Origin: a virus
Virus record (IMG/VR): IMGVR_UViG_3300037157_000022
Location: 1 to 42,256 of that record
Reading direction: 5' to 3' (one strand)
Length of the DNA stretch: 42,256 nucleotides
Part shown: in pieces, positions 1-42,256 of the stretch
How positions within the stretch are numbered: position 1 is the first letter of the stretch
Layout of the letters: each line of letters begins with the position of its first letter
Position numbers and translations under genes: made by a program
Notes under the pieces: model-generated
Database searches by the model: none
The model's input: the letters and a program-made list of their open reading frames with translations, nothing else
Told to the model about the DNA's origin: nothing

Positions 1-309
1 GGTTGCTGGTTGTGGATGGGGAGTCGCTCTCGCGCGGGCTACGGGCAGTTCAGGGGTCGGCCCGCCATCCGGATCATGCATTGGCTGACGAAGGGGCCGA
101 CGCCGCCGGGGACCGTCGTGATGCACTCCTGCGACAACCCGCCGTGCTGCAACCCCGGCCACCTGATTCTCGGAACACCGCTCGAGAACTCGCACGACGC
201 GCTGGCGAAGGGAAGGATGGGCAAGAAAAAGCTCCACGCCGCGGCAAACGACGTGGAGCCCACTACCGCTGGTTCGGCGTGCGCCGCCGGCCAGTCAGCA
301 CGAATCTAG
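1..309 (+). CDS. HNH endonuclease, 5'-truncated
   Basis: Frame 1 is open from the first base, so the gene begins upstream of the window. The first visible residues (GCWLWMG, then a GYG segment) match the N-terminal signature of phage HNH_3-type nucleases. The core around nt 112-213 reads [15 protein letters not shown] followed by [15 protein letters not shown], which supplies the His, Asn and Cys residues of the HNH metal-binding fold and its usual KGR tail. Such proteins nick or cut double-stranded DNA and act either as free-standing homing endonucleases or as packaging accessories. The site cut by this one cannot be told. A TTG at 10 could serve as a start but would remove the conserved first tryptophan, so a truncated gene is preferred. 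Confidence 0.85.
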
Positions 310-329
310 GCGCGACGAGGACTTTTGCA

Positions 330-737
330 ATGTCACACCTCAGCATCATCAGACGGCATGAGGACCTGCGCACGGTGGCGCTGGCCCGGCTCCGCGCGCC
401 ACACCAAATGGAGCTCTACGCCGCGTGCGCGCTCTGCGGCAGCGACATCTTCGATTTCCGCCAGGAGCAGCGGTTGGCCGGGCCGGACGGTCCGGTGCTC
501 TGCCCGGGCTGTGCCGCGGACTGTGAGCAGCGGATGGCGAAGGCGATCCCGATGGTCGCGGGGATCGAGCGGATGACCGCACCGCACGGCGAACACTCGG
601 TGGACTCGCTCACGGGCTCCGTGCTGGGCTACTGCGCGAAGCGCCAGGGCGCGGCGCTCACGCTGTACGAGCGGATCGTGCTCCAGATCGCGGCGTACCG
701 GCACTGGCAGGCAACCCACTCGCGGAGGGCCGCGTGA
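330..737 (+). CDS. Small zinc-ribbon protein, function unknown
   Basis: 135 residues from the ATG at 330, with GAGG about 9 bases upstream. Two Cys pairs, CALCGSD near residue 31 and CPGCAADC near residue 55, are spaced like a treble-clef or zinc-ribbon fold. The rest is probably helical. The frame is open further upstream, but that part overlaps the HNH gene and has no ribosome binding site. It overlaps the next gene by 4 bases (GTGA), so the two are translationally coupled. No family was recognised. Confidence 0.75.
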   Translation: MSHLSIIRRHEDLRTVALARLRAPHQMELYAACALCGSDIFDFRQEQRLAGPDGPVLCPGCAADCEQRMAKAIPMVAGIERMTAPHGEHSVDSLTGSVLGYCAKRQGAALTLYERIVLQIAAYRHWQATHSRRAA

Positions 738-1141
738 ACGCGGCCGCGTCATTCTCCGATGGCGTGATGATGGCGCTCCGCCAGCGGCAGCGCGTCGAGG
801 ATTCCGACCCGACGTGGGGCTACGTGATCGAGCATCCCACCACTGGGAGCAAGATCGTGCGCTGCGCCAAGCACGCGTTCGTCCGCGGCTGGAAGCCGAC
901 GGCCATCCCGATGTCGGTCTACTACGCCGCGTGTTCCTGCGGGTGCGTCGTGCGGAGCGGCCGCGTGAGCTACAAGGATTCGATGGCGGTGGCCACCGAC
1001 GGGTGCCTCGAACTCACCGCACCGCCGGGCACCTGCGAGTTATGCAACGGCGGCGGCCTGGCCCGATCTGATGCAGGATGGTCCGTGTGCCGCTCGTGCG
1101 GCGGAGCGGGCGTCGCTCCGGAGGGCCACTCCGATGCCTGA
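734..1141 (+). CDS. Small Cys-rich protein with DnaJ-type CxxCxGxG motif
   Basis: 135 residues from a GTG start preceded by GGAGGG. The C-terminal part carries CELCNGGG and CRSCGGAG, close to the CxxCxGxG repeats of the DnaJ zinc-binding domain, but only two repeats are present. An upstream CSCGC cluster may bind a further metal. There is no J domain. The protein is probably a small zinc-binding accessory factor of unknown role. It overlaps the following gene by 8 bases. Confidence 0.75.
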   Translation: MNAAASFSDGVMMALRQRQRVEDSDPTWGYVIEHPTTGSKIVRCAKHAFVRGWKPTAIPMSVYYAACSCGCVVRSGRVSYKDSMAVATDGCLELTAPPGTCELCNGGGLARSDAGWSVCRSCGGAGVAPEGHSDA

Positions 1142-1484
1142 GACGAAAGTGTCCGCGGCCATCCGGAAGTTCCACGCCGCGAGCGAGGATCTCCAGCACT
1201 GCACCCGCGTCGAGATGCTCGGCGAGGCGGGGAAGCCGGTGCAGCGGCGCGACGCGCTACTCCGCATCGTCGGAACCGACAACCCGCTAACTGGCAAGCC
1301 GCATTCGGCGTCGAGCGCCGAGACAGTGGCGAACGAAGAGCCGGTATTCAGCCTCTATCTGCGTGCGTGCACTGACGCGGTGATCAGCCGTATGAAGGCC
1401 GAGACCGCCGTGCAGGCGGCGCGGTGGAACGTGGAACTCGCGATCGCGGAGCACAGTCGGATGCGCGAGACGGTGGGCGTATGA
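1134..1484 (+). CDS. Hypothetical phage protein, helical
   Basis: 116 residues from the ATG at 1134, which lies 8 bases inside the preceding gene and 4-12 bases after a GGAGGG ribosome binding site. The protein is charged and probably mostly helical, with long Ala/Glu/Arg stretches and no Cys pair, signal peptide or membrane segment. It ends in an ATGA overlap with the next gene. No family was recognised. Confidence 0.7.
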   Translation: MPETKVSAAIRKFHAASEDLQHCTRVEMLGEAGKPVQRRDALLRIVGTDNPLTGKPHSASSAETVANEEPVFSLYLRACTDAVISRMKAETAVQAARWNVELAIAEHSRMRETVGV

Positions 1485-1789
1485 GCGGCTCGCAGCCGGC
1501 GACGGCCGACCCGGAACGCGCGACCCGGACGCCGTACCCGCCGCCGCGCGGGACGCCGAGCCGCAAGTCGCTCAGCATGGTCAACCGGCACGCCAACGCG
1601 GCCATGCTCTACGGCCGCGCGCAGCGCGAGATCGGCGACCGGACCGACGACGACGTGAACCGCAAGGCGCGCGAAGACGCACGGCTCGACTGGACCGCGG
1701 TCGAGCGCGAGATGCTCGACTACCTCACCGACCTCGAAGCACGGGCGGCTGGCAGGCCCGCGACCACGAAAGGAGCGACCGCATCATGA
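1481..1789 (+). CDS. Hypothetical protein with disordered N-terminus
   Basis: 102 residues from the ATG of an ATGA junction. The first 30 residues are rich in Pro, Arg and Thr and look disordered. Residues 35-90 form an acidic and basic helical segment. The stop overlaps the start of the annealing-protein candidate, so the two are probably co-translated, which makes an accessory role in recombination possible but unproven. Confidence 0.7.
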   Translation: MSGSQPATADPERATRTPYPPPRGTPSRKSLSMVNRHANAAMLYGRAQREIGDRTDDDVNRKAREDARLDWTAVEREMLDYLTDLEARAAGRPATTKGATAS

Positions 1790-3036
1790 GCACCGCACTG
1801 AGAGTGATGGACCCACGCGAGGCGCGGCCGGCGCTCGTCCCGGTGACCGGCGGCGACAGCATCGAATCGCTATTCAAGCTGGCCGAGCCGCTGGTCAAAT
1901 CCGGCTTCCTGCCCGATTACATCAAGACGCCGGGTCAGGCCGTGGCGATCATCATGGCGGGCCGCGAGATGGGCGTCCAGCCGATGCAGGCGCTCCGGTC
2001 GATCAACCTCGTGAAGGGGAAGATCACCATCAACGCCGACCTGCAGCTCGCGCTCTTCGTGCGCGACGGCGGTCAATTCAAGTGGCTGCAGGACGACCTC
2101 TACGGCGCGAAGATTTGGCTCCGCCACCCGACGGGCAGCGAGTACACGTCGCCTTTCAGCCAGCAGGACGCGAAGACGGCCGGGCTGTGGGGCAAGAACA
2201 CGTGGGCGCTGTACCCGCGTCCCATGATGCGCGCCCGCGCGATCACGGCGGGGCTCAAGGCCGTGGGCTACGAGCCGGTGTCGGGCGCGTACGACGACGT
2301 GAGCGTGGAGTTGCCAGGCGCGCCAGTCCCGGCATATGTGCCCGACGCGACGCCCACGCTTAGCGACGATGTGGTGGACGCCGCGACCGGCGAAGTGACG
2401 CAGGAGGCCGTGACCGGCTACACCCGCGTCACGGACCTCGCGGTGGCAAAGGCGCTGGTGTTGCCATTCCCGAACATCGAGGGCAAGCCGCTCGACACGC
2501 TGTCGTCGGGGCATCTCCGGCGGATCGAGGAGTGGATTCTCCGCCAGCGCGAAATCAAGAGCGACGAAGAGTTCATGATCGCAGCGACGGACTCGATCGG
2601 TCTGCTGCTGGCGCACCGCGAGGTGGCCGACGAACGGACCGGGATGGCCGAACCCGACGAAACCTCCACGTTCATGGGCGACGAGTACCCGGCTACGGAC
2701 ATTGGGGCTGAACACCCCGCGACGGCGCCTGCGCCCGCTGCGCCGCACCCGACAAGCCGCGTGGCGCGGACGCAACGCATCAACGAGCTGCTCAAGCACG
2801 CCGCGTGCGCGAACGATCGCGCGGACGTGAAGCGCCGGCTCACGAATGGGATGACCGACCACGAGCTCGGCGTCACGCTCTCCGCACTCGAGTCCAAGGT
2901 GCTGCAGGCCGAGCCACCGGAGAAGAAGGGCGGCGGCAAACGTGAGTTCTCGATGGGCGCTCCGCTGCCAGGCGAGGACGGCTTAGCGATCGACGACAAG
3001 CGAGCGTCGAAGTCGCCGCAGGAACACGGTCACTAG
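1786..3036 (+). CDS. Putative RecT/Bet-like single-strand annealing protein
   Basis: 416 residues. The N-terminal half, residues 25-185, has the pattern seen in phage proteins often labelled RecT-like: LVKSGFLPDYIKTPGQAVAI, then GREMGVQPMQALRSI, then KGKITINADLQLAL, then a WALYPRPMMRARA segment. In that family the core would bind single-stranded DNA and anneal complementary strands. The C-terminal half, from about residue 200, is acidic and Pro/Ala-rich and may recruit partners such as SSB. A RusA-type resolvase is encoded in the same transcription direction, but no paired exonuclease is adjacent. The assignment rests on remembered family patterns, not on a search, and is therefore tentative. 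Confidence 0.45.
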   Translation: MSTALRVMDPREARPALVPVTGGDSIESLFKLAEPLVKSGFLPDYIKTPGQAVAIIMAGREMGVQPMQALRSINLVKGKITINADLQLALFVRDGGQFKWLQDDLYGAKIWLRHPTGSEYTSPFSQQDAKTAGLWGKNTWALYPRPMMRARAITAGLKAVGYEPVSGAYDDVSVELPGAPVPAYVPDATPTLSDDVVDAATGEVTQEAVTGYTRVTDLAVAKALVLPFPNIEGKPLDTLSSGHLRRIEEWILRQREIKSDEEFMIAATDSIGLLLAHREVADERTGMAEPDETSTFMGDEYPATDIGAEHPATAPAPAAPHPTSRVARTQRINELLKHAACANDRADVKRRLTNGMTDHELGVTLSALESKVLQAEPPEKKGGGKREFSMGAPLPGEDGLAIDDKRASKSPQEHGH

Positions 3037-3069
3037 CACCGTACCACTTACCACCGAGGAGCGCGCGTC

Positions 3070-3534
3070 ATGGATGCAGAGCTCGACATGGGCCAACGCG
3101 GGAAGTGTCAGAAAGCGTTGGCTCGCATCAAAAAAGTGACTGAGCAGGCGAAGGCGCAGAGCACCAAAGCCTCGCTCGGTTACACCGAGGCCGAGACACA
3201 GATCGGCTTCATCAATGGGGCCGAGACGCAGTTCAACCAGTCGGTGGAGGGCGCGCCGGTCAGGCTCATCGCACCACACCGCACGGTGCTGTGCCTCGGG
3301 CTCGAGCTGCTCAAGGGCGATCTCGCGCAGACCGAGGGTCGCGGGGTGGGGTTGGGTGTGGTCGAGGACGCGTTCCTCACCTGCGTCGATGACTACGACG
3401 TCTTACTCCGGATGTTCGGTGAGCAGACGGAGGTCGCGATCCCGATAGCGCCCGTGAAGAAGGCCGACCGCGCGCTGGTCAAGCGGATGCGTGGCGGGAA
3501 GGGCAAGCATCAGGGCGCGGAAGCGCGGGCGTAA
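3070..3534 (+). CDS. Hypothetical phage protein
   Basis: 154 residues from the ATG at 3070, with GAGGAG about 9 bases upstream. The N-terminal third is basic and helical, rich in Lys, Ala and Gln. The central part is hydrophobic, and the C-terminus is very basic (KRMRGGKGK), suggesting nucleic acid contact. It follows the annealing-protein candidate after a 33-base gap with its own ribosome binding site. No family was recognised. Confidence 0.7.
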   Translation: MDAELDMGQRGKCQKALARIKKVTEQAKAQSTKASLGYTEAETQIGFINGAETQFNQSVEGAPVRLIAPHRTVLCLGLELLKGDLAQTEGRGVGLGVVEDAFLTCVDDYDVLLRMFGEQTEVAIPIAPVKKADRALVKRMRGGKGKHQGAEARA

Positions 3535-3722
3535 TGCCGTTCGCGGACGCCGAATCTCCCGAGACGGAAACCGTGTGGCTTCGCGTGCCGCTCGGGGGCG
3601 ACGTGTTCGTGACCGTCACCACGAATCACGAGCTTCAGGTGCCGCAGGTGGATCGGTTGCTGGAATGGCTCACCGCGATTCGGGACGGGTTTCTCGCGCG
3701 CGAGCAGGAGACGGCGGCATGA
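3534..3722 (+). CDS. Small hypothetical protein
   Basis: 62 residues starting within a TAATG junction and ending in an ATGA junction, so it is translationally coupled on both sides. It has a short beta-rich N-terminal half (VWLRVPLGGDVFVTV) and a C-terminal helix. There is no recognisable motif. Confidence 0.6.
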   Translation: MPFADAESPETETVWLRVPLGGDVFVTVTTNHELQVPQVDRLLEWLTAIRDGFLAREQETAA

Positions 3723-3952
3723 CGCCGCCGCCGACCGACGCCGACCGACGCCGAGCGTGCGCCGTGAGCGCGACGATTGACGATGCTGCGCCGCTGACGG
3801 CCGACGAAGTGCGCGCGTTCCTGGAGCTATGCGACGCGCCGGCCGGTTTGCTCTACGTCCACGGTTGGCGGTACGAGCACACAGACCTAACGAAATCATG
3901 CGCGGCGAAGCTGCGTCGGATCGCCGGGCTCCCGCGTGAGGGCGACCTATGA
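3719..3952 (+). CDS. Small hypothetical protein
   Basis: 77 residues from the ATG of an ATGA overlap. It has a Thr/Asp/Arg-rich N-terminus, then a helical segment (TADEVRAFLELCDAPA) and a basic C-terminus. The stop codon is the first base triplet of junction repeat A. Function unknown. Confidence 0.6.
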   Translation: MTPPPTDADRRRACAVSATIDDAAPLTADEVRAFLELCDAPAGLLYVHGWRYEHTDLTKSCAAKLRRIAGLPREGDL

Positions 3953-3988
3953 CATCACTTTTGGAAACCCACCTTTTAGTTACCTAAG
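3950..3988 (+). repeat. Junction repeat, copy A
   Basis: This is the first of five related elements that fill a stop-to-start gap. It begins at the TGA stop, reads ATCACTTTTGGAAACCCACC, then TTTTAGTTACC, and ends at the next gene's start region. It keeps the GGAAA and TTTTnG half-sites but has the most diverged right half (CTAAGTTGAGCG). See copies B-E. Confidence 0.7.
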
Positions 3989-4198
3989 TTGAGCGAGGAC
4001 GCGGAGATGCTACGCCGGATTATGGTTGCCGTCGAGCGGATGGCGGCGGGGGCGCGCCGTCCTGTCACGCACGGCGCTGGGCCTCGCGACTGGTTCGTAT
4101 GTCCACGCTGCAAGCGGTCGGCGCAATTTGGTGACGATCACGAATGCCGCGCGCGGATTACAGAGCCAACACGTCGAAACGCAAAAGGCCCGGCGTAA
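3989..4198 (+). CDS. Small zinc-binding protein
   Basis: 69 residues if the TTG at 3989 is used, or 63 from the ATG at 4007. Neither has a strong ribosome binding site. The TTG is chosen because the other junction repeats place the start at the same relative position. CPRCKRS near residue 38 and HECR near residue 51 form a CxxC...HxC zinc site. The N-terminal part is helical. Function unknown. Confidence 0.55.
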   Translation: MSEDAEMLRRIMVAVERMAAGARRPVTHGAGPRDWFVCPRCKRSAQFGDDHECRARITEPTRRNAKGPA

Positions 4199-4208
4199 TG
4201 CCGAGCCT
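4186..4208. terminator. GC-rich hairpin overlapping a stop codon
   Basis: A stem of AGGC, one mismatch and CGGC pairs with GCCG and GCCT around the loop GTAAT. On the + strand no T-run follows. On the - strand a TTTT tract follows. It may slow or end transcription between the upstream gene and the tRNA, but all genes run on the + strand, so the terminator role is uncertain. Confidence 0.3.
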
Positions 4209-4297
4209 CTGCATAGGCCAGCGTCCGAGCGTGGCACGCCGGGGTGAATCGTCCTGGAACCTGGCTAGCCGGTATCAAGACGTGCTGACAATCTACG

Positions 4298-4370
4298 GGG
4301 CTGCTAGCTCAAATGGGAGAGCATCTGACTTTTAATCAGAAAGATGTCGGTCCGACTCCGACGCGGCCCA
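4298..4370 (+). tRNA. tRNA-Lys (anticodon TTT)
   Basis: The full cloverleaf can be drawn. Acceptor GGGCTGC 4298-4304 pairs with GCGGCCC 4363-4369 (one G-U). The D-stem GCTC/GAGC is at 4307-4310 and 4319-4322. The anticodon stem TCTGA/TCAGA encloses the loop CTTTTAA, with anticodon TTT at 4331-4333. A five-base variable loop is followed by the T-stem GTCGG/CCGAC with loop TCCGACT. The discriminator is A4370. No CCA is encoded, so it must be added after transcription. The tRNA reads AAA and AAG lysine codons. It lies inside the small-gene cassette between repeat copies A and B. Confidence 0.95.
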
Positions 4371-4498
4371 TGCCTGACGAACTACGGCCAGAGGTCGAGG
4401 CCCTGCGATGGCTTCGGTACCAACCGAAGCAGACGCTGGGCGTTCTTCGCAACTGGCTAATCGCGGAAGTTTCCGCCGCACGGAAGGCGGTCGCATGA
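4370..4498 (+). CDS. Possible 42-residue peptide starting at the tRNA's last base
   Basis: An ATG whose A is the tRNA discriminator base opens a 42-residue frame (MPDELRPEVEALRWLRYQPK..., helical, ending in a basic Ala-rich tail). Its TGA stop is the first triplet of junction repeat B, just as the stops of better supported genes begin the other copies, which favours a real gene. There is no ribosome binding site outside the tRNA, and tRNA processing would cut the message exactly at the start codon. Confidence 0.4.
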   Translation: MPDELRPEVEALRWLRYQPKQTLGVLRNWLIAEVSAARKAVA

Positions 4499-4545
4499 CA
4501 TTGGTATTGAAAGACCCACCTTTACGATAACTACCGGGGTAAAGC
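4496..4545 (+). repeat. Junction repeat, copy B
   Basis: It runs from the TGA stop of the peptide above to the GTG start at 4546. It reads TATTGAAAGACCCACC, then CTTTACGATAACTACCG, then a GGGG tract and AAGCG directly before GTG. It matches copy C at 16 of 17 positions over CTTTTCGATAACTACCG. The GGGG lies where a ribosome binding site would be. Confidence 0.8.
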
Positions 4546-5421
4546 GTGACGATCGCTGCCGGGATTCTTCGCTTGACGCATGGTGCGCACCAGCCCAACG
4601 GTGAGATGTGTGCGATGGAAGCCGCTGCGTGGATCGCGGGCGAGCCGTGGTCGGACCATCCGACGTGCGCGTCGCCCGTGATCGCGTCCTTCATGCGGTC
4701 GTGGAACGATTCGCTCTCGGACGACGATCGGCAGATGCTCGTCCCCTACGTGGTCCGGGTCGTCGGCACCGCGAACGGGGCCAAGATCGAGAACGCGCGC
4801 GCCTGGATGGCGACCGACTGCCTCGTGCGCACGCAGACACCGATGTGGCTCCGACTCGCGAAACTCCCCGATCAGGCTGCCGAACTCGAAGCGCTCATCC
4901 CGCTCACGAATACCGCGACCGCCCGCAAGGCCCAGCCTACGATCGAGGCGGCGCGCTCGCGCGCCGACGCTGCGTGGGCCGCTGCGGGGGCCGCTGCGGG
5001 GGCCGCTGCGTGGGCCGCTGCGGGGGCCGCTGCGTGGGCCGCTGGGAGGGCCGCTGGGAGGGCCGCTGCGTGGGCCGCTGCGGGGGCCGCTGCGTGGGCC
5101 GCTGCGGGGGCCGCTGCGGGGGCCGCTGCGTGGGCCGCTGGGAGGGCCGCTGGGAGGGCCGCTGCGTGGGACGCTGGGTGGGACGCTGCGGGGGCCGCTG
5201 CGTGGGCCGCTGCGTGGGCCGCTGCGGGGGCCGCTGCGGGGGCCGCTGCGAGGGACGCTGCGAGGGACGCTGCGTGGGACGCTGCGTGGGCCGCGCTCCG
5301 ACCTACGGTCGTCGTGCTCCAGCTGTCCGCACTGGAGCTGCTCGACCGGATGATCGACCTGCACCGCACCGATGTTCCGCTCATTGCCGAGCGTGTCGCG
5401 CGGCTCGGCGTATCGGCATGA
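4546..5421 (+). CDS. Phage protein with conserved N-terminal domain and Ala-rich tetrapeptide repeats
   Basis: 291 residues from the GTG that ends repeat copy B. Residues 1-110 look like a domain known from phages and actinobacteria without assigned function: a HGAHQPNGEMCAMEAAAWIA segment, then EPWSDHPTCASPVIASFM and an ND...DDD segment. Residues 141-248 are 27 tandem tetrapeptides of the type (A/D)AA(G/W/R), which would form a continuous Ala-rich helix with a bulky or charged residue every fourth position. Residues 250-291 are a non-repeated helical tail. The repeat-rich tail is typical for this family. Cell location and partner are unknown. Confidence 0.8.
   Translation: MTIAAGILRLTHGAHQPNGEMCAMEAAAWIAGEPWSDHPTCASPVIASFMRSWNDSLSDDDRQMLVPYVVRVVGTANGAKIENARAWMATDCLVRTQTPMWLRLAKLPDQAAELEALIPLTNTATARKAQPTIEAARSRADAAWAAAGAAAGAAAWAAAGAAAWAAGRAAGRAAAWAAAGAAAWAAAGAAAGAAAWAAGRAAGRAAAWDAGWDAAGAAAWAAAWAAAGAAAGAAARDAARDAAWDAAWAALRPTVVVLQLSALELLDRMIDLHRTDVPLIAERVARLGVSA
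4966..5289 (+). repeat. 27 tandem 12-bp units inside a gene
   Basis: The unit is GCCGCTGCGNGG with N = G, T or A, giving AAAG, AAAW or AAAR. Variants begin with GAC (Asp) or carry GGG in the third codon (AAGR). The reading frame is kept in all 27 units. Two blocks repeat as higher-order units: AAAW, AAGR, AAGR, AAAW occurs twice, near 5026-5073 and 5122-5169. This suggests expansion by slippage or unequal recombination under selection for the helix pattern. Confidence 0.95.
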
Positions 5422-5467
5422 GATCACTTCTGGAAACGCGACTTTTCGATAACTACCGGGGGCGAGC
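5419..5467 (+). repeat. Junction repeat, copy C
   Basis: It runs from a TGA stop to the GTG at 5468. It reads GATCACTTCTGGAAACGCGA, then CTTTTCGATAACTACCG at 5442-5458, then GGGGCGAGCG before GTG. The 17-base segment occurs exactly, in inverted orientation, in copy E at 6619-6635. Confidence 0.85.
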
Positions 5468-5659
5468 GTGAGCACACCGGAGAAATGCCCAAAATGCGGC
5501 GCCGGATGGTCGGTCACGCACGGCGACGCCTTCCTCGGCCCCTATTTTCAAGAGCGCACCACGCTTCACGGCGAGCGGCTGAAATACGTCTGCCAGCGGT
5601 GCGGGTGTTTCTGCTACGAGCGGACGGCGGACCTCTTCGATAAGGAGCCGTCCGTATGA
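5468..5659 (+). CDS. Small zinc-ribbon protein
   Basis: 63 residues from the GTG that ends repeat copy C. CPKCGAGW at residues 7-14 and CQRCGCFC near residue 42 are a textbook two-knuckle zinc ribbon, with an aromatic and charged linker between them. It overlaps the next gene by ATGA. Probably a nucleic-acid or protein-binding accessory; the specific role is unknown. Confidence 0.7.
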   Translation: MSTPEKCPKCGAGWSVTHGDAFLGPYFQERTTLHGERLKYVCQRCGCFCYERTADLFDKEPSV

Positions 5660-5880
5660 CCCCCGCCCCCAGCGCCAGCGAGCGCACCGATACCGAGCGG
5701 CTACGAGTCTACTGCCCCGACCACCTGTACTCGATCACTGAGCTGGTCGGTGAGATCGAGATGCCGAATGACGATCCTAAACGCGATCACTATACGGTTC
5801 GCCGAATGTGGAAATGCGACGAAGGCAGTCACGATTTTTGGACCGTTGTGTTTCGCCGCAAGCCGGAGGCCGCGCCATGA
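5656..5880 (+). CDS. Small hypothetical protein with Cys/His pairs
   Basis: 74 residues from an ATGA junction. CPDH near residue 20 and a single CDEGSH near residue 54 could bind one metal. The strand-rich C-terminus (DFWTVVFRRK) suggests a small beta fold. It is coupled on both sides to neighbouring small genes. Confidence 0.65.
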   Translation: MTPAPSASERTDTERLRVYCPDHLYSITELVGEIEMPNDDPKRDHYTVRRMWKCDEGSHDFWTVVFRRKPEAAP

Positions 5881-6146
5881 CCGCCAGCGCCAGCCGCCGG
5901 GCCACGACGGAGAGATGGCGTCCCATTGCCACCTTTCGCGGAGCCGACCGGCACGAGGTCGATCTCTGGATGCAGGTCTACGCCTCTCCGCATTCGTTCG
6001 GTATGAGCGATGCGTTTCGCGTCGTCGACGCATACCGCGTCGAGGGCAAATGGTTTCATCGGTGGCAGGGGAAAGAGCAGGAGCTATACGCCGACTACAT
6101 CACACATTGGATGCCGAAACCGAAGCCGCCCCGGGCCGCCAAATGA
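5877..6146 (+). CDS. DUF551-like small phage protein
   Basis: 89 residues from an ATGA junction. The pattern RWRPIATF near residue 13, a central strand with LWMQVY, and the ending ITHWMPKPKPP fits the DUF551 family of small phage proteins (start W-x-P-I, end hW-x-P-x-P-x-P). The function of that family is unknown. The stop is the first triplet of junction repeat D. Confidence 0.65.
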   Translation: MTASASRRATTERWRPIATFRGADRHEVDLWMQVYASPHSFGMSDAFRVVDAYRVEGKWFHRWQGKEQELYADYITHWMPKPKPPRAAK

Positions 6147-6186
6147 TTATCGGAAATGCGAGTTTCCAAAACCTACCGGAGCGCCT
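6144..6186 (+). repeat. Junction repeat, copy D
   Basis: It runs from a TGA stop to the GTG at 6187. It reads TTATCGGAAATGCGAGTTTCC, then AAAACCTACCGGAGCGCCT. This copy shows the palindromic core best: GGAAA, six bases, TTTCC. CGGAG before the start acts as the ribosome binding site. Confidence 0.8.
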
Positions 6187-6618
6187 GTGAACATGACGGG
6201 TGGCAGCGCGCCCGCTGCGGCGATTGAGTTGACCTACGCAACAGCAGCGGAGGCGCCGAAGATCGCGCAGGTCTACGAATACCGGGCCATCGCCGAGAAC
6301 CCCTATTACCTGAGCGGGCGCGGCGGCTCAGGCGATCAATTCCCGTGGACTGTCATGTTCAAGTGGGTGGATGCGTTCGGCTATGTCCGTGAGGCGCCGG
6401 TGCAGACGTTTGCGACGCTCGCTATTGCGGCGCAGGTGATGCGCGGCCTGAGCGATCACCGTAGAGCTGTCTTTCAGCCGAAGCCGATCGAGGCGCTCGA
6501 ACATTTGTCTGCGCGCGACGTGGGCCGCGACACGCTGACCGGCGACACGCTGCCGAATGGCGCGGCGGCCCGGCGTACCTACTTCAAGCGCATGGCTGAC
6601 CGGAAGCCGAAGAAATGA
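6187..6618 (+). CDS. Hypothetical phage protein
   Basis: 143 residues from the GTG at 6187, with CGGAG 6 bases upstream; the ATG at 6193 is an alternative. The centre, residues 30-80, is rich in aromatic residues (YEYRAIAENPYYL and FPWTVMFKWVDAFGYV) and probably beta-rich. The C-terminus is basic (KRMADRKPKK). It is bracketed by repeat copies D and E. Function unknown. Confidence 0.65.
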   Translation: MNMTGGSAPAAAIELTYATAAEAPKIAQVYEYRAIAENPYYLSGRGGSGDQFPWTVMFKWVDAFGYVREAPVQTFATLAIAAQVMRGLSDHRRAVFQPKPIEALEHLSARDVGRDTLTGDTLPNGAAARRTYFKRMADRKPKK

Positions 6619-6658
6619 CGGTAGTTATCGAAAAGGCCGATTTCCAATACAGGAGTGC
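6616..6658 (+). repeat. Junction repeat, copy E (inverted version)
   Basis: It begins at a TGA stop and reads CGGTAGTTATCGAAAAG at 6619-6635, then GCCGATTTCCAATACAGGAG. Its reverse complement matches copies B and C, so relative to them the element is flipped, yet it still sits between stop and start. AGGAG at its right end supplies a normal ribosome binding site. Confidence 0.85.
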
Positions 6659-6661
6659 GTG

Positions 6662-6874
6662 ATGCACATGCACACCCATCGATTTCTTATCGAAGTCGAG
6701 GTTGCTGTGGCCGATGAGCGGCTGGGCGCAACGCAGACAAAACTCGTCGGCGCGCTTCACGCGGCTGGGTACAATCCGGTGTCGAGCCGAGTGCGCGAGT
6801 CCGACTGTCACTGCGGCGCCCCCGGCGACTGGGTGAACACCGATCTTGAGCAGAAGCGGTGCGAGCCGACATGA
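6662..6874 (+). CDS. Small hypothetical protein
   Basis: 70 residues from the ATG at 6662, six bases after AGGAG. An in-frame GTG at 6659 is too close to the binding site. The N-terminus MHMHTHRFLIEVEVAVADER suggests a beta strand, and a CHCG cluster lies near residue 49. It overlaps the excisionase gene by ATGA. Confidence 0.6.
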   Translation: MHMHTHRFLIEVEVAVADERLGATQTKLVGALHAAGYNPVSSRVRESDCHCGAPGDWVNTDLEQKRCEPT

Positions 6875-7134
6875 CCGACCTCGCCACGATCCGCCAGCGG
6901 GCGCGCGAGCATCAGGATGATCTCGACCTCGCGCTCGTGTATCTGACACCGCAAGATCTTACGAAGCGCTGGCAGGTGTCGATCACGACCGTGAAGGCGA
7001 TCCCGCGCGACGAGCTGCCGTACAAGGAGATCGGGCGAGGGGTGCATCTCAAACGGCGACGCTACAACCCGCTGGATGTCGAGGCTTTCGAGAGCCGCGA
7101 CCGCGGCGGGTTGGCCCGCGAGCGATCCGCATGA
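6871..7134 (+). CDS. xis: Excisionase-like helix-turn-helix protein
   Basis: 87 residues. Residues 25-75 have the MerR/HTH_17 excisionase pattern: LTPQDLTKRWQVSITTVKAI, then a wing with YKEIGRGVHLKRR and YNPLDVEAF. Such proteins bend DNA next to the attachment site and turn the integrase toward excision. The ATGA overlap with the integrase gene strongly supports the role. A plain transcriptional regulator of the same fold cannot be excluded. Confidence 0.75.
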   Translation: MTDLATIRQRAREHQDDLDLALVYLTPQDLTKRWQVSITTVKAIPRDELPYKEIGRGVHLKRRRYNPLDVEAFESRDRGGLARERSA

Positions 7135-8390
7135 CGCTGCGTCGTGATCCCACCACGAAGAACTACAGCGCCGACATCCGCGATCGCTCGTTCGGCCGTA
7201 TCCATCTCTCGCTCAAGAGCGACAAGAAGTCCGTCGCGACCGAGCGCTACGCGGCGCTCCGCGCACTCATCCGCGAGGGCGACCCGACGCTCGTCAACGA
7301 CATTCGGCGCCGGCGCCTCAACATCGAGGCCGTCACCCGGATGCACATCGAGCGTCGGCCATTCGCCGAGCTCCGGTCCGCGACCGCATGGCCCACCGTG
7401 GGCGCGGCGCGCGACGCATACCTGGCGTGGATCGAGGAACATCCCCGGCGCTCGGCGAAGACGCTCTTCACGGTGCGCTCAGAGATCAAATCCGCAGTGG
7501 ACTTTTTCGACGCCCGCACGCCGCTCACGCAAATCACCCATGATCGGGTGCGGGACTTCCGCCGCGCGCTCGAAGCCCGCGGCCTCAAACCCACCACGGT
7601 GCGGCTCCATCTCTCGCGGCTCGGCGCGCTATTCCGCTGGTGCCAGCGGCAGGAGACGCGGGATGCTGCCCAGGCGCGACGCCCGGCGACCACGCTCTAT
7701 AGTCCGGTCGATCCCGAGGCGATTCCCGACCGTGCCGCTGGCCGCGTGCGCTTTCTCTCCCAGGACGAGGCCGAGCGATTGGTCGCGGCCACGCCCGACG
7801 CGCTACAGCTCGCGGTGGCGCTGGGATTGCTGGCTGGCCTCCGCGCCGGCGAAGTACTGTCGCTCCGGCCGCCGCCGCACGACATCGACCTCACGCTCGG
7901 GTTGATCCTCGTGCAGCCCAAGGAAGGGTGGCGTCCGAAGAGCAAGGCGTCCCAGCGCGAGGTGCCGATCGCCGATGCGCTGCGCCCGATTCTGGACCGG
8001 CACCTCGCGTCCTACGCGAGCGACCGGTGGCTCTTCCCGTCGCGCGCATTGGGTGGCCGCGGCGCCGGCCACGCGAACGCCATCTCGGCGGACACTTTGC
8101 AGCTCGAATTCCGGCGCATCGTGACGGCGGCCGGCATGGTCGCGGGCCGTGACGACCCGCTCGGCGTCACGTTCCACACGCTGCGCCACACCTTCGCGTC
8201 GTGGCTCACGATGGGCGGCGTCGATCTCTTTACCGGCGCGCGGCTCATGGGCCACGCCTCGACGAAGGAGATGGAGACGGTGTACGGTCACCTGGCGCCC
8301 GAGCATCGGAAGCGGGCTGTCGGACTCCTCAACGACCAGCTCGCGTCGGCGTTCAAGCCCTATGGCGTGGCGGGTGGGGTGTCGGCATGA
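7131..8390 (+). CDS. int: Tyrosine site-specific recombinase (phage integrase)
   Basis: 419 residues, a normal length. Residues 88-175 form the SAM-like core-binding domain. The catalytic domain begins near residue 205 and shows all expected residues: R238 in GLLAGLRAGE, K270 or K272 in the beta hairpin, H349 and R352 in HTLRHTFASW, H375 in LMGHAS, and nucleophile Y385 in METVYGHL. It integrates the phage at attB and, with Xis, excises it. It is translated from an ATGA overlap with xis, an arrangement that couples excisionase to integrase expression. It runs in the same direction as the early genes. Confidence 0.95.
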   Translation: MTLRRDPTTKNYSADIRDRSFGRIHLSLKSDKKSVATERYAALRALIREGDPTLVNDIRRRRLNIEAVTRMHIERRPFAELRSATAWPTVGAARDAYLAWIEEHPRRSAKTLFTVRSEIKSAVDFFDARTPLTQITHDRVRDFRRALEARGLKPTTVRLHLSRLGALFRWCQRQETRDAAQARRPATTLYSPVDPEAIPDRAAGRVRFLSQDEAERLVAATPDALQLAVALGLLAGLRAGEVLSLRPPPHDIDLTLGLILVQPKEGWRPKSKASQREVPIADALRPILDRHLASYASDRWLFPSRALGGRGAGHANAISADTLQLEFRRIVTAAGMVAGRDDPLGVTFHTLRHTFASWLTMGGVDLFTGARLMGHASTKEMETVYGHLAPEHRKRAVGLLNDQLASAFKPYGVAGGVSA

Positions 8391-8501
8391 GAAGCGATCC
8401 GGTGGACATCCGTCGCCGCGAGCGATTCGGCCGCACTGGCCGAGGAGCTAGCCGCCGAGCACGCTATTATGGACGGCGTGCGCCGGAGGGCGTCCGGGTG
8501 A
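8391..8501 (+). other. Open, coding-like segment in the integrase frame after its stop
   Basis: The integrase frame stays open for 36 codons after its TGA and ends with a TGA that overlaps the GTG of the next gene. The end reads ALAEELAAEHAIMDG followed by VRRRASG, helix-like, with about four fifths G or C at third positions. There is no ATG, GTG or TTG that would give more than about ten residues. It could be a former C-terminal part of the integrase, a gene with a non-canonical start, or a read-through extension. Confidence 0.4.
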
Positions 8502-8737
8502 AAAACCGCATCGATTTGCCGCAGCCAGCGACACCACAGATTTTTTTGGAGGCCCGTAGCCCGGCATACGGCAAATGGGGAGAATGTCGGCGGGTAAGTG
8601 CAGCGGGGGTACGTAGGTGCATTAGGGCGCTCTATCCGAAGGTAATTGGCCGGTCGGTAGACGGCCATCCGGAGGCACTGGAGCGCCTTTTCGCCGCTGT
8701 GCCACCGCTGGCGACACCGCGCCGGGTGGCCGCGTGA
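8498..8737 (+). CDS. Doubtful small gene over a compositionally odd region
   Basis: 79 residues from the GTG at 8498, with CGGAGGG about 8 bases upstream, ending in a GTGA overlap. The last 25 codons look coding (high G+C at third positions). The centre, about 8515-8655, has a T7 run, several GTA, AGG and ATT codons and lower G+C than any neighbour. It is possible that only the end is coding, or that the region is mainly the attachment site. A longer reading from the ATG at 8387 is less coding-like. Confidence 0.4.
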   Translation: MKNRIDLPQPATPQIFLEARSPAYGKWGECRRVSAAGVRRCIRALYPKVIGRSVDGHPEALERLFAAVPPLATPRRVAA

Positions 8738-9063
8738 GCCCTCCGGTGAAGGTCACCCGGCAGTCCCTGGCGAACGAGGCCGCATCGCACTGGCACGCGA
8801 CATACGACAGCGGCGAGTACGGCGCCGATAAGCTGGTCATTGGCCGCGCGCTCGACGCGCTAGGGCCAACTCCCGATCCAGACGCCGTGGACCGCGTGAT
8901 CGGCAACTCCTGCTGGACGCATTACTGGCAGTGCTCGGGGTGCGAGAAGTTAGACCCAGATGTCGTGGTGCAGGTCGGCCAGGAGCCTGACTACGAGTCG
9001 TCTACGGCGTTCCTGTGCCTCGACTGCCTGCGTGAAGCTGCGCGCGTTGGGGGCGTTCTGTGA
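8734..9063 (+). CDS. Small zinc-binding protein
   Basis: 109 residues from a GTGA junction. Residues 68-98 carry CSGCEKLD and CLDCLRE, a two-knuckle zinc site. The first half is helical. GTGA overlaps join it to the genes on both sides. No family was recognised. Confidence 0.7.
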   Translation: MSPPVKVTRQSLANEAASHWHATYDSGEYGADKLVIGRALDALGPTPDPDAVDRVIGNSCWTHYWQCSGCEKLDPDVVVQVGQEPDYESSTAFLCLDCLREAARVGGVL

Positions 9064-9314
9064 GCCAGCCCCGCACGGTCTACGACGAGGTGCGCGAGGA
9101 CCCGCTTAAGCAGCGGCACGACGCGGCTCCAGTGGAAATGGGCGCCGAGCGTTGGCGCCGAGGCCGCGACGCGTTCGAGCAGTACGTGGTCGACGAACGT
9201 CTCAGCGCAGAGCCGAGCGTCGCCAGAGAGCGCGCCCACCTCGTCCGCATCGCCGCCCTCGCCATCGCGCAGATCGAAGCGCTGGACCGCCGGACCGCGG
9301 AGGCGAAAGCCTAA
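9060..9314 (+). CDS. Small hypothetical protein, helical
   Basis: 84 residues from a GTGA junction, ending in a TAATG junction. It is highly charged, and residues 25-84 are predicted helical (ERWRRGRDAFEQYVVDE, then a long Ala/Arg/Glu helix). No motif was recognised. Confidence 0.65.
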   Translation: MSQPRTVYDEVREDPLKQRHDAAPVEMGAERWRRGRDAFEQYVVDERLSAEPSVARERAHLVRIAALAIAQIEALDRRTAEAKA

Positions 9315-9553
9315 TGGCCCACGAATGCCCCGAGTGCGGACAGATGTGCTATTGCCACGGCGACATCGATGACAGCGTGGTGGAGACGCGCGCGTATTCG
9401 GCGCTGCACTGCACTTGCTGCGATGATGCCGAATGCGACGACGAGGACGACGACGAGGACGACGGTTGCGATAATCCCTGCGACGACTGCGGGCTGCACG
9501 GGCCATGCTGCCGCACCGATACGCCGACCGCCGACGAGGACCCGCCGCTATGA
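9314..9553 (+). CDS. Acidic Cys-rich small protein
   Basis: 79 residues with 13 cysteines. The N-terminus is CPECGQMCYC, the centre HCTCC, and the C-terminal part CDDCGLHGPCC. Between them lies an uninterrupted acidic tract (DDEDDDEDD). It probably binds two or more zinc ions. The acidic tract could mimic nucleic acid or bind basic proteins, which is speculation. No family was recognised. Confidence 0.65.
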   Translation: MAHECPECGQMCYCHGDIDDSVVETRAYSALHCTCCDDAECDDEDDDEDDGCDNPCDDCGLHGPCCRTDTPTADEDPPL

Positions 9554-9651
9554 CCCGCCTCCTCGCCTTCCTCCGCTGGCTCTTCGCGCCACTCCCCACC
9601 ACCCCGGAGCGTGCCGCCGCCGAGCGCGCGTACTGGATGGCGGCCCGATGA
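9550..9651 (+). CDS. 33-residue peptide
   Basis: It starts in an ATGA junction and ends in another, filling exactly the gap between two genes. The sequence begins MTRLLAFLRWLFAPLP, amphipathic and aromatic, and could sit at the membrane. The double overlap is the main support. Confidence 0.5.
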   Translation: MTRLLAFLRWLFAPLPTTPERAAAERAYWMAAR

Positions 9652-9959
9652 TGGGCTCACGGAAGCCGGAGCGCGACGAGCTGATTGTCGCGCGTGTCGG
9701 GCGCGGCGATACGCGCCGCAGCGTTGGCGGCGATTTCGGAATATCGGGCGAGCGAGTCCGTCAGATCGTGAACCGCGCACGCGGTGCACCCCACACCAGC
9801 TATGCCGCGATGCGCGACAAACTGGGCTTCGAGTTGTGGGCGACGCAAAAGCATATCTCCGTGCACGTGACGGAGCTGCGCATCAAGTGGGACGCGCTCT
9901 CCGATGCTACCCGCTTCGAGTGGTGGCTGCACGCGAGGAAGAAGATGGCCGACCGATGA
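9648..9959 (+). CDS. HTH protein resembling sigma factor region 4
   Basis: 103 residues from the ATG at 9648 (overlapping the upstream TGA) or 9651. Residues 21-45, DTRRSVGGDFGISGERVRQI followed by VNRA, match the helix-turn-helix of sigma-70 region 4, which contacts -35 promoter elements. Region 2 is absent, so it is not a complete sigma factor. A transcription regulator, for example a switch to late genes, is plausible. The C-terminal half is helical. Confidence 0.6.
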   Translation: MMGSRKPERDELIVARVGRGDTRRSVGGDFGISGERVRQIVNRARGAPHTSYAAMRDKLGFELWATQKHISVHVTELRIKWDALSDATRFEWWLHARKKMADR

Positions 9960-10057
9960 TGCTGCCACACGCACACCGGTTCAACTGGCGGCTCGCGCTC
10001 GTGCTGCTCGGCGACGCCGCGGTCTGGGTGTGGGCCCTCGCACGGGTGTGCGCATGA
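9956..10057 (+). CDS. 33-residue membrane peptide
   Basis: It starts in an ATGA junction and ends in another. After a basic N-terminus (PHAHRFNWR), residues 12-31 form one hydrophobic segment, LALVLLGDAAVWVWALARV, long enough to span a membrane. The role is unknown. Confidence 0.5.
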   Translation: MMLPHAHRFNWRLALVLLGDAAVWVWALARVCA

Positions 10058-10239
10058 CGCGCTTCGACTCGCCCGTGGATCTGCCGTACGGGATGCAGCT
10101 CGAATCCGCGCGCGGGCAGCTCAAGGCCGCGATCACCGAAGCGATGGCGGTCACCACTGGCGGCCACGCGCACATCACGGTCGCCGGCGTGATCCGCGCG
10201 CTCGTCACCCGTATCCGCACACTCGAGGGGAAGTCGTAA
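10054..10239 (+). CDS. Small hypothetical protein
   Basis: 61 residues from an ATGA junction. It is probably two helices (YGMQLESARGQLKAAITEAM, then VAGVIRALVTRIRTLEGK). The stop overlaps the start of the replication-initiator-like gene (TAATG), so it may be an accessory to it. Confidence 0.6.
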   Translation: MTRFDSPVDLPYGMQLESARGQLKAAITEAMAVTTGGHAHITVAGVIRALVTRIRTLEGKS

Positions 10240-11132
10240 TGCCGGACGGTCGGTTCCTGTCGAAGTCGATCGCGTACTCGGAGCAACTCACCCGAGTGTC
10301 GCTTGCCGCGGAAGTCCTGTTCTACCGGCTGATCCCCCACGCCGACATCGAAGGGCGGTTGCCAGGTGATCCGTTCAAGCTCAAAAGCATCGTCGCCCCG
10401 ATGCGCACGTCACTCACGGTCAGCGCGATCCACAAAGCGCTGGTCGAGCTGGAGCGCGAAGGTCTGGTCGTCCGCTATCTCGCCGATGGCACCCAATGCC
10501 TGAGATTGCCAGGCTTCAAGCGCCACCAAAAAGGACTCCGTGTCGATCGCGAGGCGGCGTCCAAGTTACCCCCTGATCCAGCAGCCCCCCGGAGTACTCC
10601 GGAGCTAGTCGGGAGTACTCCAGACCTGCCCGGGTTTACTCGGGCTGAAGTAGAAGTGAAGTGTGAAGGTAGTCATCAAGGTCAAGTAACTACACACAAC
10701 ACGTCACCGCGCGCGAGCGGCGATGTGGATCGTGATGTGGAAATCTCGCCGTCGCCGACCACTGCGCTGCCCTTCGAGCCAGCGCTTGATCGGTTCCTCG
10801 AGAAAGCGCCGCCGCACCGTCGTGCCGCGCTTCGGTCGAAGGTGCGCATGTGGCGCCAAGGCGCTGACTGTCCGCCGACCCAGAAGCCAACCGACCCGGT
10901 GCTGATCACGGCGATGAACGAGTACGCGGACGATCCCGGCAACTGGTCGGCCACGCACCTCTGGACGTTCGTGCGCAACGCGATCCGTCGGTACGCGGAG
11001 ACCTCGACGCCACCACCAGCGAACGGGCACGCGCCCCGCGGTGGCCGCACCGGAATGGACCGCACCAAATCGGCGATTGAAAGTGTTCTGGCGAAGGAGC
11101 AGGCCGCGCACGCGGCGGGAGAGATCGGCTGA
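10239..11132 (+). CDS. Replication-initiator-like protein with winged helix
   Basis: 297 residues. Residues 1-100 match the N-terminal winged-helix domain of phage replisome organisers: SKSIAYSEQLTRVSLAAEVL, FYRLIPHADIEGRL, a paired helix with IHKALVELEREGLVVRY and the RHQKG end. Residues 105-180 are a Pro/Ser/Thr-rich linker with lower G+C. Residues 185-255 are helical and may be a DnaD-like or partner-binding domain. The protein probably binds the phage origin and recruits the helicase loader encoded next. The origin may lie in the gene's own low-complexity linker, nt 10560-10720, as in lambda O; this is inference. Confidence 0.65.
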   Translation: MPDGRFLSKSIAYSEQLTRVSLAAEVLFYRLIPHADIEGRLPGDPFKLKSIVAPMRTSLTVSAIHKALVELEREGLVVRYLADGTQCLRLPGFKRHQKGLRVDREAASKLPPDPAAPRSTPELVGSTPDLPGFTRAEVEVKCEGSHQGQVTTHNTSPRASGDVDRDVEISPSPTTALPFEPALDRFLEKAPPHRRAALRSKVRMWRQGADCPPTQKPTDPVLITAMNEYADDPGNWSATHLWTFVRNAIRRYAETSTPPPANGHAPRGGRTGMDRTKSAIESVLAKEQAAHAAGEIG

Positions 11133-11608
11133 TGGACGCGAATGTGTTTGCCAACGGGATGGCGCGACTGGCCGCGGCACATGCCGGGCGCCACCTGGAC
11201 GAGACGGTGATCGAGACCTACCGCTGGGGACTCGCCGGGATCTCCGACGTGGACTTCCTCCGCGCGATTGAGCGAGCGATCCGAGAGACGACGTTCTTCC
11301 CGTCAGTCGGCGAGCTCCGGACGCTGGCGGTCGGCGATGTGAAGGCTCGTGCCGCCGCGTCGCTCCGATCGGTGCGCGCCGTAATGGGGAGTTACAGCGG
11401 GCCGCGGTTCACGCCGCGCTCTGCATGGGACGGGTTCGACGCCCCGACACGGGCCGGGATCTCGGCTGCTGGCGGCTTGGCCGCGATCTGGGAATCCACC
11501 GACCAGTTCGCGCTCGAGCGTGTGTTCGGTGAGGCGTATAGCGGCGCGGTGACGCCGCAACCCGCGCTGTCGGCGAAGGTGGTCGGCCGGATCGGGACGG
11601 GCACATGA
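11132..11608 (+). CDS. Helicase loader-like protein (SPP1 G39P type)
   Basis: 158 residues from a TGATG junction with the initiator-like gene. Residues 20-68 (LDETVIETYRWGLAGISDVD, then AIERAIRETTFFPSVGEL) follow the helical pattern of the G39P loader domain, which delivers the replicative helicase to an initiator protein. No helicase gene is seen, so the host helicase is the likely cargo. The C-terminal half is Gly/Ala-rich with less clear structure. Confidence 0.55.
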   Translation: MDANVFANGMARLAAAHAGRHLDETVIETYRWGLAGISDVDFLRAIERAIRETTFFPSVGELRTLAVGDVKARAAASLRSVRAVMGSYSGPRFTPRSAWDGFDAPTRAGISAAGGLAAIWESTDQFALERVFGEAYSGAVTPQPALSAKVVGRIGTGT

Positions 11609-11856
11609 GCGTGGTCGAGACCGACCGGACCCAACCTGACCGGGGCGCGGCGGCGCACCTGACGGCACCTGACGGGGCGCCAGTGGCGTGGCGCGAGCGG
11701 CTGCACGCGGTGATCGGTGACGGCTACCACGTCTCGGTGTCGAGCGCGCGGGAACTGAGGGGCGAGCAGTACTGCTCGGTTCTCGTGTGGCTCAAAGCCA
11801 TTCGCGTGGGCTTCGAGACGCGCGCCGCAGTGGACGACGCGGAGATGGGCGTATGA
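11605..11856 (+). CDS. Small hypothetical protein
   Basis: 83 residues from an ATGA junction. The N-terminus is polar (PDRGAAAHLTAPDGAP). Residues 27-75 look like an alpha/beta fold with ERLHAVIGDGYHVSVSSARE and YCSVLVWLKAIRV. No family was recognised. Confidence 0.6.
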   Translation: MSVVETDRTQPDRGAAAHLTAPDGAPVAWRERLHAVIGDGYHVSVSSARELRGEQYCSVLVWLKAIRVGFETRAAVDDAEMGV

Positions 11857-12131
11857 CCCCGACCCCCCCGAACGGCGCGCCCGTGGGCGTCGTGCAGATC
11901 GAAGTCATCGACATGGCGAAGCGGGTGGTCAATCTCCCGGTGATGACGCCGCAGGGACAGACCGCGATGCCGGTGCCGTTCGCGCACTGGTTCGGGCTCA
12001 CGCAGCAGCTCCTGGCCAAACTCGCGCAGGCCGAGCAGCAGACCGCGCAATCAGAGGCGAAGAAGATCCTGACCGTGGGCGCGATGCCCGCGTTGCCGCC
12101 ACTCCCCGGTCCGTTCGGGGCCAAGCGATGA
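11853..12131 (+). CDS. Small hypothetical protein
   Basis: 92 residues from an ATGA junction. The N-terminal half is beta-rich (VGVVQIEVIDMAKRVVNL). The second half has an amphipathic helix rich in Gln and Ala, then a Pro-rich tail. Function unknown. Confidence 0.6.
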   Translation: MTPTPPNGAPVGVVQIEVIDMAKRVVNLPVMTPQGQTAMPVPFAHWFGLTQQLLAKLAQAEQQTAQSEAKKILTVGAMPALPPLPGPFGAKR

Positions 12132-12316
12132 CGCGCTGCCCGTGGTGTGGCGCGTCGCTCGCCATCCCGGTCACCGACCGACCGTGCACGCGGTGTGGCG
12201 CGCACACCGACGTGGCAGTCCCTCCCGCCGACTTCGCGGAGCTCGCGGTACTGCGGCGTATTGCCTCGGCCCTCGAGAGTTGCGCTGACGCACTGAAAGC
12301 GGTGGCAGCGAAGTGA
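12128..12316 (+). CDS. Small zinc-ribbon protein
   Basis: 62 residues from an ATGA junction. CPWCGASL at residues 4-11 and CTRCGAHT at residues 20-27 form a compact zinc ribbon, followed by one helix (ELAVLRRIASALESCADAL). Probably an adaptor; the partner is unknown. Confidence 0.7.
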   Translation: MTRCPWCGASLAIPVTDRPCTRCGAHTDVAVPPADFAELAVLRRIASALESCADALKAVAAK

Positions 12317-12603
12317 GAGCCCACCCATTCGGCCCGGAGGCCACGCAGCAGTTTATGGTGCCACGTGGCGCACGGGCCGTGGTCTGCCGCCGCTGCGGGG
12401 AGCCGGTCTACTGGCTCGCGGTGCGGAGCCGGCGGGTCGCGATCACCTGCGAGAGCGACGCGCGGCCCACCGACCTCGTGGACGGTACTGGTGTGAACCA
12501 CGCGCCGTCGTGCAAACGCAGGCGCAGCGACGTGCGGCCGAGCGCACCCGACCCATTCACCACGGACGCCGCGCGGAAGTCGATCGGCCGGGGTGCGCCA
12601 TGA
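12313..12603 (+). CDS. Zinc-finger-like phage protein
   Basis: 96 residues from a GTGA junction. CRRCGEPVYWL near residue 25 and GVNHAPSCKRRR near residue 60 match a small phage zinc-binding pattern in which C-x2-C pairs with H-x3-C. A basic C-terminal stretch could touch nucleic acid. Function unknown. Confidence 0.65.
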   Translation: MRAHPFGPEATQQFMVPRGARAVVCRRCGEPVYWLAVRSRRVAITCESDARPTDLVDGTGVNHAPSCKRRRSDVRPSAPDPFTTDAARKSIGRGAP

Positions 12604-13277
12604 GCGACTACCAACTCGCGAAGCTGGACGCCGATCGTAGGGCGTGTCTCGCGCGATGGGGGCAGGAGACGATGCCGCCGCTGACGCAACGAATTATCCA
12701 GGCGGCACTCGAATCGCCGGGCATCAAACTCAACGAGATCAAGCATTTCGTCGTCTCCTATCCCAGCGGCGACACTTTCGCGAAAGTGCTCGGCGGGCTG
12801 GTACGGGACGCCAAGATCGTCCGCATCGGGTCTGGATACTACCCAGTCAAGGAGCCAAAGCCAATGCCGCCATTGTTGCCGCCAAACTGGGGCAAACAGT
12901 CACCGGGGGACTCGTTCCCAAGCGGCGCCGCCGTGGCCGCAGCCAACGAGACGCACCGCTCGGCGCCGTACGTGCATCTTCACAAGTCGGGCGCGACACT
13001 CGGTGTTAGCACGAACATCAGCGAGGACACGGTCTTCCAGAGCACCTTCGCATCCGCGCTGATCTCGGCCCATGAGGTGGGGCCAGAGCACGAGCACGAA
13101 GCCAATGTCAAGGGATGGCTCGCAGGCTTCGCAGACATCATTTGCAGCGTTCGCGGCTTTACCCGGGAGCTGCAATCCGTACGGTCGTACACGGTGCGGG
13201 AAGTCGGGATGCTCTCGATGGGCCCCGGGTCGATCGTGGCGAGTAGCGATGCGCGGGCCGTGAGGACGCCGACATGA
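12600..13277 (+). CDS. Two-part hypothetical protein with winged-helix N-terminus
   Basis: 225 residues from the ATG at 12600, overlapping the previous gene. Residues 28-85 form a likely winged helix: TQRIIQAALESPGIKLNEIK, then a recognition-helix region and the wing GLVRDAKIVRIGSGYYPV. The second half, residues 115-200, contains short helices and strands with no recognised motif. It may be a regulator or a replication accessory. Confidence 0.6.
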   Translation: MSDYQLAKLDADRRACLARWGQETMPPLTQRIIQAALESPGIKLNEIKHFVVSYPSGDTFAKVLGGLVRDAKIVRIGSGYYPVKEPKPMPPLLPPNWGKQSPGDSFPSGAAVAAANETHRSAPYVHLHKSGATLGVSTNISEDTVFQSTFASALISAHEVGPEHEHEANVKGWLAGFADIICSVRGFTRELQSVRSYTVREVGMLSMGPGSIVASSDARAVRTPT

Positions 13278-13468
13278 ATATCCGCCAAACCGATGACACC
13301 AATATGGTGCCGGGCTACGTGGGCAAAATCTTGGCGCTCTACGACAGTGACCCAGCGCCGCCAGGGACGATCCGACACGCTGATGTCTTGCACGATGATT
13401 GGTGCGGAGTGATGCGTGGGACCGGCGAGTGCACCTGCGACCCCGAAGTTCGATGGAGGACAAAATGA
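13274..13468 (+). CDS. Small phage protein with HxxWC...CxC motif
   Basis: 64 residues from an ATGA junction. The C-terminal half, HADVLHDDWCGVMRGTGECT with CDPEV, fits a recurrent small phage motif (H...D-C...C-x-C-x-P) that probably binds one metal. Role unknown. Confidence 0.6.
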   Translation: MNIRQTDDTNMVPGYVGKILALYDSDPAPPGTIRHADVLHDDWCGVMRGTGECTCDPEVRWRTK

Positions 13469-13773
13469 TCATCATCCCCTCGTTCGATCCCGACGCGGTG
13501 TGCGTGAAGTGCGGATGCACCGACGTGGCTGTCCGTACCATCACCACGAAGACCTTCAGCCCACTCCCTGACAGCAGATACGGCGTACGAGAACCCGACC
13601 CGTGGCCGACGCGCTTCGCCTTCGAGACAGAGGTGCTCCCGCGTAGGTGCGAACGGTGCGGCCACGCGTGGGACGAGGCACCGCTCGACGCGGCGAAGGG
13701 TCAGGTTCACCACACACACGTCCACACGGTCGAGGCCGTGCCGAGAAATCCTGCGCCTACAGCCGCGCCATGA
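13465..13773 (+). CDS. Small zinc-binding protein
   Basis: 102 residues. The ATG at 13465 lies five bases after GGAGG and overlaps the upstream TGA, so it is preferred to the ATG at 13453. CVKCGCTD near residue 13 and CERCGHAW near residue 62 form two knuckles. Several His residues (VHHTHVHT) follow. The stop overlaps the glycosyltransferase start, so co-expression with it is likely. Confidence 0.7.
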   Translation: MIIIPSFDPDAVCVKCGCTDVAVRTITTKTFSPLPDSRYGVREPDPWPTRFAFETEVLPRRCERCGHAWDEAPLDAAKGQVHHTHVHTVEAVPRNPAPTAAP

Positions 13774-14480
13774 CCACGCCACGCGTCGCGATTATCGTCC
13801 CGGCGTTCAACGCGGAGCCGTGGGTCGGGGAGTGCATCCAGTCGATCGGCGCGCAAACGATGCCGGACTTCGAGTGCGTGATCGTGGACGACACCTCGAC
13901 CGACCACACGATTACTGCCGCCGACATCGCCTGCCGGGCCGATCGCTCCGACTTGCGATTCAGGATCATCCGGGTACGCCACGGTGGTGTTGCCCGCGCG
14001 ATCAACAAAGGCGTCCTCCTCACGCTCGCCCGATGGCTCATGGTCTGCGGCGCGGACGATGTCCTCGATCGCACCTATTGCGAGGTCCTGCTCGCCGCGC
14101 TCGACGCCAATCCCGGCGCGCGCGTGGCGTATTCGACCCTCGCTGAGTTCGGCGACGGCGCGTCCGGCGCATGGCCGGTCAAGCCGTATGCGCCAGGGCT
14201 CCTCGCCACCGAGAACTGCATCCCGGGCGTCGCGATCCACGCCCGCGCGCTCTACGACGCCGTGGGCGGCTTCCCCGAGGACATGCCCCAGGGCGGCGAG
14301 GACTGGCTCTATTGGCTCCGGGCCGAGCAGCGCGGGCTCCTCGACCCGCCACCCGTGTGGGTGCGCGACCCGCTGTACCACTACCGGCGGCACGCGGCCT
14401 CGCTGTCGTCGCGGAGCATCTACCCCAACATCGAGGCGATCCGCGCCCGGATCGCGGCGCTCGCACGGGGCGAGGCGTGA
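13770..14480 (+). CDS. GT2-type glycosyltransferase
   Basis: 236 residues from an ATGA junction. The GT-A fold is clear: VAIIVPAFNAEPWVGECIQS at residues 6-25, the nucleotide-sugar aspartates D40-D41, the DxD-like ADD at 95-97, and GGEDW at 175-179 with the acceptor-side acidic residue. It transfers a sugar from a nucleotide donor; donor and acceptor cannot be read from the sequence. No membrane anchor is visible, so it is cytosolic. It lies in the early small-gene region, far from the second glycosyltransferase at 34133. It could modify phage protein, phage DNA or host surface precursors. Confidence 0.85.
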   Translation: MTTPRVAIIVPAFNAEPWVGECIQSIGAQTMPDFECVIVDDTSTDHTITAADIACRADRSDLRFRIIRVRHGGVARAINKGVLLTLARWLMVCGADDVLDRTYCEVLLAALDANPGARVAYSTLAEFGDGASGAWPVKPYAPGLLATENCIPGVAIHARALYDAVGGFPEDMPQGGEDWLYWLRAEQRGLLDPPPVWVRDPLYHYRRHAASLSSRSIYPNIEAIRARIAALARGEA

Positions 14481-14770
14481 ACATCATCGCGCAACTCTTC
14501 CGGTGGTGGCGCAGGGAGCGGAATGCGAGCCGAGAAGACGCGTATCGGCTCGTGGACCCGGAAACCTATCGCGAGATGTCGGCCGAGTTGCTCCGACCGC
14601 CGCCGCCGGGCGCTGTGCGCACGCTCATCCCGCTGCCGCTCGGCGCACCCGGTGAGCTGCAGGTGGTCGCGCGAGACGTCTGGCCGAACGGTGGCACGAT
14701 CGAGCATCTGCGCCAGGTCGGCAAACGGAGCGGCATCGTGCTCCACTCCCGGCGCATTGTCCTCCCGTGA
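14477..14770 (+). CDS. Small hypothetical protein, basic N-terminus
   Basis: 97 residues from a GTGA junction. An amphipathic start (MNIIAQLFRWWRRER) may touch the membrane. Residues 45-97 look like a small beta fold ending in GIVLHSRRIVLP. It is coupled to the glycosyltransferase upstream and RusA downstream. No family was recognised. Confidence 0.6.
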   Translation: MNIIAQLFRWWRRERNASREDAYRLVDPETYREMSAELLRPPPPGAVRTLIPLPLGAPGELQVVARDVWPNGGTIEHLRQVGKRSGIVLHSRRIVLP

Positions 14771-15207
14771 CCACCGCGCCCAGCCTGTTCGCCCCGCCGC
14801 GCGAGCCGGTCACGCTCCCACTGCACCTCACGATCCCGCACGCGCCGCGCACGAAGAAGAACTCCGGCACCATCACGAAACGCGGCCGCGCGTGGATCCT
14901 CCGGCCGTCCGAGGCGTGGCTCGCGTGGCGCGACCTCGTGCTCATGGACCTCAAAGACGTGTGGCGGGCGAAGTACGAGCTCGACATCGACCTCAGCGTC
15001 CGCGCGTGGTTCTACCGCGACCGGGCGCAAGGCGATGCCGTGGGGTTCTACCAAGGCTTGGCTGACGTGCTCGGTGAGTTGCGGCTCGTGGACGACGACG
15101 TTCGGCTGGTCGCGTGGGACGGGAGCCGGCTCCTGATCGACCGGGCGTGCCCTCGCACGGAGATCGTGCTCAGCGCATATTCCCCTACCCTACCGGAGCC
15201 AGGGTGA
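14767..15207 (+). CDS. rusA: RusA-family Holliday junction resolvase
   Basis: 146 residues, typical length. Characteristic segments are PRTKKNS at residues 27-33, then D90 in AQGD, D100 in YQGLADVL, and D109-D111 in LVDDD, followed by WDGSRLLIDRACPRTEI. The aspartates bind the catalytic metal. The enzyme cuts four-way junctions in recombination and clears branches before packaging. It starts in a GTGA overlap. All expected residues are present. Confidence 0.9.
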   Translation: MTTAPSLFAPPREPVTLPLHLTIPHAPRTKKNSGTITKRGRAWILRPSEAWLAWRDLVLMDLKDVWRAKYELDIDLSVRAWFYRDRAQGDAVGFYQGLADVLGELRLVDDDVRLVAWDGSRLLIDRACPRTEIVLSAYSPTLPEPG

Positions 15208-15208
15208 G

Positions 15209-15358
15209 ATGCCACGAAACACGATGACGACATGCGACTGCTGCGGCGCCAAAATTCCCCTCACGCCGATCGAACTTCGCTTCCCCGGCGGTCGGGTGGA
15301 GTATTTCTGCTCCACTGGGTGCGCGCTCGCGTGGCTCAAGAAGGCTACCACACCGTGA
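15209..15358 (+). CDS. 49-residue TRASH-like zinc finger
   Basis: It starts at the ATG at 15209 one base after the RusA stop, with CGGAG and AGGG upstream. CDCCGAKI and FCSTGCALAWLKK give C-x2-C...C-x3-C with the aromatic spacing of MYM/TRASH-type metal-binding fingers. Function unknown. Confidence 0.65.
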   Translation: MPRNTMTTCDCCGAKIPLTPIELRFPGGRVEYFCSTGCALAWLKKATTP

Positions 15359-15377
15359 ATCGACGCGGCGTACTGTG

Positions 15378-15608
15378 ATGCAGATCGTGGACCCGCAGCG
15401 CGCATATGCGGGCTTCCTCCGGGTGAGCGCCGATACCGTGCTCAGTCTCGCGCACATCACCAAGGTGAAACGCGAAGGCAGCCACGTCCACATCCGGCTC
15501 GCGGACGGCCTGGGCCACAACATGCCGATCGACGAACTGACGCCGGAGGCGCGGCGCGTGTTCGACGCGATGTTCGGCGGGGAGCTTGCACCGAAGGATG
15601 CGGAGTGA
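15378..15608 (+). CDS. Small hypothetical protein
   Basis: 76 residues from the ATG at 15378; a GTG directly before it at 15375 is an alternative. Residues 10-55 are strand-rich (LSLAHITKVKREGSHVHIRL), with a C-terminal helix (EARRVFDAMFGG). It ends in a GTGA overlap. No family was recognised. Confidence 0.6.
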   Translation: MQIVDPQRAYAGFLRVSADTVLSLAHITKVKREGSHVHIRLADGLGHNMPIDELTPEARRVFDAMFGGELAPKDAE

Positions 15609-15832
15609 AGGTCTACGTTTGCCACTCAGGCTCGTATGAGCAACGGGGCGTATCTGCTGTGTTCAGCGATCGCCAGCGAGCGTTGGATTACACGCGGGCG
15701 AATGGCGACTTTGATTGGGAATGGAAGCAGCGCTATGGCACGCGCGCCGCGATCCCTGACCACCTGCTCGACATCGAAGAATACGAACTCGACTTACCGC
15801 AATACGACGATCGCGCGAAGGCCGGGCCGTGA
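15605..15832 (+). CDS. Small DUF7336-like protein
   Basis: 75 residues from a GTGA junction. KVYVCHSGSYEQRGVSAVFS, then DRQRALDY near residue 24 fits a small phage domain (strand, turn, strand, helix) found widely with no assigned role. The C-terminus is acidic and aromatic. Confidence 0.5.
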   Translation: MKVYVCHSGSYEQRGVSAVFSDRQRALDYTRANGDFDWEWKQRYGTRAAIPDHLLDIEEYELDLPQYDDRAKAGP

Positions 15833-16044
15833 ATCGCTACCAGCTCGCGCTCGAACGGCTGTGGGAGCACGCACGGGCCGAAGGGTTGGCCGACCGCAAC
15901 GACTACGCGAACGCACTGTTCGAGGCTGTGGGCAAGATCCGAGTGCTGGACCGCGGCGCGGAAGTCAGTGTGATCGGCGACGGTCACGCGTTGGGGAGCG
16001 GCCAGGGAAACGAGATCATCCGACAGGGGGAGCGCGGTGGCTGA
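15829..16044 (+). CDS. Small hypothetical protein
   Basis: 71 residues from a GTGA junction. The N-terminal helices (YQLALERLWEHARAEGLADR, then YANALFEAV) are followed by a Gly-rich tail. It overlaps the next gene by 8 bases. Confidence 0.55.
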   Translation: MNRYQLALERLWEHARAEGLADRNDYANALFEAVGKIRVLDRGAEVSVIGDGHALGSGQGNEIIRQGERGG

Positions 16045-16222
16045 CGACAACGAGACGTGCGAGCACGAGCTAGGCGAGCCGGAACAATCCGGCGACTTTG
16101 TGGTCCGCAGATGCGCGAAATGCGGATGGGCAATCGCGGACGGCGGCCCTCCGACCTACGCTGGCGGTGGCACCGCCGACAACCCAACCGTGTTCAAGCA
16201 TCGCGAGCTTGGCCGTGGCTGA
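16037..16222 (+). CDS. Small zinc-binding protein
   Basis: 61 residues from a GTG, 8 bases inside the previous gene, preceded by GGGGGAG. It contains CEHE near residue 8 and CAKCGWAI near residue 26, with a likely single zinc site (C/H-x...C-x2-C). The end is Gly-rich. It overlaps the next gene by 8 bases with the same GTGGCTGACG start context. Confidence 0.6.
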   Translation: MADDNETCEHELGEPEQSGDFVVRRCAKCGWAIADGGPPTYAGGGTADNPTVFKHRELGRG

Positions 16223-16529
16223 CGCGGACGATCCGACGTTTCGGAGCGGGGGCGATTGGAATGATCCGACGCCACCTGACCTGCAGGAGGACATCGCTCG
16301 CGAGGTGGAAGCTGCCTACCGCGATGGCGCCTATGAACAGGCAACCATCGTCGCAATGCGCGAATACATCGAGCAACTGCAAGCCGGCATCGAGCGTTTC
16401 GCCAGACTGTCCCTCTCGCCGCGCGAGGCCCGCGCGGTGCTCGCCGCGTTGCGTGGCTATGGCTCATCGCGTGATCCGATCCCCGAAGCGACGGCAAAAC
16501 TCGAAGCCATCGCAAAGCTGAACGACTAG
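16215..16529 (+). CDS. Hypothetical protein, helical
   Basis: 104 residues from the GTG at 16215. The first 25 residues are polar. The rest is a long helical region (REVEAAYRDGAYEQATIVAM and REYIEQLQAGIERF). No motif. After its stop comes a 43-base gap without visible features. Confidence 0.6.
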   Translation: MADADDPTFRSGGDWNDPTPPDLQEDIAREVEAAYRDGAYEQATIVAMREYIEQLQAGIERFARLSLSPREARAVLAALRGYGSSRDPIPEATAKLEAIAKLND

Positions 16530-16572
16530 CCCAGCCTGTCGCAAACGCCCGTGGCGCAGTAGCTTGGGGCGT

Positions 16573-16773
16573 GTGTACGAGAACCAACCGCCTGATACCT
16601 GTCCGTGTCAATGCTGCAGCAATCGGCGGTATCGGCTCAGGACACCCAACGTGGCTGTGGACCGTCCCGCCTGCGGATGCTGGCGCTTTCCCGTGAGGCA
16701 GCAATGCGACTGCGAATACTGCATCGAACAAGTGGACGCTGTGACCGGCGAAGCACCTGAGCGGTCAGGCTGA
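16573..16773 (+). CDS. Small Cys-rich protein
   Basis: 66 residues from the GTG at 16573; a TTG at 16564 would add three residues. The ribosome binding site is weak (GGGG). CPCQCC near residue 10, CGC near residue 35 and CDCEYC near residue 46 suggest one or two metal sites. No family was recognised. Confidence 0.5.
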   Translation: MYENQPPDTCPCQCCSNRRYRLRTPNVAVDRPACGCWRFPVRQQCDCEYCIEQVDAVTGEAPERSG

Positions 16774-16774
16774 T

Positions 16775-17047
16775 ATGCCCTCCTGCGCACACTCGGGCGT
16801 CATCGACTACGTCGGCGGGACCGGCTGCGTCTGCCACGACTGCGGCCAGCCCGTGACCAAGAACGCGCTCAACCAGTGGGTGGCGACTGGCGAGGCGGCG
16901 GCCGCTCAGCCTGCCGTCGTCGACGATGTGGTGTTGGAGATGAAGAACGGGGCGGAAATCGTGTTCAAGCGCGAGCCCGGTGATCCTGATCACTGGGTGG
17001 GCCTCAAGATGCACCCGCCGATCCCGCTGGCCGAGACTGGCGAGTGA
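16775..17047 (+). CDS. Small zinc-finger protein
   Basis: 90 residues from the ATG at 16775. CAHSG...CVCHDCG in the first 24 residues could form a C/H-type zinc knuckle. The second half is a beta-rich domain (VVLEMKNGAEIVF and DHWVGLKM). It ends in a GTGA overlap. Confidence 0.6.
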   Translation: MPSCAHSGVIDYVGGTGCVCHDCGQPVTKNALNQWVATGEAAAAQPAVVDDVVLEMKNGAEIVFKREPGDPDHWVGLKMHPPIPLAETGE

Positions 17048-17283
17048 GTCTCCGCACACGGCGTCGGCGCGGCTATGTGATGCGGAGTATCTCGCCGCGC
17101 GCCACGATGTTGCGGCTGCTGAAGGCGATGCCGACGGTCGGCGCGAAACTCGCCGAGTTCAGGCACGCGCTCGTTGGCCTTGGCGACGATTGGGCCGCTG
17201 TGATTCGCCAGATGGAGTCCACCACGCCCCCCAAGGGCGTCGCAGATCCCGCGATCGGAGAGTTACCGATAGCTGACGGGTGA
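17044..17283 (+). CDS. Small basic hypothetical protein
   Basis: 79 residues from a GTGA junction. The start is very basic (LRTRRRRGYVMR), followed by helices (TMLRLLKAMPTVGAKLAEF, then DDWAAVIRQME). Possibly nucleic-acid binding, inferred from charge only. Confidence 0.55.
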   Translation: MSLRTRRRRGYVMRSISPRATMLRLLKAMPTVGAKLAEFRHALVGLGDDWAAVIRQMESTTPPKGVADPAIGELPIADG

Positions 17284-17498
17284 GCCTCGCGGGGGAACTG
17301 CTCTGGGCAGTCGTCTGCGCCGTCATGCTCGTTGTGGTGATCGGGCTCGTCGCGTGGATCGCGGACCGCATCACCCGCTGGTTCGAGCGCCGACACGGTG
17401 ACCGACTGCCGGCGTCCTGGAGCGAGCGCGAGGCCACCCGCGTCGCGGCACGCCGATCCGGCCAGCGCTTCGCGGAAGGCACGGAGCGGAAGCCGTGA
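17280..17498 (+). CDS. Small single-pass membrane protein
   Basis: 72 residues from a GTGA junction. Residues 6-28 (ELLWAVVCAVMLVVVIGLVA) are a clear membrane segment. A basic, highly charged tail (RRHGD...RRSGQRF) would lie in the cytoplasm. It could be a small inner-membrane regulator or lysis accessory; context gives no clue. Confidence 0.65.
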   Translation: MSLAGELLWAVVCAVMLVVVIGLVAWIADRITRWFERRHGDRLPASWSEREATRVAARRSGQRFAEGTERKP

Positions 17499-17689
17499 GA
17501 TACACCGCGCATCTCAGCCGCTCTGCGATGATGGCCGCGGCGACGTCCGCGGCCGGCGGGTTCTACTGCACCGCTGGCGCTTCCCTGAAGACGTGGGGTC
17601 TCGGCCTCGACTGCTGGCTCGGCCCCGCCTGCGGTCTCCGGATTCGGGTCGGTCCGATCTACCTCGAAGTGCTCGGGCATTTCTCGTGA
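17495..17689 (+). CDS. Small hypothetical protein
   Basis: 64 residues from a GTGA junction. It is Gly/Cys/aromatic-rich, with a hydrophobic centre (AAATSAAGGFYCTAGASL) and strand-like ending (GLRIRVGPIYLEVLGHF). No motif recognised. Confidence 0.55.
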   Translation: MRYTAHLSRSAMMAAATSAAGGFYCTAGASLKTWGLGLDCWLGPACGLRIRVGPIYLEVLGHFS

Positions 17690-17892
17690 GCACCCGCACC
17701 GGCCGCACCACGCCGATCGAAGTGCTCACTAACCCGCTGGCGATGCTGATCACGGGCTGGCGTGCGAAAGCCGATACCTGCGCCGCGCAGGTCGATACGC
17801 CGTACGCACTCGCCCGCGCCACCGCGCTCCGCGACTGCGCGCACGACCTAGAGCGGTCGCTGTCGGCCGTGCGCGCGATCATCCACATATGA
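17686..17892 (+). CDS. Small hypothetical protein
   Basis: 68 residues from a GTGA junction. It is helical, with an Ala/Arg/Asp-rich second half (YALARATALRDCAHDLERSL). No motif recognised. Confidence 0.55.
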   Translation: MSTRTGRTTPIEVLTNPLAMLITGWRAKADTCAAQVDTPYALARATALRDCAHDLERSLSAVRAIIHI

Positions 17893-17899
17893 GGTTCCC

Positions 17900-18070
17900 A
17901 TGAAGCGCAATCGCACTGATTTGGGCGCCCCGCTGCCACTGTCGTCTCCGTTCCGGAGATGGCCGCGCGTTGTCTTTCGGCCCACATGGGGCGGCGGAGG
18001 CGGATGGCTCGGACGGCTCCATTGCTGGGCGCTGGGATGGTGGGGCCACTGGTTCTATGGCTGGCAGTAG
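17900..18070 (+). CDS. 56-residue Trp/Gly-rich peptide
   Basis: ATG at 17900 with GAGG 5-6 bases upstream. The basic N-terminal half is followed by GGGGGWLGRLHCWALGWWGH, unusually rich in Trp and Gly. It may insert in or lie on a membrane. Too short for a family call; the ribosome binding site and the fit between neighbours support it. Confidence 0.5.
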   Translation: MKRNRTDLGAPLPLSSPFRRWPRVVFRPTWGGGGGWLGRLHCWALGWWGHWFYGWQ

Positions 18071-18079
18071 GACCGGCAT

Positions 18080-18382
18080 ATGACGCCCGGCGACGAGGAA
18101 GTCGGCGACTACTGGTCCGTGTGCCTAATCCCGGACGGCTACTTCATCGTGTCGGCCGAGGAAGGCCGCAGCATCCAGAAGCTGCTGACCACGCCGCCCG
18201 CCGAGGTCTGGATCACCTTCCGGACGCTCGACGGCGGAGAGGTCACGTACCGTGTGGCCAATATCGCCGGTGTGACCGAGCAGACGGTCGCGCACCGTAA
18301 ACGGGAGCGCGACCTCAACGAGGCGATCAAGGCCGAGAACAAGGTCGCGAAACCGGCGTGGTCACCCGACGACGACGACTAA
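18080..18382 (+). CDS. Hypothetical protein
   Basis: 100 residues from the ATG at 18080. Residues 10-70 are beta-rich (YWSVCLIPDGYFIVSAEEGR, then EVWITFRTLDGGEVTYRVAN), like a small beta-barrel or sheet. The C-terminus is a charged helix ending in DDDD. It precedes the cold-shock gene by 18 bases. Confidence 0.6.
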   Translation: MTPGDEEVGDYWSVCLIPDGYFIVSAEEGRSIQKLLTTPPAEVWITFRTLDGGEVTYRVANIAGVTEQTVAHRKRERDLNEAIKAENKVAKPAWSPDDDD

Positions 18383-18400
18383 CCCCAACCCAGAGGACGC

Positions 18401-18721
18401 ATGGCATCCCCACGACTATCCGGCACGGTGAAGTGGTTCAATGACGAGAAAGGTTACGGCTTCATCGTACGCGACGACGGCGAGCGAGACGTGTTCGTCC
18501 ACTTCTCCGCCATCCAGATGCCCGGCCAACCCCACCGGCACCGGAAACTCGACGAGCACGACAAGGTGGAATTCGACCTCGAGGAGACCGAGAAGGGCCT
18601 CCAGGCCGCGAACGTCCTCAAGATCGAGATGCCGGCAGAATCGACCAACCTCCGGAGTGCCGCGGATCCGGCCGTATTGGATGAGCTGCTTCGGGCTGAC
18701 GACGTGGCCAGACTCAGGTAG
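18401..18721 (+). CDS. Cold-shock domain protein with unusual C-terminal tail
   Basis: 106 residues, AGAGGA ribosome binding site. Residues 5-77 are a complete CspA-type cold-shock domain: [15 protein letters not shown] with RNP1 (KGYGFI), RNP2 VFVHFS at residues 31-36, and the LQAANVL end. It binds single-stranded RNA or DNA and may act as an RNA chaperone or antiterminator before the late genes. Residues 81-103 lie outside the usual domain. They are encoded opposite a sequence that translates, on the other strand, as a piece of terminase large subunit (see the repeat at 18641-18709). Confidence 0.9.
18641..18709 (-). repeat. Inverted, diverged copy of a terminase large-subunit segment
   Basis: Read on the - strand, these 69 bases align without gaps to 20400-20468 in the terminase gene, with 50 of 69 bases identical by hand count. 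In the terminase frame the - strand reads [17 protein letters not shown] and TPEVGR, against GRIINPKQLIQYDWIRA and ATEVDR in terminase. Thirteen of 23 residues are identical, including seven in a row. Several changes are third-position and silent (CCC/CCG, AAA/AAG, CAG/CAA). Confidence 0.85.
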
Positions 18722-18724
18722 CCG

Positions 18725-19321
18725 ATGACTGCGCCGCACGAGATCGCTGCGGTCCGGATTGGCCGGCGCGCACTCATCGGGAAGACCAGCGAGTACGCCA
18801 CGGTCCGGAGCCGGCGACGCGCGTTCATCCGCGCCTATCTCGCTGACCCCACGCGGAACGCCACCGCGGCGGCGCTCGCGGCCGGCTACTCCAAGCGGAG
18901 CGCCAAGTCCACCGCGTCGGAGTTGCTCAAGGACCCGCGCATCCAGGCGGCGATCGAGGCGGCCACCGCGCCCATGCGCCACCGCTACCGGCTCACGCAG
19001 AAACGGGTGCTCGCGGAGCTGGCCACCAACGTGTTCAGCGATCTCGCGGACTACCGGGTGCGCGGCGGCCGTGTGATGCTCGCACCGGGCGCCCAGCCGC
19101 GGGCCACGCGCGCGGTGGCCGGCGTCAAGCGCAAGACCCGCTACGTGAAGAACGCCAGCGGCGGCTACGACCGGGAGCACGAGATCGAGTTCCGGCTGTG
19201 GGATAAGACCAAGGCGCTCGGGCTCGCGATGAAGCACCTCGGGCTACTCGTCGATCGCGTTGAGATCAAGGACATGACGCCGCAGTCCTGGGTGATCGGC
19301 GGACACCGGCTCGACTTCTAG
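18725..19321 (+). CDS. terS: Terminase small subunit
   Basis: 198 residues from the ATG at 18725. Residues 28-75 hold the HTH of the Terminase_2 family: RRRAFIRAYLADPTRNATAA, then ALAAGYSKRSAKSTASELLK. This domain recognises the packaging site. The C-terminal part (residues 90-198) is the oligomerisation and large-subunit contact region, ending in a strand-rich tail. The large subunit follows after one small gene. Confidence 0.85.
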   Translation: MTAPHEIAAVRIGRRALIGKTSEYATVRSRRRAFIRAYLADPTRNATAAALAAGYSKRSAKSTASELLKDPRIQAAIEAATAPMRHRYRLTQKRVLAELATNVFSDLADYRVRGGRVMLAPGAQPRATRAVAGVKRKTRYVKNASGGYDREHEIEFRLWDKTKALGLAMKHLGLLVDRVEIKDMTPQSWVIGGHRLDF

Positions 19322-19329
19322 GGGCAGCC

Positions 19330-19596
19330 GTGGGACGCCCGTGGGGATTCGTGTACCGCGGGACCGCGATCGCGATCGACCGACTGGCCGGCCCGAACGG
19401 CAGCGAGCGGTACCTGACCGTGTGCGGCGGCTGCCACCGCGAGATCACGCTACCCCACGAGATCATCGAGCACGACGACGGCACCATCACGGCGGTCAAT
19501 CCCGCGCGGGACGGCGCCGATTCCATCCGCTGCGGCTACGCGGACTGCGGCTGGCACGTGCATCTCGTGCGCAGCGTCGCCACGGACGCGATGTGA
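19330..19596 (+). CDS. Small zinc-binding protein between terminase subunits
   Basis: 88 residues from a GTG. CGGCHREI near residue 36 and CGYADCGWHVHL near residue 71 give a C-x2-C...C-x4-C type zinc site. The centre (HDDGTITAVNPARDGADS) links the two. Its position between terS and terL suggests a packaging accessory, which is an inference from context. It overlaps terL by GTGA. Confidence 0.65.
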   Translation: MGRPWGFVYRGTAIAIDRLAGPNGSERYLTVCGGCHREITLPHEIIEHDDGTITAVNPARDGADSIRCGYADCGWHVHLVRSVATDAM

Positions 19597-21113
19597 GTGA
19601 CACCCGGACACCGGCCCGGGTCCGCGCCGGCCGCGAGAACGTGAAGTCCGCGCAGGCCGCGCGTGCCGCGAAACAGGCTGAGGCCGATGAGCGCGCGGCG
19701 ATCCCGGCGACGCTCACCACCACCACGATTCAGGACGTGCTCCTCGAAGCCGTGTTCGCCGGGCCGTACCGGTTCCTGGCGATGGGTGGTGGGATCCGCG
19801 GTTCCAAAACCTGGGCGACGCTCATCACCCTCATCACGCTCTGCCGGATCTACCCGCGCTCGCGGTGGGCGATCGTGCGCATGGATCTCCCGACCCTCAA
19901 GCGCAACACGATCCCGTCATTCAACAAGCTCCGCGAGACGTGCAGCGGGTTCGTCGGTGAGATCAATCGCACCGAATGGATCGCGCCCTGCGCCAACGGA
20001 TCGGAGATCGTCTTCTTCCCGGAATCGTTGCAGGACGACCCGGAGCTCGACCGCTGGCGCGGACTCGAGGTGAACGGCTTCCTGCTCGAGGAGGCGAACG
20101 AGCTCTCGGAGCGCACCTTCCACAAAGCGATCGAGCGCTCGGGCGCGTGGATCGTACCCAAGGGCAAGGATGGCTCGCCCCCGGTACAGCCGGCGTCCCG
20201 GATCCTCTGTACCTTCAACCCGTGCGATAACTGGCCCCGGACGCTGTTCTACGAGCCGTATGAGGCTGGCACACTCAAGCCGCCGTACTACTACCTCCCG
20301 GCAACGCATCTCGATAACCCCTACGTCACGGACGACCAGCGCGAGAATTGGGAGGAGCTGCCACCGGCCGAGAAAGCGCGGTTCGTGGAGGGCGATTGGG
20401 GCCGGATCATCAACCCCAAACAGCTCATCCAGTACGATTGGATCCGCGCCGCGACGGAGGTGGACCGGGTGGGCGCGGACGGCCGCGAGGCCGTGGATGT
20501 CGCCCGGTACGGCGACGACGACACCTGTTTCGCGCGCATCAAGGGCAACTGCCTGGTCGAGCTCACCACGTATCACGACATGGGGATCACCGAGATCTCG
20601 ACGCTGGCCGGGTCGCGCCTCATCCTCAACGGCATCAAGCCGGCGCAGTACCGCGTCGATTCGGTTGGGGTGGGCGCGGGGGTGGCCGACAACATGGTGG
20701 CCGCGGGCCACAAGATCGTCGAGTTCGTGGCCGGCGCGTCGGCCGTGGACCGGCGGCTCGACGAGACTCCACGAGAGAAAGGCAAACGCGCGCCCGAGTC
20801 GGTGTTATCCTTCGCTAACCTCCGTAGTCAAGCCTGGTGGGAGGCGAAGGAAAAGCTCAGATTAGGGCAGTTCAAGATCCCGGCACAGATCATCGAGAAG
20901 GTGCCGGACTTGGTGAAGCAACTCCTCGCACCCGAATACGATTATCTCCGCGATCGCGTGATCATCGTGGACAGCAAGGAGAAGATGAAGGACAAGCTCG
21001 GGAAGTCGCCGAATGAGGCCGATGCCCTCATCATGGCGATGTTCGATCTCCCGAAGTCGCTGACGCGGGTGTTCCAGCCCGGCGAATACGCGAAGTCGTA
21101 TGTGAAGTGGTAG
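19593..21113 (+). CDS. terL: Terminase large subunit
   Basis: 506 residues from the GTG at 19593. The ATPase domain has a Walker A variant, GGGIRGSKT, at residues 65-73 and Walker B FLLEEANE near 163-170. The RNase H-like nuclease domain has D302 in AVDVARYGDDDT, D356 in YRVDSVGVG and D477 in NEADALIM, the three metal-binding acidic residues. It drives DNA into the prohead by ATP hydrolysis and cuts concatemers. The linker, residues 270-292, is the segment with the inverted copy inside the cold-shock gene. Confidence 0.95.
   Translation: MSDTRTPARVRAGRENVKSAQAARAAKQAEADERAAIPATLTTTTIQDVLLEAVFAGPYRFLAMGGGIRGSKTWATLITLITLCRIYPRSRWAIVRMDLPTLKRNTIPSFNKLRETCSGFVGEINRTEWIAPCANGSEIVFFPESLQDDPELDRWRGLEVNGFLLEEANELSERTFHKAIERSGAWIVPKGKDGSPPVQPASRILCTFNPCDNWPRTLFYEPYEAGTLKPPYYYLPATHLDNPYVTDDQRENWEELPPAEKARFVEGDWGRIINPKQLIQYDWIRAATEVDRVGADGREAVDVARYGDDDTCFARIKGNCLVELTTYHDMGITEISTLAGSRLILNGIKPAQYRVDSVGVGAGVADNMVAAGHKIVEFVAGASAVDRRLDETPREKGKRAPESVLSFANLRSQAWWEAKEKLRLGQFKIPAQIIEKVPDLVKQLLAPEYDYLRDRVIIVDSKEKMKDKLGKSPNEADALIMAMFDLPKSLTRVFQPGEYAKSYVKW
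20400..20468 (+). repeat. Terminase segment that matches the cold-shock gene tail in inverse
   Basis: This is the + strand partner of 18641-18709. It encodes residues 270-292 of the terminase, between its ATPase and nuclease domains. The two arms lie about 1.7 kb apart as an imperfect inverted repeat. Confidence 0.85.
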
Positions 21114-21248
21114 GCCGCAGGTAAGCGCATAGCGCCTCGCACGCTTGAGCACGTCGTACCTCGCTCGCGTCCCGCGCACCAGCTCGCACGACCGCGTTCA
21201 CCGACCATCGCCCGACGACCACGCGCCATTACCGACGCGAGACTCGCC

Positions 21249-21389
21249 ATGCTGCCGTGGTGGTACCCCTGCGCGATGCACCAGCAGTCCCCGGGCGTCG
21301 CACTGCCATTCGAGCAATGGCTGTTCTACCACTGGCGCATCGTCCTCGGTGGCCCGCGTAGGCAGGCCCCAGCCCCCGCTGCCTCGTGA
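21249..21389 (+). CDS. 46-residue peptide ahead of the portal gene
   Basis: ATG at 21249, stop overlapping the portal GTG (GTGA). The sequence is aromatic-rich (MLPWWYPCAMHQQS, FEQWLFYHWRIVLGG) with a Pro/Ala tail. Small proteins in this position are common between terL and portal but vary. The 135 bases before it (21114-21248) hold no gene and are rich in C and A, like the other late leaders. Confidence 0.5.
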   Translation: MLPWWYPCAMHQQSPGVALPFEQWLFYHWRIVLGGPRRQAPAPAAS

Positions 21390-23131
21390 CCGGTCCCGCC
21401 CTCACGATCATCCCCGGCGGCAGTCTCGCGCAGGCCGCGAAAGCGCCCACCGCGGCGTTCCTGGCCACTACCAACCCGATCTACGACCAGCAGAACAAGC
21501 ACTGGAAGCGCGAAGAGGAACGGCTCTACGGCGGCGACGCCGTGCTCAAAGAGCTCGTCCGATTCGATTACGAGCTGGAGGACGGGCCGCACTACACGTC
21601 GCGCCTGTCCTACGCCACCTACATCAATCTCCCGAAGCTCCATAGCTCGCTCATCACCGGCCACGTCTCGAAGAAGCGGCCCAAACCCGGGTCGGGCCTG
21701 TCCTTCGGTGCGCTGGGCGATGTGCGGACGCGGGGGAAGATCAACACCACGCCGAGTCGGGCCGAGCTCCTCTACTACAACGTCGATGGGATCGGACAGG
21801 ACGCCTCCGAGTGGGCTGTGTGGTGGGATGGGGTGTTCGATCGCGCGGAGGCCACGGGCTTCCGCTGGGTGATGGTCGAAGTCCCACGCCGCGATACGCT
21901 CTTGACGTCCGAGATCACGATGGCCGACGAGCAGGCCGGCGCGCGCCCGTTCTTCGTGGAGTACTCGCCCCGGCAGGTCACCAACTGGTGGTATCACAAC
22001 GGCGAGCTGCAGTTCGCGGTGGTCCGGCCGGTGGTCGATGAGCCGTACGTGAACGAGGTCGGCAACCTGTACATGCCGCAGCTCAACCAGAAGGGCTACT
22101 ACCTCATGGTGCGGAAGGGGTGCGAGCTGCTCGGTCCCGAGTGGTCCGGCGGCGGCTGGTGGCTCTGGAATTCGGGGCTCGCCTTCCTCGACTCCGGCGA
22201 CTGGTCGAAGACGGGCGGCCGGATCCCGATGTTCCCGGTGTTCAGTGAGCCGGATCCGGGGACGCCAGACCATCCGCAACTCGCGCGGTCGCAGACGATG
22301 GAGCTCGGGCAGGCCGCGGTGGGGATCATGAACCTCATGTCGTCCCGCGACTTCGATGCGTTCGACGCAGGGAGCTCGAAGACATTCCTCCTGGGCGCCA
22401 ATCCCGACACGATGCAGGCCGTGAAGGAGCAGATCGGTAACAGCCAAGTGATCGCGGTGCCGTCGGTGCAGAACGAAGACGGCTCAGTCTCCGCGGTGAC
22501 GATCTACGACGGCAGCCAGGGCGCGGTGTCGGCCGACGTGTTCAAGACACTGATCGCCAGCAAGTTCGACGAGGCCAACCGGCTCATGGTCGAGCGGGCG
22601 ACGTCGGACAAAGCGTCGAGCGGCGCCAAGCAGGTCGCGTCGTTCGCGGAGGGCACGAGCCCGCTGCTCGTGCGGCGGGCCCGACTCCGCCAACAGGCCG
22701 AGACGACGGCCATCAACTTCTGCGAGCTGCGGTGGGGCGCGACGACGCAGCCCTCGGGTTACGCCGAATACCCGGACGACTACGAACTCGCGCCGCTGGT
22801 GGACGATATTGATGCCGAGCTCGATTCGTTGCGACGCTCGGGCGCGTCGTCGCCGACGCTCACGGTCGGGCTGGTTATGCAATCGCTGGACGAGCGCGGA
22901 CTGATCCCCGAGGGGACCGACCGCAAGGTGATCGAGAAGGAGCTGACGGAGTCGCTCACGAAAGCCGCCGCGAACGCGGACGCGCGGACACAGCTCCTCG
23001 CGCAGGGCGTGAACCCACTCACCACGCCGCCCAAACCCGGCAGCGCACCGCCCGCCGCAACGCTGCCACCGCTGCCGGCGAACACGCCGCCCGGCGGTGC
23101 GCCCGACCCGAAAGCGGCAAAGGCGGCGTAG
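21386..23131 (+). CDS. Portal protein
   Basis: 581 residues from the GTG at 21386. Length, position after terL and the fold pattern fit portal proteins of the DUF4055-like group: an early YATYINLPKLHSSLITGHVS segment, then WAVWWDGVFDRAEATGFRWV and the helical stem region with MELGQAAVGIMNLMSSRD. The last 60 residues are Pro/Ala-rich and disordered. Twelve copies form the ring through which DNA enters the capsid. The specific subgroup is from memory. Confidence 0.8.
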   Translation: MTGPALTIIPGGSLAQAAKAPTAAFLATTNPIYDQQNKHWKREEERLYGGDAVLKELVRFDYELEDGPHYTSRLSYATYINLPKLHSSLITGHVSKKRPKPGSGLSFGALGDVRTRGKINTTPSRAELLYYNVDGIGQDASEWAVWWDGVFDRAEATGFRWVMVEVPRRDTLLTSEITMADEQAGARPFFVEYSPRQVTNWWYHNGELQFAVVRPVVDEPYVNEVGNLYMPQLNQKGYYLMVRKGCELLGPEWSGGGWWLWNSGLAFLDSGDWSKTGGRIPMFPVFSEPDPGTPDHPQLARSQTMELGQAAVGIMNLMSSRDFDAFDAGSSKTFLLGANPDTMQAVKEQIGNSQVIAVPSVQNEDGSVSAVTIYDGSQGAVSADVFKTLIASKFDEANRLMVERATSDKASSGAKQVASFAEGTSPLLVRRARLRQQAETTAINFCELRWGATTQPSGYAEYPDDYELAPLVDDIDAELDSLRRSGASSPTLTVGLVMQSLDERGLIPEGTDRKVIEKELTESLTKAAANADARTQLLAQGVNPLTTPPKPGSAPPAATLPPLPANTPPGGAPDPKAAKAA

Positions 23132-23134
23132 CCC

Positions 23135-23488
23135 ATGCCCGGCCCCTACCTCGATCCGACCGACCCGGACCTCATCACGCTCTGGCTGGGCCGCGACTTC
23201 CAACTGTCGTACTCGATCGGTACGGATCTCACGGGTGCGACGCTCTACTCGAACCTCTGCGAGTACCTTGGCGGTCCCGCGATCGCGTCGTTCGTGGTCA
23301 CGATTCTGACCACCGGCAATCCGAGCACGTATACCCGCTCGCTCTCCACCACGGCGATGGCGACAGCCAAGATGTACGCGCGACAGTACGTGACCGACCA
23401 GGGCGTGTCGTTCTCCGGTGGCCCGGTGCAAGCGCTGACGGAGCCGGGCTGGGCGACGGTCAAGGGCGTCGCGACGCTGGTGCCGTGA
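23135..23488 (+). CDS. Hypothetical structural-region protein
   Basis: 117 residues from the ATG at 23135. It begins PGPYLDPTDPDLITLWLGRD and is beta-rich with Thr/Ser/Ala stretches. It may be an adaptor for the fibres encoded downstream. No family was recognised. Confidence 0.6.
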   Translation: MPGPYLDPTDPDLITLWLGRDFQLSYSIGTDLTGATLYSNLCEYLGGPAIASFVVTILTTGNPSTYTRSLSTTAMATAKMYARQYVTDQGVSFSGGPVQALTEPGWATVKGVATLVP

Positions 23489-23495
23489 GCAGCTG

Positions 23496-25115
23496 ATGGG
23501 CGACGTGGATGTCGATCTCATCGTGGTGCCACCGCCGGTCGTTGCGCTCGACCCGACCATCGGCATACCTGGCACTCCCGGCTCGCCCGGCACTGATGGC
23601 ACAGACGGTACCAATGGGACGAATGGAGCGCCCGGCTCGCAATGGTACCAGGGCTCGGGGGCGCCGAGCACGCTGCACAGCAACGGAGATCTCTACCTCA
23701 ACACCACGACCGAGGATCTATACCAACAGGCAGCCGGTGCGTGGGGCTCGCCGATCACGAACATCAAAGGTGCCACGGGCGGCACTGGCGCCACGGGGAG
23801 CGCGGGCGCAACAGGCCCCACGGGTGCCACCGGCGCGACAGGCAGCGCCGGAACGAATGGCGCCAATGGAACGAACGGCGCGACGTGGCGGGAGGGGAGC
23901 GGCGCCCCGAGCAATGCGCTGGGCGTAAACGGCGACTTCTATCTCGATGTCGTCGCGTTCAACGTCTATCAGCGCGCCTCGGGCACCTACTCGATCATCT
24001 GCAACATCGAAGGCGCGACGGGCGCGACCGGATCGGCAGGCAGTACAGGCGCCACTGGAAGCGCGGGAGCAACAGGAGCCACCGGCCCTACGGGGGCGAC
24101 TGGCGCAACAGGCGCCACTGGCCCGTCGCTCGATACCGTCACATCGATCTCGGACACGGATACCACGGTTGCGGCCAGTCCCGCCGTCGATCTCGACGTT
24201 GCGTATGCGACGCTGACAACGAAGCGGACGATCACGTTGCCCACCACGGTCAGCATCGGGCGGAAGATCCGGGCGATCGACCAGTCAGGGAATTGCAGCG
24301 CGTCGCTCTGCCTCGATATGCTGCCCGGTGGCACGGACACGTTGAACGGGGTGAATGAGCGGTGGACCGTGTTGCAGACCGCGTACGGCGCGGCGACCGC
24401 GTACCGCACCGCGGCCGGCGTCTGGGTGGTACCGGGCGCGGTCGCGGACCCGGTTAGCGGCGTCCCTGCGGACATTGCCACGTTCATCACGGCGCTTGGC
24501 GTCACGCCGCTGGCCTTCTGGGATGCGCGGTATGCGCTCACCAGCGCGAATTGGACGGATGCGCTCAATGGGTACGTCGCTGCGTATACCGGGGGATCTC
24601 CAACGATCTCCGGGTCAGGCGCGACCGCGCAGGCCGCGTTCACCGCTTCACAAATGGCGGGTATGGCGTCTGCGCTCGTCGCGGCCCCGGCGACCGGCAT
24701 CAGCATCCTCTACGTGGGTTCGCTGGCGGCCAACAGCTTCGGCCCCTACGCCACCTGGGCCGCACCCAGCACTGGGTATTGGGGGGCCGGGGCGAACACG
24801 AGCCTTCTGTGCGCGGCCACGTATGGGTCCATCTCGCAGGCCGCACTGTCGGCGGTCGCGGCCAGTACGACGGTGCGCGCGTGGGCCGTGTCGCTCTCGT
24901 GGGCTGGGGTGGGCGAGATCACTGTGGACGCCGGGGTCCAGGCCAGTAATAGCCCCTTGCTCATAGAGACACCAACCGGCGACGGCAAGCTCGTTGTGGC
25001 GGCCGGTCAAGCGGCTCAGAACATACAGGCCGTGATCTATCTGCCCGGACTCTACACGTCGGGGATGATGTCCACGTTCCTCTCGTGGGCCGGGACGTAC
25101 CACACGTATGTCTGA
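23496..25115 (+). CDS. Collagen-like fibre protein
   Basis: 539 residues. Residues 1-22 form a short N-terminal segment (VDVDLIVVPPPVVALDPTIG) shared with the gene at 25130. Gly-X-Y stretches at 23-47, 92-129 and 173-210 would form a collagen triple helix. Between them lie two copies of a small beta module (GSGAPS...NGD(L/F)YL). The C-terminal half is beta-rich and may be a trimerisation or lectin-like head. A trimeric fibre is likely. Its place between portal and MuF-like genes suggests it may sit on the head, not the tail. Confidence 0.8.
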   Translation: MGDVDVDLIVVPPPVVALDPTIGIPGTPGSPGTDGTDGTNGTNGAPGSQWYQGSGAPSTLHSNGDLYLNTTTEDLYQQAAGAWGSPITNIKGATGGTGATGSAGATGPTGATGATGSAGTNGANGTNGATWREGSGAPSNALGVNGDFYLDVVAFNVYQRASGTYSIICNIEGATGATGSAGSTGATGSAGATGATGPTGATGATGATGPSLDTVTSISDTDTTVAASPAVDLDVAYATLTTKRTITLPTTVSIGRKIRAIDQSGNCSASLCLDMLPGGTDTLNGVNERWTVLQTAYGAATAYRTAAGVWVVPGAVADPVSGVPADIATFITALGVTPLAFWDARYALTSANWTDALNGYVAAYTGGSPTISGSGATAQAAFTASQMAGMASALVAAPATGISILYVGSLAANSFGPYATWAAPSTGYWGAGANTSLLCAATYGSISQAALSAVAASTTVRAWAVSLSWAGVGEITVDAGVQASNSPLLIETPTGDGKLVVAAGQAAQNIQAVIYLPGLYTSGMMSTFLSWAGTYHTYV

Positions 25116-25129
25116 GCCGCCATCCTAAC

Positions 25130-25525
25130 ATGGCCCCGTCGCCCGTCTACCTCACGCCGATCGCACCGCCCGTGGTCGTGCTCACTCCAGGCGGCGCGGG
25201 GCCGGTGGATCTCGATGTCATCCCGCCGACCAGTGTGGCGCTCGATCCCACGCTCGGCACGCTGGGCAATCAAGGCATCCAAGGTGTGCCAGGCCCACCC
25301 GGCAGCGGCGGTGATCTCAATAGCGTCTTCACGCAGTCGATCGCGAGCGCGACGTGGATCATCCCCGTACCCGCGCCGTTTATCAGCGTCGGCAAAGTGC
25401 CGTCGGTCACGGTCGTCGATTCGGCCGGCACGGTGGTCCTTGGCTCCGTCGCGCACAACGCGTCGCTCAACCAACTCACGATTTCCTTTTCGGCGCCGTT
25501 TTCGGGTTCTGCATTTTTGAACTGA
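25130..25525 (+). CDS. Short collagen-like fibre protein
   Basis: 131 residues from the ATG at 25130. The N-terminal segment PVDLDVIPPTSVALDPTLG matches that of the preceding fibre, followed by a short Gly-X-Y piece (NQGIQGVPGPPG). The rest is a beta-rich domain of about 70 residues. It may be a companion fibre using the same docking site. Confidence 0.7.
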   Translation: MAPSPVYLTPIAPPVVVLTPGGAGPVDLDVIPPTSVALDPTLGTLGNQGIQGVPGPPGSGGDLNSVFTQSIASATWIIPVPAPFISVGKVPSVTVVDSAGTVVLGSVAHNASLNQLTISFSAPFSGSAFLN

Positions 25526-25554
25526 TGCCCTCTCTCACACACTAGGACACTCCG

Positions 25555-27309
25555 ATGGCGATCCCAGTTCTCAATAACCTCGATCTCACACTGAACCAGC
25601 TCTTGAACGCGCTGGCGCAAGTGTTGGGCACCGATCCGGGCTCGCCGACGCAGGCGCAGTTCTGGTTCAACTCCACGTCGAACCGCAATAAGCACTACGA
25701 CGGCACGACGGTACAAACCGACGCGCAGCTCAGTGATTCGCTCGACAAGTTCGCCGCACCCGTCGCGAACGTCCCGTGGGGATCGCAGCGCATCACGACG
25801 CTCGCTGACCCGGTGAACGCGCAGGACGCAGCCACAAAGAATTACGTGGACTCCGCGATCATGGGGATCGACCCCCACGGCTCCGTCAAGTACATGACCG
25901 CCGCCGCGCTCCCGGCCTACACCTACGCCAATGGCACTGCAGGCGTCGGCGCGACGATCACCGCCAACGTGCACGCGGTGTGGACGATTGACGGCCAGTC
26001 GCTAACCGTGGGCGACCGGGTGCTGGTCACCCAGGGCGCGGCCGGCAGCGATAACGGCATTTACACCGTCACCACCGTTGGCACTGGCAGCGTCTTCACC
26101 GTCTTGACCCGCGCGACGGATTTCAACACCGCGACGCTCGACGTCCCCGGCTCGATTGTGCAGGGCGCGTTCGTGTTCGTGGAAACCGGAACTACGGAAG
26201 GCGCCACGGGCTGGATCGAGACGGGCGCTGGCCCGTTCACCGTGGGCACGACCGCCATCACCTGGACGCAACTCGGCGCGGCCACGTCCTACTCAGCGGG
26301 CAGCGGCATCACGTTCGCCGGGACGGTCATCTCGGCGCACGTCGATGGCGTCACGATCACGACCAACGGCAGTGGCCAGTTGATCGTGGATTCGTCCGCG
26401 ACGGCCAGCCAGACGCTGCTATCGGCCGGCACAACAGGCACGGCGCCCACGTGGGGCGCGCTCCCACTCGGGACCGCCGCCGCCGTATCCGGTCTGCTAC
26501 CGCCAGTGCGCGGTGGTACCGGCATCGACACGAGTGCGGCGGCCAACGGGAAGCTGCTGATCGGGAACGGCAGCGGGCTCTCGCTCGCACTCGTCACCGC
26601 TGGCCCGCAAATCGGCCTCCCGGTCGGCGCTGGCACGCTCGAAATCGACAACCTGACGCCGTTCAAGCCCAACGCCACGGTCGTCGCGACCACCAATGTC
26701 ACGATCTCCAATCCCGCCACAGCGGTCTTCGACGGTGTGACGGTCACGAGCGGCCAGCGGATGCTGCTGACCGGGCAGACCACGACATCGCAGAACGGCT
26801 TGTGGGTGTTCAACGGATCGTCAAGCGCGCTGACGCGGCCGACGGATTACGCGGCGGCCAGCACGACGATGGCGTTTGCCGATGTCATGGTGGAAATCGA
26901 CTCGGGCACCGTGGGCGCCGGCACCGCATGGCGTCTCACCACTACGGGCGCGATCACCGTGGACACTACGGCCACGGCGTGGACGCAATGGGTGGTCAAC
27001 GTCGGCGCGAATGGCGTCGTGGGCGTATTGCCGATCGCGAATGGTGGCACGGCCAGCACGTCGGCCTCGACCGCACGCGCGGCGCTCGGCGCGACGACCA
27101 AGTACGCGGTCAACGTGCCGAGCGGTTCCACGTCCGCCGTCATCACGCACAATCTCGGCACGACCGACGTCCACGTGCAGGTGTGGGAACTCACCGGGAG
27201 TCTCCGTCAGGTCAACGTCGAAGTGGATAACACGAGCCCGAACTCGGTGACGCTCGTGTTCGCGGTCGCGCCGACGTCAGGCCAGTACCGCTGCGTGGTG
27301 ATCGGCTAA
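25555..27309 (+). CDS. Phage fibre protein with repeated beta domain
   Basis: 584 residues. The first 105 residues match tail fibre N-termini: AQFWFNSTSNRNKHYDG, then RITTLADPVNAQDAATKNYV. A domain of about 110 residues (pattern: VGDRVLV, then NGIYTV, then LTRATD and WTQLG) occurs at nt 25926-26290 and again in diverged form at 26680-27005. The C-terminus has a NGGTAST turn motif and a beta head. Probably a receptor-binding or decorative fibre. Confidence 0.8.
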   Translation: MAIPVLNNLDLTLNQLLNALAQVLGTDPGSPTQAQFWFNSTSNRNKHYDGTTVQTDAQLSDSLDKFAAPVANVPWGSQRITTLADPVNAQDAATKNYVDSAIMGIDPHGSVKYMTAAALPAYTYANGTAGVGATITANVHAVWTIDGQSLTVGDRVLVTQGAAGSDNGIYTVTTVGTGSVFTVLTRATDFNTATLDVPGSIVQGAFVFVETGTTEGATGWIETGAGPFTVGTTAITWTQLGAATSYSAGSGITFAGTVISAHVDGVTITTNGSGQLIVDSSATASQTLLSAGTTGTAPTWGALPLGTAAAVSGLLPPVRGGTGIDTSAAANGKLLIGNGSGLSLALVTAGPQIGLPVGAGTLEIDNLTPFKPNATVVATTNVTISNPATAVFDGVTVTSGQRMLLTGQTTTSQNGLWVFNGSSSALTRPTDYAAASTTMAFADVMVEIDSGTVGAGTAWRLTTTGAITVDTTATAWTQWVVNVGANGVVGVLPIANGGTASTSASTARAALGATTKYAVNVPSGSTSAVITHNLGTTDVHVQVWELTGSLRQVNVEVDNTSPNSVTLVFAVAPTSGQYRCVVIG

Positions 27310-27312
27310 CTC

Positions 27313-28398
27313 ATGGCAATCGCGGCAGACTCCCCGAGCGAACAACTGACGCTCGGGGTCAGCATTGCGCAGGGCTCAACGCTCACCGCGGCGCAATGTA
27401 AAGGCACGTTCATCCAGGTCACCGGCAACACCGGGGGCGGCGTGCTGGCGCTCCCGGCGCTCGCGGCCAGTCTCGGGTGCGTGATCCAATACACCGGCAC
27501 CGGCACGCTCCAGATGCAGACGAACGGCGGCGCGGGCAATGTCGGGGGCGTCCTCGCCACGGGCGGTTGCCTCTGGCTCGAATGCGATGGCACGGTGTGG
27601 AACGTCATCGCGTTCGCGGCCGCCGCCCCCACCACACAAGCGGCAGGCGACAACTCGACCGCTCCGGCGACCGACGCCTTCGTGATGAACGCGAACCCCA
27701 TTGTGGCAACCGTGGTCGCGACCGCTGCCTTGAGCCCGGCGAACACCTATAGCGCCGGCGTCCTCACGGCCAGCGCCACCGGAACGCTCACTGTCGATGG
27801 ACATCTCACGGCGGTGGGCGACTACGTGCTGGTGACGGCGGAATCCGCCGGGGCGAACGACGGCCTGTACATCGTCACGACGGCCGGCGCATCCGGTGTG
27901 TCCTATGTCCTAAAGCGCGCCAACAATGCGACGACGGCCGCGCAACTCAACCTCGGACTCAGCGTTGCAGTCGGTAGTGTGGGGACAACCTACGGTGGCA
28001 CCGTCTGGACGATGCCACCGGGAGCATACACAGTCGGCACGACCACACTGACGTTCACACGGGCGAACTACGCGCACGTCATTACCACCCTCAGCGGGAC
28101 CGGCGCGAAGACCATCACCGCGCTCCTCGCCTCCGCCTCCGCTAGGCTCTACCGCGTCATGGCGAGTGCGGTCGGTAAAGGGACCGTCGCCGTCACGGTC
28201 ACGATTTCGTGGACCGATGAATTCGGGAACGCTGAAGCGTGGGCCTTTACGGCCAGCTTCACCTCGACCGGCCAGAGTCAATCGGAAGTTATCCTGATCC
28301 TGCCCACCGCCGCGACGGCGATCAACGCGACCGTCGCGGTCACTTCGGGCACGGCCGCCGACGTCGGCTGGCACTTCGCGCTTGAAGCCCTACCGTGA
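27313..28398 (+). CDS. Fibre-like protein sharing a domain with its neighbour
   Basis: 361 residues, beginning three bases after the previous stop. Residues 1-135 are a beta-rich Gly/Ala/Thr region. Nt 27733-28070 carry the third copy of the VGDYVLV...GLYIVTT...LKRAN domain found twice in the preceding gene. The C-terminal 100 residues (VITTLSGTGAKTITALLASA, then a beta sandwich) may be a carbohydrate-binding head. Confidence 0.7.
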   Translation: MAIAADSPSEQLTLGVSIAQGSTLTAAQCKGTFIQVTGNTGGGVLALPALAASLGCVIQYTGTGTLQMQTNGGAGNVGGVLATGGCLWLECDGTVWNVIAFAAAAPTTQAAGDNSTAPATDAFVMNANPIVATVVATAALSPANTYSAGVLTASATGTLTVDGHLTAVGDYVLVTAESAGANDGLYIVTTAGASGVSYVLKRANNATTAAQLNLGLSVAVGSVGTTYGGTVWTMPPGAYTVGTTTLTFTRANYAHVITTLSGTGAKTITALLASASARLYRVMASAVGKGTVAVTVTISWTDEFGNAEAWAFTASFTSTGQSQSEVILILPTAATAINATVAVTSGTAADVGWHFALEALP

Positions 28399-28412
28399 CC
28401 GCGCGCCGCACG

Positions 28413-28430
28413 GACCGGCCTCTTCCGGTC
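28413..28430. terminator. GC-rich hairpin after the fibre genes
   Basis: GACCGG and CCGGTC pair around a six-base loop. No T-run follows. It may slow transcription or protect an RNA end between the fibre genes and the next group. Confidence 0.3.
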
Positions 28431-28468
28431 GCACGTCCCTTTCCTCACGCCTCACTCGGAGTCACTCC

Positions 28469-28669
28469 ATGCTCGACTACCTGCTCGTCTACGCCGCGGG
28501 CTGCATCACCGGCGGCATCGTGATTGCGCTCGTGTACCACAACAACCTCATCAAGGCCAACGCGCTCGTCGGGAAGGCCAATGTCGCGGCCACGCAAGTC
28601 GTGTCGGACGCCACCAAGGTGATCGCGGACACCAAAGCCGCCGCGGCCACCGTCACCAAAGTGGTGTGA
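28469..28669 (+). CDS. Small single-pass membrane protein
   Basis: 66 residues from the ATG at 28469. Residues 3-24 (DYLLVYAAGCITGGIVIALV) span the membrane. The rest is an Ala/Thr/Lys/Val helix, like a short coiled coil. The layout resembles small holin or spanin-type proteins, but the length is short for a spanin. It overlaps the next gene by GTGA. Confidence 0.6.
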   Translation: MLDYLLVYAAGCITGGIVIALVYHNNLIKANALVGKANVAATQVVSDATKVIADTKAAAATVTKVV

Positions 28670-29424
28670 GCCAGCGGGACGAAGACGAGATCGCGAACCA
28701 CTGCACCGATCTCGCGCTGGCATTGCTGTTGGCCGAGGGCAACACCATCGCCTCGGCCATCGCCACGCTCGGTAGCCGTCCCGTCAGCGATGCGGACGTC
28801 CGACGCGCGCTCTCGCTCTACGTCGGGGAGTTGGAGTCCGGCACCTTCGCCGACCGCTGGGGCGACAAGCTCGGCGACCCGCTGTCGGACGCGATGGACT
28901 TGGGCGGGACAGCGGTCGCCAAGCAGCTCGGCGGCGACTTCGATGTGGACGCCAAGGCCGCACAGAAGCTGCTCGACGCAAGGGCCGCGAAGATCGGCCA
29001 GCTCGTGGGGAAGACGTCGGCCGACCGGATCCTCGACAGCTACCGCGCGGCGCGAGACAACGGCGAGGACGCGTCCGCGCTGGCTAGCCGCGTGCGGGAC
29101 GACGCCTACGACACCGACAGCGTGAAGGCGCGGGCCGACCTCATCGGCTCACTGGAGACCAACATCGCGGTCGCGGTCGGCGGCTTCCTCGTGGCGAAGC
29201 AGTACGGGGCGACGAAGATTTGGCATCACGACGGGTCACCGAAAGAGCCACGCGATTGGCACGCCGCCGCTGATGGCGAGACAGTCGCCGTGGACGAGCC
29301 GTTCTCGATGGGGATTATGTACCCGCGCGACCCCAACGGACCGATGGAGGAGATCGCGAACTGCACGTGCTCGGTGGAGTATTCGGACGGCTCTGGCGAT
29401 GGGGACGACGACGAAGGAGATTAA
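28666..29424 (+). CDS. MuF-like minor head protein
   Basis: 252 residues from a GTG. The C-terminal 75 residues match the phage Mu F head-morphogenesis pattern: KIWHHDGSPKEPRDWHAAAD, then VDEPFSMGIMYPRDPNGPME and NCTCSVEY. The N-terminal part is helical. This family is usually encoded right after the portal and stays in the capsid with it. Here about 5.5 kb of fibre genes separate them. Confidence 0.75.
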   Translation: MSQRDEDEIANHCTDLALALLLAEGNTIASAIATLGSRPVSDADVRRALSLYVGELESGTFADRWGDKLGDPLSDAMDLGGTAVAKQLGGDFDVDAKAAQKLLDARAAKIGQLVGKTSADRILDSYRAARDNGEDASALASRVRDDAYDTDSVKARADLIGSLETNIAVAVGGFLVAKQYGATKIWHHDGSPKEPRDWHAAADGETVAVDEPFSMGIMYPRDPNGPMEEIANCTCSVEYSDGSGDGDDDEGD

Positions 29425-29442
29425 CTCTCATCTGGAGGCTGT

Positions 29443-29595
29443 ATGGACATCTTTGTTCTGGCGTTCGTGGTGTGCTGCCTGTGGCTGCTGTTCAAGACTG
29501 AGCCCGCGCGCACGATCATCCTGGTCGCCGGCATCGTGCTCGCGCTGATCGGTACGGCCTGGGTGCATTTCGGCCACGCAGTCACGATCCATTGA
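29443..29595 (+). CDS. Two-segment membrane peptide, holin candidate
   Basis: 50 residues, GGAGG five bases before the ATG at 29443. Two hydrophobic segments, DIFVLAFVVCCLWLLF and TIILVAGIVLALIGTAWVHF, are joined by KTEPAR. Size and topology suit a small holin, but no endolysin lies nearby, so the role is uncertain. Confidence 0.6.
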   Translation: MDIFVLAFVVCCLWLLFKTEPARTIILVAGIVLALIGTAWVHFGHAVTIH

Positions 29596-29641
29596 CGGCG
29601 CAATTATTCATCGAGGATAGCAACCCACAACCGGAGGAGCG

Positions 29642-29869
29642 ATGACGACGCGCGCGCAGAAGATGGCCACCGCACGGAAGACGGCGGGGTCGCACGCTGG
29701 ACCTGGAGGCACTTTTCCACTAACCGACGCCAGGAGCGTCAAAGCGGCGGCGCACTTGGTGGGCCACGCCGCCAACTCCTCAGCGGTGAAGGCGAAGATC
29801 GAAACCATCGCGAAGCGCAAGGGGCTGGCGGCCGCGCTCCCCGCGTCGTGGAAGAAAGGCTCGCGGTAG
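29642..29869 (+). CDS. Small DUF6582-like protein
   Basis: 75 residues, GGAGGAG before the ATG at 29642. FPLTDARSVKAAAHLVGHA and VKAKIETIAKRKGL follow a small domain seen in phage head regions (FPL-x-D...A...K-x-K-I...A). Role unknown. The family label is from memory. Confidence 0.5.
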   Translation: MTTRAQKMATARKTAGSHAGPGGTFPLTDARSVKAAAHLVGHAANSSAVKAKIETIAKRKGLAAALPASWKKGSR

Positions 29870-29870
29870 C

Positions 29871-30083
29871 ATGGCTGAGCGAGCCAACCCCGCCGACGTC
29901 TTCACCTGGCGCATGGTGGACGCCATCGCCTACTGCGCGGACCTCGCCACGGCTGCGAAGGGCGATCCGGCCGTGATCGCCCGTGCGGTGGGCGCCGCGT
30001 CGCAGATGAAGCTCCTCATCCTGCCGCGCACGGTCGAGCGGCTGGAGATCGATGCCGCGTGGGGCGGGAAGGCGCCGGGGTGA
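29871..30083 (+). CDS. Small hypothetical protein
   Basis: 70 residues from the ATG at 29871, one base after the previous stop. It is helical (WRMVDAIAYCADLATAAKG, then IARAVGAASQMKLLIL). No motif. Confidence 0.55.
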   Translation: MAERANPADVFTWRMVDAIAYCADLATAAKGDPAVIARAVGAASQMKLLILPRTVERLEIDAAWGGKAPG

Positions 30084-30366
30084 CGGTGACCTAACCCTAG
30101 CGCCGTAACCCCGCGCCATGTATCCTTTTCCGTGTAGCCTCGTGTAACGCGAGAGAGCCGCTGACCACCGCGGCCCGGCTGCCCGCACCACCAGCGCGAC
30201 GTACTGCGTACGTGTTGAGCCCGACGCACCGCGCACCACGACCACAACGCACTACCCTCGGTCCGCGCGCCCGTTAGTCGCGCCTTTTCGGTTCCGTGGC
30301 GGCCGTTATCAGCCACGTTCGGCACGCCGCCGTCACGGGCGAACGCTCCTGTCCCGGAGTCCGTGT
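30084..30366 (+). other. Gene-free leader before the scaffold gene
   Basis: 283 bases without a coding frame. It holds an exact palindrome ACGTAC-TGC-GTACGT at 30199-30213, a hairpin CGTGGC/GCCACG at 30295-30317, and a C/A-rich stretch with ACCACGACCACAACGC at 30235-30250 that recurs at 31747-31762. A promoter and an untranslated leader for the capsid genes are plausible; no clear -35/-10 pair is evident. Confidence 0.5.
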
Positions 30367-31200
30367 ATGGCCGCCGATGTCAAAACCCTGCTCGCACCCG
30401 TCCTCGCCGAAATGAAGGCGCGGATCGACGCCGCACCCGACGACGAGGCGAAGAAGACCGCCCGCGCCGAGTTCCTGGACGACGTCAAAGACGCAGCCCC
30501 CGACGTGTTCAATGCGATCCACACCACGGCGTTCAACGCCGGCAAGGGCGAGGCGAAGAAAGCGAAAGACAAGGCCGACGAGAAACTCAAGAAGGCCGAG
30601 GCTGAGCGCGACGAGGCCCGCGAGCAGCTCGAGGCCGCGAAAGCGGACAAGCCGGACGTCGCCGCGATCGAAGCCAAGCACAGCGCCAAGGCCGAGAAGT
30701 TGAAGCACGAACTCGACGCCGAGCGCGCCGACCGCGCGAAGGAACACCGCGACCGCGCAATGAAGGACGCCCGCGCGGATGTCGAAGCCGCACTGATCGC
30801 CCAGGGCTACCGACCCCGCGCCGCGAAATCCGAAGTGCTGCGACTCGTGGACGAGGGCAAGATCCGCCTCGCGGACGACGGCAGCGTCGTCGAGTACATG
30901 CAGCTCGCCGACAGCGATGCGGCCTACCCACCGCCGCGCACCGGCGCCAAGCCCCACGACGGGCTCGTCAAAGATCTCCGTGCCAAAGCCGACCCACTCG
31001 ACTTGACCAGCAATGTCGATCACGGCGCGGGCGCGCGACCCGGCCAGGGCATCGTCCGGCCCGGCGTCGGGACCGCGGGACAGCCGGGAGTGGGCGCACG
31101 TGTCACGCTCAAAGACGAGAACGGCGAGGAGCGCATCCTCGATCTCTCGCCCGAACTGCTGGCCGCCAAACGCGGGCAGTTGCACGGCGCAAGTGTCTGA
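30367..31200 (+). CDS. Capsid scaffold-like protein
   Basis: 277 residues. Residues 55-140 are an unbroken Lys/Glu/Ala coiled coil. The C-terminal part is Gly/Pro-rich, ending in a short helix (ERILDLSPELLAAKRGQLHG) that could bind the capsid protein. Position before the decoration and capsid genes fits a scaffold that guides prohead assembly and is later lost. Confidence 0.7.
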   Translation: MAADVKTLLAPVLAEMKARIDAAPDDEAKKTARAEFLDDVKDAAPDVFNAIHTTAFNAGKGEAKKAKDKADEKLKKAEAERDEAREQLEAAKADKPDVAAIEAKHSAKAEKLKHELDAERADRAKEHRDRAMKDARADVEAALIAQGYRPRAAKSEVLRLVDEGKIRLADDGSVVEYMQLADSDAAYPPPRTGAKPHDGLVKDLRAKADPLDLTSNVDHGAGARPGQGIVRPGVGTAGQPGVGARVTLKDENGEERILDLSPELLAAKRGQLHGASV

Positions 31201-31257
31201 CCTGACCATCGCACCTCCGACCGTCACCGCACGTCTCACATCTAGCGGGAGCACTCG

Positions 31258-31665
31258 ATGGCCAGCGTAGCAATCGACGCCACACTCGGCGCCAGCTTCG
31301 ACACCATTTCGCTCAACACCGCCCCACAGTTCGTGGGCACCGTAGGCGCCGCCGCGCTCGTTGCCGGCATGCTCGTGTACCTGGGCTCCGACGGATTGGT
31401 CCACCCCTGTGATGCCACCTCGGCCAACGCCCCGCTCGCCGGGATCGTCGCCGTCCGGAGCGGCATCGGGAACCCCTGCACCGTCTTCGGGATCGGCGCC
31501 AAGTGCCACTACGCCGCGTCCGGGACGTTCACGTACGGCGCCAAGTACTTCCTCGACGTCACCTCCAACGCCGGCGGCCTCTCGACGGTCGCGACTACAG
31601 GTGACGCGGTTGGCGTCGTCCGCGCGATCAGCGACACCGACATCCAAGTCATCCGGATGGCATAG
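31258..31665 (+). CDS. Capsid decoration (cement) protein
   Basis: 135 residues from the ATG at 31258. It is a beta-rich small protein with the pattern of head-decoration proteins: GMLVYLGSDGLVHPCD, then LAGIVAVRSGIGNPCTVFGI and DAVGVVRAISDTDIQVIRM. Such proteins stabilise the capsid after expansion. Gene order (scaffold, decoration, capsid) supports it. The 57-base upstream spacer is C/A-rich. Confidence 0.7.
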   Translation: MASVAIDATLGASFDTISLNTAPQFVGTVGAAALVAGMLVYLGSDGLVHPCDATSANAPLAGIVAVRSGIGNPCTVFGIGAKCHYAASGTFTYGAKYFLDVTSNAGGLSTVATTGDAVGVVRAISDTDIQVIRMA

Positions 31666-31674
31666 CCACACGGT

Positions 31675-31701
31675 GAGGGGCGGCGCGCGTCGCCGCCCCT
31701 C
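31675..31701. terminator. Strong hairpin between decoration and capsid genes
   Basis: An 11-bp perfect stem GAGGGGCGGCG/CGCCGCCCCTC encloses CGCGT. No T-run follows, so it may only partly stop transcription or stabilise the capsid mRNA 5' end. Confidence 0.55.
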
Positions 31702-31811
31702 GCTTCGCACCACGCACAGTCCGTAGCACGGCGCACCTCGCACGGGACCACGACCACAGCGCGACGCTCGTTTCCCGAACGCCACTGTCACCCCCGCCGA
31801 GGCGCTAGCCG

Positions 31812-32891
31812 ATGCCGCTCAATACGGGCGAATCCACACTTCAAGACCTGATCGCGGCAAAGAATCTCTCTTTCGCCAAGTTCGGGATCGACAACATCGA
31901 ACGCATCCTGGCCTACGACCAGGCCGCGTGGAACCTGATGGTCTCGGAGCTCATGACCGAGCTCTGTGAGATCTCGACCGATCAGCAGCGGATCTACGGC
32001 GCCTCGACTGATGGCGTCCTCACCGAAGTGGACGAACTCGGGCGCGCCACTACGCAGAAGCCGGCGCAAGGCTCGCAGGTCGCCTTCCCGCTCCGGCACT
32101 TCCAGGGCAATCTCGGGTGGACACGGGAGTGGTGGAAGAACCACACCCCGGCCGACTTGGCGCTCGTCGTCATGGCGGTACAGAAAGCTCACCTCCGGAA
32201 GATCTATGGCGCGGTCGGCCAGGCGATCTTCGCGGCCTCGGACTACACGTTCGCCGACTACACCAAGCTCAATATTTCCTTCAGCATCAAGCGGTTCGTC
32301 AACGCGGACGGCTCCGCGATCCCCGATGGCCCGCACGGTGAGGTGTTCAACCCGAACACCCACACGCATTACACGGCGCTCAACGGCCTGACGGCCGCGG
32401 CGGTGAACGCCCTCGGCGCCAATGTGCTGGAGCACAAGCTCTCGGCCAACGTCAAGATTGCGTTCAACGCGAACGACATCCAGACGGTGCAAGGGCTGAC
32501 CGGATTCCTCGGACTCGTGGATCCCCGCATCACGCTGGAGTACGGTACCTCGCAGGTCCCGACCCAGCGGCTGGACATCACGCAGTTGAATGATCGCTTG
32601 GTCGGCATCATGTCGCCCTATGCGATCTGGGTGAAGCCGTGGGTACCGCAAGGCTACGCCTTCGCGTACGACGCACAGTCGGCCGAGAAGCCGATGGTCA
32701 TGCGGATCGACCCGGGCACCGGCGGCCCGGACCTCCAGACGGTGCAGAAGATCGACGCCAACCCGCTCCACATGGAGTACATGGAATCGTACTTCGGGCT
32801 GGGCGCCTACTGCCGCACCGCGGGCGCTGCGCTGTTCTTCGCCACCGGCGGCGGCACGACCTGGGTCGACGCGACCATCACCGGCTACTAA
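31812..32891 (+). CDS. Major capsid protein
   Basis: 359 residues from the ATG at 31812. Pattern and place fit HK97-fold capsid proteins without a protease domain: an N-terminal helix (LAAKNLSFAKFGIDNIER type), a long central spine helix region and a C-terminal P-domain with DANPLHMEYMESYFGLGAY. The 110 bases before it (31702-31811) are C/A-rich and gene-free. Hairpins flank the gene on both sides, a layout that can set high, separate expression. Confidence 0.8.
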   Translation: MPLNTGESTLQDLIAAKNLSFAKFGIDNIERILAYDQAAWNLMVSELMTELCEISTDQQRIYGASTDGVLTEVDELGRATTQKPAQGSQVAFPLRHFQGNLGWTREWWKNHTPADLALVVMAVQKAHLRKIYGAVGQAIFAASDYTFADYTKLNISFSIKRFVNADGSAIPDGPHGEVFNPNTHTHYTALNGLTAAAVNALGANVLEHKLSANVKIAFNANDIQTVQGLTGFLGLVDPRITLEYGTSQVPTQRLDITQLNDRLVGIMSPYAIWVKPWVPQGYAFAYDAQSAEKPMVMRIDPGTGGPDLQTVQKIDANPLHMEYMESYFGLGAYCRTAGAALFFATGGGTTWVDATITGY

Positions 32892-32907
32892 GCGAATCAC
32901 ACATTCT

Positions 32908-32936
32908 GCGACGGCGCGCTCGTACGGCGCCGTCGC
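32908..32936. terminator. Strong hairpin after the capsid gene
   Basis: The 10-bp stem GCGACGGCGC/GCGCCGTCGC encloses nine bases, starting 17 bases after the capsid stop. There is no clear T-run. Probably a leaky terminator or mRNA 3' end stabiliser. Confidence 0.55.
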
Positions 32937-32960
32937 GTCCCCTTCCCGAGGCACCGCGAT

Positions 32961-33467
32961 ATGGCAACCCAGCCCACCCCCGGATCGACCGCTGCGATCG
33001 CGCCGACCGCGTCGAACACCGTGATCACGACGGCGCCGCCCGTTGCGGTTCGGAGACGGCCCGTCAGCGGGCGGCAATTCGAGCACGCTAAGTCCCCGAA
33101 GCCCGACGCCGATTCGACCAACGCACTGGTCTCGAGGACAATGTCCGACGGCAAGGGCAATCGGTTTCAGGAAGACGCGCCCGTACCAGAGACGCACTTC
33201 GGTGGCTTGTACCGGAACGCCGCGGGCCAGCTCGTCAACGCGAACGGGATCTCCCTCGAGGACGACGGCTCGCAGGATGAGCCGATCACGCTCAAGACCA
33301 TCGTCGCCGAGATCGGGTCGGACAACCCGCTCGCCCAGCGGCTGATCGCGAAAGAGTCCGCAAAGAATCGGAAGGCTGGCGTCAGCGTGTCCGTCGATGA
33401 TGCGCCAGAGCTCGAGGGCGACGCGGCCGATCGCGCGCGCTTCGAGAGGACCAAGGCGAAGAGATAG
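32961..33467 (+). CDS. Hypothetical head-region protein
   Basis: 168 residues from the ATG at 32961. The N-terminus (residues 1-55) is Thr/Pro/Ala-rich and disordered. The centre (FGGLYRNAAGQLVNANGISL) and the helical C-terminus (LAQRLIAKESAKNRK) carry no family match. Its position just after the capsid gene suggests an assembly role. Confidence 0.6.
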   Translation: MATQPTPGSTAAIAPTASNTVITTAPPVAVRRRPVSGRQFEHAKSPKPDADSTNALVSRTMSDGKGNRFQEDAPVPETHFGGLYRNAAGQLVNANGISLEDDGSQDEPITLKTIVAEIGSDNPLAQRLIAKESAKNRKAGVSVSVDDAPELEGDAADRARFERTKAKR

Positions 33468-33476
33468 CGCGACCGC

Positions 33477-33590
33477 ATGGGCGCGCCGGCACGGGCGCCA
33501 ACCGTCGGGGGCGGGGTCTGGCTGCCGTCTCGTTCCTGGCGGGGTTCGTACGACACGACCGAAGACGATGACCCGCACGGCGCACGCTGA
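33477..33590 (+). CDS. 37-residue peptide
   Basis: ATG at 33477, nine bases after the previous stop. Sequence GGGVWLPSRSWRGSYDTTED then DDPHGAR. No ribosome binding site stands out. Short, but the composition is protein-like and it fills the gap. Confidence 0.4.
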   Translation: MGAPARAPTVGGGVWLPSRSWRGSYDTTEDDDPHGAR

Positions 33591-33611
33591 CCCTCATACC
33601 CACTCGCGCTG

Positions 33612-34136
33612 ATGCCGCTGCCGGACATCGATCTCTGCAAATCGTACCTCCGGGTCGAGACCGACGTCGATGATCTCCTGATCGGTGAGGAGATCCGCGA
33701 GGCGATTGCGTTCATCGAGACCTATATCGGCCGCGCGATCTTGGATCCGAATAGCACCCGGGTGTTCGGTCCCGTGCGCACCGCGTACCCGACGGTGGGG
33801 AGTTTCCGTGTCGGCGATACCGCGCCCAACCAGAACGTGTACGCCGAGGGCCTGGATGAGTTAGGTCGCGAGACCAATGTGCCGCCCGCGACCGCGATCA
33901 CGGGGCCGCTCGCACTGAGCACACTGCCCGATTACGCCACGCGCTGGGAGCCGCTCCTGTCGCGGGCGATCCTCGATATGGTGGCGGAACTCCACTCGCA
34001 CCGCGACCCGATGGTCACCAACGAGTCCGCAGGCGGCGGCGTGTCCGTCACACGCGGCCGCTTGGTGCACGGGCTCCCGCCCCGCGTGCGGGCGATGCTC
34101 AAGCCCGTGATGGCGTTGTCGTCGATCCATCCATGA
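33612..34136 (+). CDS. Head-tail connector (gp6-like adaptor)
   Basis: 174 residues. Residues 5-40 (DIDLCKSYLRVETDVDDLLI, then GEEIREAIAFIETYIGR) match the start of the Phage_connect_1/HK97 gp6 family, whose ring sits below the portal. A further helix (WEPLLSRAILDMVAELHSHR) is at 115-135. The ATGA overlap leads into the glycosyltransferase gene. Confidence 0.75.
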   Translation: MPLPDIDLCKSYLRVETDVDDLLIGEEIREAIAFIETYIGRAILDPNSTRVFGPVRTAYPTVGSFRVGDTAPNQNVYAEGLDELGRETNVPPATAITGPLALSTLPDYATRWEPLLSRAILDMVAELHSHRDPMVTNESAGGGVSVTRGRLVHGLPPRVRAMLKPVMALSSIHP

Positions 34137-35443
34137 GCGACATCAATTGGTGGGGCCGACCGGGTCGGATCTTCCGCGCCGAGTTGCTCGCGCGGGATCC
34201 TGACTCGCCGCAGCCCTTCATCGGCCATGAGACGCCGGGCGCGCTCCGGATCCTCCAGGGCACGTCCTACGACCCGGGCTCCGCGGCGTACCGATTCCAC
34301 TCGGCGATCAACGAGACCACACCGCACGCGTCGATCTTCGCGCGGCTGGGCGATACGAACCCCTACACGCACTTCCGCCAGATGGATTGCGGGTCGCCCG
34401 AGTACGAAGCCGCAGGTGCCGAAGCCGATGTCATCCACTGCCACATGGACTACCTGGCCCGCGATCTTCTGTGGGGGCCGACGCGCGATGACGTCGTGCT
34501 GGTCCGCCATTACCACGGCTCAGCGGCCACGGTGGCACCGGACGGGTCGATCACCGTGAACGCGCCCGACGCGCTCGCCCGGCTCATGCAACTCGAGCAG
34601 GACCGCGCGCTCGGCGCCGTCATCTGCGGCGCGCGGCTCGACCACCTCCTGCTCGCCCCGGACGTGCACTGGCTCCCGATGACACAGCCCGTGCATCGCT
34701 ACGCGGCGCTCCGCGCGCAGCATGGCCCGCGGCATCCCTTCGGCACGCGCCGGCCGATGCGCGTCGGGCACTCGCCGACCGAGCCCAAGCTCAAAGGCAG
34801 CGCGGTACTGGAGCATGTGATCGGCGAGCTCCGCGCGGCCGGCGTGCCGATTGAGTTCGTGCGCATCGAGAAACTGCCGCACGGCGAGGCGCTGGCGGTG
34901 AAAGCGACGTGCGACGTCGTGTTCGATTCCTTCTTCCTCGGGCTCCAGGGCTCGGGGTTGGAAGCGGGCGCGATGGGGATCCCGGTGATTGCGGGGGATA
35001 CACGGGTCGCGCGGTTGCACGTGGAGCGATTCGGCGAGTGCCCCTACGTGTTCGCGGACGACGCCGAGGAGCTCGAGAACGCGCTGGTGGGGCTCATGGA
35101 CGCCGAGGCGTATGCGTTGGCCGCGGCGCGGATCCGTCGCTTCGTCTGGCGCCATCACAGCTACGAGGCCGTGGCGCGGAAGTACCTGACGATCCTGGCC
35201 GGTGCGGCGCCCGCATTGGCGCGCCGGATCGCGCTTGCGGGCGAGACCACGGCCGACCCGGCGCACTTCGATGAGGGGATCAACGAGCGGCCCCGCGAGT
35301 GGCCCGGCGTGGACCGTGCTCCTAAGCCGGCGGCGGATCCGCCGAAAAGTGCGTGGCCGCCGAGCATGACCGTGCCGGTGTTCGACAAGGACAAGCCGAA
35401 GCCCAAGCCGCCAGCGGACGACGCGTGGGGCGACGCCCGATGA
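34133..35443 (+). CDS. GT-B type glycosyltransferase inside the connector cassette
   Basis: 436 residues. A GT4-like pattern is visible: ADVIHCHMDY at residues 98-107, VGHSPTEPKLKGS at 211-223 at the start of the second Rossmann domain, and DVVFDSFFLGLQGSGLEAGA with MGIPVI at 261-286, where E277 is the likely nucleotide-sugar contact. A helical end (YEAVARKYLTILAG) is followed by a Pro/Lys-rich tail from residue 390. No membrane segment. ATGA overlaps on both sides couple it to connector genes, suggesting it modifies virion proteins during assembly; the acceptor is unknown. Confidence 0.8.
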   Translation: MSDINWWGRPGRIFRAELLARDPDSPQPFIGHETPGALRILQGTSYDPGSAAYRFHSAINETTPHASIFARLGDTNPYTHFRQMDCGSPEYEAAGAEADVIHCHMDYLARDLLWGPTRDDVVLVRHYHGSAATVAPDGSITVNAPDALARLMQLEQDRALGAVICGARLDHLLLAPDVHWLPMTQPVHRYAALRAQHGPRHPFGTRRPMRVGHSPTEPKLKGSAVLEHVIGELRAAGVPIEFVRIEKLPHGEALAVKATCDVVFDSFFLGLQGSGLEAGAMGIPVIAGDTRVARLHVERFGECPYVFADDAEELENALVGLMDAEAYALAAARIRRFVWRHHSYEAVARKYLTILAGAAPALARRIALAGETTADPAHFDEGINERPREWPGVDRAPKPAADPPKSAWPPSMTVPVFDKDKPKPKPPADDAWGDAR

Positions 35444-35583
35444 GCGTCTCCAACGCCGCGCCGCATCTGACGCTCGCGGAGCACATCGCGACGGGTGTGT
35501 TTGCCGCGCTGTACCTGGCCGCTTATATCGCGAATTGCATCGCGCACTTCGTCCGCCGCGGATCACCGAAGGCGGAGCCATGA
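35440..35583 (+). CDS. 47-residue membrane peptide
   Basis: It starts in an ATGA overlap with the glycosyltransferase gene and overlaps the next gene. Residues 15-37 (HIATGVFAALYLAAYIANCI) span a membrane, followed by a basic tail (HFVRRGSPK). It might anchor the glycosyltransferase at the membrane, which is inference. Confidence 0.55.
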   Translation: MSVSNAAPHLTLAEHIATGVFAALYLAAYIANCIAHFVRRGSPKAEP

Positions 35584-35942
35584 GCTACTCGCTCCGCAAC
35601 ATGCGCATCCGGGTCTACGCGTATACCGATGCCACCGCCAACGGGCTGGTGAGCAATACGTACGCGTTCCTTGGCGAGTATTGGGGCCGACTGGAGCCGC
35701 CCACCGGCGCGGAACTCAACGTCGCCGAGCAAGCGAACTACCAGATCGACGCGTCGGTGTTGCTCGACGGCGATCTCACGATCCCGCCGCAGGGGCTCAT
35801 CCGCGACTGTCGGACCGGCACGCTCTACAAGATCGAAGCGGTGTTGCCGCGCCGGCAGACGCGCGAACAGCAGGTGCACGGGAGTGCGACCACGGACGCG
35901 CAGCCGGCGTACGCCATCACCGGCGACCCGCCGAGCGACTGA
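35580..35942 (+). CDS. Head-closure (head-tail joining) protein
   Basis: 120 residues from an ATGA junction. The beta-barrel pattern (MRIRVYAYTDATANGLVSNT, then YWGRLEPPTGAELNVAEQAN and LIRDCRTGTLYKIEAVLPRR) fits the SPP1 gp16/Phage_H_T_join family that closes the capsid below the adaptor. Gene order agrees. Confidence 0.65.
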   Translation: MSYSLRNMRIRVYAYTDATANGLVSNTYAFLGEYWGRLEPPTGAELNVAEQANYQIDASVLLDGDLTIPPQGLIRDCRTGTLYKIEAVLPRRQTREQQVHGSATTDAQPAYAITGDPPSD

Positions 35943-35946
35943 GCCG

Positions 35947-36870
35947 ATGCCCTCGACCGCAACCCTCACCGCGACCGAATTCAACGGAGCTGGCGCCGTC
36001 ATTCCGGCGCCCACGCTCGCGTGGGCATCGGCGAACGCCGGCGTGTTCACGGTGCCATCGGGCGGCTCGGGCGGCCAGACGGCCGTGGTCACCGCGACCG
36101 GCGTGGGGAGTTCCACCGGGACCGCGACCGATCCGACCACGGCGGTGGTCGGTGGTTTCGTGGTGAACGTCAGCACGAGTCTCGGCTACGTCGTCTTGCC
36201 GGCCGGCGTCGGACTCACGGGGACGATTCCCGCGCTCGCCGGGGGTGGGAGCGGACTCCCGGTCCTGGGGTTCCGTATGCGGTTTCTCGTCGATTGCTTG
36301 CTCGGCACGCCGACCGCGGGCGGCCTCTTCTCGATCTACGACTCAGGCATCAATCTAAGTCTCGAAGTGACCTGCATCCTGGTCGGTAGCACGATCCGAT
36401 TCAACTTCACGGCCAACGATGGGGAAGCGAACGCGATCGCCGGCACCGTCGCGCAATCCGCACTGCCCGCGGCCGGAACCGGCGTCGTGCTGTATTCCGT
36501 CTATGAAGCGAGCGGCCAGTTGTTCGGCCTCGCGCTGCTCACGGACGCGGGCGGTGTGCTCTTCTCCTACGGCGTCAGTGCGGGTCCGGTCGGTGCGGGC
36601 AACACCCCAACCGGCAACACGACGCTGCTGATCGGTGGCTCGCATACCGGTCCCACCGGCGGCATGACGATCGACGGCGCGGAAATCCTGACGGCCGCTA
36701 TGGGCGCGCCGCAGACCCCGCCCGCCATCAATGGGAGCGATCCCGGCGACATCGGCCAGTGGGGCTTCGCCGGCGTGCTGACGCCTACAGTCGTCGGCGC
36801 TGCGCTGTCGGCCGTCGCGGGCGGCGGTCCGGGCTCGGTGACGTATCTGAGCGGGGGGCTCTGGTCCTGA
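35947..36870 (+). CDS. Big2-like plus lectin-like surface protein
   Basis: 307 residues from the ATG at 35947. Residues 1-75 resemble a bacterial Ig-like (Big2) domain: LTATEFNGAGAVIPAPTLAW, then ASANAGVFTVPSGGSGGQTA and VVTATGVGSSTGTA. Residues 85-290 form a beta-rich domain with the look of a LamG/concanavalin-type lectin. It may be a virion surface protein that binds cell sugars. It sits between head-closure and tail genes, an unusual site. Confidence 0.65.
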   Translation: MPSTATLTATEFNGAGAVIPAPTLAWASANAGVFTVPSGGSGGQTAVVTATGVGSSTGTATDPTTAVVGGFVVNVSTSLGYVVLPAGVGLTGTIPALAGGGSGLPVLGFRMRFLVDCLLGTPTAGGLFSIYDSGINLSLEVTCILVGSTIRFNFTANDGEANAIAGTVAQSALPAAGTGVVLYSVYEASGQLFGLALLTDAGGVLFSYGVSAGPVGAGNTPTGNTTLLIGGSHTGPTGGMTIDGAEILTAAMGAPQTPPAINGSDPGDIGQWGFAGVLTPTVVGAALSAVAGGGPGSVTYLSGGLWS

Positions 36871-37274
36871 TGCCTGTCCGCTTCACGATGCACCTGCCTC
36901 GGGCGCGGACCGCGATTCGCGCGGGTGTGGACGCGTTCCTCCGCGCTGCGGCCGACGCGTACCGCTCGGCGCTGCTCACGAAGTACGGCGAGCACCGGGG
37001 CGGCTACACCTCGGGCGAGTACGCCACGGGCGCCACGGTGCAGTCGATTCAGGCGAGCGAGCCGTACGCCGCGGATTCCGGTGGCCGTGCGATCGCGGTG
37101 TTCACGGACGACGTGGTCGCGGTCTACTGGACGCTCGGCTTCCAGCACGCGGGCGCGAACGGCCAGTACCACCGCGTCGATCACTGGTCGCCCGCGATGC
37201 TCGACTCGGCCGACGATCAATTCACCCGGGGCGCCAAGGCCGCGCGCGAGGCGTTCGATGCGAGCGGCCAATGA
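36870..37274 (+). CDS. HK97 gp10-like tail component
   Basis: 134 residues from a TGATG junction. Helix VDAFLRAAADAYRSALLTKY, the TSGEYATGATVQSIQ segment, and the strand VAVYWTLGFQHAGANGQYHR follow the HK97 gp10 family, a neck or tail-completion protein. The end is basic and Ala-rich. Order between head-closure and tail terminator agrees. Confidence 0.65.
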   Translation: MPVRFTMHLPRARTAIRAGVDAFLRAAADAYRSALLTKYGEHRGGYTSGEYATGATVQSIQASEPYAADSGGRAIAVFTDDVVAVYWTLGFQHAGANGQYHRVDHWSPAMLDSADDQFTRGAKAAREAFDASGQ

Positions 37275-37744
37275 GCGGCGGCGTCTCGACGATCGACGTC
37301 TACACCACCGTGCGGACGCGGATGCTCACGTGCGCGGATGCGGGCGGCAATACGCTGGCGACCACGTTCGCCGGCTTCCCGGCCTCGGATCTCTATATCG
37401 AGAAGGTGCCGACGGCGGCGGTGTTCCCGTACGGCGTGCTGTCGCTGCAGCTCGTCACCGATCCGCGGCAGTCGAGCTTCCGTGCCGACGGCGAGATGGA
37501 ACTCATGATGTACACGCGGCCGATCGCTGGGCTGGCCGCACTGAACGCGGCGGCGGATTTGGCCGCGGGTGCTATGACCGGCTACTCGGATCGGACGGCC
37601 GGCGGCGTGATCCACTGCAGCAAGCACCGGCGTACCTCGGTGCCGACCTACGGCAACCCGGCCGACCGCGAGATGTGCGCGGTGCGGCTCGTCTTCACGC
37701 TCTCGATCTACTTCGCGTTCCTGGCCACGCACCCCACGCCATGA
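37271..37744 (+). CDS. Tail terminator-like protein
   Basis: 157 residues from an ATGA junction. The alpha/beta pattern (STIDVYTTVRTRMLTCADAG, then VFPYGVLSLQLVTDPRQSS, GEMELMMYTRP and RLVFTLSIYF) suits the tail terminator that caps the tail tube and joins it to the head. Call rests on order and fold pattern. Confidence 0.6.
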   Translation: MSGGVSTIDVYTTVRTRMLTCADAGGNTLATTFAGFPASDLYIEKVPTAAVFPYGVLSLQLVTDPRQSSFRADGEMELMMYTRPIAGLAALNAAADLAAGAMTGYSDRTAGGVIHCSKHRRTSVPTYGNPADREMCAVRLVFTLSIYFAFLATHPTP

Positions 37745-37865
37745 CGTGAGTGCCTTCGCTCCTCGCACGGTGACCACCCGGACTCTGCACGGCGACCACC
37801 GACCACCGACCACCCTCACTCGCGCACTACTGCTGACCACCACCGCTTGACGCAGAGAATAGGAC
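37745..37865 (+). other. C/A-rich leader before the major tail gene
   Basis: 121 bases without a gene. It has repeated GACCACC units (GACCACCGACCACCGACCACC near 37793-37813) and few G runs. AGGAC lies just before the ATG. An unstructured leader for a highly expressed gene is plausible. Confidence 0.45.
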
Positions 37866-38453
37866 ATGGCTACCCAGCCTCCGTTCAATGCCTACACGGC
37901 GAACATGCCCAATACGATCGGGCTGGATACTGCCGTGTTCTACATCGGGGCGACGCCGCTCGGCGTCACCGATGGGGGCCAGAAGTTCGACCCGAAGAAG
38001 ACGTTCCTCAACATCGCGTTTGACGGCAAACGCGCCCCGATCGCCGGCCTCGATCGCGTCACCAAATTCGAGTCGGAGATCACCGCCAAGTTCCTGCAGT
38101 GCGACATCTCCGCCTTCCTGCAGTACGAGGCGGGCTCGGTGTCGTCCTCTGGGTCCTCCGGCAACGTGATCATGATCCAGACCATGCAGTCGGCGTCGCA
38201 GCTCATCCCGGTGGGCTCGCTCCTCGCGAACCTGCGGTGCGCCTGGAAGCTCGGCAACACGAGCGGTTCGGGCTTCGTGTACAAGCAGGTCCGGTTCTAC
38301 CGCGCCCTGGTCACCAAGTACACGGCCGCGTGGAAGGACAACGGCTCGATGGAGATCGACGCGACGTTCGCGGCACGCCTGGACCTCACGGTCGCGGGCC
38401 TCACCACGGACAGCGCGCCGTACCTCATCGAAGACCTCTCCTCGTTCCCGTAA
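37866..38453 (+). CDS. Major tail (tube) protein
   Basis: 195 residues from the ATG at 37866, with AGGAC upstream. Pattern MPNTIGLDTAVFYIGATPLG, then GGQKFDPKKTFLNIAFDGKR, then a beta-sandwich region fits siphovirus tail tube proteins. Its place just before the frameshifted chaperone genes and tape measure gene is the standard one. Confidence 0.75.
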   Translation: MATQPPFNAYTANMPNTIGLDTAVFYIGATPLGVTDGGQKFDPKKTFLNIAFDGKRAPIAGLDRVTKFESEITAKFLQCDISAFLQYEAGSVSSSGSSGNVIMIQTMQSASQLIPVGSLLANLRCAWKLGNTSGSGFVYKQVRFYRALVTKYTAAWKDNGSMEIDATFAARLDLTVAGLTTDSAPYLIEDLSSFP

Positions 38454-38477
38454 GAACTCCCGTAAGCCGGAGACATC

Positions 38478-38927
38478 ATGGCAGCCAAACGATCATCGCC
38501 CAAGACATCCGCCGCGAAAGCGGCGGGTGCCTCTGGGCCCGCATATCGTCCCGACGCTGGCGACGACGACGCGTCGCTGTTCGATCTCAATTCGCTGATC
38601 GATGTGGTCTACATCCGCATCGGGACGCACAAGGTCGGCGTCCGGCCGCTCAACGGGGCCGCGTACCGATGGTTCCTCGCGCTCCGAACCGCCGGGAAGA
38701 CGGAATCCTCCTCAGAGATGTTCCATGTCGCCGAGGAGCTGCTCGACGGCGCGACGGTCGCGGAGAAGGCGGCACTCACCGCGCCGCAAGTGGGCGCCGT
38801 CCTCCGCATCGCTGCGCAAGGCATCCGTGCCGTGGAAGCGCTGGCGACGGAGATCGCCGAAAAAAACGCGTTAGGGCTGGACGTGCCGCAGGCGACCGCC
38901 TCGATACGTCCGGCCTTGACCCCGTAG
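38478..38927 (+). CDS. Tail assembly chaperone, short form (gpG-like)
   Basis: 149 residues in the unshifted frame. The N-terminus is Ser/Lys/Ala-rich, the core is helical (LNGAAYRWFLALRTAGKTES, then VAEELLDGATVAEKAALTAP). It helps load the tape measure protein during tail assembly and is not in the virion. Its last 20 codons overlap the longer frameshift product. Confidence 0.8.
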   Translation: MAAKRSSPKTSAAKAAGASGPAYRPDAGDDDASLFDLNSLIDVVYIRIGTHKVGVRPLNGAAYRWFLALRTAGKTESSSEMFHVAEELLDGATVAEKAALTAPQVGAVLRIAAQGIRAVEALATEIAEKNALGLDVPQATASIRPALTP

Positions 38928-39301
38928 ACCCGATCGGCTTCGTGATCGCGGAGGTGGCGCGCGCGCATGGCCGGCCGCTGCCCACGGTGTGGCGCGAGCC
39001 GTACGCGCTCACCCGGTACGCGTACCTCCAGCTCCGCCAGTCGGCCGCGATCGAGGAGTGGAAGCGCATGTACGATCGCTTGGACGCCGCCGACTTGGCG
39101 ACGCTCGCGCACCACGCCCCCTCCGCGCTCAAAGACGTGCGCGACCGCGTGCAAGCCTCGGCCGCGGCTCGCCCGCTGGGACTGGACGACACGCGGCGGA
39201 TGCAACTCGGCGCCCAGATGGCGGCCGAGATGACCGCCATCGAAGAGGCGCTCGCCGCGCAGGGCCGCCCGGCGTGGGTCCCATCACCGAACCAGAACTG
39301 A
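38478..39301 (+). CDS. Tail assembly chaperone, -1 frameshift product (gpGT-like)
   Basis: Slippage at A AAA AAC (38861-38867) moves ribosomes into the -1 frame, which is open to 39301. The fusion has about 274 residues: 130 from the first frame, then RVRAGRAAGDRL..., then a helical domain (IEEWKRMYDRLDAADLATLA). No independent start with a good ribosome binding site is seen for the second frame. This matches the lambda G-GT arrangement. Confidence 0.85.
38861..38867 (+). promoter_or_regulatory. -1 ribosomal frameshift site A AAA AAC
   Basis: The heptamer lies in the X XXY YYZ phase of the first chaperone frame (GAA AAA AAC), and the -1 frame continues as the second chaperone gene. Spacing to the first-frame stop is 58 bases. 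Confidence 0.85.
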
Positions 39302-39302
39302 G

Positions 39303-42256
39303 ATGGCGATCACCCTCGGCGAACTCGCGGTCGAGATCATTGCGGCCGGCGAAGCCACGGCGGCCGCGGCGATCGCGTCACTCACCGGGCCGGGCGACGC
39401 GGCAGCGGCCAGCATCACGGGGCTCGACGCCGCCACCGTGGGCCTGGACGCGGTGCTCGCCGCGCTCTCCGCGCAGGTGGCGCGCACCGAGGCGGAGCTA
39501 GCCGGTACCGGCGCGGTGGCCACCGTCTCGGGCGAGGGACTGAAAGCGCTCGACGCCGCGGTGGCGGGGACGCAGGGCGCGTTGGGCGCGCTCGAGGGGG
39601 CCGTGGCGGCCACCCGCGTCTCGCTCGCGGAGATCGCCGCGTCTGGCGGGGCGGCCGGTGTCGGACTCACCGCGCTCGTCCCCACGGCTGAGGGCGCCGC
39701 GTTTGGTGTCAATGCGCTCGACGCGGCGCTCGCACGATTGGACGCCGCGCTGGCGGGCACCGCCGGCACGATCACCGCCGCGGAAGCCGCGCTCGCCACG
39801 GTTGGCACCGAAGCCGCGGAGTCGGCCGTCGGCCTGGACGCCGCGGGCGCTGGGGCCGCACGCACCGCGGCGGGGATCGCGACACTCGCCCCGGTGGCCG
39901 CCGCACTCACCCCGGAACTCGGGGCGCTCCGCGCGGCGATCGGTGCCACACAAGTCGCGCTCGGTGTCACCGCACCGGCCGCGGCGGAAGCCGGTGCCGC
40001 GCTCGCGGAGGCCGGCGGCCTGGCGCTGGAGGGTGCCACGGGGATCACAGCCGCCAGTGGCGCCGTGGCCCGGCTGGACGGCGCGCTCGCGGTCCTAACG
40101 TCGGCTATCGCACCCACGGAGGCCGCGCTGGCCGCACTCATGGCCGCGGCGGACGCGAGCGCGGCGAGTGCAGCAGCCACGGCTGACGGGCTGGCTGGCG
40201 CGGCGGTAGGGGTCGGCGCCTTTGACATCGCGGCGACCAGCCTCTCCACGACGCTCGGGCCGCTCGCGGTCGCGGTGGGTGAAGCGCGCGCGGCCATTGC
40301 GGGGATCGGGGAATCCACCGCCGCCGCCAGTGCTGGGGTACACGCGGCCGGCGCTGCTGCGGCCGAAGCCGTGCCACCGGTGGCGACGCTCGCAGTCGCG
40401 GCCAAGACGCTGGACGCCGCCCTGGCCAGTACGGCACCGATGGCCGACGTGGCCGCCGCGGGGCTCATGGAGCTGGCGGGCGCTGCGGGGACTGTGGACG
40501 CGGCAATCGCTTCGCTCGACACGTTCATCGCCTCATTCACGGCCGACGCCGCCACCGCTGCAGCAGGCGCCGAGGCGATGGCGGCTGGGATCGCCGCGAG
40601 CGCAGCGCCTTTAGACGCGGTGGCGATCGGGATGAGCGCCGCGGGACAAGCCGCCGCGGTGGCTGCGGCCGGCTTCGGATCGGTGGCGACGGGTGCCAAT
40701 ATCGCCGCCGCCGCGATGGAAGCGCTGGACGCGGCGCTCGCTGCCACGGAAGCGTACTTCGCCCCGCTCATCGCAGCGTGGGCGCCATTACTCGGGGCGC
40801 TGGCCGCGTTCGAGGGCCTCAAGCACTCGATCTCTGACTCCGCGGAACTCGAGCAGTCGCAGGCCCGACTCAAGCTCGCGGTGCAGGACACCGGGACGAG
40901 CTGGGACGCGGCTGGCGCGCAGATGTCCGCATCGATTCAGCACGTGGTCGATACCACCACCGTCGGCGTCACCGACGCCACCGACGCGCTCCAGCGGCTC
41001 GTGCTGTTCACCGGCAACGCCACCGCGGCGCAGGAGAACCTCGCGTTCGCGGTGGATCTCTCGAAGGCGTCGGGCAAGGATCTCGACACCACGACTCGAG
41101 CGCTCGGTGCGGCGCTCGAGGGGAACACGATGCTCCTGCAGCGGATGTTCCCGGCGATGAAGGGGAACGCCGACATGCTCGGCGCGCTGCGCACCGAGAC
41201 CGAGGGCTACGCGGCCGACGAACTCCAGCACTTGGGCGGCCAGCTCGACATGGTGTGGAAGAACCTCACCGTGATGATGACCGCCTTTGGTGATGCGCTC
41301 GCGCAGGGCGACGGGTTCAAGTCGATCGTGAAGGGCATCTCGGACGCGTTGGCGGACGCCGCCAAGTGGATCGGCGCCAACCACGCCGCGTTCGCTCTCC
41401 TGGGCGATGTGATCATGTCAGTGGTCGAGCCCGCGTGGGAGATCCTCATTGGCACGATCCGCATGGTCGAGGCGGTGCTCGGTCCGCTCAAGCCGATGTT
41501 CCTGATCCTCGGTAAGGCGATCAACATCGCCTTCAACAGCGCGATTGAGGTGATCGGCGAGACGATCGCCGTACTCGGCGAGATGCTTGTCCTCATCGAC
41601 AAGGGGCTGAAAGGGCTCGCCCTTTTCAGCGCCGCCGCGGCGGCGCTCGACCAGGAGCTTGACGGTGTCGGGGACGCCGCTGTGACGATGGGCGAGAAGA
41701 TCGCCAACAACGCCGTCAAGAGCATGGACGACATCACGACCAAGCTGGCCGAGATCGCGGTCGCGAAGGAGAAGCTCGACGCGCCGGCGGCCGCGGCGCC
41801 CACCAACACGAACAACCAAATGCTGGCGGCGATGCAATCGCAGTTAGCGCTGGGCCGAGAGTTGTCTGCCGACCAATCGACGCAGGCGCAGGGCTTAGCG
41901 GTCCTGCTCGGCATTCAGGGCGAGTACGACAGGGTCATGTCTAGTTCCGCCGCCTCATCACAGCAAAAGGCGAACGCGACCAAGATCGAGCACGAGGCCA
42001 TCGACGCGATCATCACACCGATGAAGGAACAGCTCGATGTGGCGAAGGCCCTCATCGAGACCGACGCCAATCGGCGGGAAGGCATCGCGCTCGCCGTGCA
42101 GGTCGAGGAGATCGCAACACGCACGGCCGCTGCGCATGGAGCCACGCTCAAAGAAGTCGCCGCGGCGATGGCCCTCAAGCACGACGCGGAGATGGCGCTC
42201 CTCGAACCCATGCACCAGGACTTGGAGCTCGGCACCGCGCTCGTCGAGAACGCACG
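39303..42256 (+). CDS. Tail tape measure protein, 3'-truncated
   Basis: At least 984 residues, open at the window end. Residues 1-480 are extremely Ala-rich with irregular LDAALA-type helical repeats. Residues 500-620 (DSAELEQSQARLKLAVQDTG, then TDALQRLVLFTGNATAAQEN, then RMFPAMKGNADMLGAL) match typical tape measure sequences. Residues 680-790 are hydrophobic helices. The C-terminal visible part is a charged coiled coil. The length sets tail length; each residue adds about 1.5 angstroms, so the visible part alone implies a tail of about 150 nm. It also helps DNA entry into the cell. Confidence 0.9.
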   Translation, partial: MAITLGELAVEIIAAGEATAAAAIASLTGPGDAAAASITGLDAATVGLDAVLAALSAQVARTEAELAGTGAVATVSGEGLKALDAAVAGTQGALGALEGAVAATRVSLAEIAASGGAAGVGLTALVPTAEGAAFGVNALDAALARLDAALAGTAGTITAAEAALATVGTEAAESAVGLDAAGAGAARTAAGIATLAPVAAALTPELGALRAAIGATQVALGVTAPAAAEAGAALAEAGGLALEGATGITAASGAVARLDGALAVLTSAIAPTEAALAALMAAADASAASAAATADGLAGAAVGVGAFDIAATSLSTTLGPLAVAVGEARAAIAGIGESTAAASAGVHAAGAAAAEAVPPVATLAVAAKTLDAALASTAPMADVAAAGLMELAGAAGTVDAAIASLDTFIASFTADAATAAAGAEAMAAGIAASAAPLDAVAIGMSAAGQAAAVAAAGFGSVATGANIAAAAMEALDAALAATEAYFAPLIAAWAPLLGALAAFEGLKHSISDSAELEQSQARLKLAVQDTGTSWDAAGAQMSASIQHVVDTTTVGVTDATDALQRLVLFTGNATAAQENLAFAVDLSKASGKDLDTTTRALGAALEGNTMLLQRMFPAMKGNADMLGALRTETEGYAADELQHLGGQLDMVWKNLTVMMTAFGDALAQGDGFKSIVKGISDALADAAKWIGANHAAFALLGDVIMSVVEPAWEILIGTIRMVEAVLGPLKPMFLILGKAINIAFNSAIEVIGETIAVLGEMLVLIDKGLKGLALFSAAAAALDQELDGVGDAAVTMGEKIANNAVKSMDDITTKLAEIAVAKEKLDAPAAAAPTNTNNQMLAAMQSQLALGRELSADQSTQAQGLAVLLGIQGEYDRVMSSSAASSQQKANATKIEHEAIDAIITPMKEQLDVAKALIETDANRREGIALAVQVEEIATRTAAAHGATLKEVAAAMALKHDAEMALLEPMHQDLELGTALVENA

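Follow-up and report, generated by a model that had tools for sequence, protein, structure and literature searches.

Fibre genes between the portal and MuF-like genes of a phage contig: a recurrent adhesion-fibre module with changing neighbours

Why should a run of fibre genes interrupt a phage head gene block, and does that position mean that the fibres are carried on the head? We asked this of a virus record of 42,256 bases, referred to as a whole as the window, in which the original prediction had placed fibre genes between the portal gene and a MuF-like gene and had raised the possibility of head fibres. The answer that we favour, with a probability of about 0.57, is that the cassette is a swappable set of receptor-binding fibres which is encoded within the head block and whose products, judged from sequence comparison, would sit on the tail or neck rather than on the capsid. 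The head block and its surroundings are laid out as follows.

18725-19321: TerS gene
Ending at 21113: TerL gene
21386..23131, + strand: portal gene (phrog_145, E 4.5e-19), the left border of the exchange site
23135..23488, + strand: p1, 117 aa, no family match
23496..25115, + strand: p2, 539 aa, collagen-like fibre (PF01391, 1.7e-14)
25130..25525, + strand: p3, 131 aa (phrog_34633, 3.3e-13; phrog_30556, 9e-11), with its start, an ATG at 25130, taken from the ORF listing
25555..27309, + strand: p4, 584 aa, fibre (phrog_2647, 3e-73)
27313..28398, + strand: p5, 361 aa, fibre-like (phrog_2647, 4.7e-5)
28469..28669, + strand: small sixth gene, 66 aa, whose N-terminus looks from its sequence like a membrane segment
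28666..29424, + strand: MuF-like gene (phrog_2662, 2.6e-28; phrog_2468, 1.1e-24; PF04233, 8.4e-6, just below Pfam's cut-off), the right border
30367-31200: coiled-coil scaffold-like gene, called by its appearance
31812-32891: major capsid protein gene
33612-34136: adaptor gene
37866-38453: major tail protein gene

The five genes that had been predicted between portal and MuF are indeed there (23135-28398, all on the + strand), and to them we add the small sixth gene, which lies beyond 28398 and shares its last 4 bases with the start of the MuF gene. Intergenic gaps within p1-p5 are 3-29 bases, and their GC3 of 0.77-0.87 is near that of the neighbouring head genes. Because the cassette and the portal gene are closely packed on one strand, the cassette is probably expressed together with the head genes. 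A sister IMG/VR contig of 33,338 bases is 99.98% identical to the window over the parts fetched, and all five frames are present in it. Elsewhere in the window we noted a tRNA-Lys gene (TTT anticodon, 4298-4370) in the left part and an open frame of about 230-400 aa at approximately 35700-36870, which overlaps other frames, has no family match, and has a C-terminal part resembling a beta-rich exposed domain. A glycosyltransferase-like gene with weak PF13524/PF13692 matches follows the adaptor gene in the head-tail block (34133-35443); its product could modify virion proteins, for example the Thr-rich, collagen-like p2.

Four of the five cassette genes, p2 to p5, are fibre-like, as had been predicted, while p1 carries no fibre signature. 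The two collagen-like genes among them are p2, with three long GXY stretches (9, 13 and 13 triplets; 53.8 bits against Pfam Collagen), and p3, with one short stretch of 7 triplets; in 2000 shuffles the longest run of p2, and likewise that of p3, was never reached. Judged by these long repeats, p2 is a collagen-like phage fibre. It begins with an N-terminus that appears by eye to be rich in beta-strands, continues with the three GXY blocks, with short domains between them, and ends in a C-terminal part of about 330 aa for which we found no relatives except in the sister contig. Its N-terminus resembles that of p3 (49% identical over 43 aa, a stretch that is partly collagen-like). In p3 an N-terminal anchor-like segment and the GXY triplets precede a conserved C-terminal domain; the protein matches R5C gp39, RcMrWorf gp10, Mvi-JY20 and Sunfish gp37, and is similar to small proteins of Dinoroseobacter, Rhodobacter, Microcystis and Curtobacterium phages; a profile search with p3 among solved structures found none. 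p4 consists of a conserved N-terminus, a repeat domain present twice, and a conserved C-terminal domain, and its match to the phrog_2647 fibre family spans the repeat and C-terminal domains. It aligned with 29 IMG/VR fibres at 34-49% identity (alignment A5). p5 has the repeat domain in common with p4 (37% identity over 131 aa). IMG/VR searches with the window portal, the major capsid protein, p4 and the C-terminal part of p2 returned the near-identical sister contig only, the window portal had no tblastn match among phage records, and the genome collection yielded one relative only. In an alignment of nine (A1) the sequences proved too diverse to scan with.

Gene order in related phages was compared, as the original prediction had proposed, and p3 and p4 turned out to be one instance of a conserved pair of adjacent genes: the first encodes a protein of 92-143 aa with a short conserved C-terminal domain, and the second, directly after it, a fibre. 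The pair occurs in the window, R5C, R26L, RcMrWorf, Mvi-JY20, GMA4, Yvonnetastic, Sunfish and Phrappuccino. By sequence comparison, this pair appears to be the core of the module, to which p2 (collagen-like) and p5 (fibre-like) are added in the window phage. When IMG/VR was scanned with the p3 relatives, 211 places were found, of which we fetched the best 80. These contigs include R5C itself and several apparent near-duplicates, and therefore cannot be counted as independent. Gene order in them was derived from ORF calling and iterated profiles, and in some contigs p3 is hidden by a longer antisense ORF. The order TerL, LtfC-like gene, p3 (unmarked in some), fibre, portal was found in 61 of these best 80 of 211; a further 5 start after TerL, and 8 stop before any portal was found. 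The siting of fibre genes in the head module is therefore borne out and recurs in relatives. In a group exemplified by two contigs (L023, L088) the order continues through portal and MuF to the major capsid protein gene, with homologues of p3 and p4 adjoining within the head block as in the window; here, in contrast to the window, the module stands before the portal, portal and MuF are adjacent, a clear LtfC-like gene is present, and the portal is apparently of another family. Portal and MuF were adjacent in 48/48 IMG/VR contigs in which both were marked, in line with the earlier claim that they normally are; the R5C lineage departs from it.

That lineage provides the closest counterpart of the window. 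In the Dinoroseobacter phages vB_DshS-R5C and R26L (Nanhaivirus) the portal falls in the same phrog (22% identity between the R5C and window portals), MuF lies downstream, and the pair sits between the two. R5C gp38-gp41 and their R26L equivalents are, in order, a protein of 106 aa, the p3 homologue, a fibre whose C-terminus is of the p4 type, and one more long protein. The collagen-like p2 is absent from both phages, the gap additionally contains a ribonucleotide reductase gene and one other gene, and p1 shows no detectable likeness to R5C gp38. The passages that we found in the R5C paper make no mention of a virion proteome.

Among R5C-type phages the content of the portal-MuF gap changes. 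Their portals are found at seven IMG/VR loci, R5C itself among them. Two of these (L102, L103), with portals 72% and MuF proteins 68% identical to those of R5C, have the ribonucleotide reductase gene alone between portal and MuF and no fibre gene. Two others (L106, L107) encode in the gap, besides the ribonucleotide reductase, a 302 aa and a 731 aa protein, both unrelated, and another (L104) has several other genes there; apart from the reductase, the gap proteins of these three gave no family match. Thus relatives of R5C with portals 70-72% identical carry either unrelated genes in the gap or no fibre gene, and the gap is an exchange site whose content changes among R5C-type portal relatives. 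Since gap content varies among such close portal relatives, the cassette would be accessory and dispensable for head building itself. The ribonucleotide reductase gene between portal and MuF (L102 6170-8077, L106 15359-17284, L011 14614-16545) is in itself an example of a metabolic gene inside a head block.

We propose that the cassette is an accessory and exchangeable adhesion-fibre apparatus, and that it lies where it does because this part of the head gene block tolerates fibre genes being inserted and exchanged. A working model for its assembly comes from T5-like phage DT57C, where the dodecameric LtfC collar at the tail tip accepts beta-strands that the fibre LtfA donates with its N-terminus (PMC10713586). 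This small beta-sandwich adaptor with a strand-donating fibre end is pertinent because most relatives of the module have an LtfC/BppU-type beta-sandwich gene upstream of the pair, an arrangement that is usual and not universal; those of GMA4 and Yvonnetastic are LtfC-like by Pfam (PF23926), and the IMG/VR ones have one profile in common with those of Mvi-JY20 and DC31. As the upstream genes of relatives are LtfC-like and LtfC takes fibre strands in DT57C, an adaptor plus a fibre suggests itself as the general plan of the module; for the window, by extension, p2 and p3 may use their similar N-termini as anchors, perhaps on a ring formed by p1, in the manner of LtfA on LtfC. The collagen and repeat domains would then form trimeric stalks with surface-binding tips. 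p1 occupies the slot and has the size of the adaptor gene. The agreement goes no further than slot and length, and the reading of p1 as an LtfC-like protein found no support: similarity to the LtfC profile was not detectable (E 0.18, hhalign probability 0.1), and Pfam/PHROG-type profile searches gave no family match. The single-sequence AlphaFold model of p1 had a pLDDT of 42. The likeness to LtfC thus lies in the upstream genes of relatives and not in p1 of the window, which counts against the reading that we favour.

On the main alternative, the proteins would be head fibres or decoration proteins like SPP1 gp12 or phi29 gp8.5, attached to the capsid surface or its vertices, and through them the phage would be tethered to cells or mucus. 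We regard this as possible, if on balance unlikely. It is suggested by the position of the genes within the head block beside portal and MuF, and by the recurrence of head-block placement in unrelated portal lineages. However, the same pair is also found in tail and neck neighbourhoods. The fibre set follows tail-like genes in L065 and L071, the p3 gene of L035 is among tail genes, and in Yvonnetastic the pair comes after minor tail and lysis genes; in Sunfish it follows the head-tail adaptor and in Phrappuccino it precedes the sheath gene, with further placements in RcMrWorf, Mvi-JY20 and GMA4. Gene position is therefore uninformative on where the proteins are located, and it does not bear out the step from head-module genes to head fibres that the original prediction raised as a possibility, even though the genes are where it said. 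Because the contig breaks off in the tape measure region, dedicated tail-tip fibres may be encoded further downstream, which would leave the fibres of the cassette for the head.

Precedents for head fibres match the cassette in part. SPP1 gp12, a small protein encoded in the head block, can be compared by description with p2, a multi-domain fibre of 539 aa that is likewise collagen-like. SPP1 gp12 binds capsid hexamers (review PMC7602432). The phi29 head fibre, again compared by description, is alpha-helical and in this unlike the cassette.

Some names attached to the p4 family and to a solved relative also point to the head. Both phrog_2647 and phrog_2824 are classed as head, and the PDB chain 9nx3, homologous to p4 residues 366-584, was deposited as 'Capsid decoration protein'. 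For P-SS2 ORF074, a p4 relative called 'capsid decoration protein', the similarity listed is to the lambda-type tail collar/fibre protein gpH; its authors grouped it with tail fibre homologues, and its gene lies in a large tail-fibre cluster, with the capsid cluster elsewhere (PMC2784084). Mass spectrometry of virions detected the protein, on average through 2 peptides (PMC2784084). The 'head decoration' name of the p4 family appears to trace to this tail-collar/gpH similarity. When we traced the name through phrog_2647 and the RefSeq genes of L005, L006 and L007 we found no localisation behind it, nor did we find one for any phage with the gene order of the cassette. By sequence, p4 is a strong member of the family to which ORF074 belongs, and 'head decoration' there is a label. 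In 9nx3 the chain corresponds to the C-terminal part of a Bxz1-type protein of 1151 aa, and the gene of the Bxz1-type gp232 (L018) has glycosyltransferase, minor tail and lysis genes as neighbours, which argues against the capsid. Another PDB relative, 9efk_AE, corresponds to the p4 repeat domain and is part of the LME-1 portal-tail complex (orf22, 18 chains). No paper was found for 9nx3, including the basis of its location, or for 9efk. Remaining PDB relatives of the family mostly bear tail names (tail fibre gp9, tailspike depolymerases), partly through short motifs. As a pointer to the tail this kinship would be indirect, since these domains occur in many fibres. A model of p4 (pLDDT 60) gave no PDB fold match at E <= 0.001; its weak matches were to tailspikes, lectins and unrelated enzymes, and we used them only to name entry 9efk. 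Against a viral structure library the model matched mostly uncharacterised or tail-fibre-named proteins, with 2 named 'capsid decoration protein' in the first 50.

As a special case of our tail-or-neck reading, the fibres might be neck or collar whiskers at the head-tail junction, with genes that travel with portal and adaptor. The Sunfish pair fits such a scheme, as does Phrappuccino, where the p3-type domain is the C-terminus of gp69 (L006 10999-11925), encoded shortly before the sheath gene and just before the fibre gene. The N-terminal part of gp69 (phrog_2806), however, has no assigned function, and the positions of the pair elsewhere differ, so that we consider whiskers improbable. Least probable by far is that the cassette is decayed or inactive cargo without a virion function: L102 and L103 do lack a fibre gene at the site, but five open frames with coding-like GC3 and tight packing are kept in the sister contig, and a p4 relative is present in P-SS2 virions (PMC2784084).

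Taken together, the arrangement is real and recurrent, and belongs to a known kind, the phage adhesion-fibre module; the head-fibre hypothesis is weakly supported and not the one we favour. A stronger combined proposal, that the gap is a dedicated fibre-exchange site and that it encodes an adhesin set, collagen-like fibres included, which sits on the head or portal vertex as a second host-binding device besides tail-tip fibres, seems to us doubtful. If the proteins were on the head after all, the idea of a second adhesion device could be tested directly in R5C. What the comparison brings out is that many uncultured phages carry a small, conserved fibre module within the head gene block, where tools that look for receptor-binding proteins downstream of the tape measure gene would overlook it. 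It also calls for caution with a widely copied 'head decoration' label, and it identifies one site at which otherwise similar phages swap genes for proteins that are probably exposed.

Follow-up and report, generated by a model that had tools for sequence, protein, structure and literature searches.

The glycosyltransferase (GT) gene that lies among the connector genes of a 42256-base IMG/VR virus record, the whole of which was analysed and will be referred to as the window, is a recurrent occupant of the slot between the major capsid protein (MCP) and head-tail adaptor genes in related phages and no stray insertion. In relatives with an HK97-type capsid, the presence of the GT covaries with a single serine at the C-terminus of the MCP. 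On balance, we favour the reading that a connector-coupled, GT4-like enzyme glycosylates a virion protein and that the acceptor in the relatives is this MCP serine.

In the window, the adaptor, the GT, a 47-residue peptide and a head-completion-like protein (HCP) gene follow each other with ATGA overlaps at 34133 (adaptor/GT), 35440 (GT/membrane peptide) and 35580 (membrane peptide/HCP gene), just as the initial annotation had described for both sides of the GT; a fourth ATGA junction lies further downstream, at 37271 (Table 1). The gp6-like nature proposed for the adaptor was confirmed by a Pfam match above the cut-off. As for the proposed head-closure gene, a Phage_HCP-like gene is indeed present at the expected place, but its match is weak and stays below the cut-off. 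With profiles grown from the window genes, adaptor homologues were detected in 79 of 84 loci and HCP homologues in 69, the latter adjoining the adaptor in most. The 47-residue peptide shows one probable membrane helix (best 19-residue Kyte-Doolittle mean 1.82; a single, marginal-to-good segment) and codon-position GC contents of 0.62/0.52/0.79 like those of the neighbouring genes. It matched no family above the cut-off in profile searches and, among the 84 loci, was seen in no contig other than the window and its sibling; it is not conserved and probably incidental. The slot between MCP and adaptor, where relatives carry a fusion of a DUF7210-like domain and the GT, is occupied in the window by a 168-aa protein, for which no homologue was found among the 84 loci except in the sibling. 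An open frame of 353 aa antisense to the GT probably has no coding role and is a shadow ORF due to the high GC content.

Table 1: Features of the window, with positions, strands and the evidence for each.
Feature	Position	Strand	Evidence
ORF with long AAAWAAG/AAGRAAG-type repeats	4546..5421	+	no Pfam match
Tyrosine integrase	7131..8390	+	PF00589 E 1.3e-21
Second glycosyltransferase, GT2 type, early region	13770..14480	+	PF00535 E 2.6e-24
Cold-shock protein	18401..18721	+	PF00313 E 2e-26
Collagen-like fibre	23496..25115	+	PF01391 E 1.7e-14
Fibre-type genes: collagen-like fibre, 584-aa head-decoration-like protein, related 361-aa protein	23496..28398	+	phrog_2647 E 3e-73 (584-aa protein)
Major capsid protein (MCP)	31812..32891	+	phrog_3990 E 2e-14
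168-aa protein, function unknown	32961..33467	+	no Pfam match
gp6-like head-tail adaptor, 174 aa	33612..34136	+	PF05135 22.3 bits (cut-off 21.2); phrog_442 E 4e-8
GT-B glycosyltransferase (predicted fold), 436 aa	34133..35443	+	AlphaFold2 model, VIA-align Z 22; weak Pfam matches
353-aa open frame, probably a shadow ORF	34520..35581	-	
47-aa peptide, one probable membrane helix (19-mer VFAALYLAAYIANCIAHFV)	35440..35583	+	hydropathy 1.82, coding-like codon GC
Head-completion-like protein, 120 aa	35580..35942	+	Phage_HCP E 0.005, below cut-off
Major tail protein (MTP), C-terminus EDLSSFP	37866..38453	+	phrog_885 E 7e-7

Sequence comparison of the window GT with Pfam yielded sub-threshold scores only, namely 20.6 bits for PF13524 (cut-off 25) and 18.8 bits for PF13692 (cut-off 27), and the cut-offs of the GT4 families Glyco_trans_1_2 and Glyco_trans_1_4 were reached neither by the window GT nor by any of the eight relatives checked. 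An AlphaFold2 model (pLDDT 79.2, pTM 0.78) was compared with solved structures, and its best matches were tied between T4 AGT (Z 22.4), PimA (22.3) and BshA (22.0); the 50 matches listed span Z 22.4 to 18.5 over 264 to 302 aligned residues and are all glycosyltransferases or close kin. With Z values of about 22 to solved structures, the model is clearly of the GT-B fold, and the original assignment to the GT-B enzymes is right despite the low sequence scores. According to the model, the catalytic fold spans about residues 35–362, and residues 374–436 are mostly disordered; this last part is missing from most aligned relatives. Searching a PDB set with a profile of 34 members gave the GT4 enzyme PglA as the sole match (E 0.004). 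Among these 34 diverse members 48 columns are invariant, including H128-G129, K221-G222 and E277, and E277 aligns with the second Glu of the GT4 motif EX7E in PglA. Where this motif has its first Glu, the family carries an invariant Leu (L269, position -8), and for this reason the enzyme is, judged by its sequence, better called GT4-like than a GT4 member.

The GT was carried by all 84 different loci of the first searches, which comprised scans giving 30 loci, 80 kept of 100, and one MAG contig. The relatives found by the scans are about 36–49% identical. The presence in all loci, together with strong conservation (the 48 invariant columns among 34 members), shows that the gene is no chance ORF. 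The median dN/dS was 0.435 over 255 pairs with dS of 0.1–1.2, most of them very divergent, and 0.209 for the closest pair shown, L003-L033, which is the sole informative one; no weight is placed on these values. In every locus that reaches an adaptor gene (79 of 79) the GT occurs together with it, and the remaining five loci end 0–6 bases past the GT. The GT lies upstream of the adaptor in 78 of the 79; it lies downstream only in the sibling of the window, a contig 99.97% identical to it over 13308 bases. One small gene separates the two in L032 and L044. A possible adaptor start codon is located between -20 and +25 bases from the GT stop codon in 73 of the 79, so that tight coupling is the rule, and the distances of the two proteins are correlated (r 0.875, reached in none of 2000 permutations, 34 sequences). 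The initial annotation had called the position of the GT unusual, which has to be narrowed: in the window, only its place downstream of the adaptor is unusual. In L029 (304–1624) the GT frame is broken, with matches in two frames, because of a faulty assembly or because the gene is decaying.

Concerning cultured phages, tblastn searches of INPHARED with three GTs, the window MCP, the MTP of a relative, a lone DUF7210-like protein and an adaptor found no counterpart. For the window terminase there were matches in 124 records, each of them at less than 60% identity. The one locus found in a bacterial genome, a Burkholderiales MAG contig, may be phage sequence that was binned with the bacterium and therefore gives no host. 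Nothing we found ties the phage to actinobacteria, to whose phages the initial annotation had looked for precedent, and the GTs of the mycobacteriophage Che8 belong to other families.

The GT-bearing relatives possess an HK97-type MCP (phrog_10) and a maturation protease, as judged from the proteins of L033. The window MCP is not detectably related to it, and a scan with the window MCP itself found only the sibling contig. The GT thus follows the adaptor and tail genes from one type of capsid to another, and what is inferred from the MCP serine below does not carry over to the window.

In 70 of the 84 loci the GT open frame also holds an N-terminal DUF7210-like domain, which is lacking in the window GT. 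The model of such a fusion is confident (pLDDT 88.3). Similarity to DUF7210 (PF23843, cut-off 27 bits) stays below the cut-off throughout: a match was seen in three of the 29 members searched, the best score was 20.8 bits for a lone protein (L203), and the best E value among fused proteins was 4.4e-4. We found no literature mention of DUF7210. Scans seeded with the tail protein and the adaptor yielded a further 129 loci, in 77 of which the GT lies upstream of the adaptor and in 30 of which the adaptor occurs without a GT; the rest consisted of 16 loci without an adaptor, five that were too short and the sibling of the window. Three kinds of site were seen among the 30 GT-less loci, namely a DUF7210-like ORF that stands alone and overlaps the start of the adaptor gene (17 loci), a capsid gene that stops 23 bases before the adaptor (8 loci) and gaps of 75–96 bases in the slot (5 loci). 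When 12 GT-less records, some of them fragments, were searched whole, the GT profile found no match. In a tree built from the adaptors of 46 clusters, presence of the GT has to change four times, each time forced by well supported branches. One GT-bearing locus (L094, 1–840) is nested there in a clade of lone DUF7210-like loci. Its contig begins within the GT gene and does not include the MCP, and it carries a 4522-base insert after the HCP gene that is absent from its GT-less neighbours; regain of the whole module by recombination is possible.

The loci with and without the GT differ at the very end of the MCP. In the presence of the GT the protein ends in DVPASS, DVPAS, DNTASA, DDATS, DEPAS and the like, in its absence in DEPAA, DEPGA, GDEE, GDEA, DDAVTP or DDVVTA, and one of the final three residues is a serine in 120 of 127 GT-bearing loci compared to none of 30 GT-less loci. 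With nine deep or window-type loci excluded, residue differences were then scored column by column in seven structural proteins (478+207+145+216+189+166+285 columns). Within the MCP, no column but that of the C-terminal serine differed by at least 0.8 for any residue (57 of 58 distinct GT-bearing sequences, 0 of 20 GT-less ones); outside the MCP, this value was reached in five columns of the MTP and one of the HCP, so that a single column of this kind is not exceptional. The serine is missing in six deep GT-bearing clusters (L003, L033, L044, L034, L035 and L032) and in the unclustered L036, which has the GT as well. In a tree of the MCP, with its tail removed, and the adaptor, serine and GT agreed in all 38 rows of one clade, within which the GT label is forced to change three times.

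The serine had been noticed by inspecting the first data, before the second set was drawn. The prediction was written down, and new scans with two capsid proteins were then performed. These gave 106 new loci, among them 80 with a junction identical to a known one and 19 new distinct junctions. All 15 decidable new junctions fitted the prediction (three with GT and serine, 12 with neither), and the other four were cut too short to decide. After addition of nine of these new loci to an MCP-only tree, one HK97-type clade comprised 48 rows and was concordant throughout, with serine in all 28 GT-bearing rows and in none of the 20 GT-less rows; over the whole tree the GT label changes five times by parsimony, and three of these changes are forced. 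We found no literature on a C-terminal serine in glycosylated phage capsids.

The covariation might be explained by gene overlap and phylogeny, without any function of the residue, and the GT may then still act on another virion protein; we consider this explanation rather unlikely, though it deserves serious attention. The 3′ end of the MCP gene overlaps the start of the DUF7210-like/GT gene (GATG) in most lineages examined, so that deletion of the latter can replace the MCP tail mechanically. The tails of lineages with an empty slot (GDEE, DDAVTP, DEAV, LN) do look replaced, and independent GT losses are few, about three to five. The cleanest event is the loss that left a lone DUF7210-like gene, in which DEPAS gave way to DEPAA or DEPGA, and here the overlap is kept and the serine is nevertheless absent. 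Between DEPAS, as found in the relative L046, and DEPAA, the exchange of Ser (TCN) for Ala (GCN) alters position 1 of the MCP codon and is not forced by the downstream gene, since only the wobble position of that frame changes. Furthermore, L045 and L062 keep the serine without a GATG overlap. The serine codons are TCG (20), AGC (4), TCT (3) and TCC (2), and the use of both TCN (25 in total) and AGC codons speaks for selection on the residue.

The remaining explanations concern the GT itself. Phage GTs are often annotated as enzymes modifying host cell-envelope glycans, in serotype conversion or superinfection exclusion, and the gene might merely ride in the late operon; the GT2 gene of the window with its weak GtrB-like PHROG matches and the integrase, which makes lysogeny possible, would fit such a function. 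However, coupling to adaptor translation would make the enzyme late, when modification of the host helps little, neither the GT nor the 47-aa peptide nor the flanking genes gave a GtrA or multi-TM Gtr-type match, and the GT covaries with a capsid residue, so that an action on host glycans seems improbable. Still less credible is a catalytically dead GT fold that has a structural or sugar-binding role in the neck, with the DUF7210-GT fusion being packaged: in its favour are the absence of the first EX7E Glu and the fact that relatives encode the fused domain by itself at the same place, but the active-site-like residues are invariant in 34 diverse members, and GT losses leave the neck gene order unchanged. 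To DNA glucosylation in the manner of T4 AGT we attach hardly any weight. Although T4 AGT heads the list of fold matches, level with PimA and BshA, the GT sits in the virion operon, close relatives without it exist, and PF00303 (thymidylate synthase/hydroxymethylase type) was found in none of 11 records, which are possibly fragments.

A similar difference was observed at the end of the MTP, where 44 of 72 GT-bearing loci, but none of 14 GT-less loci, have a serine among the final three residues. GT-bearing phages often end in TSV, ASV or TTV, phages with a lone DUF7210-like gene in TAV, NAV or DAV (for example, L055 versus L145). The association is weaker than that of the MCP, and the MTP C-terminus is a possible second site.

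According to the reading that we prefer, virion glycosylation, an active GT-B enzyme of the retaining type (GT4-like) would be produced together with the connector proteins through coupled translation and would add a sugar to a virion protein during late assembly. This acceptor would most likely be the C-terminal serine of the MCP in the HK97-type relatives. There the enzyme is encoded directly after the MCP, usually fused to the DUF7210-like domain, which may dock it on the assembling virion. The module seems to be optional, enzyme and acceptor serine having presumably been lost together several times. The window appears to carry the same enzyme without the docking domain, one gene further downstream and next to an unrelated capsid, and for these three reasons the acceptor there would be another virion protein, such as the tail tube ending in LSSFP, whose MTP shares 33–38% identity with those of relatives, or the collagen-like fibre. 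The initial proposal of virion glycosylation is thus partly supported, in its direction, by the linkage to the assembly module and the MCP serine of the HK97-type relatives. The purpose might be shielding of the virion or altered adsorption. More tentatively, this widespread, uncultured HK97-type group might possess a self-contained unit of a DUF7210-like docking domain and a GT-B enzyme, whose gene overlaps the capsid gene end. Such a unit would glycosylate each capsid subunit at its C-terminal serine, would be gained and lost together with its acceptor and could move to unrelated capsids with a new substrate; so extended a picture is conceivable, but we would not rely on it.

Two further candidates were rejected. 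Collagen or fibre proteins were considered as a general substrate, with the interval between HCP and tail-neck genes, which fibre-type genes fill where inspected, taken as a measure in the measurable clusters. This interval exceeds 1 kb in 21 of 25 GT-bearing clusters and in none of five with a lone DUF7210-like gene, but it does so also in all four with an empty slot, and the association is therefore not clean. Collagen runs occurred in nine loci, eight of them with the GT in the same locus, too few GT-less loci being of comparable length for a judgement. A second GT of the GT2 type as obligate partner was dismissed as well, PF00535 being above the cut-off in six of 15 GT-bearing and none of 12 GT-less records (three sub-threshold); the figures are suggestive of a partnership that is not general. 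The closest relative of the window GT (L032, 49%) carries both a GT2 gene and a collagen-like stretch (E 2.5e-4, below the cut-off).

Some other features of the window were recorded (Table 1). Its fibre-type genes are situated between the portal and a Mu-F-like gene, which is an unusual place, and the cold-shock gene directly precedes the terminase genes. The repeat-containing frame may owe its length to the repeats, or it may encode an alanine-rich protein of an unusual kind. Since a tyrosine integrase is encoded, the phage is probably temperate.

In the literature consulted, glycosylation of virions by enzymes that phages encode is documented for mycobacteriophages. The GT family described here shows no detectable similarity to the Che8 GTs and is tied to phages, for which we found no cultured relative, by synteny, fusion and the covariation of one capsid residue. 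An annotation guess has in this way become a falsifiable prediction about a single residue, with natural loss mutants as controls. Like Che8 gp108-110 and Corndog gp36-38, the enzyme is a phage-encoded GT. The Corndog GT genes gp36-38 belong to the virion operon, with the portal gene on one side and the protease gene on the other (PMC4351075), and PMC12619734, reporting on Freeman et al. (2023), locates mycobacteriophage glycans at the C-terminal ends of the capsid and tail-tube proteins. The Che8 proteins are a GT2 with a methyltransferase, a GT2-like and a GT25 enzyme, in contrast to the GT-B family here, and hhalign comparison of this family with gp108, gp109 and gp110 gave probabilities below 1% each. 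Unlike the mycobacteriophage GTs, the predicted GT-B enzyme lies in the MCP-adaptor slot of the relatives and is fused there to a DUF7210-like domain. With PimA, BshA and PglA it shares the GT-B fold (Z 20–22 over about 295 residues) and the second EX7E Glu, E277, but it differs from GT4 enzymes in having the invariant Leu at the first Glu and sequence scores below the Pfam cut-offs. It resembles T4 AGT in fold (Z 22.4), although the gene is part of the virion module and no PF00303-type base-modification gene was found in 11 records. The lone DUF7210-like protein recalls Mu gp35, a small protein also encoded between the MCP and the head-tail adaptor; however, Mu gp35 matches FluMu_N and not DUF7210, and the Mu slot has no GT. 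The kind of system is already known, and what is new is the enzyme family, its fusion, its slot and the paired loss of the enzyme and its putative acceptor.
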